DNA from: an uncultured Prevotella sp.
GTDB taxonomy: Bacteria > Bacteroidota > Bacteroidia > Bacteroidales > Bacteroidaceae
Length of the DNA stretch: 53,429 bases
NCBI GenBank assembly: GCA_902800365.1
Contig: CADCEF010000026.1
Coordinates: 1 to 53,429, forward strand
Direction: 5' to 3'
Part shown: in pieces, positions 1 to 53,429 of the stretch
How positions within the stretch are numbered: the stretch's first letter is position 1
Layout of the letters: each line of letters opens with the position of its first letter
Program-made: the position numbers and the translations under genes
The notes under the pieces: model-generated
Told to the model about the DNA's origin: nothing
Seen by the model: the letters and a program-made list of their open reading frames with translations, nothing else
Database searches by the model: none

Positions 1-1
1 C

Positions 2-529
2 AAGTGGAATGAGAGTATCGATAAGTATCGTGAAACTGGTGATGCAGCACTTAAGCGCAAACTGCCTGCGTTTATATTCCAGGCTACTTTTGACGAAACC
101 ACATCGCCAAAAGGAAAGGTGGGCGCATGGCGCAAGCAGGTTGCAACCAAACTAACGGGACTTGTGGTGATGGATTTGGACCATATTGAAAATCCGCTAT
201 CGCTCTATCAGGGATGGATAGATAAGGGACTTGATATGAAAGCACTTGGAATTGTGCTAATTTATATCAGCCCAAGTGGCAAGGGATTGAAGATTGTGTT
301 TAAAGCCAGACTTGACTGGGGAAACCTGATCGACAATCAGTATGCTCTTGCTCATATACTTGGTGACGATGTGATTCCCGATGAGGCATGCAAGGACGCT
401 TCAAGGATGAGCTTTATTTGTAAAGAATCTGACATTTTGTATATTGATAAAGAACTGTTTACCTATGAGAATAAAGAATTTGCTGAGAGATATAATGCTC
501 TATACAGAGACGGTTGTCATCTCGACTAA
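2..529 (+). CDS. VirE-N (BT4734-like) domain protein, 5' part, cut by window edge and frame-disrupted
   Basis: The reading frame is open from the left window edge, so the true start lies outside. It matches the N-terminal domain of the intact paralogue at 30133-32535: the acidic strand VMDLDH corresponds to AYLDLDE there, and SPSGKGLKIVF to SCSGKGLRIVY. In the family this domain precedes a DUF3987 helicase-like region. Here the frame stops at 529, inside the first arm of a palindromic repeat (514-690), and the continuation lies in another frame (open from 496). I infer one gene broken by repeat insertion plus a one-base frame change. Two separately translated proteins remain possible. Function is unknown; the DxD and SGxG motifs recall primase-polymerase folds. 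Confidence 0.75.
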   Translation, partial: KWNESIDKYRETGDAALKRKLPAFIFQATFDETTSPKGKVGAWRKQVATKLTGLVVMDLDHIENPLSLYQGWIDKGLDMKALGIVLIYISPSGKGLKIVFKARLDWGNLIDNQYALAHILGDDVIPDEACKDASRMSFICKESDILYIDKELFTYENKEFAERYNALYRDGCHLD

Positions 530-690
530 GCGCTTCTTCACCCTTGTCATCTCGACCGAACGTAGTGAGTGGAGAGATCTCACAAATGCGCCCTGGGGCG
601 CAAGCGGCAAGCCGCAAAGATGTCTCGACTACGCTCGACATGACAGAAGGGGGGAAGCCCGGAATGACAGAGGAGGGAGAGAAAAAAACT
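514..690. repeat. Family-1 palindromic repeat element (TGTCATCTCGA type), copy 1, inside coding region
   Basis: Outer arms read TTGTCATCTCGACCGAACG on the left and CTACGCTCGACATGACAG on the right. Between them lie two small hairpins (GCGCCC-TG-GGGCGC and GCGGC-AA-GCCGC). The same architecture recurs at 32958-33140, in part at 2643-2750, 3035-3150 and 24584-24676, and as the central hairpins alone near 3880. This copy interrupts the VirE-N/DUF3987 gene exactly at the linker between its two regions. Confidence 0.85.
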
Positions 691-2382
691 TTTAAAGGAA
701 TAGCGTATGAAGACATTATTGAAGAATGGTGGAGAATTAATGGCGGAGTGCCGCAGGAGGGTGAGAGGAATGTTAAGCTGTATCAACTGGCAGTTAGCCT
801 ACGTGCTATTTGCGATAATAATAAGCAGCTGGTTTATAGCGTACTACCTCGCCTGGGTCTTGATAATTTGGAGGTTGAGCGTATTGTAGAATCCGCTTGT
901 AAGGAGCCGCCAAAAGGCTTGTCGAAAGGCATGCAGGAAGTCCTTTCTATACTTAACCCCAAGAAGGCTGAAGCTCCTACGGCCAGCGAGATTGACCAAT
1001 GGCTATGGGATTGGGGTGCTCAAATTGAAGCGTTGTTTCCTTATTTTCCATTATTGCAGGATGCTTGCAAAGGGCTTAAGCGTAATCAATATCCAGCAGC
1101 ATTAGTGGTTAGCGGAGCTTTCTCTATGACGCTGATGACGCGTTGCAGATATAGTTTCTACCATCGCCCGGAAGAGTTGCGCCGCTTGAATAGCTCAGCA
1201 CTCATTATTGGTGATCCTGCAAGCGGTAAGAGTTTTGCCACCCGCCTTTATAAGTTGCTTACTGCGCCAATCCTGGCTGCAGACAGGGTAGGAAAGGATG
1301 CTATCAACGCCTACCGTGAGCAGATGAAGACCAAGGGTGCCAACAAGGAGAAGCCTAAGAAACCTAAAGTTACGATACGTATCCACCCTGCGCGTACAAG
1401 TAACGCCCAGTTCATACAGGATATGGTGAACGCAGTGGAAGAGGTGGATGGTGAGCCTCTGCAGCTGCACATGCTGACCTTCGACACCGAGTTGGACAAT
1501 ACGTTGTCTATTCAGAAAGGTGGAAGTTGGATTGACAAGCAGACGCTGGAACTTAAGGCCTTCCACAACGAGGAGGACGGACAGTTCTACAGCAATATGG
1601 ACTCTGTGATAGAGAACTTCATTGTTACCTGGAACTACGTATATACAGGCACGCCGTTGGCCTTAAAGAACAAGGTGAACGATAGGAACTTTGGTTCCGG
1701 TCTGCCAACACGCTTGACCTGTATTCCACTTCCTGCCACCAATTTCCAGATGCTTACACGCGAAAGCACCGTTGACCGCGAAAGCGACAACCGCATAGCT
1801 GAATGGGCTAAAAAGCTGGATAAGACTAAGGGTATTTTACCCTTTGGCAAGATAGTTGACGAGCTCTTTGATTGGACTGCACGCCGCATGGCTGATGCGG
1901 AGGAAAACAACTCTAAGGCTGAAGAGATGCTGTTAAAGCGTTGCGCCTACCACGCCATTAATTTCTCGGCTCCATTCATAGTGATGCGCCATTGGGGCGA
2001 CATGAAGCAGGATGGTGAATATTGGCATGGTGAATTTGAGACTGACGAAACAGACTGGAAGTTAGCAGAGCTAATCGTTAACATGCAGTACGCTTGCCAG
2101 CGTCATTATTTCCTCGGCATGGCCGAAAAGTATTTCGACGATCAGCAGCGTGATGTGTCAGTTAATGCTCACCGAAAAAGCAAAACTTACGAAGGCTTTA
2201 GCAGACTGCCAGAAGAGTTTATGGTAGAGGATGTAATGGCATGCTTCTCATTGGCTAAGTCATCTGCTGCTAGAAAAAAGATTGGCAGAATGCTGCAAGA
2301 TAACTTGGTAATAAAGATGGAAGATGTTGTTGAAAATGGAACGACTAAGGCTATCTACAAGAAAGTTGGTGTAATGATTTAA
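586..2382 (+). CDS. DUF3987-type ATPase/helicase-like protein, 3' part of the disrupted VirE-N/DUF3987 gene
   Basis: The frame is open from 496. ATG 586 is the first ATG, but it lies inside the repeat; ATG 640 and 664 are alternatives, and genuine homology begins only near TFKGIAYEDIIEEWW. A Walker A motif GDPASGKS sits at residues 209-216 counted from 586, and a Walker B-like hydrophobic-acidic strand (LHMLTFDTELD) follows about 90 residues later. The C-terminal 80 residues look like a winged-helix end, as in the paralogue at 30133-32535. If the frame were restored with 2-529 this would be one primase-helicase-like protein of about 790 residues. An M15 peptidase gene follows, as in the second module. 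Confidence 0.7.
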   Translation: MRPGAQAASRKDVSTTLDMTEGGKPGMTEEGEKKTFKGIAYEDIIEEWWRINGGVPQEGERNVKLYQLAVSLRAICDNNKQLVYSVLPRLGLDNLEVERIVESACKEPPKGLSKGMQEVLSILNPKKAEAPTASEIDQWLWDWGAQIEALFPYFPLLQDACKGLKRNQYPAALVVSGAFSMTLMTRCRYSFYHRPEELRRLNSSALIIGDPASGKSFATRLYKLLTAPILAADRVGKDAINAYREQMKTKGANKEKPKKPKVTIRIHPARTSNAQFIQDMVNAVEEVDGEPLQLHMLTFDTELDNTLSIQKGGSWIDKQTLELKAFHNEEDGQFYSNMDSVIENFIVTWNYVYTGTPLALKNKVNDRNFGSGLPTRLTCIPLPATNFQMLTRESTVDRESDNRIAEWAKKLDKTKGILPFGKIVDELFDWTARRMADAEENNSKAEEMLLKRCAYHAINFSAPFIVMRHWGDMKQDGEYWHGEFETDETDWKLAELIVNMQYACQRHYFLGMAEKYFDDQQRDVSVNAHRKSKTYEGFSRLPEEFMVEDVMACFSLAKSSAARKKIGRMLQDNLVIKMEDVVENGTTKAIYKKVGVMI

Positions 2383-2448
2383 CGCAGTAACGCGGTAACA
2401 TTAGGAAAAATGTAAAAATTAGAAAATGTAAAAATGTAAAAATTAGAA

Positions 2449-3033
2449 ATGGAACAGGTAATTCAATTGAATAGTAATGCAAAACTCTCCGAGCACTTTA
2501 CGCTCGGGGAGTTCACAAGGAGCGGGAGTCATCCCGAAGTGTATAACATTCCAAGTCACGAGGCGATTGCAAACATGAAGAGACTTTGCGGATGGTTGGA
2601 AGTGTTGAGGAAGAGGTACAACGACAAGTACGTCGTTGTTAAAGGAGATTCCTCGACTTCGCTCGGAATGACAAACGGGGGTGGTGCGCTCGGAATGACA
2701 ACCCCCTCTTTGTCATCTCGACCAAGCGAAGCGCGTGGAGCGATCTCTGAAGAGCCTATCAGGCTCAACTCCGGCTATCGATCGCCGCAGTTGAATCGGG
2801 CGATTGGTGGGGCGCCAAATTCTAATCACTTGACAGGCTGCGCAGCGGATATAAGGGTAAGTGGCATGGAGCAGTTAATCCGATATGCAGTAATCCTTAT
2901 GGACTATGCTGATGAAAGCAAGCAGGAGTTTGATGAGTTGTTGATAGAGAGGAATCGGTGCGGGGCGATATGGTTGCACTTTGCGGTGAGGGCAAGCAAT
3001 AATAGGCGCAAGGTCGCGTTTATCAACGCGTAG
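2449..3033 (+). CDS. M15-family (D-Ala-D-Ala carboxypeptidase-like) zinc peptidase with in-frame repeat insertion
   Basis: This 194-residue protein has the M15A zinc signature: His127 and Asp134 in SNHLTGCAADIRV, and His177 in WLHFAVR. Such enzymes cleave peptidoglycan stem peptides; phage and conjugative elements also use them as lysins. Compared with the 156-residue paralogue at 33156-33626, residues 66 to about 101 are extra. They are encoded entirely by a palindromic repeat (2643-2750) kept in frame, and sit between the N-terminal helices and the RLNSGYRS strand. No signal peptide is visible. The insertion lies outside the metal ligands, so activity may be retained. It follows the DUF3987 gene by 66 bp of A-rich DNA. 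Confidence 0.8.
   Translation: MEQVIQLNSNAKLSEHFTLGEFTRSGSHPEVYNIPSHEAIANMKRLCGWLEVLRKRYNDKYVVVKGDSSTSLGMTNGGGALGMTTPSLSSRPSEARGAISEEPIRLNSGYRSPQLNRAIGGAPNSNHLTGCAADIRVSGMEQLIRYAVILMDYADESKQEFDELLIERNRCGAIWLHFAVRASNNRRKVAFINA
2643..2750. repeat. Family-1 palindromic repeat inserted in frame within the M15 peptidase gene
   Basis: The arms are GGAGATTCCTCGACTTCGCTC on the left and the matching TTTGTCATCTCGACC...GGAGCGATCTCT on the right, with an internal duplicate of CGCTCGGAATGACAA. It replaces about 3 residues of the paralogue with about 36 new residues and introduces no stop. Confidence 0.85.
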
Positions 3034-3034
3034 A

Positions 3035-3150
3035 GGAGATGTCTCGACTACGCTCGACATGACAGGGGGGGGGGAGGCACGACATGACAGGGAGGGAGGC
3101 ACGAGATGACAGGGAGGGAGGCACGAGATGACAGGGAGGGAAGGGGGGAT
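3035..3150. repeat. Family-1 repeat half with 10-G tract and 22-bp tandem repeats
   Basis: Directly after the peptidase stop comes GATGTCTCGACTACGCTCG-ACATGACAG, then ten consecutive G (3065-3074). About three tandem copies of a 22-bp unit (core GGGAGGCACGAGATGACAG) follow, up to about 3139. It looks like a decayed right arm of the family that has expanded by slippage. Confidence 0.75.
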
Positions 3151-3177
3151 TGTTAAATAATCTTGTTAAAATCTATT

Positions 3178-3202
3178 AAAACCCTCAAAATATGCGGGTT
3201 TT
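3178..3202 (+). terminator. Probable intrinsic terminator after the M15 gene
   Basis: AAAACCC (3178-3184) pairs with GGGTTTT (3196-3202) across an 11-base loop and runs into T residues. It separates the accessory module from the XRE-cupin gene. Confidence 0.5.
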
Positions 3203-3216
3203 TAGATGAAATTATG

Positions 3217-3224
3217 TACTTTTG
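3217..3224 (+). promoter_or_regulatory. Bacteroidetes -7 box (TACTTTTG) of the XRE-cupin gene
   Basis: TACTTTTG matches TAnnTTTG and lies 39 bp before the ATG at 3264. The -33 box is weak. Confidence 0.5.
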
Positions 3225-3263
3225 CCATTGGAATTTTAGGAGTATATTATAATTGAAAAGAAG

Positions 3264-3845
3264 ATGAATAATCATTCAGTAGTAGGTGCCAAAATTAAGG
3301 GCATCAGAGAGACTAAAAATCTCAGCATCGAAGAGATTGCTGAGCGTAGCGGACTGACCGTAGACCAGATTAACAGCATCGAAAACGATGTGAACCTACC
3401 ATCACTTGGTCCGCTGATTAAAATCGCTCGCGCACTGGGCGTAAGATTGGGTACATTCATGGATGACAACGACGACCTGGGTCCTATCGTGACTCGTGCT
3501 AAGGATCGTGAGGCTGACAGCAGCATTAGCTTCAGCAATGGTGCTACTGATGCTCGCAAACATATGGAGTATCACCCATTGGCACAGCAGAAGGCCGGAC
3601 GCCACATGGAGCCATTTGTGATTGACATAAACCCAGAGGACACTCCCGAATTCCAGCTCAGCGCCCACGAGGGTGAAGAGTTTATCTACGTGATGCAGGG
3701 CGAAGTAGAGATTGTGTATGGTAAGGAGACTTACCACCTGAACGAGGGCGATAGCATCTTCTACGATAGCATAGTTAAGCACCACGTGCATGGAGCACCT
3801 GGAAAGAGTGCGAAGATTTTGGCAGTAGTTTACATACCATTTTAA
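3264..3845 (+). CDS. XRE-family HTH / cupin-domain transcriptional regulator
   Basis: This is a 193-residue protein. An HTH_3 helix-turn-helix is at about residues 8-62 (IKGIRETKNLSIEEIAERSG, then VDQINSIEND). A single cupin_2 barrel occupies about 120-193 (HEGEEFIYVMQGEVEIVYGKE, DSIFYDSIVKHHVHG). In the family the cupin senses a small ligand and the HTH binds DNA. It is the first gene of a pair with the acyl-CoA ligase starting 88 bp downstream, an arrangement common in Bacteroidales. I infer that it regulates that ligase. Confidence 0.88.
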   Translation: MNNHSVVGAKIKGIRETKNLSIEEIAERSGLTVDQINSIENDVNLPSLGPLIKIARALGVRLGTFMDDNDDLGPIVTRAKDREADSSISFSNGATDARKHMEYHPLAQQKAGRHMEPFVIDINPEDTPEFQLSAHEGEEFIYVMQGEVEIVYGKETYHLNEGDSIFYDSIVKHHVHGAPGKSAKILAVVYIPF

Positions 3846-3846
3846 T

Positions 3847-3933
3847 ACATTAAAGATTAAACATTAAACATTAAACATTCTTGGCAGAGCCAAGCGGCAA
3901 AGCCGAGCGAAACATTAAACATTAAAGATTAAG
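3847..3933. repeat. ATTAAACATTAAA tandem repeats flanking a double hairpin
   Basis: Copies of the octamer TTAAACAT lie on both sides of TTGGC-AGA-GCCAA and CGGC-AAA-GCCG hairpins. Those two hairpins are the same central pair found in the family-1 elements at 514-690 and 32958-33140. The element fills the gap before the ligase ATG. Confidence 0.7.
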
Positions 3934-5661
3934 ATGAGTGATGTAAAATACGATATGGCGGGAAGACCGCTGCCTGATAGAACTTATCCGGCCGAGACTG
4001 GATCGGAGGGATATAAGCTGTGGGAAAGAACCTTAGGCGAATGGCTGGAGTACTGGGCTGAGACTACTCCTGATAAGGAATATATAGTTTACAGCGACCG
4101 CAACCTGAGATTTACCTGGAGCAAATTTAACGAGCGTGTAGATAATCTGGCCAAGGGTCTTATCTCTATTGGCGTGAAGAAGGGATCGAACGTGGGTATA
4201 TGGGCTACTAACGTGCCCGACTGGCTGACATTCCTCTACGCTACGGCTAAGATTGGTGCAGTGCTGGTAACGGTGAATACCAACTACAAGCAGAACGAGC
4301 TGGAGTATCTGTGTAAGGACTCGGACATGGAGGTGCTGTGTATCACCGATGGTACATGGGACTGTAACTACGTAGATATGACCTACACGATGCTGCCTGA
4401 GCTGAAAACCTGCGAGCGTGGACACCTGAACAGCGAACGATTCCCATACCTGAAGAACGTGGTTTACATAGGTATGGAGAAGTATCGCGGTATGTATAAC
4501 ACCGCCGAGTTGCTGCTGCTTGGACAGAACGTGGAGGACGAGACTCTGAACGAGATGAAGAAACAGGTGAGTTGCTACGATGTGTGCAACATGCAGTACA
4601 CCAGCGGTACAACAGGTTTCCCCAAGGGTGTGATGCTTACTCACTACGGAATATCGAACGACGGATACTTTACGGGCGAGAACATGGGATTCACCCAGGA
4701 TGATAAGTTGTGTGTATGTGTGCCTCTGTTCCACTGCTTCGGAGTGGTGCTGGCTACAATGAACTGCCTGACTCACGGATGTACCGAGGTGATGGTTGAG
4801 AAATTCGACCCACTGGTGGTATTAGCTTCGATACACAAGGAGCGCTGTACTGCCGTTTACGGTGTGCCAACGATGTTCATAGCCGAGCTGAACCACCCGA
4901 TGTTCGACATGTTCGACCTGAGTTGTCTGCGCACGGGTATCATGGCTGGAAGCTTGTGCCCAATAGAGCTGATGAAGCAGGTGAGCGAAAAGATGTTTAT
5001 GACCATCACCAGCGTGTATGGACTTACAGAGAGCTCGCCTGGTATGACTCAGACTTGTCTGAACGACACATTCGAGCAGAGATGCACAACAGTGGGCCGC
5101 GACTTCCCGTTTGTTGACGTGAAGGTGCTTGACCCTGAAACGGGCGAGGAATGCCCAGTGGGCGTGCAGGGCGAGATGTGCTGTAAGGGATTCAACGTGA
5201 TGAAGGGTTACTACAAGAACCCAACAGCTACGGCTGAGGTTATAGATAAAAATGGATATCTGCACTCTGGCGACCTTGGTGTGAAGGACGAACAGGGATT
5301 CTATAAGATTACAGGACGTATCAAGGATATGATCATCCGCGGTGGTGAGAACATCTACCCACGTGAGATTGAGGAGTTCCTGTATCACATGCCAGGAATA
5401 CGCGACGTGCAGGTGGCTGCTGTGCCTTCGAAGAAGTATGGTGAGGCCGTGGGTGCTTTCATCATTCTGGAAGAGGGCGCTAAGATGACTGCTGAGGACG
5501 TGCAGCTGTTCTGCCGAGGCAAGATAGCTCGCTATAAAATTCCGAAGTATGTGTTCTTTATCGACCAGTTCCCACTTACGGGATCGGGTAAGATTCAGAA
5601 GTTCAAACTGAAAGAAATGAGCTTGAAGCTCTGCGAGGAGCAGGGAATCGAGGTTGTTTAA
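3934..5661 (+). CDS. AMP-forming acyl-CoA synthetase (fatty-acid/acyl-CoA ligase)
   Basis: This 575-residue ANL-superfamily enzyme should activate a carboxylic acid to acyl-AMP and then acyl-CoA. The P-loop [11 protein letters not shown] begins at residue 222. [10 protein letters not shown], the hinge region [37 protein letters not shown] (A8 motif) and the C-terminal catalytic lysine context [11 protein letters not shown] are all present, so the protein appears complete and active. Substrate chain length cannot be read from sequence. It is paired with the upstream XRE-cupin regulator. Confidence 0.9.
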
Positions 5662-5674
5662 AAATATTAGGCCT

Positions 5675-5727
5675 ACGGATTTTACGGATTACACGGATTA
5701 TTTATAATCCATCCGTAATTTCCGAGA
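5675..5727. repeat. TACGGATT-type palindromic repeat
   Basis: Three close direct copies of ACGGATT are followed by the inverted AATCCATCCGTAATTTCCG. The element lies between the ligase and the AraC-regulator gene and could form a hairpin. Single copy in this window. Confidence 0.6.
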
Positions 5728-5762
5728 TGGCTTGAAAAGACGATGATTAAAAACCTGAAGTT

Positions 5763-8216
5763 ATGAGGAGACGACTTTTACTATTACTAACTATCGCGTG
5801 GATGCTATCGGTACTGATGGCAATGGCCGATGTGTCGCCACGTATCTTCCATAACTATACGGCGGCCGACGGACTTGCCGACAACAGCGCACAGACCATT
5901 AAGTGTACGAAGACTGGCCGACTGGTGATTACAACAGCCGGACAGATAAACTTCTTTGACGGTGCGAAATTCTCGTATATCGACCCTATTGAGGAGAACC
6001 AATATCCGCTGTCGGAATATCGTGGAAACTACCACCTGTACTTTGACCGATCCCACCACATGTGGCTTAAGAACACGCACACCGTATCGTGTGTTGACCT
6101 TACCGTTGAGCGATTTGCTCAATCGATTGAGGATGAGTTCAGCAAGTTCGGAGTTACTGAGAAGGTGAACGACCTGTTTGTGGACAGCACGGGTGTGGTA
6201 TGGCTGCTGGTGCGTGAAGGACTGTATAACGTAAAGAGCAAAGTTACAATAAAACCGCATGCAAAGCTGAACCTGCAGGACGTGGAGGTGTGCAAGAACC
6301 AGTATGTGATGCTGTTTTACGAAAACGGACTGATGGAGATGTTCGACCAGAAAACGGCTAAGAAGGTGCTTGAGACAAGAGCATATACCGATACTGAAGG
6401 ACTGAAATACAACGAGTCGAGCCTGCTGACGATGGGCAAGGACGTGGTGTTCCAGATACGAAACGGAAAGAAAGAGGCCATACTGATGAAGTACGACCTG
6501 AATGCTAACAACTGGCAGGAGCTGCTGCGCGCGCCTTACCATCTGAATAACATGGAGCTGAATGACTCGCTGCTATACGTGCCTTGCGAGTACGGATACT
6601 GGGTGGTTAACACCAATACAGGCGAGACGTCACATTTCGACTCGATGAGGCTGGAGACGGGGCAGACGATGAGCACCGATGTGAACGTGATGGCCTTTGA
6701 CCGCCAGGGTGGTTTGTGGCTTGGTACCGAGAGTAGAGGTATTCTTTACTCGCGTCCGTTCAAGCCGCCATTCAAGGTGTATCCGTGGGGCAACCCGATA
6801 GCCGACCACTACGGCGCAATGATGAACAACGTGAACCAATGGCCCACATTCCGCGACCGCACAGTGAACTGCGTGTATAAGGACTCGCGCGGATGGACCT
6901 GGGTGGGAACAACTCAGGGACTGCAGGTGTATCGAAAAGAGAGCGACATGCTGCCGCAGGTGTATACCATCAAGGACGGACTATTCAACAACATAGTACA
7001 CTCGATAGTGGAAGACGATAGGCACAACATCTGGGTGGGAACAAGCTACGGCATTTCGGCCGTGCTGTTTAATGCCGACGGACGTGTGTACCGTATTAAC
7101 AGCTACAACGAGTACGACAACATTCCGAACGAGGTGTTTACCAACGGAAAGGCAATGAAACTGCCCGACGGCACGATAGTGATGCAGGGACTTGACCACG
7201 TGGTTGAGTTTGACCCAAGCAAGTTCACTACGCTGTACAGTGGCTATAAGTTTAAAATATATCCCAAGCTGATACAGCTGATGGTGAACGGTATAGACGT
7301 GAACACCAACACCGTGATTAACGGAAGAAAGGTGCTGGACAGAGCACTGAGCCGATTGTGGGGTGTGGACTTGGACTACAGCGAGAACTCGGTAACGATG
7401 GTGTTCTCGGCATTGAACTACTTCCGTCCGATGCAGACCTTCTACCGCGTGAGAGTGGTGGGGCTGGACGACGAGTGGCGAATACTGACACCATACGACA
7501 GCAACGGAATGATTGACCAGCACGGACTGCTGCATCTGCCGCTGATATCGCTACGACCGGGACACTACGAGATAGAGGTGCAGGCGTCGATGCTGCCCGA
7601 CGAATGGGATACTAAACCTTATGTGTGGACAGTAGACATTAACGAGCCGTGGTGGCGTACAACGGGTATGTTTGCTCTCTTCGGACTGCTGGTTACGGTG
7701 CTGATACTGGCTAACGTGTTCTACTATATGAAGAACGCAAACCTGAGAGCTCAGCGCAACAGCGAGGAGGTGATGCTGGTGAACCGTATCTACGCATTTG
7801 TGAATCGTATTGAGAGCAGACAGGAGATTATTGAGCCTGCTGCCGATGAATATTCATCTGCAGGAACTACAGTAATGAACGACCTTGACCCTGCGTTTGT
7901 TAAGGCCATCGGAAAGGTGAAGATGATTGTAATGACCGAAAAGAAGAAGAAAAAGATGAACATGCGCCGACTGAGCAATGCTGCAGGTCTGGATGCAAAG
8001 AACTTCTACCAGCTGGTTATGGACAACATCTTCAAGAGTCCACGTACGCTGATAAAGCAGGCCAGAGTGGAAGAGGCCGAGAAGATGCTGCGAAACACAA
8101 AGGCATCGATAGAGGAGATAAGCACAGAATGCGGCTTTGTTTCGCCAAACTACTTCATAGCCTCATTCTTCCAGAAATACAAGGTTACTCCACAGGCGTA
8201 TCGTGAAAAGCGATAA
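5763..8216 (+). CDS. Membrane-anchored periplasmic propeller / AraC-type regulator without histidine kinase
   Basis: This is an 817-residue protein. Residues 1-22 form a signal peptide. The periplasmic part holds two-component-regulator propeller repeats (GGLWLGTESRGIL, WTWVGTTQGLQVY, NIWVGTSYGISAV) and then a Y_Y_Y-type beta domain (about 550-625). One transmembrane helix lies at about 635-658. The cytoplasmic part goes straight to an AraC helix-turn-helix of about 100 residues (ISTECGFVSPNYFIASFFQKYKVTPQAYR). Classical hybrid two-component systems place HisKA, HATPase and receiver domains between; all are absent here. It should sense an extracellular ligand and act directly on DNA at the membrane. 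Its 3' end overlaps the convergent T9SS gene by 32 bp. Confidence 0.85.
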   Translation: MRRRLLLLLTIAWMLSVLMAMADVSPRIFHNYTAADGLADNSAQTIKCTKTGRLVITTAGQINFFDGAKFSYIDPIEENQYPLSEYRGNYHLYFDRSHHMWLKNTHTVSCVDLTVERFAQSIEDEFSKFGVTEKVNDLFVDSTGVVWLLVREGLYNVKSKVTIKPHAKLNLQDVEVCKNQYVMLFYENGLMEMFDQKTAKKVLETRAYTDTEGLKYNESSLLTMGKDVVFQIRNGKKEAILMKYDLNANNWQELLRAPYHLNNMELNDSLLYVPCEYGYWVVNTNTGETSHFDSMRLETGQTMSTDVNVMAFDRQGGLWLGTESRGILYSRPFKPPFKVYPWGNPIADHYGAMMNNVNQWPTFRDRTVNCVYKDSRGWTWVGTTQGLQVYRKESDMLPQVYTIKDGLFNNIVHSIVEDDRHNIWVGTSYGISAVLFNADGRVYRINSYNEYDNIPNEVFTNGKAMKLPDGTIVMQGLDHVVEFDPSKFTTLYSGYKFKIYPKLIQLMVNGIDVNTNTVINGRKVLDRALSRLWGVDLDYSENSVTMVFSALNYFRPMQTFYRVRVVGLDDEWRILTPYDSNGMIDQHGLLHLPLISLRPGHYEIEVQASMLPDEWDTKPYVWTVDINEPWWRTTGMFALFGLLVTVLILANVFYYMKNANLRAQRNSEEVMLVNRIYAFVNRIESRQEIIEPAADEYSSAGTTVMNDLDPAFVKAIGKVKMIVMTEKKKKKMNMRRLSNAAGLDAKNFYQLVMDNIFKSPRTLIKQARVEEAEKMLRNTKASIEEISTECGFVSPNYFIASFFQKYKVTPQAYREKR

Positions 8217-9396
8217 GGCGCCAAGTGCGGTCGGAAGTGCCCTTGTAGTAGATTAAACCCTGATAATGGTTTTCAGTTTGATAGTAGCTACCCTCGCTGG
8301 GTAGCTGCTTTTCTTTGTCGCATAGATACTGATAGGAGTAGTAGCCCTGCTTTTGCAGTATGCATGCGGTGTAGAGGTGGTTGGCGGGGTCGTAGAGCAT
8401 GCGATAGGTGTCGGCACCCTCGGTAGTCCAGCGGCCACTGATGTAAATCTGCTGGCCGATATCGGAATGCAGACGGTAATTAACCCACACATACTCGCTC
8501 TGGGTGTCGTTCTCGCGATTGTCGCTATTGCGGATGCAGAACGAGCCGTTGGCATCCTCATCGTAGAGGTAGTTGGGGCGGGGCTCATCAACAAAGGGGT
8601 AGGCCTGATAGTTGTCGCCGTCCCACATGATGTGGTCGATACCCATTGTGGGGTGCGACACATCGAGAATCTCGAACTTGCGATACTCGTTGCCGGCATC
8701 GAACGCAAGCTGGAGGTTGTGGCTCCACTCAAGCCCCTTAAAGGTGGTGATGTTGGGCTTTACGCCGCGGCGGATGGAGCGCTCCTGATTATTCTGCATT
8801 ACCACAGCGTATATCTGCTCATCGGGATTGGTAACGGGCAGCGTGCCGTAGTCGAGCTGCATAGATACCTGCTGGTGGCTCTGGCGGGTGTCTACATCGG
8901 TATTGCCCGTGGCGCTCATGCTGAGCTTCATCTTCTGCTCGGTAACCATAAACTCGGCCACAAGCACCTCGCGGTTGTCATCATCCTCATCAAGCACATG
9001 CAGGCGGTAGTTGCCGCTAATCTTAAGGCTGCAGCGCGCATTTGGCAGCTGCAACTGGTAGTGGGTGTAGGGGATGATGGTGTTAGTGGAGTGCTGGTAA
9101 TCGTCGATAGTGTTACCGTTGAATCCCGAGAGCCAATCGCTCTCGAAAATGCCCTCGGAAGGAGTCCAGTCGGCCTCACAATGCTCAAGCTTATAGATGT
9201 AGCGATGATAGTCGTGCGAGAGCTCATCGAACGACACGGTGAGCACATCGTGCGAGTCGAGTCGCATGATGGCAGGGGCAAGCCAATTGTCGTTCACCAC
9301 CACCTGCAGCGACTTTACATCGGGATCATTGATGCGGCTTTCGGCAAAGGCTGAAAGCGGCAACGCTAGGAGTATCGAGAGGAAAAGCTTTTTCAC
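8185..9396 (-). CDS. DUF5103 protein, type IX secretion system plug protein
   Basis: This 403-residue protein has a GTG start (overlapping the fbp stop by 4 bp) and an N-terminal signal peptide (KKLFLSILLALPLSAFA). It matches the DUF5103 family, shown in Flavobacterium to plug one face of the SprA translocon in type IX secretion. Features seen are the N-terminal SRINDPDVKSLQVVVNDNWLAPA and the central beta-rich region with EYVWVNYRLHSD. It is the last gene of the long minus-strand run. Its placement after fbp is common in Bacteroidales. Confidence 0.82.
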   Translation of the reverse strand: MKKLFLSILLALPLSAFAESRINDPDVKSLQVVVNDNWLAPAIMRLDSHDVLTVSFDELSHDYHRYIYKLEHCEADWTPSEGIFESDWLSGFNGNTIDDYQHSTNTIIPYTHYQLQLPNARCSLKISGNYRLHVLDEDDDNREVLVAEFMVTEQKMKLSMSATGNTDVDTRQSHQQVSMQLDYGTLPVTNPDEQIYAVVMQNNQERSIRRGVKPNITTFKGLEWSHNLQLAFDAGNEYRKFEILDVSHPTMGIDHIMWDGDNYQAYPFVDEPRPNYLYDEDANGSFCIRNSDNRENDTQSEYVWVNYRLHSDIGQQIYISGRWTTEGADTYRMLYDPANHLYTACILQKQGYYSYQYLCDKEKQLPSEGSYYQTENHYQGLIYYKGTSDRTWRLIAFHDTPVE

Positions 9397-11366
9397 CTTC
9401 TACGTTCTGTGATTATTCCGTGGCGGTAGGCGTAGAGCAGCTCCTTGAGGTCGGCAATCTGCGAGCGCAGTTCCTCGCCCTTATCGGTATCGGCCACAAG
9501 CATACGGTGGGCCGACATCTCGATGATCTGGGTGGTAGACTTAATGTCGATCTCGCGCATGATGGCATCGCGGGCAGAGGTGAACGGCTCGTGCTGAACC
9601 AGCTGGAAGCCGCGTGAGTGATAAACAAGAGTGTAGCCGGCAATGCCCGTCTCGTGGTGATAGGCCTCAGAAAAGCCGCCATCGATAACCATAAGCTTGC
9701 CGCCTGCCTTGATGGGATTCTCGCCGCTACCAGCATGAACGGGAACGTGGCCGTTGATGATGTGGCGGGCTTGGCCCTTTACGCCAAAGGCATCGAGAAT
9801 GCGGTCGCAAACCTCCTCGCTGTCGCGCAGCTTGAAGTAGTTGCCCTTCTCCTCCTTATAGGTATCCTTGTCGGTAAGGAAATAGCGCTCGAAGGTAGCC
9901 ATCTTTGACTTACAGAACAGCGGAGAATCCTTGCCGCACCACAGATACAGGAAGTAGTCGCGTGCGTACTCGCGCTCGTTAGAATCGCTCTGGAAGGCGT
10001 TGCGAATCATCATGCCTATGTTGTGCATGAGGTCTTTGCCAGCAAAGCGCTTGCCTGGATATATCTCTACCTCCTTAAGCGAGCCGTCGTCGTTTAGAGG
10101 AATAGCGGCGTGGAAAAGCAGGTTTGAGTTGCTGATGGCGTACATACAGCCGTGCGAGAGCAGGGTGCGTATGTGCTTGTGCAGCTTCTCGCTGATGCGG
10201 AACGAGTGGTGCAGCTTGTGCATGAGGTCGGCCTCCTCGGTGGTTAGCTTGTTGGGCTCCTGAGGGTCGACGGTGGGGAAGTTGCAACTCTTCATCTCGT
10301 AGGCCTTGCCATCGATGGTGCATAGGTGCTTATCGTAGTCGACGGCGCTAAGCATGCAGCGGTCGGCCATCTGCCACTCGGGGTGGCGGGTGAATATCTC
10401 GGCCTCGGTCTTGAACTGCAGCACGGCTATGGCCTTGTGCATCTTGGCGGTGAGCTGCTGGGTCTTATCGTCCATAGAGTTGCCCGGAAGCAGCTTTGGC
10501 ATGAACTCCTGGCAAGGGTCGTCGCCATATACATCGAGCGCGAAGGTGGCCAGTGGAACAAGGTTAATGCCGTACTCCTCGATGGTGCTGAGGTTGGCAT
10601 AGCGCAGGCAGAGGCGCAGCACATTGCAGATGCAGGCATCGTTGCCGGCCGAAGCTCCCATCCACAGAACATCGTGGTTGCCCCACTGAATGTCCCACGA
10701 GTGGTATTGGCGCAGGGTGTCCATGATGATATGCGCACCAGGGCCGCGGTCGTAGATGTCGCCCAAAATGTGCAGCTGGTCGATGGCCAAACGCTGGATG
10801 ACGTTACAGATGGCACAGATGAAATCATCGGCACGACCTGTAGATATGATGGTGTTTACGATTACGCTTACATAGGCGGCCTTATCGTTGTCGCTAAGGC
10901 TCTCGTGCAGCAGCTCCTCGATGATATATGCAAAATCCTGAGGCAGCGACTTGCGCACCTTTGAGCGGGTGTACTTGCTGCTCACATCGCGGCAAACCTT
11001 TACCAGCTGGTGGATAGTGATGCGATACCAATCCTCGATATCCTTCTCCTGAGCCTTGATGAGCTCAAGCTTCTCCTCGGGATAGTAGATGAGGGTGCAC
11101 AGCTCTTTCTTCTCGCTCTCGCGGATATCGTTGCCGAAGAGTTCGTTTACTTTTCGCTTGATGTTACCAGAAGCGTTCTTGAGTATATGGCGGAAGGCTT
11201 CGCTCTCGCCGTGAATGTCGGCAAGGAAGTGCTCGGTGCCCTTAGGCAGAGCCATGATGGCCTCGAGGTTTATTATCTCGGTAGATGCATCGGCAACCGT
11301 AGGGAACGATTGCGAAAGCAGCTGCAGGTAATGCAGATCGGTATCATTACTGGAAAGGTGTTTCAT
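9393..11366 (-). CDS. fbp: Fructose-1,6-bisphosphatase, class 3
   Basis: This 657-residue protein is the size of class 3 FBPases (Bacillus Fbp type). It hydrolyses fructose-1,6-bisphosphate in gluconeogenesis. Calcineurin-like metallophosphatase motifs are visible: FLADIHGE near residue 47, GDIYDRGPGAH near 203, WGNHDVLWMGA near 228, and INGHVPV in the C-terminal third. The start ATG at 11366 overlaps the stop of the upstream glycosyltransferase by 4 bp, indicating translational coupling. Confidence 0.93.
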   Translation of the reverse strand: MKHLSSNDTDLHYLQLLSQSFPTVADASTEIINLEAIMALPKGTEHFLADIHGESEAFRHILKNASGNIKRKVNELFGNDIRESEKKELCTLIYYPEEKLELIKAQEKDIEDWYRITIHQLVKVCRDVSSKYTRSKVRKSLPQDFAYIIEELLHESLSDNDKAAYVSVIVNTIISTGRADDFICAICNVIQRLAIDQLHILGDIYDRGPGAHIIMDTLRQYHSWDIQWGNHDVLWMGASAGNDACICNVLRLCLRYANLSTIEEYGINLVPLATFALDVYGDDPCQEFMPKLLPGNSMDDKTQQLTAKMHKAIAVLQFKTEAEIFTRHPEWQMADRCMLSAVDYDKHLCTIDGKAYEMKSCNFPTVDPQEPNKLTTEEADLMHKLHHSFRISEKLHKHIRTLLSHGCMYAISNSNLLFHAAIPLNDDGSLKEVEIYPGKRFAGKDLMHNIGMMIRNAFQSDSNEREYARDYFLYLWCGKDSPLFCKSKMATFERYFLTDKDTYKEEKGNYFKLRDSEEVCDRILDAFGVKGQARHIINGHVPVHAGSGENPIKAGGKLMVIDGGFSEAYHHETGIAGYTLVYHSRGFQLVQHEPFTSARDAIMREIDIKSTTQIIEMSAHRMLVADTDKGEELRSQIADLKELLYAYRHGIITERRR

Positions 11367-12436
11367 ATCTTAAGATGATTTTTAAGATTATTGCGTAGTT
11401 TCTCGGTAAGCTTGTCGTCGATAGGGTCGATGGGCATGTAGCCCTCGTCGAGCATTACAAACTCGCTGAGAACCTGAATAAGTCGGGCGGCACTCTTGGT
11501 GAGGCCTGCATCCTCGAGTTTCTCGGCAAGCTGGTCGTCGTCAACATTGTCGCGATACAACTCGCGCGTTAGCTCCATAGCACCCAGCAGAGTGGGGGTC
11601 TTGAGCACGTATCGGATTATGCGAATGAGATAGTCGGTCTGGTCGCCCTGATAATCGCCCACAACCTCCTTTAAAGGCTTGGGGCGGGTGTAGCTCGAGG
11701 GGAAGAAAGCTGCTATCTTCTGTGTGTCGATGAGTGGTGCCGAGAGGCCGAGAATACGTATGCCGTAGTCGGTATAGTTAACGATGTTCTCGTGCTCAGC
11801 ATATACCATAAGATGGCGCCAGTTTATGAGTCGGGGGTCGACGGTGGTGGTGTCAACCCATCGTTTGTCGCCCATCATGCCCACCTTGATGATAGCCTTT
11901 AGGGCTGCAAGGGTGTTGGCATCCATTTTCTCGAGAGTGTTAGAATCCTGCACCTTCTGGTAAACGGCGAACGTCTGTGCAGCCATCTCTGCCTGGCTGA
12001 CGGTGTTGGTGATGACGGCATTGCGGATTTCCTCGATACGCGGATTCCAACCGAGTGTTTTGAATGCCGATGTCTCGACCTTGCCAAACGAGATGACGGC
12101 ATAGGCTTTGGCCACATAGTCTTTCTGGGCGATAAGAAGTCCCAGACGCTGATTGGCCCTCTGGGCGCTGATGGCCCAGGGCTCTAACTGCCCGTGGAGG
12201 GTTACCACATAGCGTATGCCCAACTTCTGTGCGCACCGCATCGCTTTGGTTTGCAGCATCGAGTTGACACCGTGAATGTGAAGGATATCTGCCTGCATGT
12301 CGCGTGCTTGCGCGTAGAAGGATTTGTTGTTGTCGGCCACCTGTACGTTGGCGCTCTGCTTTAATCCCTCTACCAGCAGCGATACATGCTGGTGTATCAG
12401 CTCGCTATTCTTGGGGTAGATATGTAATACGTTCAT
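11363..12436 (-). CDS. Glycosyltransferase-like protein (GT4 N-terminal domain) with unknown C-terminal domain
   Basis: This is a 357-residue protein. Residues 1-140 look like the N-terminal Rossmann half of a GT-B enzyme (MNVLHIYP, ADILHIHGVNSM, YVVTLHGQLEPW). The canonical C-terminal donor-binding half with its EX7E motif is not evident. Residues about 170-357 are mostly helical, with two DDxL-rich segments near the end. I infer a specialised or degenerate glycosyltransferase in surface-polysaccharide metabolism. It overlaps the GT2 gene upstream by 32 bp and fbp downstream by 4 bp. Confidence 0.6.
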   Translation of the reverse strand: MNVLHIYPKNSELIHQHVSLLVEGLKQSANVQVADNNKSFYAQARDMQADILHIHGVNSMLQTKAMRCAQKLGIRYVVTLHGQLEPWAISAQRANQRLGLLIAQKDYVAKAYAVISFGKVETSAFKTLGWNPRIEEIRNAVITNTVSQAEMAAQTFAVYQKVQDSNTLEKMDANTLAALKAIIKVGMMGDKRWVDTTTVDPRLINWRHLMVYAEHENIVNYTDYGIRILGLSAPLIDTQKIAAFFPSSYTRPKPLKEVVGDYQGDQTDYLIRIIRYVLKTPTLLGAMELTRELYRDNVDDDQLAEKLEDAGLTKSAARLIQVLSEFVMLDEGYMPIDPIDDKLTEKLRNNLKNHLKI

Positions 12437-13073
12437 AGCTACTCATCAGGTTCTTCCAGAATATGCGCCAACGCAGGCACTGGCGCTCGATGAACGATGG
12501 ATTAAGCTCGAAGAACTTAATGACATCGAAAGCCACATCCTTGCGTACGATGATGAAATCGTAGCGCCCCATGAAGAACTTCTTGTATTTGTTGTTTCTC
12601 ACCTTGTGCAGCTGGCGCTCTATGCGGGTAATGTGGTCCTGAGCTTCGAGATAGGAGTCGAAAGTCTGCAGTTTGATACCCTTTTTGTAGAGGTAGCCCA
12701 GCGTAAGGTCGGAAGCGGTATTCATGGTGTCGCTGATGGCCTGAAGGATGTCGTTGCTAACGGGTTTGTTACTGATATTAGAAAAGATGAGCCAATCGTT
12801 CTTAGCCGCCTTGATGCCCAGATTGTAGGCCTGCATCTTGCGTTTCTTGTTGCAGTCGGGCTTAGGCAAGAAGGTGGTATAGAGGTTGGGATATTCTTTT
12901 TTGAGAAGCTTCAGTACGTCTGAAGTCTCATCGGATGAAGACTCATCAATCACGATGACCTCGTAGCCAGGCTCGTACTGCTGAGTGAGGTAAACGGGTA
13001 GGTTTGCCTCAAGCTCGTGGGCCTGATCGTACGCGGTCATAATGACTGAGAATCCTCGAGAGTCTTTACTCAT
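12405..13073 (-). CDS. Family 2 glycosyltransferase
   Basis: This 222-residue protein starts with the GT2 nucleotide-binding fold: FSVIMTAYDQAHELEANLP and then VIVIDESSSDETSDVLK. The DWLIFSNISNKP segment stands where the DxD metal site of GT2 enzymes usually is, and has no clear DxD. It is short for the family. I infer transfer of a sugar to a cell-surface glycan, though activity is uncertain. The ATG at 13073 follows an AT-rich spacer from lysA. Confidence 0.75.
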   Translation of the reverse strand: MSKDSRGFSVIMTAYDQAHELEANLPVYLTQQYEPGYEVIVIDESSSDETSDVLKLLKKEYPNLYTTFLPKPDCNKKRKMQAYNLGIKAAKNDWLIFSNISNKPVSNDILQAISDTMNTASDLTLGYLYKKGIKLQTFDSYLEAQDHITRIERQLHKVRNNKYKKFFMGRYDFIIVRKDVAFDVIKFFELNPSFIERQCLRWRIFWKNLMSSYERITYLPQE

Positions 13074-13102
13074 TTTATAATTTTTACATTTTACATTTTG
13101 CC

Positions 13103-14263
13103 TTACAACTCATCGCTCATATAGCCCTTGGGCAAACGGCGACAGTTATACTGCGATGCCATAATCTCGCCGTAGGCTCCAGCAGATCGGATGGCCATCA
13201 AGTCGCCACGCTTTGCCTTGTTAAGGTCAATCTGCTTGGCAAACACATCGGTGCTCTCGCAAATAGGACCTACTACATCGTAGGCTTCGGGCTCAGCGTC
13301 GCTGGTGATATTCTCGATCTTGTGGTAGGCTTGATAGAGGGCAGGACGAATCAGATCGGTGAATCCGGCATCAACAATAGCGAACTTCTTAACGGCGCCC
13401 TCCTTTATATATAAGGTACGCGTGATTAGAGAGCCGCACTGAGCCACAACGGCACGACCCAGCTCGAAGTGGAGCGTCTGTCCGGGTTGCAGCTTCAGTT
13501 TCTTGGCGTAAGTGTCGAAGTAGGCCTTGAAATCGGGGATGGGCACACGGTTGGGGTGCGAATAGTCGATGCCAAGACCGCCGCCCACGTTGATGTGCTC
13601 AACACGGATGCGATGGCTGATAAGCTCCTGCTGCAGTTCGTTTACGCGATTGCAGAGTGCCTCGAAGTCGCCCATGTCGAGAATCTGTGAGCCAATGTGG
13701 AAGTGCAGACCTACAAACTTTACGTTCTGAAGTTCTTCGGCCTTGCGGATTACCGTAACCATATCGCGCATGGCGATACCAAACTTGTTCTCAGCCAAAC
13801 CAGTGGTGATGTTGGCGTGGGTGTGGGCACCTACGTTGGGGTTAAGGCGGAAGGCTACGCGAGCCACCTTGCCCTTAGCTGCTGCCAGCTCGTTAATCAC
13901 CTCGAGTTCGGGGATGCTTTCTACATTAAAGCAGAAGATGTCGTTATCGAGGCCAAGATTGATTTCCCAATCGCTCTTGCCTACACCTGCATAAACAATC
14001 TTGTTGTTGGCGAAGCCCGCCTTGAGCGATGCTTCTACCTCGCCGCCACTCACGCAATCGGCTCCGAGACCTGCCTCACGGATGATGCGGAGCACACGAG
14101 GATTGGCGTTGGCCTTGATGGCATAGTGAACCACAAAGCCCTCGTGCTTGCTTGCCTCCTCGTTGATAGTCTTCAGCGTCTGGCGCAATAGTTCGGCGTC
14201 ATAGTAGTAGAAGGGAGTCTCAATCGACTCAAACTTCTCTACTGGGAAATTTCCTTTAGTCAT
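13103..14263 (-). CDS. lysA: Diaminopimelate decarboxylase
   Basis: A 386-residue PLP-dependent fold III decarboxylase that converts meso-diaminopimelate to L-lysine. The PLP lysine is in HYAIKANANP (Lys50). Also visible are the glycine loop NVGGGLGIDY, the family segment ELGRAVVAQCGSLITR, and the C-terminal catalytic cysteine motif CESTDVFA. It lies directly after lysC, so the first and last steps of lysine synthesis are neighbours. TTTAATGTTTAATG repeats lie in the leader. Confidence 0.95.
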   Translation of the reverse strand: MTKGNFPVEKFESIETPFYYYDAELLRQTLKTINEEASKHEGFVVHYAIKANANPRVLRIIREAGLGADCVSGGEVEASLKAGFANNKIVYAGVGKSDWEINLGLDNDIFCFNVESIPELEVINELAAAKGKVARVAFRLNPNVGAHTHANITTGLAENKFGIAMRDMVTVIRKAEELQNVKFVGLHFHIGSQILDMGDFEALCNRVNELQQELISHRIRVEHINVGGGLGIDYSHPNRVPIPDFKAYFDTYAKKLKLQPGQTLHFELGRAVVAQCGSLITRTLYIKEGAVKKFAIVDAGFTDLIRPALYQAYHKIENITSDAEPEAYDVVGPICESTDVFAKQIDLNKAKRGDLMAIRSAGAYGEIMASQYNCRRLPKGYMSDEL

Positions 14264-14313
14264 TGTCTTGTTTGTCTCTATATAATATAATGTTTAATGT
14301 TTAATCTTTAATG

Positions 14314-15633
14314 TTACTTCTTAAAAATTGTGTCGCTAAGCTTCTGGAGCGCACGCTTCTTGTCTTCCTCGCGGATAAGGAACGAGATGTTGTAATTAGA
14401 ACCTCCGTAGCTAACCATGCGTACGGGGATATCCTTAAGCGCATCGAGTGCGATGGTCTCGAAACCTACGTTGCTCCAATCAAGGTCGCCCACTACGCAG
14501 ATGATACACATGTTGGTATCAACGGTAACGGTACCGTACTTCTTGAGCTCGTCAACAATCTCGCCCAGATGTGCTGAGTTGTCGATACTCATTGATACGC
14601 CAACCTCTGAGGTACAAACCATATCGATAGGAGTCTGGTAGCTCTCGAAAATCTCGAATACCTTGCGCAGGAATCCTGTGGCAAGAAGCATGCGGCTTGA
14701 TTTAATCTTGATGGCTGTGATGTTGTCCTTAGCGGCGATGGCCTTAATCTTGCCGTACTCGGTCTTGTTGCTGATGGTGGTTCCCTCAGCATCAGGATCC
14801 ATAGTGTTCAGCAAGCGAACAGGGATGCCTGCATACTTAGCTGGCTGAACGCATGTGGGGTGCAGAATCTTAGCTCCGAAGTAAGCCAGCTCGGCAGCCT
14901 CCTCGAAGTGCAGCTGGTGTACGGGCTCGGTGCCATCAACCACGCGTGGGTCGTTGTTGTGCATACCGTCGATATCGGTCCAGATTTGAATCTCATCAGC
15001 AGCGATAGCAGCACCGATGAGCGAAGCGGTATAGTCGCTACCTCCACGCTGCAGGTTGTCGATCTCGCCGTAAGCATTGCGGCAGATGAATCCCTGAGTG
15101 AGGTAAACCTGTGCTCCCTCGTTCTCCTCCATAAGAGCAGCAAGCTTCTCCTTGATGTAAACAGGATCGGGCTCGGCATTCTTATCGGTGCGCATAAAGT
15201 CGAGTGCGTTGAGCAGAACGGCCTTGATGCCAATCTCGTTCATGTAGTTAACCACCATGTTGGTAGAGATAATCTCGCCCTGAGCCACAATGCTCTTCTC
15301 CTCGAAGCTGGTGAACAGCTCCTTAGTGAACGAACGCAGGTAGTCGAACTCGCTGCGCAGAAACTCGCGGGTAGCTGCCTTTGTCTCGTCCTTGGTATAA
15401 AGCTCATCAACGTGCTTGTCGTACTTCTGCTCCAAGCGGTTGATAACCTCGTTAGCGCCATCGGGGTTCTTCTTATAGAGATAGTCGGCAATCTCTACAA
15501 GATTGTTTGTGGTGCCCGACATAGCTGAGAGCACAACGAAAACGGGTTCGTTAAACTTGGTGACAAGTGCAGTCACCTCCTTCATTCTCTGTGGGGTGCC
15601 GACGGATGTACCGCCGAATTTCATTACTTTCAT
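14314..15633 (-). CDS. lysC: Aspartate kinase (monofunctional)
   Basis: A 439-residue kinase phosphorylating L-aspartate, first step of the Lys/Thr/Met pathway. The start is the ATG at 15633 (MKVMKFGGTSVG); a longer form would need a TTG. Motifs are KFGGTSV at the N-terminus, QRGGSDYTASLIGAA and EIQIWTDIDGMHNNDPR in the kinase domain, and two C-terminal ACT repeats (DMVCTSEVGVSMSID, ICVVGDL), so feedback control is likely. No homoserine dehydrogenase domain is fused. Confidence 0.94.
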   Translation of the reverse strand: MKVMKFGGTSVGTPQRMKEVTALVTKFNEPVFVVLSAMSGTTNNLVEIADYLYKKNPDGANEVINRLEQKYDKHVDELYTKDETKAATREFLRSEFDYLRSFTKELFTSFEEKSIVAQGEIISTNMVVNYMNEIGIKAVLLNALDFMRTDKNAEPDPVYIKEKLAALMEENEGAQVYLTQGFICRNAYGEIDNLQRGGSDYTASLIGAAIAADEIQIWTDIDGMHNNDPRVVDGTEPVHQLHFEEAAELAYFGAKILHPTCVQPAKYAGIPVRLLNTMDPDAEGTTISNKTEYGKIKAIAAKDNITAIKIKSSRMLLATGFLRKVFEIFESYQTPIDMVCTSEVGVSMSIDNSAHLGEIVDELKKYGTVTVDTNMCIICVVGDLDWSNVGFETIALDALKDIPVRMVSYGGSNYNISFLIREEDKKRALQKLSDTIFKK

Positions 15634-15686
15634 AAGCCTTATATATTTTTCAATGTTCAATCTTCAATGTTCAATGTTCAATGATC

Positions 15687-16370
15687 TCATGCCTTTGGCT
15701 TAATCACCACTTGTTCCATCTTGCCATCCTGGCATTGGAACGCCTTGCCTGGATACTTGTTTACCAGCGAGATGTTGTGGGTAGACATGATTACTGCAGT
15801 GCCTTTCTCGGCGATGCCTTTTAGCAGCTGCATAATGTTGTCGGCCGTCTCCTTGTCGAGATTACCTGTTGGCTCATCGGCAATGATAATCTGAGGCTGG
15901 TTGAGTATAGAACGGGCGATGGCAACACGCTGCTGCTCGCCACCCGAAAGCTCGTTTGGCATCTTGTCGGCCTTATCCTCAAGCCCAACCATCGTCAGAA
16001 CTTCTATGATGCGGTCGTCGCGGCGCTCTTTGTCGCGCCAGCCTGTGGCTTTGAGCACAAAGTCGAGATTCTTGTAGACCGTGCGATCGCCAAGCAACTG
16101 GAAGTCCTGAAACACAACGCCCACCTCGCGGCGCAAATCAGGAATCTGTTTGCGACGGATGGTAAGCAGGTCGTAGTCAAGAACCGTAGCCTCGTCGGCC
16201 TCGTCGATATCAAGGTCGCAATAGATGGTCTTGAGCAGTGTGCTCTTTCCCGAGCCTACACGGCCGATGATATACACCATCTCGCCTTCGTCAACCTCGA
16301 AGTTAACACCATGCAGCACCTCAATGCCGTGCCTCTGGTAAATATTCGCGTTCTTATAATTAATCAGCAT
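15687..16370 (-). CDS. ftsE: FtsE-type cell-division ABC transporter ATP-binding protein
   Basis: A 227-residue ABC ATPase. It shows Walker A GRVGSGKST, the Q-loop VVFQDFQLL, signature LSGGEQQRVAIARS, Walker B IIIADEPTGNLD and the H-loop STHN. The FtsE-like N-terminus and short length support FtsE, partner of FtsX in activating septal peptidoglycan hydrolases. FtsX is not in the window. It sits between hisIE and lysC, with a palindromic repeat on the hisIE side. Confidence 0.85.
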   Translation of the reverse strand: MLINYKNANIYQRHGIEVLHGVNFEVDEGEMVYIIGRVGSGKSTLLKTIYCDLDIDEADEATVLDYDLLTIRRKQIPDLRREVGVVFQDFQLLGDRTVYKNLDFVLKATGWRDKERRDDRIIEVLTMVGLEDKADKMPNELSGGEQQRVAIARSILNQPQIIIADEPTGNLDKETADNIMQLLKGIAEKGTAVIMSTHNISLVNKYPGKAFQCQDGKMEQVVIKPKA

Positions 16371-16386
16371 TATTTTTTTTATTTTG

Positions 16387-16459
16387 GCAACGGACTACAG
16401 GACTTTACGACTTTTTTCTTATTTTGATAATCAGTCCTTTTAGTCCTATTGTCCGTTGC
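16387..16459. repeat. GGACTACAGGACT palindromic repeat (REP family), copy a
   Basis: A 73-bp element bounded by GCAACGGACTACAGGACT and AGTCCTATTGTCCGTTGC, able to form a long hairpin in the hisIE-ftsE gap. The same family occurs at 17128, 19390 and 30730. Confidence 0.9.
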
Positions 16460-16467
16460 TATATTAA

Positions 16468-17112
16468 CTACTTCATTTTTCCGGCGGCTTTGGCTTCGCG
16501 GCGCTGCTTGTCCCAGTTGGGGTCGTGGCGCTTGTGCAGCTCATCGGCTACCTGCTCTATACGCAAACCCTTGCTGGCCAACAGTACGGTGAGGTGATAC
16601 AGCAGATCGCTTGCCTCGTAGATAAGGTGTTCGTCGGTGCCGTTGGTGGCCTCGATAACTGTTTCGAGAGCCTCCTCGCCAACCTTCTGGGCTATCTTGT
16701 TGATACCATCCTTGAAGAGCTTGGTGGTGTAGCTGCCTTCGGGCATCTGCTCGTGGCGCATATTGATAAAGTCCTGCAGCTCTGTAAGGAATGTCACTCC
16801 GCTATTGTTCTCCTCGCCCCAGCAGGTGTCGGTACCAGTGTGGCATGTAGGGCCGTCGGGGGTTGCCTTAACAAGCAGAGTATCGTTGTCGCAATCAACC
16901 ATAATGTCAACCAGATGCAGGAAGTTTCCGCTGGTCTCGCCTTTGGTCCAAAGGCAGTTACGACTGCGACTCCAGAAGGTTACCTTGCCCGTTTTGATGG
17001 TCTTATCGTAGGCCTCCTGATTCATGTAGCCAAGCATCAGTACGTTCTTGGTCTTGGCATCTTGTATAATAGCGGGAACAAGTCCGCCGCTCTTTTCAAA
17101 ATCTATTTTCAT
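16468..17112 (-). CDS. hisI: Bifunctional phosphoribosyl-AMP cyclohydrolase / phosphoribosyl-ATP pyrophosphatase
   Basis: A 214-residue HisIE fusion carrying steps 2 and 3 of histidine synthesis. HisI spans about 1-105 (NVLMLGYMNQEAY, TFWSRSRNCLWTKGETSGN, and zinc-site residues in VDCDNDTLLVK and CHTGTDTCW). HisE follows (FLTELQDFINMRHEQMPEGSYT, KVGEEALETVIEA, ASDLLYHLTVLLA). REP elements flank the gene on both sides. Confidence 0.95.
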   Translation of the reverse strand: MKIDFEKSGGLVPAIIQDAKTKNVLMLGYMNQEAYDKTIKTGKVTFWSRSRNCLWTKGETSGNFLHLVDIMVDCDNDTLLVKATPDGPTCHTGTDTCWGEENNSGVTFLTELQDFINMRHEQMPEGSYTTKLFKDGINKIAQKVGEEALETVIEATNGTDEHLIYEASDLLYHLTVLLASKGLRIEQVADELHKRHDPNWDKQRREAKAAGKMK

Positions 17113-17127
17113 TCCTTTTTATTTTTT

Positions 17128-17240
17128 GCAACGGACTACAGGACTTAAGGACTTTTATTCCCTTGGTTCTGCTATCCGTTTTCTATTTCTATTACTATTT
17201 CTTTATCTAAAATTAGTCCTTCAGTCCTGTAGTCCGTTGC
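17128..17240. repeat. GGACTACAGGACT palindromic repeat, copy b
   Basis: A 113-bp variant with the same ends (GCAACGGACTACAGGACT and TCCTGTAGTCCGTTGC) and a longer AT-rich middle. Its last base is the first base of the hisF stop codon on the complementary strand. Confidence 0.9.
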
Positions 17241-17998
17241 TAAACTCTCACGTTTATGCCTTCGGACTTGAGGTAGCGTTTCAACTCGGGGATGGGGATT
17301 TCGCCAAAGTGGAACACACTTGCGGCGAGGGCGGCATCAGAGTGGCCCTCGATGAATGTGTCGCGGAAGTGCTCCTTCTTTCCAGCTCCACCACTTGCGA
17401 TGATGGGGATAGAGAGATTGTCGGCAAGCTCGCGAAGTGCCTCGTTGGCATAACCCTCTTTCACTCCGTCGTGATCCATCGATGTGAAAAGAATCTCGCC
17501 GGCACCACGCTCCTGAGCCTCGTGAGCCCACTCAAAAAGTCCACGCTCGGTACGCTCGCGACCACCCTTAAGGTAGCAATGCCAACCATCGGCATCGAAT
17601 CGGGCATCGATAGCACACACGCATACCTGAGAGCCAAAGCGGTTGGTAATCTCGTCGATAAGCTCTGGGCGGCGTATTGCTGCACTATTCACGCTCACCT
17701 TGTCGGCTCCGGCATACAGCAAGCGCTCAACATCGGCAAGCTCGTTTATTCCTCCGCCCACGGTGAAAGGGATGTTTATCTCCTGAGCCACGCGCGTCAC
17801 CATATCGGTAAACGTCTTGCGACCTTCGAAGCTGGCTGTGATGTCGAGAAAGCACAACTCGTCGGCTCCTTGCTCGCTGTAGGCTTTCCCCAGAGCTACC
17901 GGGTCGCCAGCTGAGCGGAGGTTGACGAAGTTGGTTCCCTTAACGGTCTCGCCATCCTTCACATCCAAACAGGGTATTATTCTTTTTGCTAAACTCAT
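17240..17998 (-). CDS. hisF: Imidazole glycerol phosphate synthase, cyclase subunit
   Basis: A 252-residue (beta/alpha)8 barrel. The start is ATG 17998 ([16 protein letters not shown]); an upstream ATG would run into hisA. The conserved CLDV aspartate, TVGGGI, the second-half catalytic region ([23 protein letters not shown]) and [13 protein letters not shown] are present. It uses ammonia from HisH to make imidazole glycerol phosphate and AICAR, and is separated from hisA by 4 bp. Confidence 0.95.
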
Positions 17999-18002
17999 TT
18001 TC

Positions 18003-18734
18003 TTAGTTGTTCTTTTGTCCGGCTCTCCACAAGTCTTCAAGGTCTATTCTACCTTCGTAGATGGCCTTTCCGAAGACTACAGCAGGTATTCCTGCCTTGT
18101 CGAGCGCTTTGATGTCATCAATAGACGAAACGCCTCCGCTTGCTATGAGATGTAGGTCGGGATAGGCGTTCAGCACCTCGCGATAAAGGTCGATGGCGGG
18201 GCCACTTAATGTTCCGTCTTTCGAAATCTCTGTGCAGAGCACGTTCTTAACACCTGCATCTACATATTTCTTAAGGAATGGAAGCAGGTCTTCGGTAGAA
18301 TCCTCTTTCCATCCGTTTATGCTTATCTTTCCGTTGCGCACGTCGGCACCAAGAATCACGCGGTCGGGTCCATACTTCTGCAACCACCATGTGAACAGGT
18401 GCGGATGGGTTACGGCTATCGAGCCGATGGTTACCATCTGTGCTCCGGCCTGAAAAGCTGCATCAACGTCGTCATGACTCTTAATGCCGCCTCCAAAGTC
18501 GACTGTAAGCTTGGTGTTGCTGGTGATTTCGCGAAGCACGGAGTCGTTCACAATGTGACGGTTTTTTGCGCCGTCGAGGTCGACCACATGCAGACGGTTG
18601 AAGCCTATACGTTCAAACTCCTTTGCCATATCTATGGGCTTGCCATAAACTGTCTTCTGGTCGTAATCACCTTTGGTTAATCTTACACACTGACCGCCAA
18701 TAATGTCAATTGCAGGAATAAGTTCAATCTTCAT
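18003..18734 (-). CDS. hisA: ProFAR isomerase
   Basis: A 243-residue barrel isomerising ProFAR to PRFAR, the substrate of HisF. Asp10 in [13 protein letters not shown] is the general base. [18 protein letters not shown] and [17 protein letters not shown] are the phosphate-binding segments. Its ATG overlaps the hisH stop by 4 bp. Confidence 0.95.
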
Positions 18735-19375
18735 AGGTCTAAAAAGTTTTTGAGTATACGTTCGCCCACCTTACCACTCTTCTCGGGGTGGAATTGGCAG
18801 GTATAGAAATTATCTTTGTGCATAGAGGCCGAGTAGGGCAGAATGTAATCTGCTGTAGCTATGGTCTCAGCACAAACCGGTACATAATAAGAGTGCACGA
18901 AATATACGTAAGGAGCAGCCTCCCCCGCCCCCTCCAAAGGGAGGGGAGAAAGGATGCCTTTGTATAGGGGATTAACGCCCCCCTCCTTTTGGAGGGGTTG
19001 GGGGAGGCTTAACTTATTCCATCCCATGCAGGGCACCTTCTCTTCGTGGCGCTGGGGCTGGAAACGCTTCACCTCGGCATCGAAGATTCCGATGCACTCA
19101 GCATCGCCCTCCTCAGAGTGCTTACACAGAAGCTGCTGGCCCACGCAGATGCCGAACACGGGCTGCTTGAGGTCGCGTATAAGCAAGTCGAGCTTGCGCG
19201 CTCTCAGGTAGTCCATCGCCTCGGCGGCGTGTCCTTGTCCGGGAAACAGCACCTTATCGGCTTTCTTCAGCAGCTCGGCATCGTCGGTAAGCGTTGGCTC
19301 AATGCCCAATCGCTTCAGTGCGTTCACCACCGAATAGATATTTCCTGCGTTATATTTTACTATTGCTACTTGCAT
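18731..19375 (-). CDS. hisH: Imidazole glycerol phosphate synthase, glutaminase subunit, with in-frame repeat insertion
   Basis: A 214-residue class I amidotransferase that supplies ammonia to HisF. The start is ATG 19375 (MQVAIVKYNAGN). The catalytic triad is Cys77 (GICVGQQL), His196 and Glu198 (CQFHPEKSG). Residues 123-153, between the family segments CMGWNKL and YVYFVHSYYVP, are encoded entirely by a palindromic repeat (18917-19009) and are not part of the usual HisH fold. Without them the protein would be about 183 residues, close to normal. The insertion is in frame, so an active enzyme is likely. Confidence 0.93.
   Translation of the reverse strand: MQVAIVKYNAGNIYSVVNALKRLGIEPTLTDDAELLKKADKVLFPGQGHAAEAMDYLRARKLDLLIRDLKQPVFGICVGQQLLCKHSEEGDAECIGIFDAEVKRFQPQRHEEKVPCMGWNKLSLPQPLQKEGGVNPLYKGILSPLPLEGAGEAAPYVYFVHSYYVPVCAETIATADYILPYSASMHKDNFYTCQFHPEKSGKVGERILKNFLDL
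18917..19009. repeat. CCTCCCCC palindromic repeat inserted in frame in hisH
   Basis: A 93-bp element (31 codons) bounded by AGCCTCCCCC and GGGGGAGGCT. Internal stem-loops are CCCCTCC-AAA-GGGAGGGG and CCCCTCC-TTTT-GGAGGGG. It replaces the short turn before YVYFVHSYY of HisH and adds no stop codon. Confidence 0.88.
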
Positions 19376-19389
19376 TCTATTGTCTTTTT

Positions 19390-19462
19390 GCAACGGACTA
19401 CAGGACTCAAGGACTTTTTTCTTTTAGGATTAATCAGTCCTGTTAGTCCTATTGTCCGTTGC
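19390..19462. repeat. GGACTACAGGACT palindromic repeat, copy c
   Basis: A 73-bp element with the ends GCAACGGACTACAGGACT and AGTCCTATTGTCCGTTGC, in the purU-hisH gap. It has the same length as copy a. Confidence 0.9.
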
Positions 19463-19468
19463 TAAATA

Positions 19469-20332
19469 TTAACTAAATATGATTGTCTTGTTCTTGTAGG
19501 TGAGAATTTTGCGCTGGATGTGCTTGCTTACAGCGTGGCTGAGCACAATCTTCTCAAGGTCTTTTCCTTTAAGCACAAGGCTCTCGGGGGTGTCCTTATG
19601 AGTAATGCGGGTTACATCCTGCTCGATGATAGGACCGGCATCCAACTCGGCGGTTACGTAGTGGCTTGTAGCTCCGATAATCTTCACGCCGCGCTCGTAA
19701 GCCTGATGATAAGGCTTGGCACCAATGAATGCTGGAAGGAACGAGTGGTGGATGTTAATGATATGGTGTGGATATTCGGCTATCATCTCGTCGCTGATAA
19801 TCTGCATGTAGCGAGCCAATACGATAAACGATATATCCTCCTTCTTAAGCAGCTCCATCTCGGCCTTCTCAACCTCCTCCTTATTTGAGTGGTCTTTCTT
19901 TATGCTCCACACGTAGTAGGGGATTCCGAACTGATCGGCCACATAGCGAAGGTCTTCGTGATTTGAAACAATACAGGGAATATCGCAGTTGAACTCGCCC
20001 GCCTTCCAGCGTGCCAGCAAATCGTACAGACAGTGACTCATCTTCGAAACGAAAATGGCCATACGTGGGCGCTTGTCGCTGTAGTAAAGGCTGAACTTCA
20101 TCTGGTAGCGCTGGGCATAGAGGGTGGTGATGTAGTCGTAAATCTTGTCGCGTGGAATCAGGAATCCTTCCAGTTCCCATTCTATGCGCATAAAGAACAT
20201 ACCATCCACCTTGTCTACATACTGATCAAGGTACACGATATTACCCTTATTATCGGTGATAAACTTGGTTACTTCCGAAATAATTCCCTGCTGATCGGGG
20301 CAGTGCAATAGCAGAATTGCTGTCGTTTCCAT
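19469..20332 (-). CDS. purU: Formyltetrahydrofolate deformylase
   Basis: A 287-residue protein hydrolysing 10-formyl-THF to formate and THF. An N-terminal ACT domain (about 1-80; LLLHCPDQQGIISEVTKFI) precedes a formyltransferase-fold domain with HIINIHHSFLPAFIGAKPY and the catalytic aspartate context TAELDAGPIIEQD. It is the first gene of the minus-strand run and has a divergent promoter shared with greA. Confidence 0.94.
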   Translation of the reverse strand: METTAILLLHCPDQQGIISEVTKFITDNKGNIVYLDQYVDKVDGMFFMRIEWELEGFLIPRDKIYDYITTLYAQRYQMKFSLYYSDKRPRMAIFVSKMSHCLYDLLARWKAGEFNCDIPCIVSNHEDLRYVADQFGIPYYVWSIKKDHSNKEEVEKAEMELLKKEDISFIVLARYMQIISDEMIAEYPHHIINIHHSFLPAFIGAKPYHQAYERGVKIIGATSHYVTAELDAGPIIEQDVTRITHKDTPESLVLKGKDLEKIVLSHAVSKHIQRKILTYKNKTIIFS

Positions 20333-20364
20333 CTCTTCTAATCTATTTACCTAATAATTTCAAG

Positions 20365-20426
20365 GCGCAAAGATACAAAAAAAGAATGTAAAATTGCACA
20401 GATTCGGAAAAAAGTGCTAATTTTGC
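20365..20426. promoter_or_regulatory. Divergent promoter region purU / greA
   Basis: A minus-strand -7 box TATCTTTG (complement of 20365-20372) faces purU. A plus-strand box TAATTTTG (20419-20426) faces greA, 30 bp before its ATG. Confidence 0.65.
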
Positions 20427-20455
20427 AGCCGAATTAATAGAATTATTGCATATTT

Positions 20456-20920
20456 ATGGAATATATGTCACAAGAGGGCTGGGATAAGCTCGTAAATGAA
20501 CTTAAACATCTGGAGAGTGTTGAACTGCCCGCATGCAAGGATGCCATCTCTGAGGCGCGCGATAAAGGCGACCTTAGTGAGAACTTTGAGTATCATGCAG
20601 CCAAGCGCGAACAAGGCCGCTTGTTGAGCCGTATCAGCTTCCTCCAGAAGGTGCTCGAGAATGCCCGCGTAATCGATACCGAACTTCTGGGCAAAGACTG
20701 TGTGGGATTGCTGAGTAAGGTCGAGATGACCAATTTAACTAACAATGCAAAGATGACTTACACCATTGCGAGTCCTCACGAGGCTAATCTGCGCGAGGGT
20801 AAGATCTCTATAAAGTCGCCTATTGCTCAAGCCTTGTTGAATAAGAAGGTGGGCGATGTAGTAGAGGTGCGCGTACCAGCAGGTTTGGTAAAACTACGTA
20901 TCGAAAGTATAACATTATAA
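20456..20920 (+). CDS. greA: Transcription elongation factor GreA
   Basis: A 154-residue protein. An N-terminal coiled coil (about 1-75) carries the acidic tip region AISEARDKGDLSENFEYHAAKREQ, which enters the RNA polymerase secondary channel and stimulates cleavage of backtracked RNA. The C-terminal FKBP-like domain includes ISIKSPIAQALLNKKVGDVVEV. Length and motifs are normal. Confidence 0.95.
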   Translation: MEYMSQEGWDKLVNELKHLESVELPACKDAISEARDKGDLSENFEYHAAKREQGRLLSRISFLQKVLENARVIDTELLGKDCVGLLSKVEMTNLTNNAKMTYTIASPHEANLREGKISIKSPIAQALLNKKVGDVVEVRVPAGLVKLRIESITL

Positions 20921-20946
20921 ACAAATAGTTTTTTAGCACAAAAATT

Positions 20947-21702
20947 ATGAACAAGATTGTTTTGATTACAGGCGCTACCAGCGGTATTGGTATGGCATGC
21001 GCCCGCAAGTTTGCCGCTAACGGCGACAAGTTGATTCTTACAGGTCGTAATGCCACCCGTTTGAGCGAGATTTCAGGAGAGCTTAAGGCTAATGGAACCG
21101 AGGTTTATACACTTAAGTTCGATGTTCGCAACCGCGAGGCCGCAGTAGAGGCTATCGAGGGACTTCCTGAGGCTTGGAAAAACATCGATGTTCTTGTGAA
21201 CAATGCCGGTCTGGCCCTTGGCTTGGAGCCCGAGTACGAGGGCAGTTTCGACGATTGGGACGGAATGATTGATACCAACATAAAGGGCTTGCTCACAATG
21301 ACACGTCTGATTGTTCCAGGAATGGTGGAGCGTAACAGCGGACATATTATTAATGTAGGTTCGGTTGCCGGCGATGCTGCTTATGCAGGCGGTAACGTCT
21401 ACTGCGCCACAAAGGCTGCTGTAAAGGCTCTTAGCGATGGTCTGCGCATTGATGTGGCTAACACCGCCATCCGCGTAACTAACCTCAAGCCAGGACTTGT
21501 TGAGACTAACTTCAGCAACGTTCGTTTCCACGGCGACAACGAGCGCGCTGCTAACGTATATAAAGGCATACAACCACTAACTGGCGATGATATTGCCGAT
21601 GTAGCAGTGTATGCCTCAAATGCTCCCGCTCATGTCCAGATAGCCGAGGTGCTTATCCTCGCCACTCATCAGGCCAGCGGTAGCGTTATCGTCCGCAAGT
21701 AA
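20947..21702 (+). CDS. Short-chain dehydrogenase/reductase (YdfG-like)
   Basis: A 251-residue classical SDR. The cofactor motif ITGATSGIGMACA, NNAG motif VLVNNAGLALG, catalytic serine in NVGSVAG, and Tyr-Lys in VYCATKAAVKAL are all present. Such enzymes oxidise 3-hydroxy acids or related alcohols with NAD(P); the substrate is not predictable. It starts 26 bp after greA and probably shares its transcript. Confidence 0.9.
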   Translation: MNKIVLITGATSGIGMACARKFAANGDKLILTGRNATRLSEISGELKANGTEVYTLKFDVRNREAAVEAIEGLPEAWKNIDVLVNNAGLALGLEPEYEGSFDDWDGMIDTNIKGLLTMTRLIVPGMVERNSGHIINVGSVAGDAAYAGGNVYCATKAAVKALSDGLRIDVANTAIRVTNLKPGLVETNFSNVRFHGDNERAANVYKGIQPLTGDDIADVAVYASNAPAHVQIAEVLILATHQASGSVIVRK

Positions 21703-22305
21703 TTATTCTTTTTTCGCTTCGAAAGCAAAGGGGGTGTCAGCGGTAAGGTAAGCCGTCTGCTTGCCGTCCATATAAATGGCCCCCTCTACTATCTGCATAT
21801 ACAGCACCTTCTTTGTTTGGTTGAAACTGCCAAACGAGCCGGTGCTGTTTGCGTAGAATGCCACCTGTATTTTGTGGTCTTTTCCATCGTGGTTGATGTT
21901 GAAGCTTGGCGCCTTGGGGTTGATAAGATACTGCACGGGCGATGCATTGATAAAGCCGATGAGGCAGTCGATGTCCTGGTTGGGAGCTTCGGCCAGCGCA
22001 GCCTTCAGTTTGTCGTCAGAGATGTTCTCGGCCAACAGTCGGGTGGGGAAGTTCTTGATAGTCATCGTGCTGTCGTTGGTAATGTTCCAACTGATTTTCA
22101 GCGTGTCGGTATTGTCGCTGATGTCCTTCACGTTCTTGGCGATATAAATCAGGTCGCCCTGATAGGTGCCCTTAACGGTGTTCAGACAGTAAGCCAACTC
22201 CTCTTTGCTCAGCTCTCTGCCAGAGTCGTCGTTGTCGTTCATACATGATGTTAAACCCATTGCTGCCACGCAGCAAGCCATTGTTACAAATTTCAGTTTC
22301 TTCAT
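21703..22305 (-). CDS. DUF4840-like lipoprotein
   Basis: A 200-residue protein with a lipoprotein signal (KKLKFVTMACCVAAMGLTSC, lipobox Cys21) followed by an acidic linker MNDNDDSG. The mature part is beta-rich with KGTYQGDLIYIAKNV and IQVAFYANSTGSF. It resembles the Bacteroidales DUF4840 lipoproteins, whose function is unknown. Its stop abuts the convergent SDR gene. A CAAAACAAAAAA low-complexity tract forms its leader. Confidence 0.72.
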   Translation of the reverse strand: MKKLKFVTMACCVAAMGLTSCMNDNDDSGRELSKEELAYCLNTVKGTYQGDLIYIAKNVKDISDNTDTLKISWNITNDSTMTIKNFPTRLLAENISDDKLKAALAEAPNQDIDCLIGFINASPVQYLINPKAPSFNINHDGKDHKIQVAFYANSTGSFGSFNQTKKVLYMQIVEGAIYMDGKQTAYLTADTPFAFEAKKE

Positions 22306-22436
22306 TGTTTTGTTTTTTGTTTTGTTTTTTGTTTTAAAAAAGTTATTAATCTTAGTTCACTACCCTTTAAATGCAACTTAGTCCCATTCCTTGTATCGCT
22401 AATATCTAATTAATGTTAAATGCCATCCAGAGGGAA

Positions 22437-22490
22437 TTTCCTACTCATGTTTAGGGATTTCCTATCCTATGTTTAGGAAGTTTCCTTTTG
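22437..22490 (+). promoter_or_regulatory. Direct repeats upstream of the 22610 gene, possible operators
   Basis: TTTCCTACTCATGTTTAGG (22437-22455) and TTTCCTATCCTATGTTTAGG (22458-22477) are near-identical at one 21-22 bp period. A third TTTCC starts at 22481. They lie just before a weak -7 box (GATCTTTG near 22510). Confidence 0.5.
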
Positions 22491-22541
22491 AAACCTCCCA
22501 AAAAGTTCCGATCTTTGCACCGTGAACATAAAACATTTAGA

Positions 22542-22558
22542 GCCCCTTGATAAGGGGC
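22542..22558 (+). promoter_or_regulatory. GC-rich hairpin in the 5' leader of the 22610 gene
   Basis: GCCCCTT and AAGGGGC pair around a 3-base loop, 52 bp before the ATG. Confidence 0.5.
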
Positions 22559-22609
22559 GGCTATAATGCAGGGATTAATAACAATTTAAAATTTATAGGA
22601 GGTACGATT

Positions 22610-23152
22610 ATGAAGAAGATGATAATGATGGCAATGATGATGGTAATGACCATGTCGGCCAACGCTATGAGCTATACTGCAGCTAAGAATGAGGCTTTGT
22701 TCTTGAGCGACAAGATGGCATACGAATTGAATCTTACTGCATCACAGTACGATCGTGTATATGAGATAAATCTCGATTATCTTATGAATCTCAACGGCCG
22801 CGCCGATGTATTCGGAATCTGGTGGGATCGCCGCAACGCTGACCTCCGCTACGTTCTCAATGCATGGCAGTACGACAAGTACATCACACTCTCTCACTTC
22901 TATCGCCCCGTAGCATGGAAGTCGGGTGGATACACTTTTGCCGTTTACTCTCGCTACAACAGAGGTCATTTCTATAATGCACATCCCAAGGTATACGCCT
23001 CGTACAAGGGTGGAAAGCATCACAAGCCCGCTGTACATCGCGAAGCCCCAAAGATGCATGATAGCAAGCCTGCTGTTCACAACGAGCGTCACATGGCGAT
23101 GGCTACTAAGAGCAGCCGTAGCTCATCAGGACACTTCGCTGGTCGCAGATAA
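22610..23152 (+). CDS. Small secreted basic protein of unknown function
   Basis: A 180-residue protein with a methionine-rich signal peptide (MKKMIMMAMMMVMTMSANA). The start is set by a strong AGGAGGT eight bases upstream, unusual in this window. The mature N-terminal half has the pattern DKMAYELNLTASQYDRVYEINLDYL, and the tail is rich in His, Lys and Ser. The segment LTASQYDRVYEIN recalls the small periplasmic protein at 44329 (LDWNQRNAVENIH), which has a similar signal peptide. I do not recognise a named family. Direct repeats upstream suggest regulated expression. Confidence 0.75.
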   Translation: MKKMIMMAMMMVMTMSANAMSYTAAKNEALFLSDKMAYELNLTASQYDRVYEINLDYLMNLNGRADVFGIWWDRRNADLRYVLNAWQYDKYITLSHFYRPVAWKSGGYTFAVYSRYNRGHFYNAHPKVYASYKGGKHHKPAVHREAPKMHDSKPAVHNERHMAMATKSSRSSSGHFAGRR

Positions 23153-23199
23153 GGATTTGTTAGTTGAGTTAGATATATACGCCTCTTACGAGGTCCCAG

Positions 23200-23234
23200 G
23201 AGAATCTCATAGTGATATGGGATTCTCTTTTTTT
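23200..23234 (+). terminator. Intrinsic terminator
   Basis: GAGAATCTCAT pairs with ATGGGATTCTC across AGTGAT and is followed by eight T. It terminates the 22610 gene. Confidence 0.85.
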
Positions 23235-23270
23235 CGTGGCTGTTCATGCAGCAAATTGAATTATTATTTG

Positions 23271-23278
23271 TACTTTTG
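23271..23278 (+). promoter_or_regulatory. -7 box (TACTTTTG) of dinB
   Basis: TACTTTTG lies 21 bp before the dinB ATG, giving a very short leader. Confidence 0.5.
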
Positions 23279-23299
23279 CACCCAGAATACAATAGGTTT

Positions 23300-24388
23300 A
23301 TGAAGATTATTCATGTGGATATGGATCAGTTCTTCGCCGCTGTAGAGCAGCGCGATAATCCAAAACTGAAGGGCAAGCCGATAGCGGTTGGTCACGATGC
23401 CGAGCGTGGTGTGGTGTCTACTGCCAGCTACGAAGCCCGACGGTTCGGGGTGCATTCTGCGCAATCCATCCAGTTGGCCAAGCGCTTGTGCCCACAACTG
23501 ATAATCGTAGAACCGCACTTTCAGCGTTATAAAGAGGTGTCGGCACAACTGCACCAGATATTCCACGATTATACCGACCTGATAGAGCCAATATCACTCG
23601 ACGAGGCTTTTCTTGATGTTACCGAGAATAAGCGCGGCATAGAGCTTGGCGTGGATATCGCACGCGAGATAAAGCAGCGCATCCGCGAGGCCACCGGGCT
23701 CACTGCATCGGCAGGAGTGAGCTATTGTAAGTTCTTGGCCAAGATAGCCTCCGATTGGCGCAAGCCCGATGGGTTGACGGTGATTCATCCCGACCGGGCG
23801 TTAGACTTCATCGCCCAGCTGAAGGTAGAGAAGATTTGGGGCGTAGGGCAGAAGACCGCCGAGAAGATGCACCACATGGGCATTTTTACAGGCCTTGATT
23901 TGCGAAACACCTCGCTTGCGCGGTTAACTCAGGAGTTCGGCAAGATGGGGCAGGTGTTCTACGATTTCTCGCGAGGCATCGATAACCGCCCTGTCATCAG
24001 CGAGTGGGAGAGGAAGAGCGTAAGCTGTGAGCAGACCTTTGAGTCCGACATCAGCGAGAACTCCGCTGTTACCATCCATCTCTATCACACCGTTCTCGAG
24101 CTTGAAAGGCGCATCCTGAAGAACGATTTCGAAGGCCGCACCCTCACGCTGAAGGTCAAGTTCCAGGACTTCCAGCAAATCACCCGCAGCATCACTGTCG
24201 ACCATATCCTCCGCACCAAGGATGATATCCTCCCCCTGGCCAAACAACTGATGCAAGGCGTAGAGTTTCACTCACATCCCATCCGCCTATTAGGCCTAGG
24301 CGTCTCAAATCAGAAGAGCTCCACCCCTCAGAACGCCCCCCAATGGATAGAGTTAGAACTAGAGTTCGCCCCCTGGCCAGATGAATAA
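23300..24388 (+). CDS. dinB: DNA polymerase IV (Y family)
   Basis: A 362-residue translesion polymerase. The start is ATG 23300 (MKIIHVDMDQFFAAVEQ). Catalytic acidic motifs are VDMDQFFAAVE and SLDEAFLDV. YEARRFGVHSAQSIQLAKRLCP, a helix-hairpin-helix thumb (KIWGVGQKTAEKMHHMGI) and the little-finger domain follow. The C-terminus lacks a visible beta-clamp motif but ends normally for the Bacteroidetes form. Confidence 0.95.
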   Translation: MKIIHVDMDQFFAAVEQRDNPKLKGKPIAVGHDAERGVVSTASYEARRFGVHSAQSIQLAKRLCPQLIIVEPHFQRYKEVSAQLHQIFHDYTDLIEPISLDEAFLDVTENKRGIELGVDIAREIKQRIREATGLTASAGVSYCKFLAKIASDWRKPDGLTVIHPDRALDFIAQLKVEKIWGVGQKTAEKMHHMGIFTGLDLRNTSLARLTQEFGKMGQVFYDFSRGIDNRPVISEWERKSVSCEQTFESDISENSAVTIHLYHTVLELERRILKNDFEGRTLTLKVKFQDFQQITRSITVDHILRTKDDILPLAKQLMQGVEFHSHPIRLLGLGVSNQKSSTPQNAPQWIELELEFAPWPDE

Positions 24389-24394
24389 AATAAA

Positions 24395-24430
24395 GAGCGC
24401 AGCCCCAATTTGGAGCTGTGCTCATTCTCT
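24395..24430. terminator. Intrinsic terminator between dinB and the smalltalk-like gene, possibly bidirectional
   Basis: GAGCGCAGC (24395-24403) pairs with GCTGTGCTC (24415-24423). T-rich DNA lies on the right and A-rich DNA on the left, so it can serve both convergent genes. Confidence 0.7.
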
Positions 24431-24455
24431 TCTTTACGTTCTATGTTTAGAACGT

Positions 24456-24557
24456 TCACATACCCATGCACGAGGTTGCCCCCAGTGCCGTCACAATCGC
24501 CGTAGCGATAGATGCAATCATCTGCACGATGAATTTAATGGTTTCTCTCTTTGTCAT
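24456..24557 (-). CDS. Smalltalk-like 33-residue lipoprotein-type peptide
   Basis: The ORF (33 codons plus TGA) begins MTKRETIKFIVQMIASIATA and ends in ALGATSCMGM. It has one hydrophobic helix followed by a lipobox-like ATSC close to the C-terminus. This matches my knowledge of the 'smalltalk' small-protein family of Bacteroides, usually found beside HU-like genes, as here (HU-like gene 120 bp upstream on the same strand). Function is unknown; it is probably membrane-inserted or lipidated. Confidence 0.8.
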   Translation of the reverse strand: MTKRETIKFIVQMIASIATAIVTALGATSCMGM

Positions 24558-24583
24558 GGTACTTAATTATTAAGTTAATACTA

Positions 24584-24676
24584 GTCTGTCATCTCGAGCG
24601 TTACCCCCTCCTGTCATGTCGAGCGTAGTCGAGACATCTCCTTTGGAGATCTAGGAGATCTCTCCATGCGCTACGC
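24584..24676. repeat. Family-1 palindromic repeat, copy 4
   Basis: TGTCATGTCGAGCGTAGTCG-AGACATCTCC is followed by GGAGATCTAGGAGATCTCTCC and a GCGCTACGC arm. It abuts the stop codon of the HU-like gene and separates it from the smalltalk-like gene. Confidence 0.75.
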
Positions 24677-25195
24677 TTAGTCATCGTCGCTGCTCTGGTA
24701 ACCGCCACCGTCCTGACCGCCGCCGTTCGATGGCTGGGTGTTCTCGTTGTCCTCGATATCACCGCTATCGGTACTGGTCACGCGCTTCACCTCTTTGCCA
24801 TCGCGGTCGAAGCAGGTAATCTGCACGGCAGTCTTCGAGAGCTCCTCCTTCAGGTCGGTGTCGGGGGTGAAGATGATACGGCGACTCGAAATCAATCCTG
24901 CCTTTACCTCTTCCACCTTCTCAACGCTCTTGGCTCGCAGACCAAATCGCATGGTTCCCAGACCTGGCAGCGCTACTGAGTGGCCTTCGGTGGCCCACGC
25001 CTTGATCACCTCGCCGGCTGCATCCCAGCATGCCTGCATGATTCCCTTACTCACTCCGCTGCGCAGAGCAGCCTCCTTAATCACTTTGTCCTGAGTCAGA
25101 GCCGTATAGAGCTCCGGCATCATCACGTAACGATACTTACCAGCATACTTGCCGATGTTCTGATACTGTTCCTTAGCTTTTACTTTTAATGCCAT
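24677..25195 (-). CDS. HU-family (histone-like) DNA-binding protein
   Basis: A 172-residue protein with a divergent HU/IHF fold at about 30-125 (AALRSGVSKGIMQACWDAAGEVIKAWATEGHSVALPGLGTMRFGLRAKSV). An acidic, Gly/Asp-rich C-terminal tail (GGGQDGGGYQSSDDD) follows. This is the Bacteroidales HU-HIG type associated with accessory modules. It should bend or coat DNA. Its leader contains TTTAATGTTTAATT repeats, and further upstream lies the inverted-repeat/AT-palindrome structure at 25419-25572. Confidence 0.82.
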   Translation of the reverse strand: MALKVKAKEQYQNIGKYAGKYRYVMMPELYTALTQDKVIKEAALRSGVSKGIMQACWDAAGEVIKAWATEGHSVALPGLGTMRFGLRAKSVEKVEEVKAGLISSRRIIFTPDTDLKEELSKTAVQITCFDRDGKEVKRVTSTDSGDIEDNENTQPSNGGGQDGGGYQSSDDD

Positions 25196-25418
25196 AATCT
25201 TAAATTTAATGTTTAATTTTTAATCTTTAATGTTTAATCTCTTTCGTCGCATTTCAATCAAAAAATCCGCCTCCCCCGTGGGCCCGTAAAATTTTTCTCG
25301 TGGGCGCGCCAATTATCTCTCTCAAATTGACACTGCAAAAGTACAACATTGGCATTGCGGTTCACGAATGCTGGCGGAAGAAAATTAAGCGTTTTCTGGG
25401 ATTATTTTTTTTCGGAGG

Positions 25419-25572
25419 CGCGGTCATCTGGTCATTTGTCATTTGTCAAAATCGAAAACACACTGTCAAAATACGCCACTATAATATAAATATTTATATT
25501 TATATATATAGTGAGCAAATAACCGCGTTCCCGATTCGAAAATGACCAAATGACCTTGACCAAATGACCGCG
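25419..25572. repeat. Large inverted repeat flanking an AT-only near-palindrome
   Basis: The left arm (25419-25457) begins CGCGGTCATCTGGTCATTTG. The right arm (25539-25572) is the complement of CGCGGTCATTTGGTCAAGG and its continuation. Between them 25477-25513 is a 37-bp near-palindrome from CACTATAA to TATAGTG, almost purely A/T inside. The right arm is an exact 34-bp inverted copy of 32536-32569. The rest of 25196-25829 holds no credible gene; two ORFs there (25300-25545, 25564-25833) lack family-like sequence. Confidence 0.85.
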
Positions 25573-25725
25573 ATTTCTTGTCTGTTTGCCAATAGCAAAT
25601 ACTATGCGTTTACAATCTCTTTAACATTGACCTGCTTCTTTGACAGCCACAACCCCTTATTTCCCTATTTTGTCGCAAAACACCAAGCCTGTCGCAACAA
25701 CTCCGATAAATATCTGGCATTTTTC

Positions 25726-25756
25726 TTGGAATCAGCCAAAAATTTCCTTATCTTTG
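25726..25756 (+). promoter_or_regulatory. Promoter of the double-glycine peptide genes
   Basis: TTCTTG with TTG at 25726-25728, then 20 bp, then TATCTTTG at 25749-25756: a good Bacteroidetes promoter. Transcription should start near 25763, about 67 nt before the first peptide ATG. In the second repeat unit the -7 box is damaged (TGACTTTG), so both genes probably depend on this promoter. Confidence 0.75.
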
Positions 25757-25829
25757 CAATGTCAATCAGAACAAACGACATCTTAGAGACAAGAAACAGC
25801 AAGTTTAACAATTTAAAATTTATTAGATT

Positions 25830-25934
25830 ATGAAACAGAATGAAGAGAACAGCCAGAAGGATCAGGAGTTAACTAAGGAAGAGTTGGAGCAGGTAAACGG
25901 CGGAGGTTTTCTACCACGTCCGAAAGGGTGTTAA
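25830..25934 (+). CDS. Double-glycine leader peptide 1 (RiPP/pheromone-like precursor)
   Basis: A 34-residue ORF. The N-terminal 25 residues form a hydrophilic double-glycine leader (ELTKEELEQVNGG at residues 13-25), the pattern recognised and cut by C39 peptidase ABC exporters. Cleavage after Gly25 would release a nine-residue core, GFLPRPKGC, ending in cysteine. The start is set by MKQNE shared with peptide 2 and by the leader AACAATTTAAAATTTATTAG. No modification enzyme or C39 transporter lies in the window. I infer an exported peptide: signal, bacteriocin or modified natural product. Confidence 0.8.
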   Translation: MKQNEENSQKDQELTKEELEQVNGGGFLPRPKGC

Positions 25935-26022
25935 TTGCTGCTGACTTTGCAATATCAATCAGAACAAACGACATCTGAGAGACAAGAAACAGCAAGTTTA
26001 ACAATTTAAAATTTATTAGATT

Positions 26023-26136
26023 ATGAAACAGAATGAAAAGAACGTCCAGAAGGATCAGAAGTTAACTAAGGAAGAGTTGGAGCAGGTAAACGGCGGACTC
26101 AAAGTAATAGTTATAAAATCTCCGAAAGGGTGTTAA
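26023..26136 (+). CDS. Double-glycine leader peptide 2, paralogue of peptide 1
   Basis: A 37-residue ORF exactly 193 bp downstream of peptide 1. The leader differs at only three positions and keeps KLTKEELEQVNGG. The predicted core is twelve residues, LKVIVIKSPKGC, sharing only the terminal PKGC with peptide 1. Leader conservation with core diversification is typical of processed peptide families. It has no good promoter of its own and is probably cotranscribed with peptide 1. Confidence 0.8.
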   Translation: MKQNEKNVQKDQKLTKEELEQVNGGLKVIVIKSPKGC

Positions 26137-26281
26137 TTGCTGCTGACCAGCCAAGAACTCCTGGGGGACAAGCCTGAGCGTTACTTTCTTGGCAAACTCT
26201 GGCTGGGCTCGATGCCCAGTCAAAGTTTCCTGTCCGCTGGTGGCATAAGCCATCGCATCCTTTCTTGGCGCCGCAAAGGTA
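26137..26281 (-). other. Gene-start fragment on the minus strand, truncated at the peptide duplication
   Basis: A -7 box TACCTTTG (complement of 26274-26281), an AAGAAAGG site and an ATG at 26253 open a frame MAYATSGQETLTGHRAQPEF that continues sensibly for about 40 residues. It then runs antisense into peptide 2. I read it as the 5' remnant of an unidentified gene cut when the peptide cassette arrived or duplicated. Confidence 0.4.
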
Positions 26282-26466
26282 CTAAACCAAATAACGCTTC
26301 GTTATGGTGGGGCTAGCGTGATTAAACAGTGTCTGGAGCCTCATAAGTGCCATTGGTGCATCCGTTCCTGCTTGTGAGAACACACGCAAACCAAATATTT
26401 TCCTCATTGAATGTGTCGAAAAATGCTCGATTTTGTTGCCCTTTCCAAGAAGAAAATGCCACGATA

Positions 26467-26894
26467 ATGGATATAATGGATACTGTAAAAAAGCATATAG
26501 ATTATTGTGGAGACGAAAGTTTTGTCTTCTTTGATTCTGAAATCGCAGAAGTCATAAAGTGCTCTGATAATTACACTGATGAGGAGATAAACCAAGCATT
26601 AGGCCAGTATGTTTATGTTAAAGAACATTTAGGTCGAAGTGGAATATCTAAAGAGAGTATACTAAATGATGATCATCCTTCTGAGTTGTTTATGCAAAGT
26701 TTAGACACCTCTGCTTATAATGCCGCCATGTGTATAAAAAGTTTTTTTTATATAAACATTTTGGCGATAGTGTGGTTCGTGATGGTCTCAGCGAAGGCGT
26801 TGCCGTTTATAGAAAGAATAATCTGCCTGAAGCAGATTTCTGGAAGAATATGTGTAGAAAACTACTCTATTTGAATGAGCGAGGATGGCTTTGA
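26467..26894 (+). pseudogene. Unknown protein gene with a frameshift at an 8-T tract
   Basis: ATG 26467 opens MDIMDTVKKHIDYCGDESFV and reads in one frame to the T8 tract at 26742-26749. Beyond it the -1 frame continues convincingly (YKHFGDSVVRDGLSEGVAVY ... RKLLYLNERGWL) to TGA 26892-26894, while the original frame turns into hydrophobic nonsense and stops at 26874. One more T, or a -1 ribosomal slip on T-TTT-TTT, gives one 142-residue protein. No family recognised. It could be a decayed gene, a phase-variable gene, programmed frameshifting or a homopolymer sequencing error. Confidence 0.7.
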
Positions 26895-26932
26895 TCAGAG
26901 CTGTGACGAATGTTATGGCTAGATATGAATAC

Positions 26933-26954
26933 AGGGCTTGTCGCGGCAAGCCCT
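26933..26954 (+). terminator. Hairpin terminator
   Basis: AGGGCTTG and CAAGCCCT pair across TCGCGG, followed by a pyrimidine-rich stretch. It marks the end of the frameshifted gene. Confidence 0.6.
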
Positions 26955-27020
26955 ATACTTCCTTTAAATAGCCTAAATTTAACTAATATGATGGATAAAA
27001 CTAAATTTTCTGTATTTTTG

Positions 27021-27051
27021 TCTTTTATAAAAGATAAAATTGGTATCTTTG
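27021..27051 (+). promoter_or_regulatory. Promoter with 14-bp palindrome upstream of the unknown gene pair
   Basis: TATCTTTG at 27044-27051 is a consensus -7 box 30 bp before the ATG at 27081. TCTTTTATAAAAGA (27021-27034) is a perfect palindrome lying in the -20 to -33 region, a possible operator. Confidence 0.6.
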
Positions 27052-27080
27052 CACTCCGATAACAATAAGGTAAAAAGATA

Positions 27081-28469
27081 ATGTACAATATAGACAAAAC
27101 TAAAGAATACATCCGAGACGCCGTGACCAATCCACTGGAGCGACTAATGAAGGGGGAGAGTGGAGAACCAACAGTAAACTTGTATGAGAAGTATTATTGG
27201 CAAGGTTACAATCCCAAGTATGATCCTAATTATAAGAGTATGCTGCATGATGTGATGGTGCCTTACTATGAATTGTATCTTAACGGCGATACAAAGCTCT
27301 GTTGCGCTGGTGACAGGCTAGAGTTTATAAGGCGCAAAATGGATTACATCATTAAGTATGATGATCAGTTTGGCCAATGGGCATCAGAAAAGAACTTGAT
27401 TTATGCGGCAGAATGTTGGGGGGATAACTTGAAACGCTATGAGAAAGAGACTAAGCGTATCTATCGATTCTTCCATGTTCTGGAGTTGCTTTTGGAGTAT
27501 GATTGCCAACAAGAATGGAGTACACTGTCTGATAAACTTCAGAAGATGCTTTTTACTCATGAGGCGTGTTACGATTATAAGACCGACGAGGTGCTGTGTG
27601 TACTGCATGCTTTCACAATGATAATGCAACAAGACTGGACTAAGGAGAGAAAGAAGGAAATGCTGGATTTGCTTTACCAACATTGGCTTTTCTTAAAGCA
27701 TTACTATTCAGTCATGATTAGGCATATCATTGGCGTGAAGTGGACGAATTTTTATAAAGTAGCAGAGACTGTGATGCACTCAAGTCAGTCGTTCAAACCA
27801 CATATGCACATTTTCTATTGTGGACTATTGGATTGTGTTGACGAACTGAAAATGAGTAAGAAAGAAAAGAGTTCGACGGATAAGACTATTTCTCTTATGT
27901 GCGAGGAGATGCAAAGATGTGAACCATCTGAGCTGCTTTATCCTTTGTGTGATACCATATTCCCAGAAGATTTTCAGCGTTTACTTCGCGAACATCGCCC
28001 ACCGAGCTATAATGAGATTTTGGACGATAACCATAAGAAAGAAGAACTCATTCAGCAGATGAAATCCCAAACAACACGTACTTGTAGGGAGTTGGAAAAA
28101 ACAATAGAGAATTTTAAGAATATGTTGAATGCATCTATCCCTATCAAGTATATAGATGCTGAGTTGGAAAAATACCCTCCAGAACTAGCATTTACCTTTC
28201 TGAGAGAAATTGATGCAAGTCCTATCATTAAAATGCACGATGCGTGGCATGAGCATTATCCTGAATTATTTAATAAATATCGTGAGCGCCTATTTGGTTC
28301 TATCCAGCAACAGAAGGAATTAACAGAATCAATGATGAAGGTAGCTAAAAGGCCCACTCAAGTTTCGTATTATGAGGCTGGCTCTACCCACGACGACAAG
28401 CGCAAGCAGTTGATTTTTGGTGAAGAAAAAGAAATGATAGTGCCAATTAAACAAATAAGCAATGAGTAA
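27081..28469 (+). CDS. Unknown 462-residue, mostly helical protein, first gene of an overlapping pair
   Basis: No signal peptide, membrane segment or nucleotide-binding motif is visible. The sequence is charged and aromatic (YYWQGYNPKYDPNYKSMLHD near residue 38) and predicted largely alpha-helical, with a coiled-coil-like stretch near 325-355. The C-terminal 40 residues end in SYYEAGSTHDDKRKQLIF, which resembles the N-terminus of the next gene product (SYYENGANHYDHHKELHI). It overlaps that gene by 8 bp (ATGAGTAA), implying coupled synthesis. I infer a two-component accessory system of unknown role; defence, regulation or mobile-element function are possible. Confidence 0.75.
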   Translation: MYNIDKTKEYIRDAVTNPLERLMKGESGEPTVNLYEKYYWQGYNPKYDPNYKSMLHDVMVPYYELYLNGDTKLCCAGDRLEFIRRKMDYIIKYDDQFGQWASEKNLIYAAECWGDNLKRYEKETKRIYRFFHVLELLLEYDCQQEWSTLSDKLQKMLFTHEACYDYKTDEVLCVLHAFTMIMQQDWTKERKKEMLDLLYQHWLFLKHYYSVMIRHIIGVKWTNFYKVAETVMHSSQSFKPHMHIFYCGLLDCVDELKMSKKEKSSTDKTISLMCEEMQRCEPSELLYPLCDTIFPEDFQRLLREHRPPSYNEILDDNHKKEELIQQMKSQTTRTCRELEKTIENFKNMLNASIPIKYIDAELEKYPPELAFTFLREIDASPIIKMHDAWHEHYPELFNKYRERLFGSIQQQKELTESMMKVAKRPTQVSYYEAGSTHDDKRKQLIFGEEKEMIVPIKQISNE

Positions 28470-28932
28470 AAGTTATTATGAAAATGGTGCCAACCATTAC
28501 GACCATCACAAGGAATTGCATATCGACACGGTGAATGGTGGTGACATCGGAAACTTGATTTCTGCTTTTTTCAAGGATGATACTGAGGAGGCAGATTATG
28601 AAGAAATAAAAGAAGAAACTCTGCAGCCAGCCCCTGTAAACACTGATGAACTGCCCACCAGCAAGCCTCAGGAGCGAAACGAAGAGAGGTTTCACTTTGT
28701 TCATCCAGAGGTTGAAGATGACGAGGCGTGGCGTATTCACGATGCCGTAAGGCGGCTTGTGGCTCACCAGAAGGTGCCTGAAATATGTGCGTACCTGAAG
28801 GAATTGAAGCAGAAAAGAAAGGCTTTGTTGCCTTCTGCTTCGGCTTCTATGTATAAGGAGTTGGTACGATTGGGAATGCCAACAAGTGAGGGTTATAGCG
28901 AAAAGCACTTCAGTAATATTTATACGAAATAA
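28462..28932 (+). CDS. Unknown 156-residue protein, second gene of the pair
   Basis: An N-terminal tag SYYENGANHYDHHKELHI (about residues 4-21) is shared with the C-terminus of the upstream protein. A highly acidic linker follows (residues 30-90). The C-terminal domain (DDEAWRIHDAVRRLVAHQK ... YKELVRLGMPTSEGYSEKHF) resembles the end of several Bacteroidales hypothetical proteins I cannot name. The 8-bp overlap and shared motif suggest the two proteins bind a common partner or each other. Confidence 0.72.
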   Translation: MSKSYYENGANHYDHHKELHIDTVNGGDIGNLISAFFKDDTEEADYEEIKEETLQPAPVNTDELPTSKPQERNEERFHFVHPEVEDDEAWRIHDAVRRLVAHQKVPEICAYLKELKQKRKALLPSASASMYKELVRLGMPTSEGYSEKHFSNIYTK

Positions 28933-28956
28933 GATACTTCATAGTTGAAGTTTGTA

Positions 28957-28987
28957 AGCATCAGAATAATCTTCTGGTGCTTTTTTT
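28957..28987 (+). terminator. Intrinsic terminator of the unknown gene pair
   Basis: AGCATCAGAA pairs with TTCTGGTGCT across TAATC and runs into seven T. Confidence 0.85.
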
Positions 28988-29010
28988 GTGCCTTTCCCAA
29001 AGGTACTTGA

Positions 29011-29070
29011 TGGGATATTTCGGGATATCACGGGATAATTCGGGATATCACGGGAAAGTACGGGATGGGC
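29011..29070 (+). repeat. Six-unit 10-bp direct repeat array (CGGGATATCA)
   Basis: Units at 29011, 29021, 29031, 29041, 29051 and 29061: TGGGATATTT, CGGGATATCA, CGGGATAATT, CGGGATATCA, CGGGAAAGTA, CGGGATGGGC. The period is exactly 10 bp, one helical turn. The array ends 36 bp before the -7 box of the VirE-N/DUF3987 operon. Confidence 0.92.
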
Positions 29071-29105
29071 ACTTTAAAAACCATAAATCCGAAGATAATA
29101 GTTCG

Positions 29106-29113
29106 TACCTTTG
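29106..29113 (+). promoter_or_regulatory. -7 box (TACCTTTG) of the VirE-N/DUF3987 operon
   Basis: TACCTTTG followed by CATCG gives a start near 29120 and a leader of about 260 nt before ATG 29381. Confidence 0.65.
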
Positions 29114-29271
29114 CATCGTCAACGAACGGAAACGGGGATTTTGACGGTGATGTTTGAAATGGTTACATAAGATATAAATACAGATTTGTGAATTGTTGTT
29201 GTTTTACTCATAATTTGGCTTTCATAAATTTTGCTTTAAATTTTTAGTTTGACATTCAGGCGGTTAGTGAA

Positions 29272-29359
29272 CTGCCACAAGCCTGCCCTGCTGAGATAGC
29301 ACGGCAGTTTTTCAATAAGACTATTTTTCAATCCTAAAGGTCGCATACAAGGGTGCGAC
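29272..29359 (+). promoter_or_regulatory. Two leader hairpins, one terminator-like, before the operon
   Basis: AACTGCC (from 29272) pairs with GGCAGTT, which is followed by TTTC, like an attenuator. GTCGCA and TGCGAC (29340-29359) form a second hairpin 20 nt before the first ATG. Confidence 0.5.
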
Positions 29360-29380
29360 GTAAAATAAATAATAAGGTAA

Positions 29381-29662
29381 ATGGAGACAAGAATCCTAAA
29401 AGTGGTACGCCAGGGCGAGGCCTTCAGCGTACAGTCGGCTAAGGCTGAGGCTGGTCAGATTCAGAAGTGCAACATTGTACTGAAGGAGCTGGGCGGTAAG
29501 TTTGAAAATGAGTTTGTGTGCGCTATGCTGGGCTCTCTGGCGGCGTGCAGGTTCTACGAAGGTGATGTGGTTGTGGCCACACTTCGTTTCTCTACACATG
29601 AGTATCAAAACCAAGTATTCCAAGAGGTTTTGGCAACTGATATTGTGAAATTGAACAGATAA
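29381..29662 (+). CDS. Small OB-fold-like (DUF3127-type) protein
   Basis: A 93-residue protein. QKCNIVLKELGGKFENEFVCAML, ACRFYEGDVVVATLRFSTHEY and the end VLATDIVKLNR follow the strand order of small OB-fold proteins such as DUF3127, which resemble single-stranded DNA-binding proteins. It starts the operon leading to the VirE-N/DUF3987 protein, which fits a DNA-handling role. The family assignment is by pattern only. Confidence 0.6.
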   Translation: METRILKVVRQGEAFSVQSAKAEAGQIQKCNIVLKELGGKFENEFVCAMLGSLAACRFYEGDVVVATLRFSTHEYQNQVFQEVLATDIVKLNR

Positions 29663-29749
29663 ATTAACTTTGAGTTGAAGACGAGGAGGATATTCTCGAG
29701 TAAATGGCCAAAGAATCCGAAACTTCTTCTCGCTAAACAATTCAAAGAA

Positions 29750-30136
29750 ATGGAAAAAATTTATATTTCTACAGAGAGACAGGTATCGCTCGACGGTCTG
29801 CTGACCATCGGCAAGTTGGAGAACGGACTCAAGACTGCAGACTTTATGTGCTGCGAGGATGTTGAGATGCAGACATTCTCAGGAACTTTCAAGGTGGAGG
29901 GCAAGCACGATGGTAACGTGTATATGACCGAGAAACCGAAGCGCAGACGTAACAAGGCCATCTTCCGCGACGACAACGCATCGCTGTCGCAAGGGCATGA
30001 CAAGCGCTGGTACTTCTACTTCTCGCTTGACGAGGATCAGCTGGAGCAGCTACCCGAGAAGCTGGTGCATCAGGCTAGTGCGATAGCACAGAAGGTGATT
30101 CGCGAACTTATTAAAGGAAGGGGGTACAGACTATGA
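29750..30136 (+). CDS. Unknown 128-residue protein in the VirE-N/DUF3987 operon
   Basis: The start is ATG 29750 (MEKIYISTERQVSLDG), with GAAA just upstream. A basic patch PKRRRNKAIFR at about residues 64-74 and a helical C-terminus (VHQASAIAQKVIRELIKGR) suggest nucleic-acid binding, but I recognise no family. The stop overlaps the ATG of the next gene by 4 bp, so translation is coupled to the VirE-N/DUF3987 protein. Confidence 0.65.
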   Translation: MEKIYISTERQVSLDGLLTIGKLENGLKTADFMCCEDVEMQTFSGTFKVEGKHDGNVYMTEKPKRRRNKAIFRDDNASLSQGHDKRWYFYFSLDEDQLEQLPEKLVHQASAIAQKVIRELIKGRGYRL

Positions 30137-32535
30137 TATCGTACTGCAAGAATGGCAAGTCGGCACAGGTGCTGGCTTGCCCTCAGGATAAGCTGAACGA
30201 GATTCTGGACTCGCCAGAGGTGGCTGAGGTGTGCCAGAAGTTGACTACCGTTGACCACGACAGCGACGAGGCAAAGACGCTGAAACAGAGACTGCCGCTG
30301 CTGATGTTTATGGCCAACTACACCGATGGGCACCGACACGCTAAGAGCGCTGTACCCACTAATATGGCCTATCTTGACCTTGACGAGCTGAACGGCGAAG
30401 ACCCGCGCGAGGTGTGGAAACGTTTGGTTCAGATACTCATCTTGCTGGAGCTAGAGCATCTGATAGTATTGGTACACGTGAGCTGTTCGGGCAAGGGATT
30501 GCGCATCGTTTATATCATACCGAGTGAGTTCGGGCATCTGAAGCCAACAGAGCGCATAGACCAGTCGAAACAGTGGCTGGCAGCTAAGCTAGGAGTGACC
30601 GACGATTCGAAAACAAAGGATTTGGCTCGCGGGTCGTTCGCTGTGCCGAGAAACTATGTGCTCTATGGCCCTGATAAGCGACTGTTTGAAGAGAGCGTGA
30701 GCGAGAGTGTGAAGGATGAGATTCTTTTAGCAACGGACTACAGGACTAACAGGACTGATTCGGTTGTTGAAAATGGAGAAAATGAGTCCTTAAGTCCTGT
30801 AGTCCTTGCAAAAAATTACCCCGATGCTTATCACGGCATTCCTTTCACTGAGATCATCGCAAAGTACTGGGAGGTGAACAACCAAGGGTTTGAACCTACT
30901 ATTGGCGACCGCGACACACTGACCTATCAGTTGGCCTGCGACCTGCGCCACATCTGTGGTAAGAATGCCGATTGGCTGGATAAGGTGATACCTTGCTACG
31001 ATGGCTTTACGCCCGAAGAGAAACGCGAGAAGATTAAGAGCGCGCTGAGTTCGGAGTATAACGGATTCCCTACGAGACTGAGGAATGTGCTGAATGCACT
31101 ACAGATGCCAGATGGAATAGGTAAGAGGGAAGATATGGTTCAAGCATCGGATGCCGAGGATGATTGTTCGATGGCAAATGTTCAATGGTCAGCCAAGAAA
31201 CTTCCACAAGGCATTCGCGATTCGATAAATGCCGTAGGCCCTGCTTTGACAATGCCGGTTGTTACGGCTATCTGTCCTTGCATCGGCGCGCTAGCAACGG
31301 GTGTAATGCTCGATGTTCACGGCACTAAGCGCGGACTTAACCTCATCTCGTATATCGCTGGTGACTTTGCTTCGGGCAAAGGAGGTATCGACCCGGTAGT
31401 TGAGGCTTGGATGAGCGAGGTGCAGGCGCTGGATGATATGTACACTCAGCAGGAGGACGAATGGCGCAAGAAGAAAAAGGCATCGGTAAACAAGAAAGAC
31501 CAGCCTGAGGAGCCTATGCTACCCATACGTAACCTTACGCTGAATAACACCGTAGCTAATCTGGCTCAACAGCTGGCTAATACTGAGGGTAAGCACGCCT
31601 TCTCGTTTACGCCTGAGGCCGATACGGTAGCGCAGAAGTGGAAATCGAGTATGAGCGACTTCTCTGTAATGCTGCGTCAAAGCTATGATGGCTCTAAGTA
31701 TGAACGCCGAGCCAAAAGCGTGGATGCTGTAAATGTGCATATCAAGCACCTGTTGTGGAACGTAACGATGTGTGGCACGCCTGATGCGCTTTACCGCGTG
31801 GTAAACAACTACACCGACGGATTCCAGAGCCGTATAGCCGTAGCCCGTACGCCCGACAACACATTTGCGAAGCTTGAGGATATTCCGCCAGTGATGACCG
31901 ACCGCCAGCGCGACCGCATACAGCAGATAGCTCACCTGCTACCGCTGATGTACGGCGAGGTGGTACTGCCGAAACTCGAAGCCAAAGGCCGTGAATGGGT
32001 GGAGCGTATACGACTAGAGACGATGAAGAACGACGATCGTACACGTGCCCGTCAGCGTTTCCGTGTGTGCGTAACAGCCCAGAGAATGACGTGCTGTATG
32101 ATGCTCTGCAAAGTGTGCGAGGGGTTGATTCAGAAGTACGGACTTACCGGTGCTGAGGCCAAATTGAAGCAGCAGCCTGGACTATGGAAGGAACTCTTGC
32201 TGAAAGCACAGACACCTACGATGCTGGAGGCTTACAATGTAATAGCCGACTCGCTGCTTGAGAACGCCCTTTACTTCTTCCGCGACCGTATAGAGAACGC
32301 TTTCCTTAGTCGTGACTATGCAAGCGGACAGTATGGCGAGCGACAGAAACGCGGCAAGAACGACTCAATCTTTGAGCGACTGGATATCCAGTTTACGTTC
32401 GAGCAGGCTATGCAGCACTCGGTAGCCGTGAAGGGTGCCAAAGTGAACTACAACACCGTTCGCCAGATGCTGAAGAACTGGCGTAAGCAGGGGCTTGTGG
32501 TGCTGGAAGAGGACGGTAATTATCGTAAATTGTAA
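30133..32535 (+). CDS. VirE-N (BT4734-like) / DUF3987 primase-helicase-like protein, intact copy with in-frame repeat
   Basis: An 800-residue protein. N-terminal VirE-N domain (about 45-180): MAYLDLDELN and SCSGKGLRIVY, reminiscent of the DxD and sGxG motifs of primase-polymerase folds. Residues 200-226 come from a REP palindrome (30730-30810) in frame. Then comes a helical segment (YHGIPFTEIIAKYWEVNNQG) and a DUF3987 ATPase-like domain with P-loop GDFASGKG at 410-417. The usual Ser/Thr after the P-loop lysine is Gly, unlike the paralogue at 586-2382 (GDPASGKS). The C-terminal winged-helix-like end reads VKVNYNTVRQMLKNWRKQGLV with small variation. It probably acts on DNA; role unproven. Confidence 0.8.
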   Translation: MISYCKNGKSAQVLACPQDKLNEILDSPEVAEVCQKLTTVDHDSDEAKTLKQRLPLLMFMANYTDGHRHAKSAVPTNMAYLDLDELNGEDPREVWKRLVQILILLELEHLIVLVHVSCSGKGLRIVYIIPSEFGHLKPTERIDQSKQWLAAKLGVTDDSKTKDLARGSFAVPRNYVLYGPDKRLFEESVSESVKDEILLATDYRTNRTDSVVENGENESLSPVVLAKNYPDAYHGIPFTEIIAKYWEVNNQGFEPTIGDRDTLTYQLACDLRHICGKNADWLDKVIPCYDGFTPEEKREKIKSALSSEYNGFPTRLRNVLNALQMPDGIGKREDMVQASDAEDDCSMANVQWSAKKLPQGIRDSINAVGPALTMPVVTAICPCIGALATGVMLDVHGTKRGLNLISYIAGDFASGKGGIDPVVEAWMSEVQALDDMYTQQEDEWRKKKKASVNKKDQPEEPMLPIRNLTLNNTVANLAQQLANTEGKHAFSFTPEADTVAQKWKSSMSDFSVMLRQSYDGSKYERRAKSVDAVNVHIKHLLWNVTMCGTPDALYRVVNNYTDGFQSRIAVARTPDNTFAKLEDIPPVMTDRQRDRIQQIAHLLPLMYGEVVLPKLEAKGREWVERIRLETMKNDDRTRARQRFRVCVTAQRMTCCMMLCKVCEGLIQKYGLTGAEAKLKQQPGLWKELLLKAQTPTMLEAYNVIADSLLENALYFFRDRIENAFLSRDYASGQYGERQKRGKNDSIFERLDIQFTFEQAMQHSVAVKGAKVNYNTVRQMLKNWRKQGLVVLEEDGNYRKL
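30730..30810. repeat. GGACTACAGGACT palindromic repeat, copy d, in frame inside the DUF3987 gene
   Basis: An 81-bp (27-codon) element with ends GCAACGGACTACAGGACT and AGTCCTGTAGTCCTTGC, the same family as in the his operon. It lies between the VirE-N and DUF3987 regions, at the same place where the other paralogue carries a family-1 element. Confidence 0.9.
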
Positions 32536-32569
32536 CGCGGTCATTTGGTCAAGGTCATTTGGTCATTTT
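32536..32569. repeat. 34-bp GGTCATTTGG repeat, exact inverted copy of 25539-25572
   Basis: CGCGGTCATTTGGTCAAGG and continuation; GGTCATTTGGTC-type units occur twice. It starts at the stop codon of the DUF3987 gene. Confidence 0.92.
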
Positions 32570-32583
32570 TCGATTTGGAGATT

Positions 32584-32952
32584 ATGATTGAGATTCAGAA
32601 TACCCAAGAATGCTTTGTGCTGCTCTGGCAACGGCTGGAGCGCACAAGGCGCCTCTTCGGAGGTCAGTATAAGCGCTTTTGCATCCGCAACGTGTTGAAG
32701 TCGTGGTTCGGTGTTGAGGCCACCGATGATTTTATCTGGGAGGTGTGCCATCTGAGCGAACAGGAAGGCTGGAACGAGTTGCCTCTGCCCAGTCTTTACC
32801 CTCGCAATCACCGCGAACTCTTGCGTGCTATCGTAGCCGTAAAAACGGGCATCAGCTTTTGGAAAATCAATCTGAAAGCCCTAGATGCGGCCTACAGCGA
32901 GGTCTTTCCTCATAGCACTTCAATTAATGTAAACAAAAAGAAACGTCAATAA
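32584..32952 (+). CDS. Unknown 122-residue protein between DUF3987 and M15 genes
   Basis: The start is ATG 32584 after TTGGAGATT. The product is helical with aromatic/basic character (FGGQYKRFCIRNVLKSWFGVE) and a C-terminal NVNKKKRQ. No motif recognised. The position in the operon, next to the primase-like gene, suggests an accessory role. The first module (586-3033) has no counterpart. Confidence 0.6.
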   Translation: MIEIQNTQECFVLLWQRLERTRRLFGGQYKRFCIRNVLKSWFGVEATDDFIWEVCHLSEQEGWNELPLPSLYPRNHRELLRAIVAVKTGISFWKINLKALDAAYSEVFPHSTSINVNKKKRQ

Positions 32953-32957
32953 CCCAT

Positions 32958-33140
32958 CATTGTCATCTCGACCAAGTACTTCTTCCCCTTCCTTGTCATC
33001 TCGACCAAGCGAAGCGCGTGGAGAGATCTCACAAATTGGCGCTTTGCGCCAAAGCGGCCAAGGCCGCAGAGATGTCTCGACTACGCTCGACATGACAGGT
33101 GGGGGTGGTACGCTCGACATGACAAGGGGCGGGTGGCGAA
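32958..33140. repeat. Family-1 palindromic repeat, copy 5
   Basis: Two TTGTCATCTCGACCAAG arms are followed by hairpins TTGGCGC-TTT-GCGCCAA and GCGGCC-AAG-GCCGC, then GATGTCTCGACTACGCTCG and ACATGACA arms. It is intergenic here, directly before the M15 gene. Compared with copy 1 the hairpin stems differ in sequence but still pair. Confidence 0.88.
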
Positions 33141-33155
33141 TAATTAAAATAAAAA

Positions 33156-33626
33156 ATGGAAGAAATAGTACAATTGAATAGTAATGCAAAACTCAGCGAG
33201 CACTTTTCGCTCGCTGAGATGTGTAAGACAAGTGCGAACTTAGACAATGTGCCCAATGAGGCGCAAGTGGAGAACCTAAAGCGCCTCTGCGGTTGGTTGG
33301 AGATGCTGCGCAGTGAGTGGAACAAGCGCTATGGCGAGGGCAACGATCCCATCATCATCAACTCTGGCTTTCGCTCTGAGGCTGTAAACAAGGCCGTAGG
33401 AGGTGTGAAAGGCTCGAATCACCTTAGTGGCTGTGCTGCCGACATACGCGTGGCAGGTATGGAGCAACTGATACGCTACGCCACCATTCTGCTCGACATC
33501 AGCGATGAAAGTCAGGAGGATTTTGATGAACTATTGTTGGAGCGTTCGCCAAAGGGCAACTACTGGCTTCACTTCGCCGTTCGCCCCTCAGGAAATCGCC
33601 GCAACGTAAGGCTGATACAGACGTAA
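33156..33626 (+). CDS. M15-family zinc peptidase (D-Ala-D-Ala carboxypeptidase-like), intact copy
   Basis: A 156-residue protein with zinc ligands His89 and Asp96 (SNHLSGCAADIRV) and His139 (WLHFAVR). It starts MEEIVQLNSNAKLSEHFSLA, nearly identical to the other copy, and has no repeat insertion. The family hydrolyses peptidoglycan peptides; endolysins of this size are common in phage and mobile-element modules. No signal peptide is visible, so export would need another route. It follows the DUF3987 gene, as in module 1. Confidence 0.85.
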   Translation: MEEIVQLNSNAKLSEHFSLAEMCKTSANLDNVPNEAQVENLKRLCGWLEMLRSEWNKRYGEGNDPIIINSGFRSEAVNKAVGGVKGSNHLSGCAADIRVAGMEQLIRYATILLDISDESQEDFDELLLERSPKGNYWLHFAVRPSGNRRNVRLIQT

Positions 33627-33635
33627 TTTTATGTC

Positions 33636-33704
33636 GTTCGGTCGTTTGTGACGATTTTGTTCGGTCGTTTGTGGTGTTTTTGTTCGGTCGTTTGTGGCGA
33701 TTTT
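33636..33704 (+). repeat. Three-unit 23-bp direct repeat array (GTTCGGTCGTTTGTG)
   Basis: The 15-mer GTTCGGTCGTTTGTG is exact at 33636, 33659 and 33682, each followed by a similar G/T-rich 8-mer. The period is 23 bp, about two helical turns, like iterons. It starts 10 bp after the M15 stop. Confidence 0.92.
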
Positions 33705-33776
33705 TATTGAAAAGTGTAAAAAGTTACATAAAAGGTGGTACGTACCCCACTTAAAATGGTGGTACGCTAAAAAGTT

Positions 33777-33815
33777 AAAGTCCCGTAATCTTTTGGATTG
33801 CAGGACTTCTTTTGT
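33777..33815. terminator. Terminator between the M15 and GH43 genes
   Basis: AAGTCC-GTAATC and GATTGC-GGACTT form a hairpin with one mismatch and are followed by CTTTTG. It can serve both convergent genes. A GGTACGTACC palindrome lies upstream at about 33737. Confidence 0.6.
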
Positions 33816-34801
33816 TATTTCTCTTGGATGTTAATCTTAGGTATGCGACCATCCTTCATACGCTTAAACTCGCGGAAGGCTGTGGTGCGGCGGAAACCGT
33901 TACCACCAGAGGGAATTCCGTCGTGATAAAAGAGGTACGATTTGCCCTTAAAGTCGATGGTACCACCGTGGATGGTAAAAGAGCCAGGCGACTCATCGGT
34001 GATACGGCCTTCGTAGTGCCAAGGACCGTGAATGCTCTTTGCAGTAGAGTAAGCCCAATGCTCGGGCACGCCACCTGCAGCATACTCTAAGAAGTAAGTA
34101 TCGCCAATCTTGTATATCCAAGGAGCTTCCTCAAAGCCGGTCTTCATCACTCTCTTGTTCAGTTGGTAGTCCATCTTCATGCATTTTGGTCCAAACTGAG
34201 CCTCGTCGTCAAGCATAGCGCGCATATCGCAGATGCCGTTGTTGGCAAAGCTGGTATCGATGCTTATCATGTCTTCGTTCAACTTAGCATACCAGCAACC
34301 GTTGTTGCCCCAGAAGAGCCAAGCCTGACCGTCGTCGTCGATAAACACAGTAGGGTCAATAAAACCCCAATCGCCAGGGATTAGCGGTTTTCCGATGGCG
34401 TCTTTCCAAGGCCCCTCAGGACGATCGGCTATAGCTACTCCGATGCCGTGTAGATGCTTTGTAGTGTCCTCTGCAGCCACATACCAATACCATTTGCCGT
34501 TGCGCTCTATTGCCTGCGAAGCCCAAGCATTATCGCCCTGCTTTGCCCACTTAAAGTTGGCTGTGGTCAATACTACTCCGTGATCCGTCCAGTGTTTCAT
34601 GTCGGTAGTAGAAAACACCTGCCAATCGGGCATACGGAAGTAAGTAGCCGTGTCAAGGTCGTGACCTGTAAACACATAGAGTCTATCGCCCGATACCACA
34701 GGAGCTGGGTCGGGATTGTACATACGGTTATTTACGCGCTCTTGCGCTTGTAACGTGATTGAAAACAACAGCGTAATGGCTGCAATAATAGTTCTTTTCA
34801 T
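33815..34801 (-). CDS. Secreted glycoside hydrolase family 43-like enzyme
   Basis: A 328-residue protein with a signal peptide (MKRTIIAAITLLFSITLQAQ). It shows the five-bladed propeller pattern and the three GH43 acidic sites: Asp in YNPDPAPVV (base), Asp in GFIDPTVFIDDDG (pKa modulator) and Glu in TGFEEAPWIYK (acid). The family cleaves arabinan, xylan or related plant polysaccharides; the exact substrate cannot be told. Its 5' neighbour is tRNA-His, separated by a terminator. Confidence 0.88.
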   Translation of the reverse strand: MKRTIIAAITLLFSITLQAQERVNNRMYNPDPAPVVSGDRLYVFTGHDLDTATYFRMPDWQVFSTTDMKHWTDHGVVLTTANFKWAKQGDNAWASQAIERNGKWYWYVAAEDTTKHLHGIGVAIADRPEGPWKDAIGKPLIPGDWGFIDPTVFIDDDGQAWLFWGNNGCWYAKLNEDMISIDTSFANNGICDMRAMLDDEAQFGPKCMKMDYQLNKRVMKTGFEEAPWIYKIGDTYFLEYAAGGVPEHWAYSTAKSIHGPWHYEGRITDESPGSFTIHGGTIDFKGKSYLFYHDGIPSGGNGFRRTTAFREFKRMKDGRIPKINIQEK

Positions 34802-34819
34802 AATTGATTGGTTTTAAAC

Positions 34820-34846
34820 AAAAAAGACATCGCTTAAACGATGTCT
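34820..34846 (-). terminator. Intrinsic terminator of tRNA-His
   Basis: On the minus strand AGACATCG-TTTAAG-CGATGTCT is followed by six T: a strong hairpin directly after the tRNA. Confidence 0.9.
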
Positions 34847-34853
34847 CTTGGAG

Positions 34854-34928
34854 GGTGCCCGGTGGGACTCGAACCCACGACATTCAGAACCACAATCTGA
34901 CGCTCTAACCAACTGAACTACGGGCACC
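34854..34928 (-). tRNA. tRNA-His (GTG anticodon)
   Basis: The minus strand folds as a cloverleaf: GGTGCCCG at the 5' end (with the extra G-1 typical of tRNA-His pairing with discriminator C73), TA at 8-9, anticodon stem TCAGA/TCTGA with loop TTGTGGT (anticodon GTG), and T-arm GTGGG-TTCGAGT-CCCAC. CCA is not encoded. Confidence 0.96.
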
Positions 34929-34946
34929 ATTTCTGAATTGCGGGTG

Positions 34947-34978
34947 CAAAGGTACATAGATTTTTTGAATCCGCCAAA
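34947..34978 (-). promoter_or_regulatory. Promoter of tRNA-His
   Basis: On the minus strand TTTG (34975-34978), 20 bp, TACCTTTG (34947-34954): exact spacing of the Bacteroidetes consensus. Confidence 0.8.
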
Positions 34979-35061
34979 TTTTTAATGCAGTTTTTTCGAG
35001 AAATATTTGTTTTTAGGCGTTTTATTTGGGTTTTTGCTATCAAAATACTATCTTTGCAGGC

Positions 35062-35817
35062 ATGAAAGGTACATTATATAATATAAGTATAGCTATTTTG
35101 GCGCTGGTGGCTACGGCTTGTCAGGGTCAGACAAAATATGAGCTGCCGGCACCGTTGAAGGATCGCGCGGAGGTTATATTGCAGAGAAAAGGGTACACAA
35201 CATCGTATAATCGCAATACAAAGACGCCGAACTGGGTGGCTTGGCATCTTACGGATGCTCACACCCGAGGCCGCTATCAGCGAAAAGAGGAGATTTTTAC
35301 CGAGGACGCAAGTGTGCCAGCGCCCAGGGCAACTAATCAGGACTACTACAACTCGCGCTACGACCGCGGACATATGTGCCCTGCTGGCGATAATAAGTGG
35401 GACAAGCAGGCGATGACGGAGAGCTTCTTGTTTACAAACATCTGTCCGCAGAACCACGGACTGAACAAGTACGAGTGGAACGACATTGAGATGAAATGTC
35501 GCGAATGGGCGCGTAAATACGGGGCTATCGACGTGGTGTGCGGTCCGATTTTTGACCAGAAAGGCAGCGCACAGAAGACGATTGGCAAGAACAAAGTGTG
35601 GGTGCCTACACGATTCTTTAAGGTGATACTGTGCAGAAAAGGCGAACCCAAGGCCATTGGCTTTATATATCGCAATGAAGGCAAGAAGCAGCTGATAGAG
35701 GATGCTGTGCGCTCTGTAGACGAGATAGAAAGCCTTACTGGAATAGATTTTTTCCCCGCTCTGGATGATAAAACAGAGCGAAAAGTTGAGGCAAAGGCGA
35801 ACTTGAAAGAGTGGTAA
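35062..35817 (+). CDS. DNA/RNA non-specific endonuclease (NUC1 type) lipoprotein
   Basis: A 251-residue protein starting at ATG 35062. A lipoprotein signal (ALVATAC, Cys20) places it on the outside of the membrane. The beta-beta-alpha metal nuclease motif YDRGHMCPAGDN and FTNICPQNHGLNKYEW carry the catalytic His and metal-binding Asn. It likely degrades extracellular nucleic acid for nutrient recovery. A TATCTTTG box (35050-35057) sits only 4 bp before the ATG, so the mRNA may be leaderless. Confidence 0.9.
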   Translation: MKGTLYNISIAILALVATACQGQTKYELPAPLKDRAEVILQRKGYTTSYNRNTKTPNWVAWHLTDAHTRGRYQRKEEIFTEDASVPAPRATNQDYYNSRYDRGHMCPAGDNKWDKQAMTESFLFTNICPQNHGLNKYEWNDIEMKCREWARKYGAIDVVCGPIFDQKGSAQKTIGKNKVWVPTRFFKVILCRKGEPKAIGFIYRNEGKKQLIEDAVRSVDEIESLTGIDFFPALDDKTERKVEAKANLKEW

Positions 35818-35888
35818 TTTGGTTAAAAATACTAAAAATCTATCAACTCTCAATTCTAAATTATTAATTATTTTGTACCTTTGCACCC

Positions 35889-36671
35889 GTGAAAATAAAA
35901 GAAGTGCTGAGCGCCCTTGAACGTTTCGCGCCTCTGCCCTTGCAGGAAAGTTGGGATAATGCTGGCCTACAAGTTGGACTGACAGAGACGGAGGTTTCAG
36001 GGGCATTATTGTGTCTGGACGTGAACGAACGTATAGTTGACGAGGCCAAGGCGAAGGGTTGCAATCTGATTGTAAGCCACCATCCGCTGTTGTTTCGTGG
36101 ACTGAAGACTATTAGCGATCTGAACGACGTGCAGCGCACCGTGATGAGTGCCATACAGAAGGGTATAGCAGTAATCTCGATGCACACAAACATGGATAAT
36201 GCTAAGGGTGGTGTAAACTATCGCATAGCTGAGAAACTGGGGCTGCAGAACGTAAAGTTTTTGGCTCCCGCAGGCTCTGATGCAGAGGCTGGAAGTGGGG
36301 TAGTGGGCGAGTTTGCCGAACCTCAGGCTGCCGATGACTTTATTATCGCCGTGAAGAAGGCTTTCGGTGTGGAGTGCGCTATGTGTAACGAACTGCTGCG
36401 ACGCCCCATTAAGCGTGTGGCATTATGCGGCGGTGCCGGCGACTTTCTGCTGGACGAAGCTGTTAAGAATCAGGCAGATGCGTTTATAACCGGCGAGATG
36501 CACTACCATCAGTACTTCGGCTACGAACAGACAATACAGATATGCGTGATAGGACACTATCAGAGCGAGCAGTATACTGCTGAGATATTCGACGAGATTA
36601 TCAAGAAAGAGTGCCCTGGAGTTAAAACCTTCATCGCAGAGACAAATACGAATCCAATATTATATATTTAA
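35889..36671 (+). CDS. Nif3-like dinuclear metal centre protein (YqfO/YbgI family)
   Basis: A 260-residue protein with a GTG start. Metal-ligand motifs are VSHHPLLFRG, ISMHTNMDNAKGGVN and, near the end, GHYQSEQYT with its glutamate. The family forms hexameric toroids of unproven hydrolase activity (GTP cyclohydrolase I type 2-like annotation). It is followed after 19 bp by a coiled-coil zinc-ribbon gene, a conserved pair in Bacteroidales. TACCTTTG (35875-35882) is 6 bp from the start codon. Confidence 0.9.
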   Translation: MKIKEVLSALERFAPLPLQESWDNAGLQVGLTETEVSGALLCLDVNERIVDEAKAKGCNLIVSHHPLLFRGLKTISDLNDVQRTVMSAIQKGIAVISMHTNMDNAKGGVNYRIAEKLGLQNVKFLAPAGSDAEAGSGVVGEFAEPQAADDFIIAVKKAFGVECAMCNELLRRPIKRVALCGGAGDFLLDEAVKNQADAFITGEMHYHQYFGYEQTIQICVIGHYQSEQYTAEIFDEIIKKECPGVKTFIAETNTNPILYI

Positions 36672-36690
36672 AATAAATTCATAAAGATTT

Positions 36691-37566
36691 ATGGCAAAGA
36701 AAGATCCATCAGAGTTATCAGTAGAAGAGCGCCTGAAGACGCTTTATCAGCTGCAGACAGCTCTCTCGGCCATCGACGAGAAGCGCGCACTGCGCGGTGA
36801 GCTGCCACTTGAAGTTCAGGACCTGGAAGACGAAATCGAGGGCTTGACAACACGCGTTGAGAAGATTGCTGCCGACATTGCAGACTATCAGAGAGCCATC
36901 ACCCAGAAGAAGGGCGAGATTGCTGATGCAGAGGCAAGTGTAGAGCGTTACAAGGCCCAGCTCAACGAGGTTAAGAACAACCGTGAGTACGACACACTCT
37001 CAAAGGAGATTGAGTTCCAGACTCTTGAGATTGAACTCTGTAATAAGAAGATTCGCGAGGCTAACAACAAGATTGCCGACAAGGAGCAGGAGAAGGCTAA
37101 CAGCGAGGCTCTGATAGCTGAGCGCCAGGGCGATCTGGACGTTAAGAAGAACGAGCTCGAGGAGATTATGGAAGAGACTCGTGTAGAGGAGGAGAAGCTT
37201 AAGGAACAGGTTAAGAACCTTGAGGCTAAGATTGAGGGACGTCTGCTTACATCGTTCAAGCGCATCCGTAAGAACGCACGTAACGGTCTGGGTATCGTTT
37301 ACGTTCAGCGTGATGCATGCGGTGGTTGCTTCAACAAGATTCCACCTCAGCGTCAGCTCGACATCAAGATGCACAAGAAGATTATTGTTTGCGAGTACTG
37401 CGGACGTATCATGATTGACCCAGAGCTTGCAGGCGTAAAGGTAGAGAAGGCTGCCGCTCCCGAGGAGAAGAAGAAAGGTGCAAAGCGCGCCATCCGTAAG
37501 TCGTCGGGCACATCTACATCGTCAGCTTCTTCAAAGAAGGCTGCCGACGCCAACGATATGGCATAA
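36691..37566 (+). CDS. Coiled-coil zinc-ribbon protein (C4-type, DUF164-like)
   Basis: A 291-residue protein. Residues about 15-180 form a long charged coiled coil. A C4 zinc ribbon follows at about 209-245 (DACGGCFNKIPPQ ... KIIVCEYCGRIM), and the tail is basic and Ser/Thr-rich (RKSSGTSTSSASSKK). This family accompanies Nif3-like proteins and is thought to bind nucleic acid. The exact role is unknown. Confidence 0.85.
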   Translation: MAKKDPSELSVEERLKTLYQLQTALSAIDEKRALRGELPLEVQDLEDEIEGLTTRVEKIAADIADYQRAITQKKGEIADAEASVERYKAQLNEVKNNREYDTLSKEIEFQTLEIELCNKKIREANNKIADKEQEKANSEALIAERQGDLDVKKNELEEIMEETRVEEEKLKEQVKNLEAKIEGRLLTSFKRIRKNARNGLGIVYVQRDACGGCFNKIPPQRQLDIKMHKKIIVCEYCGRIMIDPELAGVKVEKAAAPEEKKKGAKRAIRKSSGTSTSSASSKKAADANDMA

Positions 37567-37580
37567 GAGAGAGAATAATG

Positions 37581-38030
37581 TTATAATTCTTGATAGTTAG
37601 GGATGCCCTCGAGAAAGCAATATTTTTGATTCTCATAATCCATTCGGCAGCAGATGTGCTGCATGCCGTTACTAACAATCAAGTAATCCACCTTCAGCAG
37701 GAGATTGTAGGCCGAAATCTGGTCGAACGTCTTCTGCTGAAGTTTTATTTGTGGGGCCTTGTATTCTATTATCATCTGAGGTTGTGCCACCTTATTATAT
37801 AATATAGTGTCGCAGCGCAAACGTTTCTCACCAACGTTTAGTTCAACCTCGTTGCCGATAAGGCCGGCAGGGTAGCCCTTGTGCTCGATAAGATAATGCA
37901 CAAAGTGCTGGCGAACCCACTCCTCGGGTGTCAAGGCAACATATTTTCGGCGCAAAAAGTCGAAAATTAGCTGCTTATTGCCACGTTGGGCTATTTTTAT
38001 TTCGTATGTAGGGAGGTTTAATCGAAACAT
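37581..38030 (-). CDS. Type I restriction R-protein N-terminal-like (HSDR_N) nuclease-fold protein
   Basis: A 149-residue protein (ATG 38030). The PD-(D/E)XK-like core is visible as RCDTILYN and MIIEYKAP (Asp, then Glu-x-Lys), preceded by the family segment VRQHFVHYLIEHKGYP. Only the nuclease-like domain is present: no helicase domain and no hsdM/hsdS neighbour. This stand-alone form is widespread in Bacteroidetes beside holA, and its role is unknown. Confidence 0.8.
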   Translation of the reverse strand: MFRLNLPTYEIKIAQRGNKQLIFDFLRRKYVALTPEEWVRQHFVHYLIEHKGYPAGLIGNEVELNVGEKRLRCDTILYNKVAQPQMIIEYKAPQIKLQQKTFDQISAYNLLLKVDYLIVSNGMQHICCRMDYENQKYCFLEGIPNYQEL

Positions 38031-38078
38031 TTTTGTAAATTTGCAGGCAAAAATACAAATAATAATTGAAATAGCACT

Positions 38079-39107
38079 ATGGCTGAGCCAAAAAATGCAA
38101 GTTTTGAGAGTATAATGCGCGATATGGAGGCAGGAAAATACGCGCCCGTCTACTATTTGATGGGCGACGAGCCTTACTATATCGACAAGATTGCCGACTA
38201 TATCGCAGAGCATGCTCTACAGCCCGAGGAGAGAGACTTTAATCAGACGATACTGTTCGGATCGGATGTGAATGCGTCGCAGATAGCCGATTTGGCACGT
38301 CGTTATCCCATGATGGCCGAGCGCCAGGTGGTGATAGTGAAAGAGGCCCAGAATATCAAGAATACAGAGCCGCTGGAGCGTTATTTCAGCAATCCTATGG
38401 CTTCTACGATACTTGTTATGTGCCACAAGAACGGTAAGGTTGACGGTAGAAAATCGGGCTACGTAAAGGCTATTAAAACGGCTGGAGTATTGTTTGAGAG
38501 TGCAAAACTCAGGGATAGAGATCTGCCTGGATTTATCGAGAACTATCTGAAAGCGCGCCAAGTGAAGATTGACGCGAAGAGCGTGCAGATGATAGCCGAG
38601 AATATTGGCGCAGATTTGAGCCGACTGGTTGGCGAACTGGATAAAGTGATAATCTCGCTGCCAGAAGATAATAGGGTAGTGACCCCTCAGACTGTTGAAG
38701 ACCAGATTGGTGTGAGCAAAGAGTTTAATGGTTATGAGCTTCGAGATGCTATTGTTAGCCGAAATGTTTATAAGGCAAACCAGATAATAAAATATTTTGA
38801 CGAAAATCCGAAGGCTGGATCTATCTACTCATTTCTCCCATTGCTCTTTGGATACTTCCAAAACTTGATGATTGCGTTTTATGCGCCAAATAATAAGAGC
38901 CAGGAAGCGGTTGCAGAGTGGTTGGAATTCAAAAATCCGTGGCAAGCTAAGGACTATATGACTGGTATGAGAAACTACTCTGGAATGAAGGTGATGCAGA
39001 TAATTTCGAAGATACGTGAGATTGACGCAAAAAGTAAGGGATTAGATAACCCAAATACACCTGCTGGAGAGCTAATGAAAGAACTGATTTTTTACATTTT
39101 GCACTAA
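38079..39107 (+). CDS. holA: DNA polymerase III subunit delta
   Basis: A 342-residue clamp-loader subunit. The N-terminal P-loop-like fold has VYYLMGDEPYYIDKIADYI, then RYPMMAERQVVIVKEAQ, and the C-terminal collar domain has GELMKELIFYILH. It opens the beta clamp. Divergent from the HSDR_N gene, with a TAAATTTG box before it. Confidence 0.9.
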   Translation: MAEPKNASFESIMRDMEAGKYAPVYYLMGDEPYYIDKIADYIAEHALQPEERDFNQTILFGSDVNASQIADLARRYPMMAERQVVIVKEAQNIKNTEPLERYFSNPMASTILVMCHKNGKVDGRKSGYVKAIKTAGVLFESAKLRDRDLPGFIENYLKARQVKIDAKSVQMIAENIGADLSRLVGELDKVIISLPEDNRVVTPQTVEDQIGVSKEFNGYELRDAIVSRNVYKANQIIKYFDENPKAGSIYSFLPLLFGYFQNLMIAFYAPNNKSQEAVAEWLEFKNPWQAKDYMTGMRNYSGMKVMQIISKIREIDAKSKGLDNPNTPAGELMKELIFYILH

Positions 39108-39142
39108 ATAGGGTAGGTTTTCCGCTCTAGAATTTATAAAAT

Positions 39143-39168
39143 AAGCGCTTTTGGTGAGCGCTTTTTTT
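39143..39168 (+). terminator. Intrinsic terminator of holA
   Basis: AAGCGCT pairs with AGCGCTT and is followed by T residues. Confidence 0.85.
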
Positions 39169-39882
39169 ATGCCTAAATGCCTGAAAAATAGGGTAGTTAC
39201 GAGGATTATTACCCCCTCAAAACTCGCGTATTTCCAGAATTTCGTAGAGTGGTGCAGAATACGCGAGAAATGCCAAATTTCGCAATTTTCGCTTCTCTGA
39301 GATTTGGCGTTCACAATTATTTAGATTGTGTTTTTTGAATTCGAGTTCGTAAATCTGAATGAGAATTTAGAATATTCATAGTTAAGAAGTGGATATTTAA
39401 GGATTTTAAATCGTAAATCAGAATAATATATTTAAATATCAATATCTTAATTTTGTGATTCCGGTTTGTATATTCATATTTATGCATAGCGATAAATGTG
39501 TATATAAATAACTAAAAATCAGTTAGTTATGGAGGTTTTATATAAAAACATTCAAAATATACCCCCTGTATCACACCAATATATGAATATCGGCTATAAA
39601 ATAGGGTTGTTTTACGTAAGTAGCTAATTTATACCCAATTAGTTACGAAAATACGTTTAAAAATATGTTTGTGTAGTTTATTTATCTAAAATTTAGATTT
39701 ATAACTTTAAACCACAAATATGCCCTAAATAATCTTTTGGTTTACAAATATAAAACTATAAACTTAAATTATAAAATCTTAAATTGTATCTACATTTGTT
39801 GTATAATTCAATTTTTTGTTTTACCTTTGTAAACGGAAAGAAAAACGGGCCAAATGGCCCATAATTGTACCTCATTACAGAT
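39169..39882. other. Long AT-rich intergenic region with promoter and hairpin of the next gene
   Basis: No credible gene. It holds a CTCGCGTATT...AATACGCGAG inverted repeat (about 39224-39267), many short A/T palindromes, a -7 box TACCTTTG near 39824-39831, and a GGGCC-AAAT-GGCCC hairpin (39848-39861) in the leader of the HTH gene. Confidence 0.7.
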
Positions 39883-40371
39883 ATGAAAGATAGAATCAGG
39901 CAAATTATGGAGTCGCAACACATGACTCAACAGCTCTTCGCCGACTACATCGGTCAGAGTCCGGCAACACTTAGTAGCATCTTCAACGGTCGTACCCGAC
40001 CCACCCTTAACATAGTGGAGGCCATAAAAAAGAAAATTCCTAACATCAACACCGATTGGTTGATGTTTGGATCGGGCGACATGTATCTGCCACAAAATGC
40101 CCCCTCTGGTGACCTGTTTGATGGTGCTGATAGTGCTGCTGACACCCACCCCATCGAGCAAAATCTGATGCTCGATTTTGATTCGACACCCCAAAATGGT
40201 ATCCAAAACGCCCCTCAGACACCCCAGAATCTTAATAGTGTACGCACTACACACCCCGAAATCGTTCGTGAAGAGGTAAAAATTGTGGACAAACCGCAGC
40301 GTAAGGTTATCGAAATCCGTGTGTTCTACGATGACCAGACTTGGGATACTTTTGTGCCTGCTAAGAAATAA
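39883..40371 (+). CDS. XRE-family HTH protein
   Basis: A 162-residue protein with a helix-turn-helix at about residues 4-62 (IRQIMESQHMTQQLFADYIGQSPATLSSIFNGRTRPTLNIVEAI). It resembles small Bacteroidales regulators. A Pro/Gln-rich linker and a C-terminal segment (RKVIEIRVFYDDQTWDTFVP) follow. It probably autoregulates through the long AT-rich region upstream. Target unknown. Confidence 0.85.
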   Translation: MKDRIRQIMESQHMTQQLFADYIGQSPATLSSIFNGRTRPTLNIVEAIKKKIPNINTDWLMFGSGDMYLPQNAPSGDLFDGADSAADTHPIEQNLMLDFDSTPQNGIQNAPQTPQNLNSVRTTHPEIVREEVKIVDKPQRKVIEIRVFYDDQTWDTFVPAKK

Positions 40372-40374
40372 AGT

Positions 40375-40405
40375 TTTGTGGTTTGAAAAAATAGTTGTAT
40401 CTTTG
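40375..40405 (+). promoter_or_regulatory. Promoter of pyrK-pyrD
   Basis: TTTG (40375-40378), 19 bp, TATCTTTG (40398-40405), 24 bp before the ATG. Confidence 0.75.
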
Positions 40406-40428
40406 TACCCGATTTTAAAAATTGATGT

Positions 40429-41202
40429 ATGAAGAAGTATATACTAGACCTAAAGGTTAAGCAGGTAGAACAGATTCATCAGCGCTATGTGCTAATAAAA
40501 CTAACGCACGAGAATACTCTACCTGAGATGCTGCCCGGTCAGTTTGTAGAGGTGCGTGTTGATGGTTCGCCTTCAACATTCCTGCGCCGCCCCATTTCCA
40601 TTAACTTTGTAGATCGCGAAAACAATGAGCTCTGGCTGCTTGTAGCCACCGTTGGCGATGGTACCAAACAGCTTGCTAAGCTTAAGTTTGGCGATGTTCT
40701 TAATTGCGTATTGCCTCTTGGCAATGGCTTTACTCCAGCTAAACAGGGCGAAAAGGTTCTGCTTGTAGGCGGAGGCGTTGGCGTGGCTCCACTGCTTTAT
40801 ATGGGTGCCGAAATGAAACGTCAGGGAATTGAGCCTACATTCCTGCTGGGCGCACGCACTGCTAACGATTTGCTTATGCTGCCTATATTTAATAAGTACG
40901 GGCGCGCGTACGTTACAACTGAAGATGGCTCGATGGGCGAGAAAGGCTTTGTTACTAACCACTCTATCCTTAACCAGGAGCACTTTGACCGTATAAGCAC
41001 TTGCGGCCCTACTCCTATGATGAAGGCTGTGGCACGCTATGCACGACAGAACAACGTGGATTGTGAGGCTTCGCTCGAGAACCTGATGGCTTGCGGACTT
41101 GGCGCTTGCCTATGCTGCGTTGAGAAGACCACAGAGGGAAATTTATGTGTTTGCAAGGACGGACCCGTGTTTAATATTAAGAAACTGTTATGGCAAGACT
41201 AA
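40429..41202 (+). CDS. pyrK: Dihydroorotate dehydrogenase electron-transfer subunit
   Basis: A 257-residue flavoprotein of the ferredoxin-reductase type. FAD site: [14 protein letters not shown]-binding [13 protein letters not shown]; [2Fe-2S] cysteines in [15 protein letters not shown] and [11 protein letters not shown]. It passes electrons from PyrD to NAD+ in pyrimidine synthesis. It overlaps pyrD by 13 bp. Confidence 0.94.
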
Positions 41203-42098
41203 ATGTAAAGATAAAAGACCTGGAGCTTAAGAACCCCGTGATGACTGCTTCGGGCACCTTTGGCTATGGTTTGGAGTTTGCCGACCTCATGCCTATCGAT
41301 GGTATTGGCGGCATCATCGTTAAGGGAACCACCCTTAATCCTCGCCAAGGCAACGACTATCCTCGTATGGCCGAAACAGCCAGCGGAATGCTTAACTGCG
41401 TGGGTCTGCAGAACAAGGGTGTAGATTACTTCTGTGAGCACATCTATCCGCAGATAAAGGATATCGATACCAATATGATAGTAAACGTTAGCGGATCATC
41501 GCCTGAGGATTATGCCGAGTGTGCTGCCCGTATCGATGCGCTCGAAAACATTCCTGCCATCGAGCTTAATATCTCGTGTCCTAACGTAAAGGATGGTGGT
41601 ATGGCTTTCGGAGTTACATGTGCCGGAGCTGCAAGTGTGGTTAAGGCCGTTCGCCAGAGATATCACAAGACACTGATAGTAAAGCTCTCGCCTAATGTAA
41701 CTGATATCACAGAGATTGCTCGTGCTGTAGAGGCTGAGGGCGCAGATAGCGTATCGCTGATAAACACACTGATGGGTATGGCTATAGATATCGAAAAGCG
41801 CAAGACTCTGCTTAGCATCAATACTGGCGGCCTAAGTGGTCCTTGCGTAAAGCCTGTGGCACTGCGTATGGTATGGCAGGTAGCTAAGGCCGTAAACATC
41901 CCTGTAATAGGCCTTGGAGGCATCAGCACTGCTGAGGATGCCATAGAGTTCCTGATGGCTGGAGCTACTGCTATCGAAATAGGTACAGCAAACTTCCTTG
42001 ATCCTGCTGTTAGTATCAAGGTTCGCGATGGAATCAACGCTTGGCTCGATGCACACGGATGCCAATCGGTAGATGAGATCATCGGAGTTATAAAATAA
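41190..42098 (+). CDS. pyrD: Dihydroorotate dehydrogenase, class 1B catalytic subunit
   Basis: A 302-residue FMN barrel. Active-site cysteine region [13 protein letters not shown], substrate loop [11 protein letters not shown], and FMN-phosphate loops [14 protein letters not shown] and [11 protein letters not shown]. It oxidises dihydroorotate to orotate with PyrK as partner. Confidence 0.95.
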
Positions 42099-42119
42099 GT
42101 CTGATTTTACTTGTTGGGT

Positions 42120-42221
42120 AAATATAAAATTTGAGGGCTAGCAATCGCTAGCCCTCAACCAACACAAAAACTAAACTAGACTTAACTAAAGCAATTCCGG
42201 GGTTTTCCCAAATCCCTGATT
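42120..42221 (-). ncRNA. Candidate small RNA in the pyrD-aroC gap
   Basis: The minus strand has a full promoter (TTTG 42256-42259, 20 bp, TATCTTTG 42228-42235). About 60 nt after the expected start comes a perfect 12-bp stem TTGAGGGCTAGC/GCTAGCCCTCAA (42131-42158), then a T-rich ATTTTATATTT. A second stem (GCAAT...ATTGC with GGG/CCC) lies near the 5' end. No ORF fits. The plus-strand side of the stem has no T tract, so it is a better terminator for this RNA than for pyrD. Confidence 0.5.
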
Positions 42222-42296
42222 GCGCTGCAAAGATACGAATAGTTTTCTAATCTACCAAATCTTTTTTGCAATTTTTTGCAACCGGGGTGCTTTTTT

Positions 42297-43382
42297 CTAT
42301 AAATTTCTGCTTTTTGCAGCAAAATATAGCAATAAATTGTCCAAAATGACCATTGCTGCCATTGCTTCTACTACAGGTACTGCACGAGGCAAAACACAAG
42401 GATCGTGGCGCCCACGAGCGGTGAATTTTGCTGGGTTTCCCTCTAAGTCAACCGTTTCTTGTTCAGTAAGAATAGTAGCCACGGGCTTAAATGCCACGCG
42501 GAAGTATATGTCTTGTCCGTTACTTATTCCACCTTGTATGCCGCCGCTATGGTTTGTGGCGGTTGTAATGCTGCCGTCGTCGTTGCGCATAAACACATCG
42601 TTAACCTGGCTGCCACGCATGTTGGCGCTATCGAATCCGTCGCCATACTCAAAGCCTTTAACAGCGTTTATTCCAAGCATGGCCGAACCCAATGCTGCGT
42701 GCAGCTTGTCGAACTCTGGTTCGCCCAGACCAGCGGGGCAACCCTTTATTACACAGGTGATTACGCCTCCGATAGTGTCGCCCTCGGCCTTTACCTTTGT
42801 AATCAGTTCTTCCATCTGTGCAGCTTTCTGGGCATCAGGACAGCGAACGGCATTTGTTTCGGTATTATCCAGATTATAGAGCTTGTAGTCTTTGTCGAGT
42901 GCAATGTCGCCCACCTGCGATGTGTATGCCTGAATACTGATGCCATACTGTCGCAGTACAAGCTTGGCCAAAGCTCCACCTACACAACGGCTGATTGTGA
43001 TTCGAGCTGAAGAACGGCCGCCTCCGCGATGGTCGCGAATGCCGTATTTCTGGTAGTAGGTGTAGTCGGCATGCGAAGGACGGAACACGCATCGCATGTT
43101 CTCGTAGTCCTGCGAGTGCTGGTTGGTGTTACGTACAATGAATCCGATAGGGCATCCAGTTGATTTTCCTTCGAATACACCACTCAGAATCTCGATTTTG
43201 TCGGCCTCCTGGCGCGATGTTGTAATCTTGCTCTGTCCAGGACGGCGTCGATTCAACTCCTGCTGTATGAAATCTACATCAATGTCGATTCCAGCAGGAA
43301 GACCGTCGACTACGCCTCCTACAGCCTCACCGTGACTCTCGCCAAACGTTGTAAGTCTGAAAATATTACCGAAACTATTCAT
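42297..43382 (-). CDS. aroC: Chorismate synthase
   Basis: A 361-residue FMN-dependent enzyme converting EPSP to chorismate. The start is ATG 43382 ([18 protein letters not shown]). Signatures: [47 protein letters not shown], and the C-terminal [19 protein letters not shown]. Complete. Confidence 0.96.
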
Positions 43383-43398
43383 AACAATCAATTATGTC

Positions 43399-44028
43399 TT
43401 AGTGACAATGTCCGCAGCCGCAGCCTCCATCGTGGTGATGGTGATGCTCGTGATCGCCGCAATCGCAATCATGATCGCCGCAACCGCATCCGTCGTGATG
43501 ATCGCCACATCCGTGACAACCGCCGCTGCATCCGCCAGTCATGTGCTTGATAAGGTGTTTAATCTCCTCCTCAGTAGCTTCGCGGTTCTCAATAACGCGG
43601 CCCTTGAAGTTAAGAGTCTTGCCAGCGAGAGGGTGGTTGGTGTCAACAGTAACACCATCTTCCTCAATCTTGGTTACCTTAGCCATAAACTGGTGCTCTT
43701 CGTTATCCATCAGAGTGATAACAGCTCCTTCGAAAATATTCTCGTGGTCGAAGTGCCCGTTAACGGTGAACACCTCGCGGCCCACCTTGTGCACACCCTC
43801 AGCGATATACTCGCCAAAAGCCTCTGCAGGAGTAAGCTCGAAGTCGAAGTCGCTACCTTTCTCAAGTCCCTTCACCTTCTCTTCGAAAGCATCGAGTGCT
43901 ACGCTGAATCCTGTGATAAACTCAAATGGGCGCTCGTCGCCTGTCTGCTCCTCCAGCTCGCTCTTGCCATCCTTGAGGCTGTACAACTGGTAGACAACCG
44001 ACATAAATCTGTTCTTTGTTTCTTCCAT
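43399..44028 (-). CDS. slyD: SlyD-type FKBP peptidyl-prolyl isomerase with metal-binding tail
   Basis: A 209-residue protein. The FKBP domain with inserted chaperone flap includes YQLYSLKDG, ITGFSVALDAFEEKVKGLEKG, PAEAFGEY and TVDTNHPLAGKTLNF. The last 45 residues are a His/Cys/Gly-rich metal-binding tail (repeats of CGCGDH and HHHHH), as in nickel chaperone SlyD. It is separated from aroC by 16 bp and has its own promoter (TATCTTTG, complement of 44064-44071). Confidence 0.92.
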   Translation of the reverse strand: MEETKNRFMSVVYQLYSLKDGKSELEEQTGDERPFEFITGFSVALDAFEEKVKGLEKGSDFDFELTPAEAFGEYIAEGVHKVGREVFTVNGHFDHENIFEGAVITLMDNEEHQFMAKVTKIEEDGVTVDTNHPLAGKTLNFKGRVIENREATEEEIKHLIKHMTGGCSGGCHGCGDHHDGCGCGDHDCDCGDHEHHHHHDGGCGCGHCH

Positions 44029-44063
44029 ATACCTATTTATATATACTATTTAGTTTCAGCGTG

Positions 44064-44222
44064 CAAAGATACGCATTTTCCACCAAATACCCGCAAGTTT
44101 AATCGTAAAATATAAAAAAATCCTTATTTTGGCTTTTCGTTGATATGTATCAATAAAAGTGTTGTGTTCGCACACAATTTTCAAAAAACACTTGTTCAGT
44201 TCAAAAAATCACCGTACCTTTG
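44064..44222. promoter_or_regulatory. Divergent promoters slyD / 44329 gene
   Basis: Minus TATCTTTG at 44064-44071 (slyD) and plus TACCTTTG at 44215-44222, with a TTGTTCAG -33-like site about 20 bp before the latter. Confidence 0.65.
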
Positions 44223-44328
44223 CAACGTCAAAAAGAAACAAAAGAGTTTTTAAAGGATAACGAATTAAGTAAAAAAAAGTAGGTTGGCTGCAAAAAGCCG
44301 ACTGAGTAAAAAAAGAAAGGGTAAAAAG

Positions 44329-44691
44329 ATGAAAAAGATGATTATGACACTGGTAGCAATGCTGAGTATGACAACTGCATTTGCTGAGGACGAGAACACA
44401 AACGCTGTAAAGAACGTTGAGGCTTACAAGATGGACGTTAACATGGACAAACTTTCTGACGCTCTTCACCTCGATTGGAACCAGCGCAACGCTGTAGAGA
44501 ACATCCACCACGTGTTCAACACTGAGATTAACTACGCTGCTCAGTATGGTAAGAACGATCGCGACGCTATGGTTAAGCGTGCTATTGATACCGACGTAAA
44601 GCGTATGCGCTCAGTACTCACTAACGAGCAGATGCGTACTTACCTGCTGCTGCTCAACACCACACTTAACAACCGTGGTCTGAACAAGTAA
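44329..44691 (+). CDS. Small secreted protein of unknown function
   Basis: A 120-residue protein (MKKMIMTLVAMLSMTTAFA signal peptide). The mature part is helical, with DKLSDALHLDWNQRNAVENIHHVF and VKRMRSVLTNEQMRTYLLLL. It resembles the 22610 product in signal peptide and in the L-x-x-x-Q-x-x-x-V pattern, so the two may be distant paralogues. Expressed from its own promoter. Confidence 0.75.
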   Translation: MKKMIMTLVAMLSMTTAFAEDENTNAVKNVEAYKMDVNMDKLSDALHLDWNQRNAVENIHHVFNTEINYAAQYGKNDRDAMVKRAIDTDVKRMRSVLTNEQMRTYLLLLNTTLNNRGLNK

Positions 44692-44848
44692 ATTCATAGT
44701 TTTTTAGTTATTATTGGTCATTCTATTTTTAGAGGCATTCCTTCGGGGATGTCTCTATTTTTATGTTTTAAAATTTGCAAGAATCGAAAATTTTTATTTA
44801 CTTTGCACTCGAAAATATCATATAACCAATAAAATAACAAAAAGACGT

Positions 44849-45745
44849 ATGAAGAATATCAAGTTTTTTCTAATGTCGATGGTTGCAGCTCTGTTGGTTA
44901 GCTGTGGCACCACAAACACTGTGCCCATCACAGGTCGTAAGCAGAACCTAATGGTTAGCGATGGTGAGATTCTTACCCTCTCCACCCAACAGTATCAGGA
45001 GTTTATGAAAACTGCCAAGCTTTCTACCAATGCCACTAACACAGCTTTGGTAAAGCGTGTAGGAACCAATCTGGCAAATGCCGTTGTTAACTTCCTCAAC
45101 ACAAATGGTATGCAGAACGATGTACAGAATTATCAGTGGACATTTAATCTGGTTGCTGATAAACAGGCTAATGCCTGGTGTATGCCTGGCGGACTGATTG
45201 TGGTTTACGAGGGTATCCTGCCCATCACTCAGGACGAGGCTTCGCTGGCCATCGTGCTCGGACACGAGATTGCCCATGCTGTGGCTCGTCACTCTGCCGA
45301 GCAGATGAGTACAAAGATTAAGCAGCAGTATGGTGTTCAGGGTCTTGGTGCCTTAGCCACCATTCTGGGCGTAGGTAGCAATACCGTAGCATTAGGTCAG
45401 GCAGCAGCAAGCTATGGCTTGAACTTTGCCAACCTTAAATATTCGCGCGACAATGAGAACGAGGCCGACCACCTGGGACTTATCTTCGCCGCTATGGCAG
45501 GCTACGATCCAAACGTGGCTGTAAAGTTCTGGGAGCGTATGGCGGCAGCAAGTGGCAATAAGACCACAGCCGAGTTCCTGAGCGATCACCCATCTGATGC
45601 AACCCGTATCAAGAACATTCAGGGATGGTTGCCCGAGGCGCTGAAGTACTACAAGCCTGCCACCACAACCACCAAGAAGACAACAACAACCAAAAAGTCT
45701 ACCACCAAGAAGACCACCACAAAAAAGACATCAACTAAAAAGTAA
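44849..45745 (+). CDS. M48-family metalloprotease lipoprotein (LoiP/YggG-like)
   Basis: A 298-residue protein with lipobox LLVSC (Cys19). Zinc site HEIAH at 139-143, third ligand Glu in NENEADHLG, and the GGLIVVYEGIL edge strand. C-terminal (TTKK) repeats form a basic tail. The family degrades damaged outer-membrane proteins. ATG 44849 chosen because the signal peptide begins there. Confidence 0.9.
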   Translation: MKNIKFFLMSMVAALLVSCGTTNTVPITGRKQNLMVSDGEILTLSTQQYQEFMKTAKLSTNATNTALVKRVGTNLANAVVNFLNTNGMQNDVQNYQWTFNLVADKQANAWCMPGGLIVVYEGILPITQDEASLAIVLGHEIAHAVARHSAEQMSTKIKQQYGVQGLGALATILGVGSNTVALGQAAASYGLNFANLKYSRDNENEADHLGLIFAAMAGYDPNVAVKFWERMAAASGNKTTAEFLSDHPSDATRIKNIQGWLPEALKYYKPATTTTKKTTTTKKSTTKKTTTKKTSTKK

Positions 45746-45762
45746 ATAATTTAAAAGTAAGA

Positions 45763-47166
45763 ATGAACAAGAAATCAGTTTTAATCCTTTTTGCAGCCTG
45801 CGGTTTTACTGCTCAGGCGCAAACTCAGGGTGGGGGCATTTCGGCCCAGATGTTACAGGAGATTCAGAAAGAACAGAAGCAGTGTGGTAAGGAGCGAGTC
45901 ATCGCAAACGCTGTCTATGGCATGAGCATCGATGCGCTCGCAAAGAACTATCGCGTAGCAGCCAAGCCTATCGATACCCATTTCTCTGTCGAAACCCGCA
46001 AACAGTCTATCACCGACCAGAAATCGTCGGGGCGTTGCTGGATGTTCAGCGGTCTTAATGTGCTGCGTTCTAACTACATGAATCATGCCGACTCGGTAAG
46101 CATCGAGTTCTCGCAGGCCTACCTGTTCTTCTGGGATCAGCTGGAGAAAGCAAACCTCATGCTTCAGGGCGTTATCGATACTGCCAAGAAGCCTATTGAC
46201 GATCAGCGCGTGCAGTTCTTCTTCCATTCACCAATTGGCGATGGTGGAACATTCTGTGGTGTAGCCGATTTGGCTCCAAAATATGGTCTCGTACCTTCTG
46301 AGGTGATGCCCGAGACCTTCACTAGCGAGAATACATCAAAGGCTCGCAGCTTGGTATCTTCAAAGCTGCGCGAGTTTGGTTTGCAGCTTCGCGATATGGT
46401 AGCCCAGAAGAAGAGCAATGCCGATATCCAGAAGGCAAAGACTCAGATGCTCACTCAGATTTACCGTATGCTTAAGCTCACTCTGGGTGCTCCAGTAGAG
46501 AAGTTTACCTATGCCTTCCACGACAAGGCTAGTCGCCAGCTGGGCGAGGCAAAAGAGTACACGCCGCTGAGCTTCTATAAAGAGGTGGTTGGCGACGACA
46601 TCAACGGCACCTTCATCATGGTGATGAACGACCCACGCCGTGAGTACTATAAGACCTATGAGGTTGAGTACGACCGTCACACCTACGATGGTAGCAACTG
46701 GCGCTATCTTAACCTGCCTATGGAAGAAATCGAGCAGCTGGCTATCGCCTCACTCAAGGACGGTCGCAAGATGTACAGTTCTTACGATGTAGGTAAGCTT
46801 CTGGATCGCAAACGTGGCTATGCTTCGTTAGATAATTTCGACTACGGTTCGGTATTCGGTACCACCTTTGCTATGGATAAGGCTCAGCGCATCAGTACCT
46901 TTGACAGCGGTTCTACTCACGCTATGACTCTTACCGCTGTAGACCTTGATAAACAGGGTAAACCCATTAAGTGGAAGGTAGAGAACTCTTGGGGCGCTAC
47001 CAGCGGACAGCAGGGGTGCATCATCATGACAGCCGAGTGGTTCCGTGAGTATATGTTCCGTTTGGTTGTAAATAAAAAGTATGTATCTGAAAAGCTTCTC
47101 AAGGCATACAATACCAAGCCTGTTATGGTAATGCCTGAGGACCCATTGTTCTTGCCTGATGAGTAA
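45763..47166 (+). CDS. Secreted C1B cysteine aminopeptidase (PepC/bleomycin hydrolase family)
   Basis: A 467-residue protein with a signal peptide (SVLILFAACGFTAQAQ). Papain-type catalytic residues Cys92 (SSGRCWMFSG), His386 (GSTHAMTLT) and Asn408 (VENSWG). It removes N-terminal residues from peptides, here outside the cytoplasm. Its 3' end overlaps the SDR gene by 8 bp. Confidence 0.92.
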   Translation: MNKKSVLILFAACGFTAQAQTQGGGISAQMLQEIQKEQKQCGKERVIANAVYGMSIDALAKNYRVAAKPIDTHFSVETRKQSITDQKSSGRCWMFSGLNVLRSNYMNHADSVSIEFSQAYLFFWDQLEKANLMLQGVIDTAKKPIDDQRVQFFFHSPIGDGGTFCGVADLAPKYGLVPSEVMPETFTSENTSKARSLVSSKLREFGLQLRDMVAQKKSNADIQKAKTQMLTQIYRMLKLTLGAPVEKFTYAFHDKASRQLGEAKEYTPLSFYKEVVGDDINGTFIMVMNDPRREYYKTYEVEYDRHTYDGSNWRYLNLPMEEIEQLAIASLKDGRKMYSSYDVGKLLDRKRGYASLDNFDYGSVFGTTFAMDKAQRISTFDSGSTHAMTLTAVDLDKQGKPIKWKVENSWGATSGQQGCIIMTAEWFREYMFRLVVNKKYVSEKLLKAYNTKPVMVMPEDPLFLPDE

Positions 47167-47866
47167 AGCAATTGTAGTAGGAGCCTCGTCGGGCATAGGC
47201 CTTGAGGTGGCTCGCCTGCTTATCCAGCGTGGATGGACGGTAGGTGTTGCTGCTCGCCGAGTTGACCTATTAAATAGCATTGGCGCTGATGATGTCGAAC
47301 AGATCGACGTTACCAGCGCCGATGCTGCTAATAGGCTTATGGCTCTAGTAGAGCGTATGGGCGGTATGGATCTGTTTTTCTACGCCTCAGGCATAGGCAA
47401 GCAGAATCGCGAACTTGCAGAAGAAATCGAGCTTGCCACACTCCAGACTAATGGCGTAGGGTTTACCCGTATGGTGGGTGCTGCTTATCGCTATTTCGCC
47501 CAGCAGGGCAGGGGGCACATCGCCTGCATTACTTCAATCGCTGGCACAAAAGGTTTGGGCCCAGCTCCAGCCTATTCTGCAACAAAAGCTATGCAGAACG
47601 TCTATCTGCAGGCGTTAGAACAGCAAGCCAACGCTCGCGGTCTCGATATCAATTTTACTGATATTCGCCCGGGCTTTGTTGATACAGCCCTACTTGCAGG
47701 CACTTTCCATTATCCTATGATGCTAAAGCCTCAGGCTGTGGCTCGTGAGATAGTCTACGCCATAGAGCATCATAAGCACATCCGCGTCATCGACTGGAAA
47801 TATCGTATCCTGACAGCCTTATGGCGACGTATTCCCCGCTTCATTTGGAGGCGAATCAAACTATAA
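47159..47866 (+). CDS. Short-chain dehydrogenase/reductase
   Basis: A 235-residue SDR with cofactor motif VVGASSGIGLEVA, YASGIGK in place of NNAG, catalytic serine in ITSIAG and Tyr-Lys in AYSATKAMQ. The C-terminal basic end (RRIPRFIWRRIKL) may contact the membrane. Substrate unknown. Confidence 0.88.
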   Translation: MSKAIVVGASSGIGLEVARLLIQRGWTVGVAARRVDLLNSIGADDVEQIDVTSADAANRLMALVERMGGMDLFFYASGIGKQNRELAEEIELATLQTNGVGFTRMVGAAYRYFAQQGRGHIACITSIAGTKGLGPAPAYSATKAMQNVYLQALEQQANARGLDINFTDIRPGFVDTALLAGTFHYPMMLKPQAVAREIVYAIEHHKHIRVIDWKYRILTALWRRIPRFIWRRIKL

Positions 47867-47870
47867 TAAT

Positions 47871-48317
47871 ATGGAGAAAATTGAAAAATATAAGCTGCTC
47901 AACGAGCAGATAAAGAGTCTGACACAAGGCGAAACTGACGAGGTGGCTAAGATGGCCAATATCGCAGCAGTAATACATGAGGCAATGGGATTCTGGTGGA
48001 CAGGATTCTATCGCGTGAAGAACAACGAACTTATATTGGGACCATTCCAAGGTCCAGTAGCCTGTATGCACATAGGTTATGGCAAGGGTGTATGTGGCAC
48101 GGCTTGGAAGCAGAAAGAGACCATTGTGGTGCCCGATGTGGAGTTGTTCCCAGGGCATATTGCCTGCAGTAGCGAGTCGCGTTCGGAAATAGTGGTTCCA
48201 GTGTATAATGAGGCTGGCGAGATAACGGCTGTGCTGGATATCGACAGCAAGGAGTTGGCTACTTTTGATGATGTTGATAAAGAGTGGCTGGAGGAAATTG
48301 TGAAGGTGATGAAATAA
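47871..48317 (+). CDS. msrC: Free methionine-(R)-sulfoxide reductase (GAF domain)
   Basis: A 148-residue single GAF domain. Cys65, Cys75 and Cys99 keep the exact 10/24 spacing of the E. coli fRMsr cysteines (84, 94, 118), within GPVACMHIGYGKGVCG and GHIACSSESRSEIVVPV. It reduces free Met-R-O with thioredoxin. Confidence 0.92.
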   Translation: MEKIEKYKLLNEQIKSLTQGETDEVAKMANIAAVIHEAMGFWWTGFYRVKNNELILGPFQGPVACMHIGYGKGVCGTAWKQKETIVVPDVELFPGHIACSSESRSEIVVPVYNEAGEITAVLDIDSKELATFDDVDKEWLEEIVKVMK

Positions 48318-48342
48318 AAATCAATAAAAAGCAGAACAATTT

Positions 48343-48374
48343 TTTGGTTATTTCGGCGATTATGCTTAATTTTG
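48343..48374 (+). promoter_or_regulatory. Promoter of ilvC
   Basis: TTTG (48343-48346), 20 bp, TAATTTTG (48367-48374). Confidence 0.8.
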
Positions 48375-48379
48375 CACCC

Positions 48380-48532
48380 GATTTAAATAGTTAACGCCCA
48401 AGTCGCACTCTCTGAGCAGGGTGGGAGCGGACTAGAAAGAAGACGGTGGTGAGCACCAAGCGTCCGGCTCTCGGGTAGGGCTGGCATAGAACGCAGGGAT
48501 TATATTAACACATTAAAAATTTTATTGCTATT
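48380..48532 (+). promoter_or_regulatory. Structured ilvC 5' leader (candidate riboregulator)
   Basis: About 150 nt from the expected transcription start to the ATG, GC-rich against its surroundings. Possible stems: CACTCT/AGGGTG around 48407, GACG-GTGGTGAGCACC-CGTC around 48443-48466, and an enclosing GGAC/GTCC with GAGC/GCTC. No leader peptide rich in Ile, Leu or Val is seen. No known riboswitch recognised. Confidence 0.5.
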
Positions 48533-49582
48533 ATGGCACAAATGAATTTCGGTGGCGTTACAGAAACTGTTGTCACCAGCAAAGAGTTCTCACTTGAGAA
48601 AGCACGTGAAGTATTGAAGAATGAAACCATCGCTGTGATCGGTTATGGCGTACAGGGTCCAGGTCAGGCCTGCAACCTGCGTGATAACGGATTCAACGTG
48701 ATTGTTGGTCAGCGTCCAGGTAAGACCTACGACAAGGCAGTTGCCGACGGATGGGTTCCTGGCGAGACACTGTTCTCTATTGAGGAGGCCGCTGAGAAGG
48801 GTACTATCCTCTGCATGCTTCTGAGCGATGCTGGTCAGATTCAGCAGTGGCCCACCATCAAACAGTATCTGAAGCCTGGCAAGACTCTGTATTACAGCCA
48901 CGGTTTCGCTATCAACTGGAGTGATCGTACAGGTGTAATTCCTCCAAAGGATGTTGATGTGATTATGGTTGCACCTAAGGGTAGCGGTACCAGCCTTCGC
49001 ACTATGTTCTGCGAGGGACGCGGTCTGAACTGCTCGTATGCCGTTTACCAGGACGCTACTGGTAATGCTAAGGAGAAGACTCTGGCATTTGGTATCGGTA
49101 TCGGTGCAGGATATATGTTTGAAACCACCTTCGAGCGTGAGGCTACATCAGACCTTACTGGTGAGCGCGGCTCGCTGATGGGTGCCATTCAGGGACTGCT
49201 GCTGGCTCAGTACGAGGTACTGCGCGAGCACGGACACTCTCCCTCTGAAGCTTTCAACGAGACCGTAGAGGAGCTCACACAGAGCCTTGGTCCGTTGTTC
49301 GGTGCAAAAGGTATGGACTGGATGTATGCTAACTGTTCTACAACTGCACAGCGTGGTGCACTTGACTGGGCTCCACGATTCCACGATGCCATCAAGCCTG
49401 TTATGGAGTGGCTGTACTACAGCGTTCAGACAGGTAATGAGGCTCAGATTACCATCGACGCCAACTCTAAGCCTGACTACCGTGCAGGTCTCGAGAAAGA
49501 GCTAGAGGCTATGCGTAATCAGGAGATGTGGCGTGCTGGTGAGACTGTTCGCAAGTTGCGTCCAGAGAACCAAGACGTATAA
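48533..49582 (+). CDS. ilvC: Ketol-acid reductoisomerase
   Basis: A 349-residue class I enzyme of isoleucine/valine synthesis. NAD(P) motif IGYGVQGPGQACNLRDNG, VIVGQRPGKTYDKAV, MVAPKGSGTSLR and the metal-binding ESTDLTGERG-like segment EATSDLTGERGSLMG, then EELTQSLGPLFGAKG. Complete. Confidence 0.95.
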   Translation: MAQMNFGGVTETVVTSKEFSLEKAREVLKNETIAVIGYGVQGPGQACNLRDNGFNVIVGQRPGKTYDKAVADGWVPGETLFSIEEAAEKGTILCMLLSDAGQIQQWPTIKQYLKPGKTLYYSHGFAINWSDRTGVIPPKDVDVIMVAPKGSGTSLRTMFCEGRGLNCSYAVYQDATGNAKEKTLAFGIGIGAGYMFETTFEREATSDLTGERGSLMGAIQGLLLAQYEVLREHGHSPSEAFNETVEELTQSLGPLFGAKGMDWMYANCSTTAQRGALDWAPRFHDAIKPVMEWLYYSVQTGNEAQITIDANSKPDYRAGLEKELEAMRNQEMWRAGETVRKLRPENQDV

Positions 49583-49590
49583 CACATTAG

Positions 49591-49622
49591 TCACGGGGGT
49601 GCACACGCACCCCCGTGATTCA
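49591..49622 (+). terminator. Intrinsic terminator of ilvC
   Basis: TCACGGGGGTGC pairs with GCACCCCCGTGA, followed by TTCATTTT. Confidence 0.9.
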
Positions 49623-49636
49623 TTTTAAAATATGAT

Positions 49637-50101
49637 ATGGGAAAATTAGTAATTAATTCGTACGATGAATTCGCAGCACATCTGGGTGAGGAGCTTGGAG
49701 CTTCTGACTGGCTGCAAGTAGATCAGGATCGCATTAACATGTTTGCCGACGCAACACTCGACCACCAGTGGATACACGTGGATGTGGAGCGCGCTAAGAA
49801 GGAGAGCCAGTATCAGAGCACTATTGCTCACGGATATCTGACACTGTCGCTCCTGCCATACATGTGGGACCAGATTATTGAGGTAAACAACATCAAGATG
49901 CTGGTTAACTACGGTATGGACAAGATGCGTTTTGGTCAGCCTGTAATCACAGGCTCGAAAGTGCGACTGGTAACCAAGTTGCATAACATTCAGAACCTGC
50001 GTGGTATCTGTAAGGCAGAGATTGAATTCAGGATTGAAATCGAGGGACAGCGCAAACCAGCACTTGAGGGTATCGCTTCGTTCCTGTATTATTTTAATTA
50101 A
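49637..50101 (+). CDS. MaoC-like (R)-hydratase/dehydratase, hot-dog fold
   Basis: A 154-residue protein. Hydratase 2 motif FADATLDHQWIHVDVERAKKES with Asp/His pair, then STIAHGYLTLSLLPYM. It hydrates 2-enoyl thioesters. Substrate unknown; short gap (6 bp) to the PurF-like gene. Confidence 0.88.
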   Translation: MGKLVINSYDEFAAHLGEELGASDWLQVDQDRINMFADATLDHQWIHVDVERAKKESQYQSTIAHGYLTLSLLPYMWDQIIEVNNIKMLVNYGMDKMRFGQPVITGSKVRLVTKLHNIQNLRGICKAEIEFRIEIEGQRKPALEGIASFLYYFN

Positions 50102-50107
50102 ATAGGT

Positions 50108-51559
50108 ATGGGCGGATTTTTTGGAACAATTTCCACTAAGTGCTGTGTAAACGATCTATTCTACGGCACCGATTATAATTCGCATCTGGGTACTAAGCGT
50201 GCCGGACTGGTGACATATGATGAGGAAAAGGGTTTTAGTCGAAAAATTCATAATCTGGAGCGTGATTACTTCCGCTCTAAGTTTGAGGATGAGCTCGACT
50301 CGTTTGCTGGTCATCAGGGTATCGGAGTGATTAGCGATACCGACCCGCAGCCTATTCTGGTAAACTCGCATCTGGGCCGTTATGCAGTAGTGACTGTAGC
50401 CAAGATAAACAATATCGAGGAGATAGCTCAGGAGCTGCTTGAGCGCCGTATGCACTTCAGTGAGTACTCAGCCAACACCATAAACCAGACAGAACTTGTT
50501 GCGCTTCTGATTAATATGGGGCGTACATTTGTTGAAGGAATTAATCTGGTATACAAGAAGATAGAAGGTTCGTGCTCAATGCTGATACTTACTGAGAAGG
50601 GTATCATTGCTGCACGCGATTTCCTGGGCCGTACACCTATAGTAATCGGTCATAAGGAAGGTGCATATGCTGTGAGCAGCGAGACTACCAGTTTCCCAAA
50701 TCTGGATTATAAGCGAGTTCGCGACCTTGGACCAGGCGAGATAATTTTCCTGACAGCCGACAATATGGAGGTACTGCAGGAGCCTTGGAAAAGAGAGCAG
50801 ATATGCTCATTCCTATGGGTTTACTATGGATTCCCTGCATCAGACTATAACGGGATTAACGTTGAGAACGTTCGTGAGACCAATGGAAAGATGATGGGTG
50901 AGAAGGATGAGACCGATGTAGACTGCGTCTGCGGTGTACCTGATTCTGGAGTTGGTATGGCGCTGGGATATGCCGAAGGAAAGGGCGTGCCCTACAAGCG
51001 TGCTGTGCTGAAGTACACTCCAACATGGCCTCGTTCGTTTACTCCTGGCAATCAGGAGCGTCGTTCGCTGGTGGCTAAAATGAAGCTGATACCTAACCCT
51101 GCGCTGTTGAAAGATAAGCGTGTGGTGTTCTGCGATGACTCTATCGTACGTGGTACACAGCTTAAAGACAATGTAAAGACTTTCTTTGAGTACGGCGCCA
51201 AGGAGGTTCACTGCCGTATCTCATGCCCACCACTGGTATATGGATGTCCTTTCATAGGATTCACTTCGTCAAAAAGTGATATGGAGCTGATAACACGACG
51301 CATTATCAAGGACTTTGAGGGCGACGATAAGAAGAATCTTGAGAAGTATGCTCAGACTGATTCGCCCGAATACAAGCGTATGGTTGACGAGATAGCCAAG
51401 CGATTGGGACTGACAACGCTGAAGTTTGCCAAGCTTGAGGACCTGATTAAGAGCATTGGAATGGACAAGTGCCGTGTTTGTACACACTGCTTTGATGGCA
51501 GCAGCTACTGCCACGAACATGATAAAGAAGACGAGCGACAGTTAAAAATTAACTTCTAA
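50108..51559 (+). CDS. Amidophosphoribosyltransferase (PurF) homologue lacking the N-terminal nucleophile cysteine
   Basis: A 483-residue PurF-fold protein. It begins MGGFFGTIST where PurF has MCGIVG, so the glutaminase nucleophile Cys is Gly. The PRPP loop VVFCDDSIVRGTQ is intact at 339-351, and Fe-S-cluster-like cysteines remain (CRISCPPLVYGCPF and CRVCTHCF). It could use free ammonia or have another phosphoribosyl role. A second PurF would be expected elsewhere. Its 3' end overlaps the convergent recQ by 18 bp. Confidence 0.85.
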   Translation: MGGFFGTISTKCCVNDLFYGTDYNSHLGTKRAGLVTYDEEKGFSRKIHNLERDYFRSKFEDELDSFAGHQGIGVISDTDPQPILVNSHLGRYAVVTVAKINNIEEIAQELLERRMHFSEYSANTINQTELVALLINMGRTFVEGINLVYKKIEGSCSMLILTEKGIIAARDFLGRTPIVIGHKEGAYAVSSETTSFPNLDYKRVRDLGPGEIIFLTADNMEVLQEPWKREQICSFLWVYYGFPASDYNGINVENVRETNGKMMGEKDETDVDCVCGVPDSGVGMALGYAEGKGVPYKRAVLKYTPTWPRSFTPGNQERRSLVAKMKLIPNPALLKDKRVVFCDDSIVRGTQLKDNVKTFFEYGAKEVHCRISCPPLVYGCPFIGFTSSKSDMELITRRIIKDFEGDDKKNLEKYAQTDSPEYKRMVDEIAKRLGLTTLKFAKLEDLIKSIGMDKCRVCTHCFDGSSYCHEHDKEDERQLKINF

Positions 51560-53429
51560 TCGTTCATCGTCTGTCTGACGGATATATTCTTCAGCAGTAA
51601 GATATGCAATTGCAGCATCGAGTTCGCTTTCGGGCAGCTCGATGCTTTTTATTTCTGTTACGAAATGGGGCTTGTGGTCGCTCAGCAGATTCAGAATGGC
51701 CTCTACTGCATCGATACGTTTCTGTTCAGAAACGGCGCCTGTAGAGCGCTGAGCCAGGCATACATCGCACTGGCCGCAGTTGTGCCCGCTATGATCGCCA
51801 AAATAACTAAGTAGCTGGCGCGAGCGACAAATGCGGTCGCGTTTAGCATAGCGTATCATTGCCCCTATGCGCTCAGCAAACTGTGCCTTGCGCTCTTCGT
51901 AAATGTCGGGCATGATCTGTATGTGTTCCTTATCCTCGCGACGCTGTGTGTAGCGGATATAAGGTGTTTTCTTCTGCGGAATGAAGTGCAGAATATGTCG
52001 TTGTGACAGATTTTTCAGTATAAGGTAAACCTGTTGTGGCTGCAGTTGAGTTACTTGTGCCAGAAATGCCTCATCAATATAGTTGTAATCGGTAAATAGG
52101 CCGCCATAGCTGCGTAGTAGAGCGGTGATTATCTTCTCTTCGTTAGGGCTGTTGTTCTCAAGACGGTATAAGTCATTTCGGCTCACGGTGAACATAACGC
52201 GAGCCTGATTGTCTTGCTCTTCAGTATACTCGATGTAACCTGCGCGTTGAAGAATCTTCAAGGCGGAATCTACCTGAATAGGGAAGTGGTGGAAGCTGTG
52301 GCAGAACTTATCGATGTTGAACTCGAAAGTGTGCCCATATCCCGAGCCCACACCTATCTGATAATAATAGGCCAGATGTTCGTAAACCTGTCGGATGTAG
52401 TCTTTGTCTGGGAAGCTGTCGCTTATGCGCTTCATCAACTTGCGCTCCTCGCTGTTGTTGTAAAGCAGTACGGCATAAGCCTTAAAACCGTCGCGGCCAG
52501 CACGACCAGCTTCCTGAAAATAGGCTTCGATGCTGTCGGGGCAGTCAACGTGAACTACCACGCGCACATCTGGTTTGTCGATACCCATACCGAAAGCGTT
52601 GGTGGCCACCATTACTCTATACTCGTCGTGCTGCCATGCCTGTTGACGCTTGTCCTTCTCGCATGCGTCAAGTCCTGCATGATAGAAGGTAGCGGTTATG
52701 CCTGCCTCTTTGATGAGTTCGGCATATTCCTTTGTACGGCGTCGGCTGCGAGCGTAGACAATAGTCGAACCCTTAGTGCTGCGCAGAATATGTAGCAGTT
52801 CGCCGATTTTGTCTTCGGCCTGACGCACAACATATGCCAGATTCTTGCGTTCAAAGCTCATCTTAAAGGTATTGAAATCAGATTTCTCATTATTCAATCT
52901 GATTTTAATATCCTCTACCACCTGTGGTGTTGCAGTTGCTGTTAGAGCCAGAACGGGCGCATCAGGAATGAGCTTGCGGATTTTTGCTATCTGCAGATAA
53001 GAGGGGCGAAAGTCATACCCCCATTGCGATATGCAGTGGGCCTCGTCGACAGTAATAAAACTAATCTTCATGTGGCGCAGCTTAGTCTGAAACAGTTCTG
53101 ACGAGAGACGCTCAGGTGATACGTAAAGTAGTTTAACGCCGCCAAAGATGGCATTCTCGAGGGTGGTAAGAATCTCTTCGTGACTAAGACCGCTGTAAAT
53201 AGCTGCTGCCTTGATGCCTCTGCGACGCAGATTGTTAACCTGATCTTTCATCAAGGCGATAAGTGGTGTAACGACTACGCAGGTGCCCTCTTGGGCTAAG
53301 GCTGGTACTTGGAAGGTGATTGACTTTCCACCACCTGTAGGCATAAGTCCGAGTGTATCGTGACCGCTACCAATAGACTCGATGATTTCACGTTGAATTC
53401 CACGGAAATCATCGTAGCCCCAGTAGCGT
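51542..53429 (-). CDS. recQ: ATP-dependent DNA helicase RecQ, 5' end outside window
   Basis: The reading frame stays open to the right window edge; the visible part begins RYWGYDDFRGIQREIIESIG. Helicase motifs: MPTGGGKSITFQ (Walker A), TVDEAHCISQWG (DEAH-box), FQEAGRAGRDG (motif VI). An RQC zinc cluster (RDRICRSRQLLSYFG, CGQCDVC) and winged helix follow, with no HRDC domain at the end. Roughly 20-30 N-terminal residues are missing. Confidence 0.94.
   Translation of the reverse strand, partial: RYWGYDDFRGIQREIIESIGSGHDTLGLMPTGGGKSITFQVPALAQEGTCVVVTPLIALMKDQVNNLRRRGIKAAAIYSGLSHEEILTTLENAIFGGVKLLYVSPERLSSELFQTKLRHMKISFITVDEAHCISQWGYDFRPSYLQIAKIRKLIPDAPVLALTATATPQVVEDIKIRLNNEKSDFNTFKMSFERKNLAYVVRQAEDKIGELLHILRSTKGSTIVYARSRRRTKEYAELIKEAGITATFYHAGLDACEKDKRQQAWQHDEYRVMVATNAFGMGIDKPDVRVVVHVDCPDSIEAYFQEAGRAGRDGFKAYAVLLYNNSEERKLMKRISDSFPDKDYIRQVYEHLAYYYQIGVGSGYGHTFEFNIDKFCHSFHHFPIQVDSALKILQRAGYIEYTEEQDNQARVMFTVSRNDLYRLENNSPNEEKIITALLRSYGGLFTDYNYIDEAFLAQVTQLQPQQVYLILKNLSQRHILHFIPQKKTPYIRYTQRREDKEHIQIMPDIYEERKAQFAERIGAMIRYAKRDRICRSRQLLSYFGDHSGHNCGQCDVCLAQRSTGAVSEQKRIDAVEAILNLLSDHKPHFVTEIKSIELPESELDAAIAYLTAEEYIRQTDDERLEVNF

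Follow-up and report, generated by a model that had tools for sequence, protein, structure and literature searches.

Tandem double-glycine peptide genes with short, variable cores in an uncultured Prevotella and their relatives in the genus

Introduction

What do two tandem genes of 34 and 37 codons, which have nearly the same leader and almost nothing in common beyond it, contribute to the Prevotella that carries them? The Bacteroidota dominate the rumen and the gut, and to our knowledge peptide signalling in this phylum is little known. The two genes lie in a stretch of 53,429 nucleotides from an uncultured Prevotella sp. (contig CADCEF010000026.1, hereafter the window), and the original prediction took them for precursors of exported, processed peptides behind a double-glycine (GG) leader. 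In the Bacteroidales, GG precursors and C39 exporters are known, there together with rSAM, LanC-like, YcaO or LanM genes, according to PMC10352776.

Results

Both open reading frames (ORFs; 25830-25934, 34 aa, and 26023-26136, 37 aa) begin with ATG and are intact. They lie in a direct repeat (25752-25904 and 25945-26097) of 153 nt, of which 147 are identical, at a spacing of 193 nt, and thus the coordinates and the repeat alignment bear out the tandem duplication of 193 nt that had been predicted. The features of the locus are as follows.

25671..25697, + strand: putative operator, direct repeat TGTCGCAA (25671-25678) N11 TGTCGCAA (25690-25697), exact match
25749..25756, + strand: Bacteroidota-type -7 box TATCTTTG (TAnnTTTG), 78 nt from the operator start
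25752..25904, + strand: tandem repeat copy 1, 5' UTR and leader of peptide 1
25830..25904, + strand: peptide 1 leader MKQNEENSQKDQELTKEELEQVNGG, with L-12, L-7, V-4, G-2 and G-1; TIGR01847 17.8 bits (cut-off 15.7)
25905..25934, + strand: predicted core of peptide 1, GFLPRPKGC, and stop
25919..25945 (copy 1) and 26121-26147 (copy 2), + strand: duplicated 3' tail, 27 nt identical (PKGC codons and 3' flank)
25942..25949, + strand: degenerate -7 box TGACTTTG of copy 2, without an operator of its own
25945..26097, + strand: tandem repeat copy 2, 5' UTR and leader of peptide 2
26023..26097, + strand: peptide 2 leader MKQNEKNVQKDQKLTKEELEQVNGG; TIGR01847 16.7 bits (cut-off 15.7)
26098..26136, + strand: predicted core of peptide 2, LKVIVIKSPKGC, and stop; the first 23 nt differ from copy 1, and the shared tail follows

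The leaders, each of 25 aa and ending in LEQVNGG, are as close to each other as first described (71 of 75 nt identical), and the four differences fall in three codons, every one of which changes a residue. The two copies diverge directly after the second Gly codon, and identity resumes at the 27-nt tail. The predicted cores, GFLPRPKGC (9 aa) and LKVIVIKSPKGC (12 aa), have one Cys each and only PKGC in common. The earlier description of cores that differ except for their last four residues therefore holds in the window but does not extend to the family, in which PKGC is no feature: it is common to both cores because it is encoded in the duplicated tail, and in relatives the core of peptide 1 continues as RPKGYDDPLTC (G291) or ends as RPKG-stop (G269). 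The 18 nt that follow RPKG in G291 are absent from the window, and since both window copies have the shortened tail, copy 2 probably received its tail from copy 1. For the 23 nt of core 2 DNA, no other copy with up to four mismatches was found in the loci compared. The ORF pair is not a product of chance, because similar leaders recur in open frames of other genomes. Carriage of the peptide genes by phages or plasmids was considered and rejected, as in the two collections covered the leader DNA (two patterns) had no match in viral_contigs and peptide 1 had none in plasmids.

The pair is flanked by an HU-HIG gene (24677-25195) and a DUF3987/BT4734-like gene (30133-32535), relatives of which occur in 10 and 8, respectively, of the 62 stretches compared, window included, and the region between them is perhaps an insertion hotspot. 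The left edge at 25642 is common to the window and four other loci. At 26470-26894, close to a T8 run, what seems to be one small gene is broken into two frames; the two resulting ORFs have no Pfam match.

With peptide 1 as the query, 21 of 200 genus genomes gave a match at E <=1, seven of them at E <1e-5. A leader profile of 17 rows (E <=0.05) found 85 places in 32 of 398 genus genomes, with an in-frame stop in one; relatives therefore do have homologous leaders whose frames are intact, so that the original prediction withstands the test proposed with it. When 301 genomes of 30 genera were drawn at the level of the family, three matched (E <=0.01), the window genome strongly and two others weakly; as some of the genomes drawn were of the same genus yet had no match, this shows the rarity of the leader outside the genus only weakly. 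The window genome itself has five leader matches, namely the two ORFs, one on C31, one on C48 with an in-frame TAG, and a weak one on C4.

At a threshold of 14 bits, chosen here, the sequence compared contains 74 distinct family genes, which encode 72 distinct cores with a median of 14 aa, 55 of them of 20 aa or less, so that the family of conserved leader and variable core that had been foreseen is indeed present; in this set a few leaders have GS, GA or GR at their end, and one member, in RUG12938, is probably broken. Cys occurs in 12 of the 72 distinct cores and is C-terminal in three. Several core types recur across genomes (GF.RPK, I.FQ, ..DILKSTTAILMF, RRWCM, KRK[FY]E, GEFT and VSKKVIK), and in the window, G269 and G322 a GF.RPK core and another core form a tandem pair. 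A single genome has as many as 10 family matches with different cores (G269), which is odd for a simple pheromone. Cores of the form IRVK...VRVK stand behind GG leaders in four genomes (G131, G136, G345 and G020; L050, L115, L122 and L125), and in G242 (L210) IRVKVRVK follows a Sec-like signal (its type judged by eye) with the exact operator upstream; the codons differ, and the resemblance of the cores may reflect common descent or convergence. The same core behind both kinds of signal is what a core with a function outside the cell would lead one to expect. Neither the leader family nor the TGTCGCAA operator is described among the matches listed from open-access titles and abstract openings, and as judged by those titles and openings the peptides are a variant of GG-leader peptides not yet described.

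The two parts of the precursors were also compared for selection. In samples that were small, pairwise and non-independent and that comprised few, related sequences, pN/pS was 0.26 for 20 leaders of 25 aa, 1.79 for the cores of the STTAILMF group and 9.7 for those of the GEFT group (four genomes, very few synonymous changes), and in GEFTxYDxSxRPR seven variable nt fall in three of 13 codons (P about 0.0006 against random placement). The leaders are under purifying selection, which agrees with the coding constraint implied by the original prediction, and the core changes in the two groups tested are mostly replacements, consistent with diversifying change. From the codons alone, a diversity-generating retroelement seems an unlikely source of the variable core codons, other adenines of the same cores being invariant.

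As noted from the outset, the window holds no C39 exporter. The single C39 match of the window genome lies on another contig, C22, in an operon that encodes HlyD, ABC1, ABC2, an RND-type adaptor and TolC, and export would thus take place in trans from an unlinked locus. All three subunits that were compared with the NHLP/NHLM models score below the cut-offs (ABC1 851.4 bits against 853.3 and ABC2 702.6 against 709.4, both narrowly, HlyD 106.4 against 156.2); the curated ABC1 cut-off is passed by 27 of 398 genus genomes. Relative to RUG14503, ABC1 of the window genome (L059 7377-9467, C22) is 16 residues short within a probable membrane helix, and this gap, together with a score just below the cut-off, suggests that the exporter may be impaired or misassembled. 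By sequence, the nearest solved structure to the exporter's C39 domain is LahT150 (6mpz, E 3e-54), and the Cys, His and Asp expected to be catalytic in a C39 domain are kept. LahT150 tolerates different cores and requires hydrophobic residues at -4 and -7 and Leu at -12, as stated in PMC6363468. The window leaders, with L-12, L-7, V-4 and GG, carry everything that LahT150 requires.

Of the 62 stretches, made up of the window and 61 others around leader matches, 11 contain exporter genes; a whole peptide gene lies within about 1.2 kb of the operon in nine of the 11, and the other two have partial or odd leader matches. Approached from the exporter, 10 of 57 named loci have a leader match of at least 30 bits, seven of them being contigs already counted and three new. 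In RUG12938, whose exporter is 95% identical to that of the window genome, a window-type leader, accompanied by an operator identical to that of the window, stands beside TolC, with a second family peptide adjoining; the frame of this leader copy continues into sequence antisense to TolC. Beside TolC in RUG14503, part of the same operator is left. The leader and operator beside TolC in RUG12938 argue that window-type peptides are tied to this exporter. ABC1 at over 600 bits, a threshold chosen here, is present in 16 of 32 leader-positive versus 16 of 366 leader-negative genomes (Fisher p 1.3e-11, relatedness ignored). Among the 16 leader-positive genomes without it, 12 are less than 90% complete, which does not apply to G081, G153, G200 and G345; in the leader-only genomes G101 and G215, contig ends carry some of the remaining operon genes.

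The exporter operon of the window genome also encodes two long-leader GG peptides, with no member of the short-leader class adjoining. A small protein in this operon (L059 11082-11471, C22, - strand) and in that of P. ruminicola KHT3 (L141 7896-8120) has a membrane helix and a coiled coil, both judged by eye, a terminal ELEVVTGG and a short basic tail, and is possibly a membrane-anchored leader with a GG site. The exporter loci of some relatives contain AraC-type, RsbW-like, STAS and SpoIIE proteins; by Pfam, 13 of 58 clustered exporter loci have an RsbW-like kinase and 11 a STAS protein (e.g., L052, L114, L137, L139, L140, L142).

Upstream of gene 1 the promoter has the architecture TGTCGCAA-N11-TGTCGCAA-N51-TAnnTTTG, the last element being what we take to be the -7 box consensus of the Bacteroidota. 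Copy 2 has no operator and a degenerate -7 box, so that it probably depends on the first promoter, from which the second gene would be co-transcribed. This direct-repeat promoter is new here, and together with the exporter-linked relatives and the second gene's missing operator and degraded -7 box it goes beyond what had been predicted. When gaps of 0-40 and up to one mismatch were allowed, the gap was exactly 11 in 21 of 24 operator sites, from loci chosen for peptides or exporters, and 16 of those 21 have a -7 box at offset 78. The operator with the -7 box (<=2 mismatches) was found in 90 of 398 genus genomes (reversed-pattern control, 0 of 398), and in the window genome this genus-pattern search gave a single site, upstream of peptide 1. 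Among the family genes, 32 of 74 have the operator element (22 positions, of which up to 4 may mismatch; none of 74 with the pattern reversed), distributed by leader class as 13/15 MTQKN-like, 15/29 MKQNE-like, 0/15 MK[TPE]E, 1/5 MVKKN and 3/10 other.

That the operator is a peptide-only motif was rejected, as a GG peptide lies downstream of three of the 74 sites examined, among the matches listed from 30 loci and 40 chosen stretches. By a crude pattern, the next ORF at these 74 sites is Sec/lipoprotein-like in 43, some of which are short chance ORFs, and of another kind in 12, with none in 16. The targets in other genomes include TssD (two sites by Pfam, L251 and L257), TssC, peptidases C10 and C11, and a Cache-SpoIIE protein. 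The operator at type VI genes suggests an interaction regulon in the genus, and from the sites upstream of type VI, peptidase and Cache-SpoIIE genes we infer that it serves a broader regulon, with genes for the cell surface and for interaction. The spacing of 19 nt between the direct repeats corresponds to about two helical turns, as would be fitting for a regulator of the LytTR or AraC type. The type VI genes (TssC, TssD) behind the TGTCGCAA operator are at L244, L251 and L257 (G088, G020 and G153, respectively). In G364 (L225 1104-1670), an exact operator is followed by a Sec-like precursor in which units of ARPEAAPRGIFVFTDK and RGAEVGRGF are repeated and which resembles a multi-copy peptide precursor; RGIFV also terminates a GG core in L101.

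Discussion

It seems to us, with a probability of about 45%, that the window genes encode tiny exported peptides of a cell-cell interaction regulon, which are more likely to be signals than toxins. Firstly, a regulator would bind the direct repeat at 25671-25697, and both genes would be transcribed from the TATCTTTG promoter. Secondly, by homology, the C39 domain of the NHLP/NHLM-type exporter on the other contig would recognize the 25-aa leader and cut after GG, and the 9- and 12-residue cores would leave through the ABC1/ABC2-HlyD-adaptor-TolC conduit, probably unmodified; that the cores are cleaved and exported appears highly probable from the genomic evidence. Thirdly, and least certainly, the cores would act outside as cell-cell signals, their variable sequences giving strain specificity, in a regulon that in related genomes would also comprise type VI secretion components, secreted peptidases and a sensor phosphatase. 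Signals are favored by the very short cores, as many of them are 5-18 aa, lengths that suit signals better than pore formers, and competition is favored by the many cores per genome together with the type VI link. No receptor gene was recognized beside the window peptides.

The cores may instead be short antimicrobial or antagonistic peptides, microcin-like, that form a diversified arsenal exported by the same route. Many different cores in a genome, the cationic nature of many of them (KRKFEP, NRRRHHHR, IRVKVRVK), the TssD and TssC genes behind the same operator in other genomes, and the tandem pairs that GF.RPK forms with another core in the window, G269 and G322, which resemble two-peptide systems, would all agree with such a role. 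However, the GG-leader bacteriocins known to us are far longer than cores of 5-9 residues such as RRWCM, KKVIV and NRPIIEP, and on the whole we consider an arsenal rather unlikely. Pfam also recognized no immunity gene among 10 window ORFs, but five of the 10 lack any match, and bacteroidetocin producers inhibit themselves too, according to PMC6671954.

Less probable still is a spreading promoter-leader cassette, in which leader and operator would be copied with cores that are largely accidental frames and many of the copies would be decaying. It would accommodate the RUG12938 frame that runs into antisense TolC, the stop within the C48 copy, a second window copy that lacks an operator, whose -7 box is degraded and for 23 nt of which no source was found, and the edge at 25642 common to four other loci. 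A decaying cassette is, however, hard to reconcile with an in-frame stop in just 1 of 85 matches, with core types that recur across genomes with conserved residues, with the leader pN/pS of 0.26, or with the exporter linkage. Enzymatic modification of the cores (thioether, thiazole or other) before export, as in RiPP precursors, is very improbable: NHLP-type exporters elsewhere accompany TOMM and lanthionine clusters (PMC2887384) and Cys terminates both window cores, but LanC_like and SPASM have no match in the 92.8% complete window genome (positive in 1 and 8, respectively, of 14 control genomes), no modification enzyme was found among the 10 exporter-neighbor proteins scanned, and Cys occurs in just 12 of 72 cores. 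Of the two products originally suggested, a signaling peptide stays plausible, while a thiol-modified one is not favored.

The window peptides resemble the TIGR01847 GG-leader peptides in leader length, the L-12/L-7/V-4/GG pattern, scores above the cut-off and linkage to a C39 exporter in relatives, and they differ from most peptides with this signal that we know of in their far shorter and more variable cores and in export that would occur in trans from an unlinked locus. In logic, the closest analogue would be the prochlorosin system (ProcA/ProcM), in which one machine serves many precursors with a conserved leader and a variable core, minus its modifying enzyme; in contrast to prochlorosins, LANC_like has no match here, and the leader is unrelated and much shorter. 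The short GG leader, short variable core and direct-repeat operator recall the streptococcal ComC/BlpC precursors, ComE having a direct repeat as its operator. ComC membership was nevertheless rejected on the PF03047 scores (15.7 and 11.1 bits against a cut-off of 20.4; BlpC, 18 against 70), and no pair of sensor kinase and regulator was recognized beside the window genes. Class IIb bacteriocins were likewise rejected, for core size and because TIGR03949 (21.5 bits, equal to the cut-off of 21.5, and 20.4) covers positions 2-16 and 3-16 of 45, the leader alone; the original view that the peptides are not pediocin-like is supported. NHLP/NHLM systems (TIGR03794/03796/03797) also have two ABC subunits, one with C39, an HlyD protein and a hypervariable core after GG (PMC2887384), but in our case no modification enzyme was found and an RND-type adaptor and TolC are encoded alongside. 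From the Nif11-related precursors in the same source the peptide 1 leader is set apart by its TIGR03798 score of 12.7 bits (cut-off 32.3). Bacteroidetocins, also from Bacteroidota and also with a GG leader and a C39-type exporter, have, according to PMC6671954, mature peptides of 35-50 aa with two or more Cys behind leaders of 15-16 aa; the window peptides, of 9 and 12 aa with one Cys and a 25-aa leader, were excluded from them on core size and Cys number.

Returning to exported peptides of an interaction regulon, we tentatively extend this reading to the genus, although we hold the extension to be rather doubtful as a whole: Prevotella may have a repertoire of interchangeable micro-peptides, in which a conserved operator-promoter-leader module would carry new cores of 5-20 residues, exported by one NHLP-type exporter (some via Sec) and serving as strain-specific signals or weapons, in a direct-repeat regulon to which type VI secretion and secreted peptidases would also belong. 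A LahT150-like peptidase would offer a simple first biochemical test. If true, a peptide family with changing cores, whose promoter architecture is tied to type VI genes in relatives, would provide a testable route to communication or competition in Prevotella, and the family would be a natural test bed for the origin of new short peptides.
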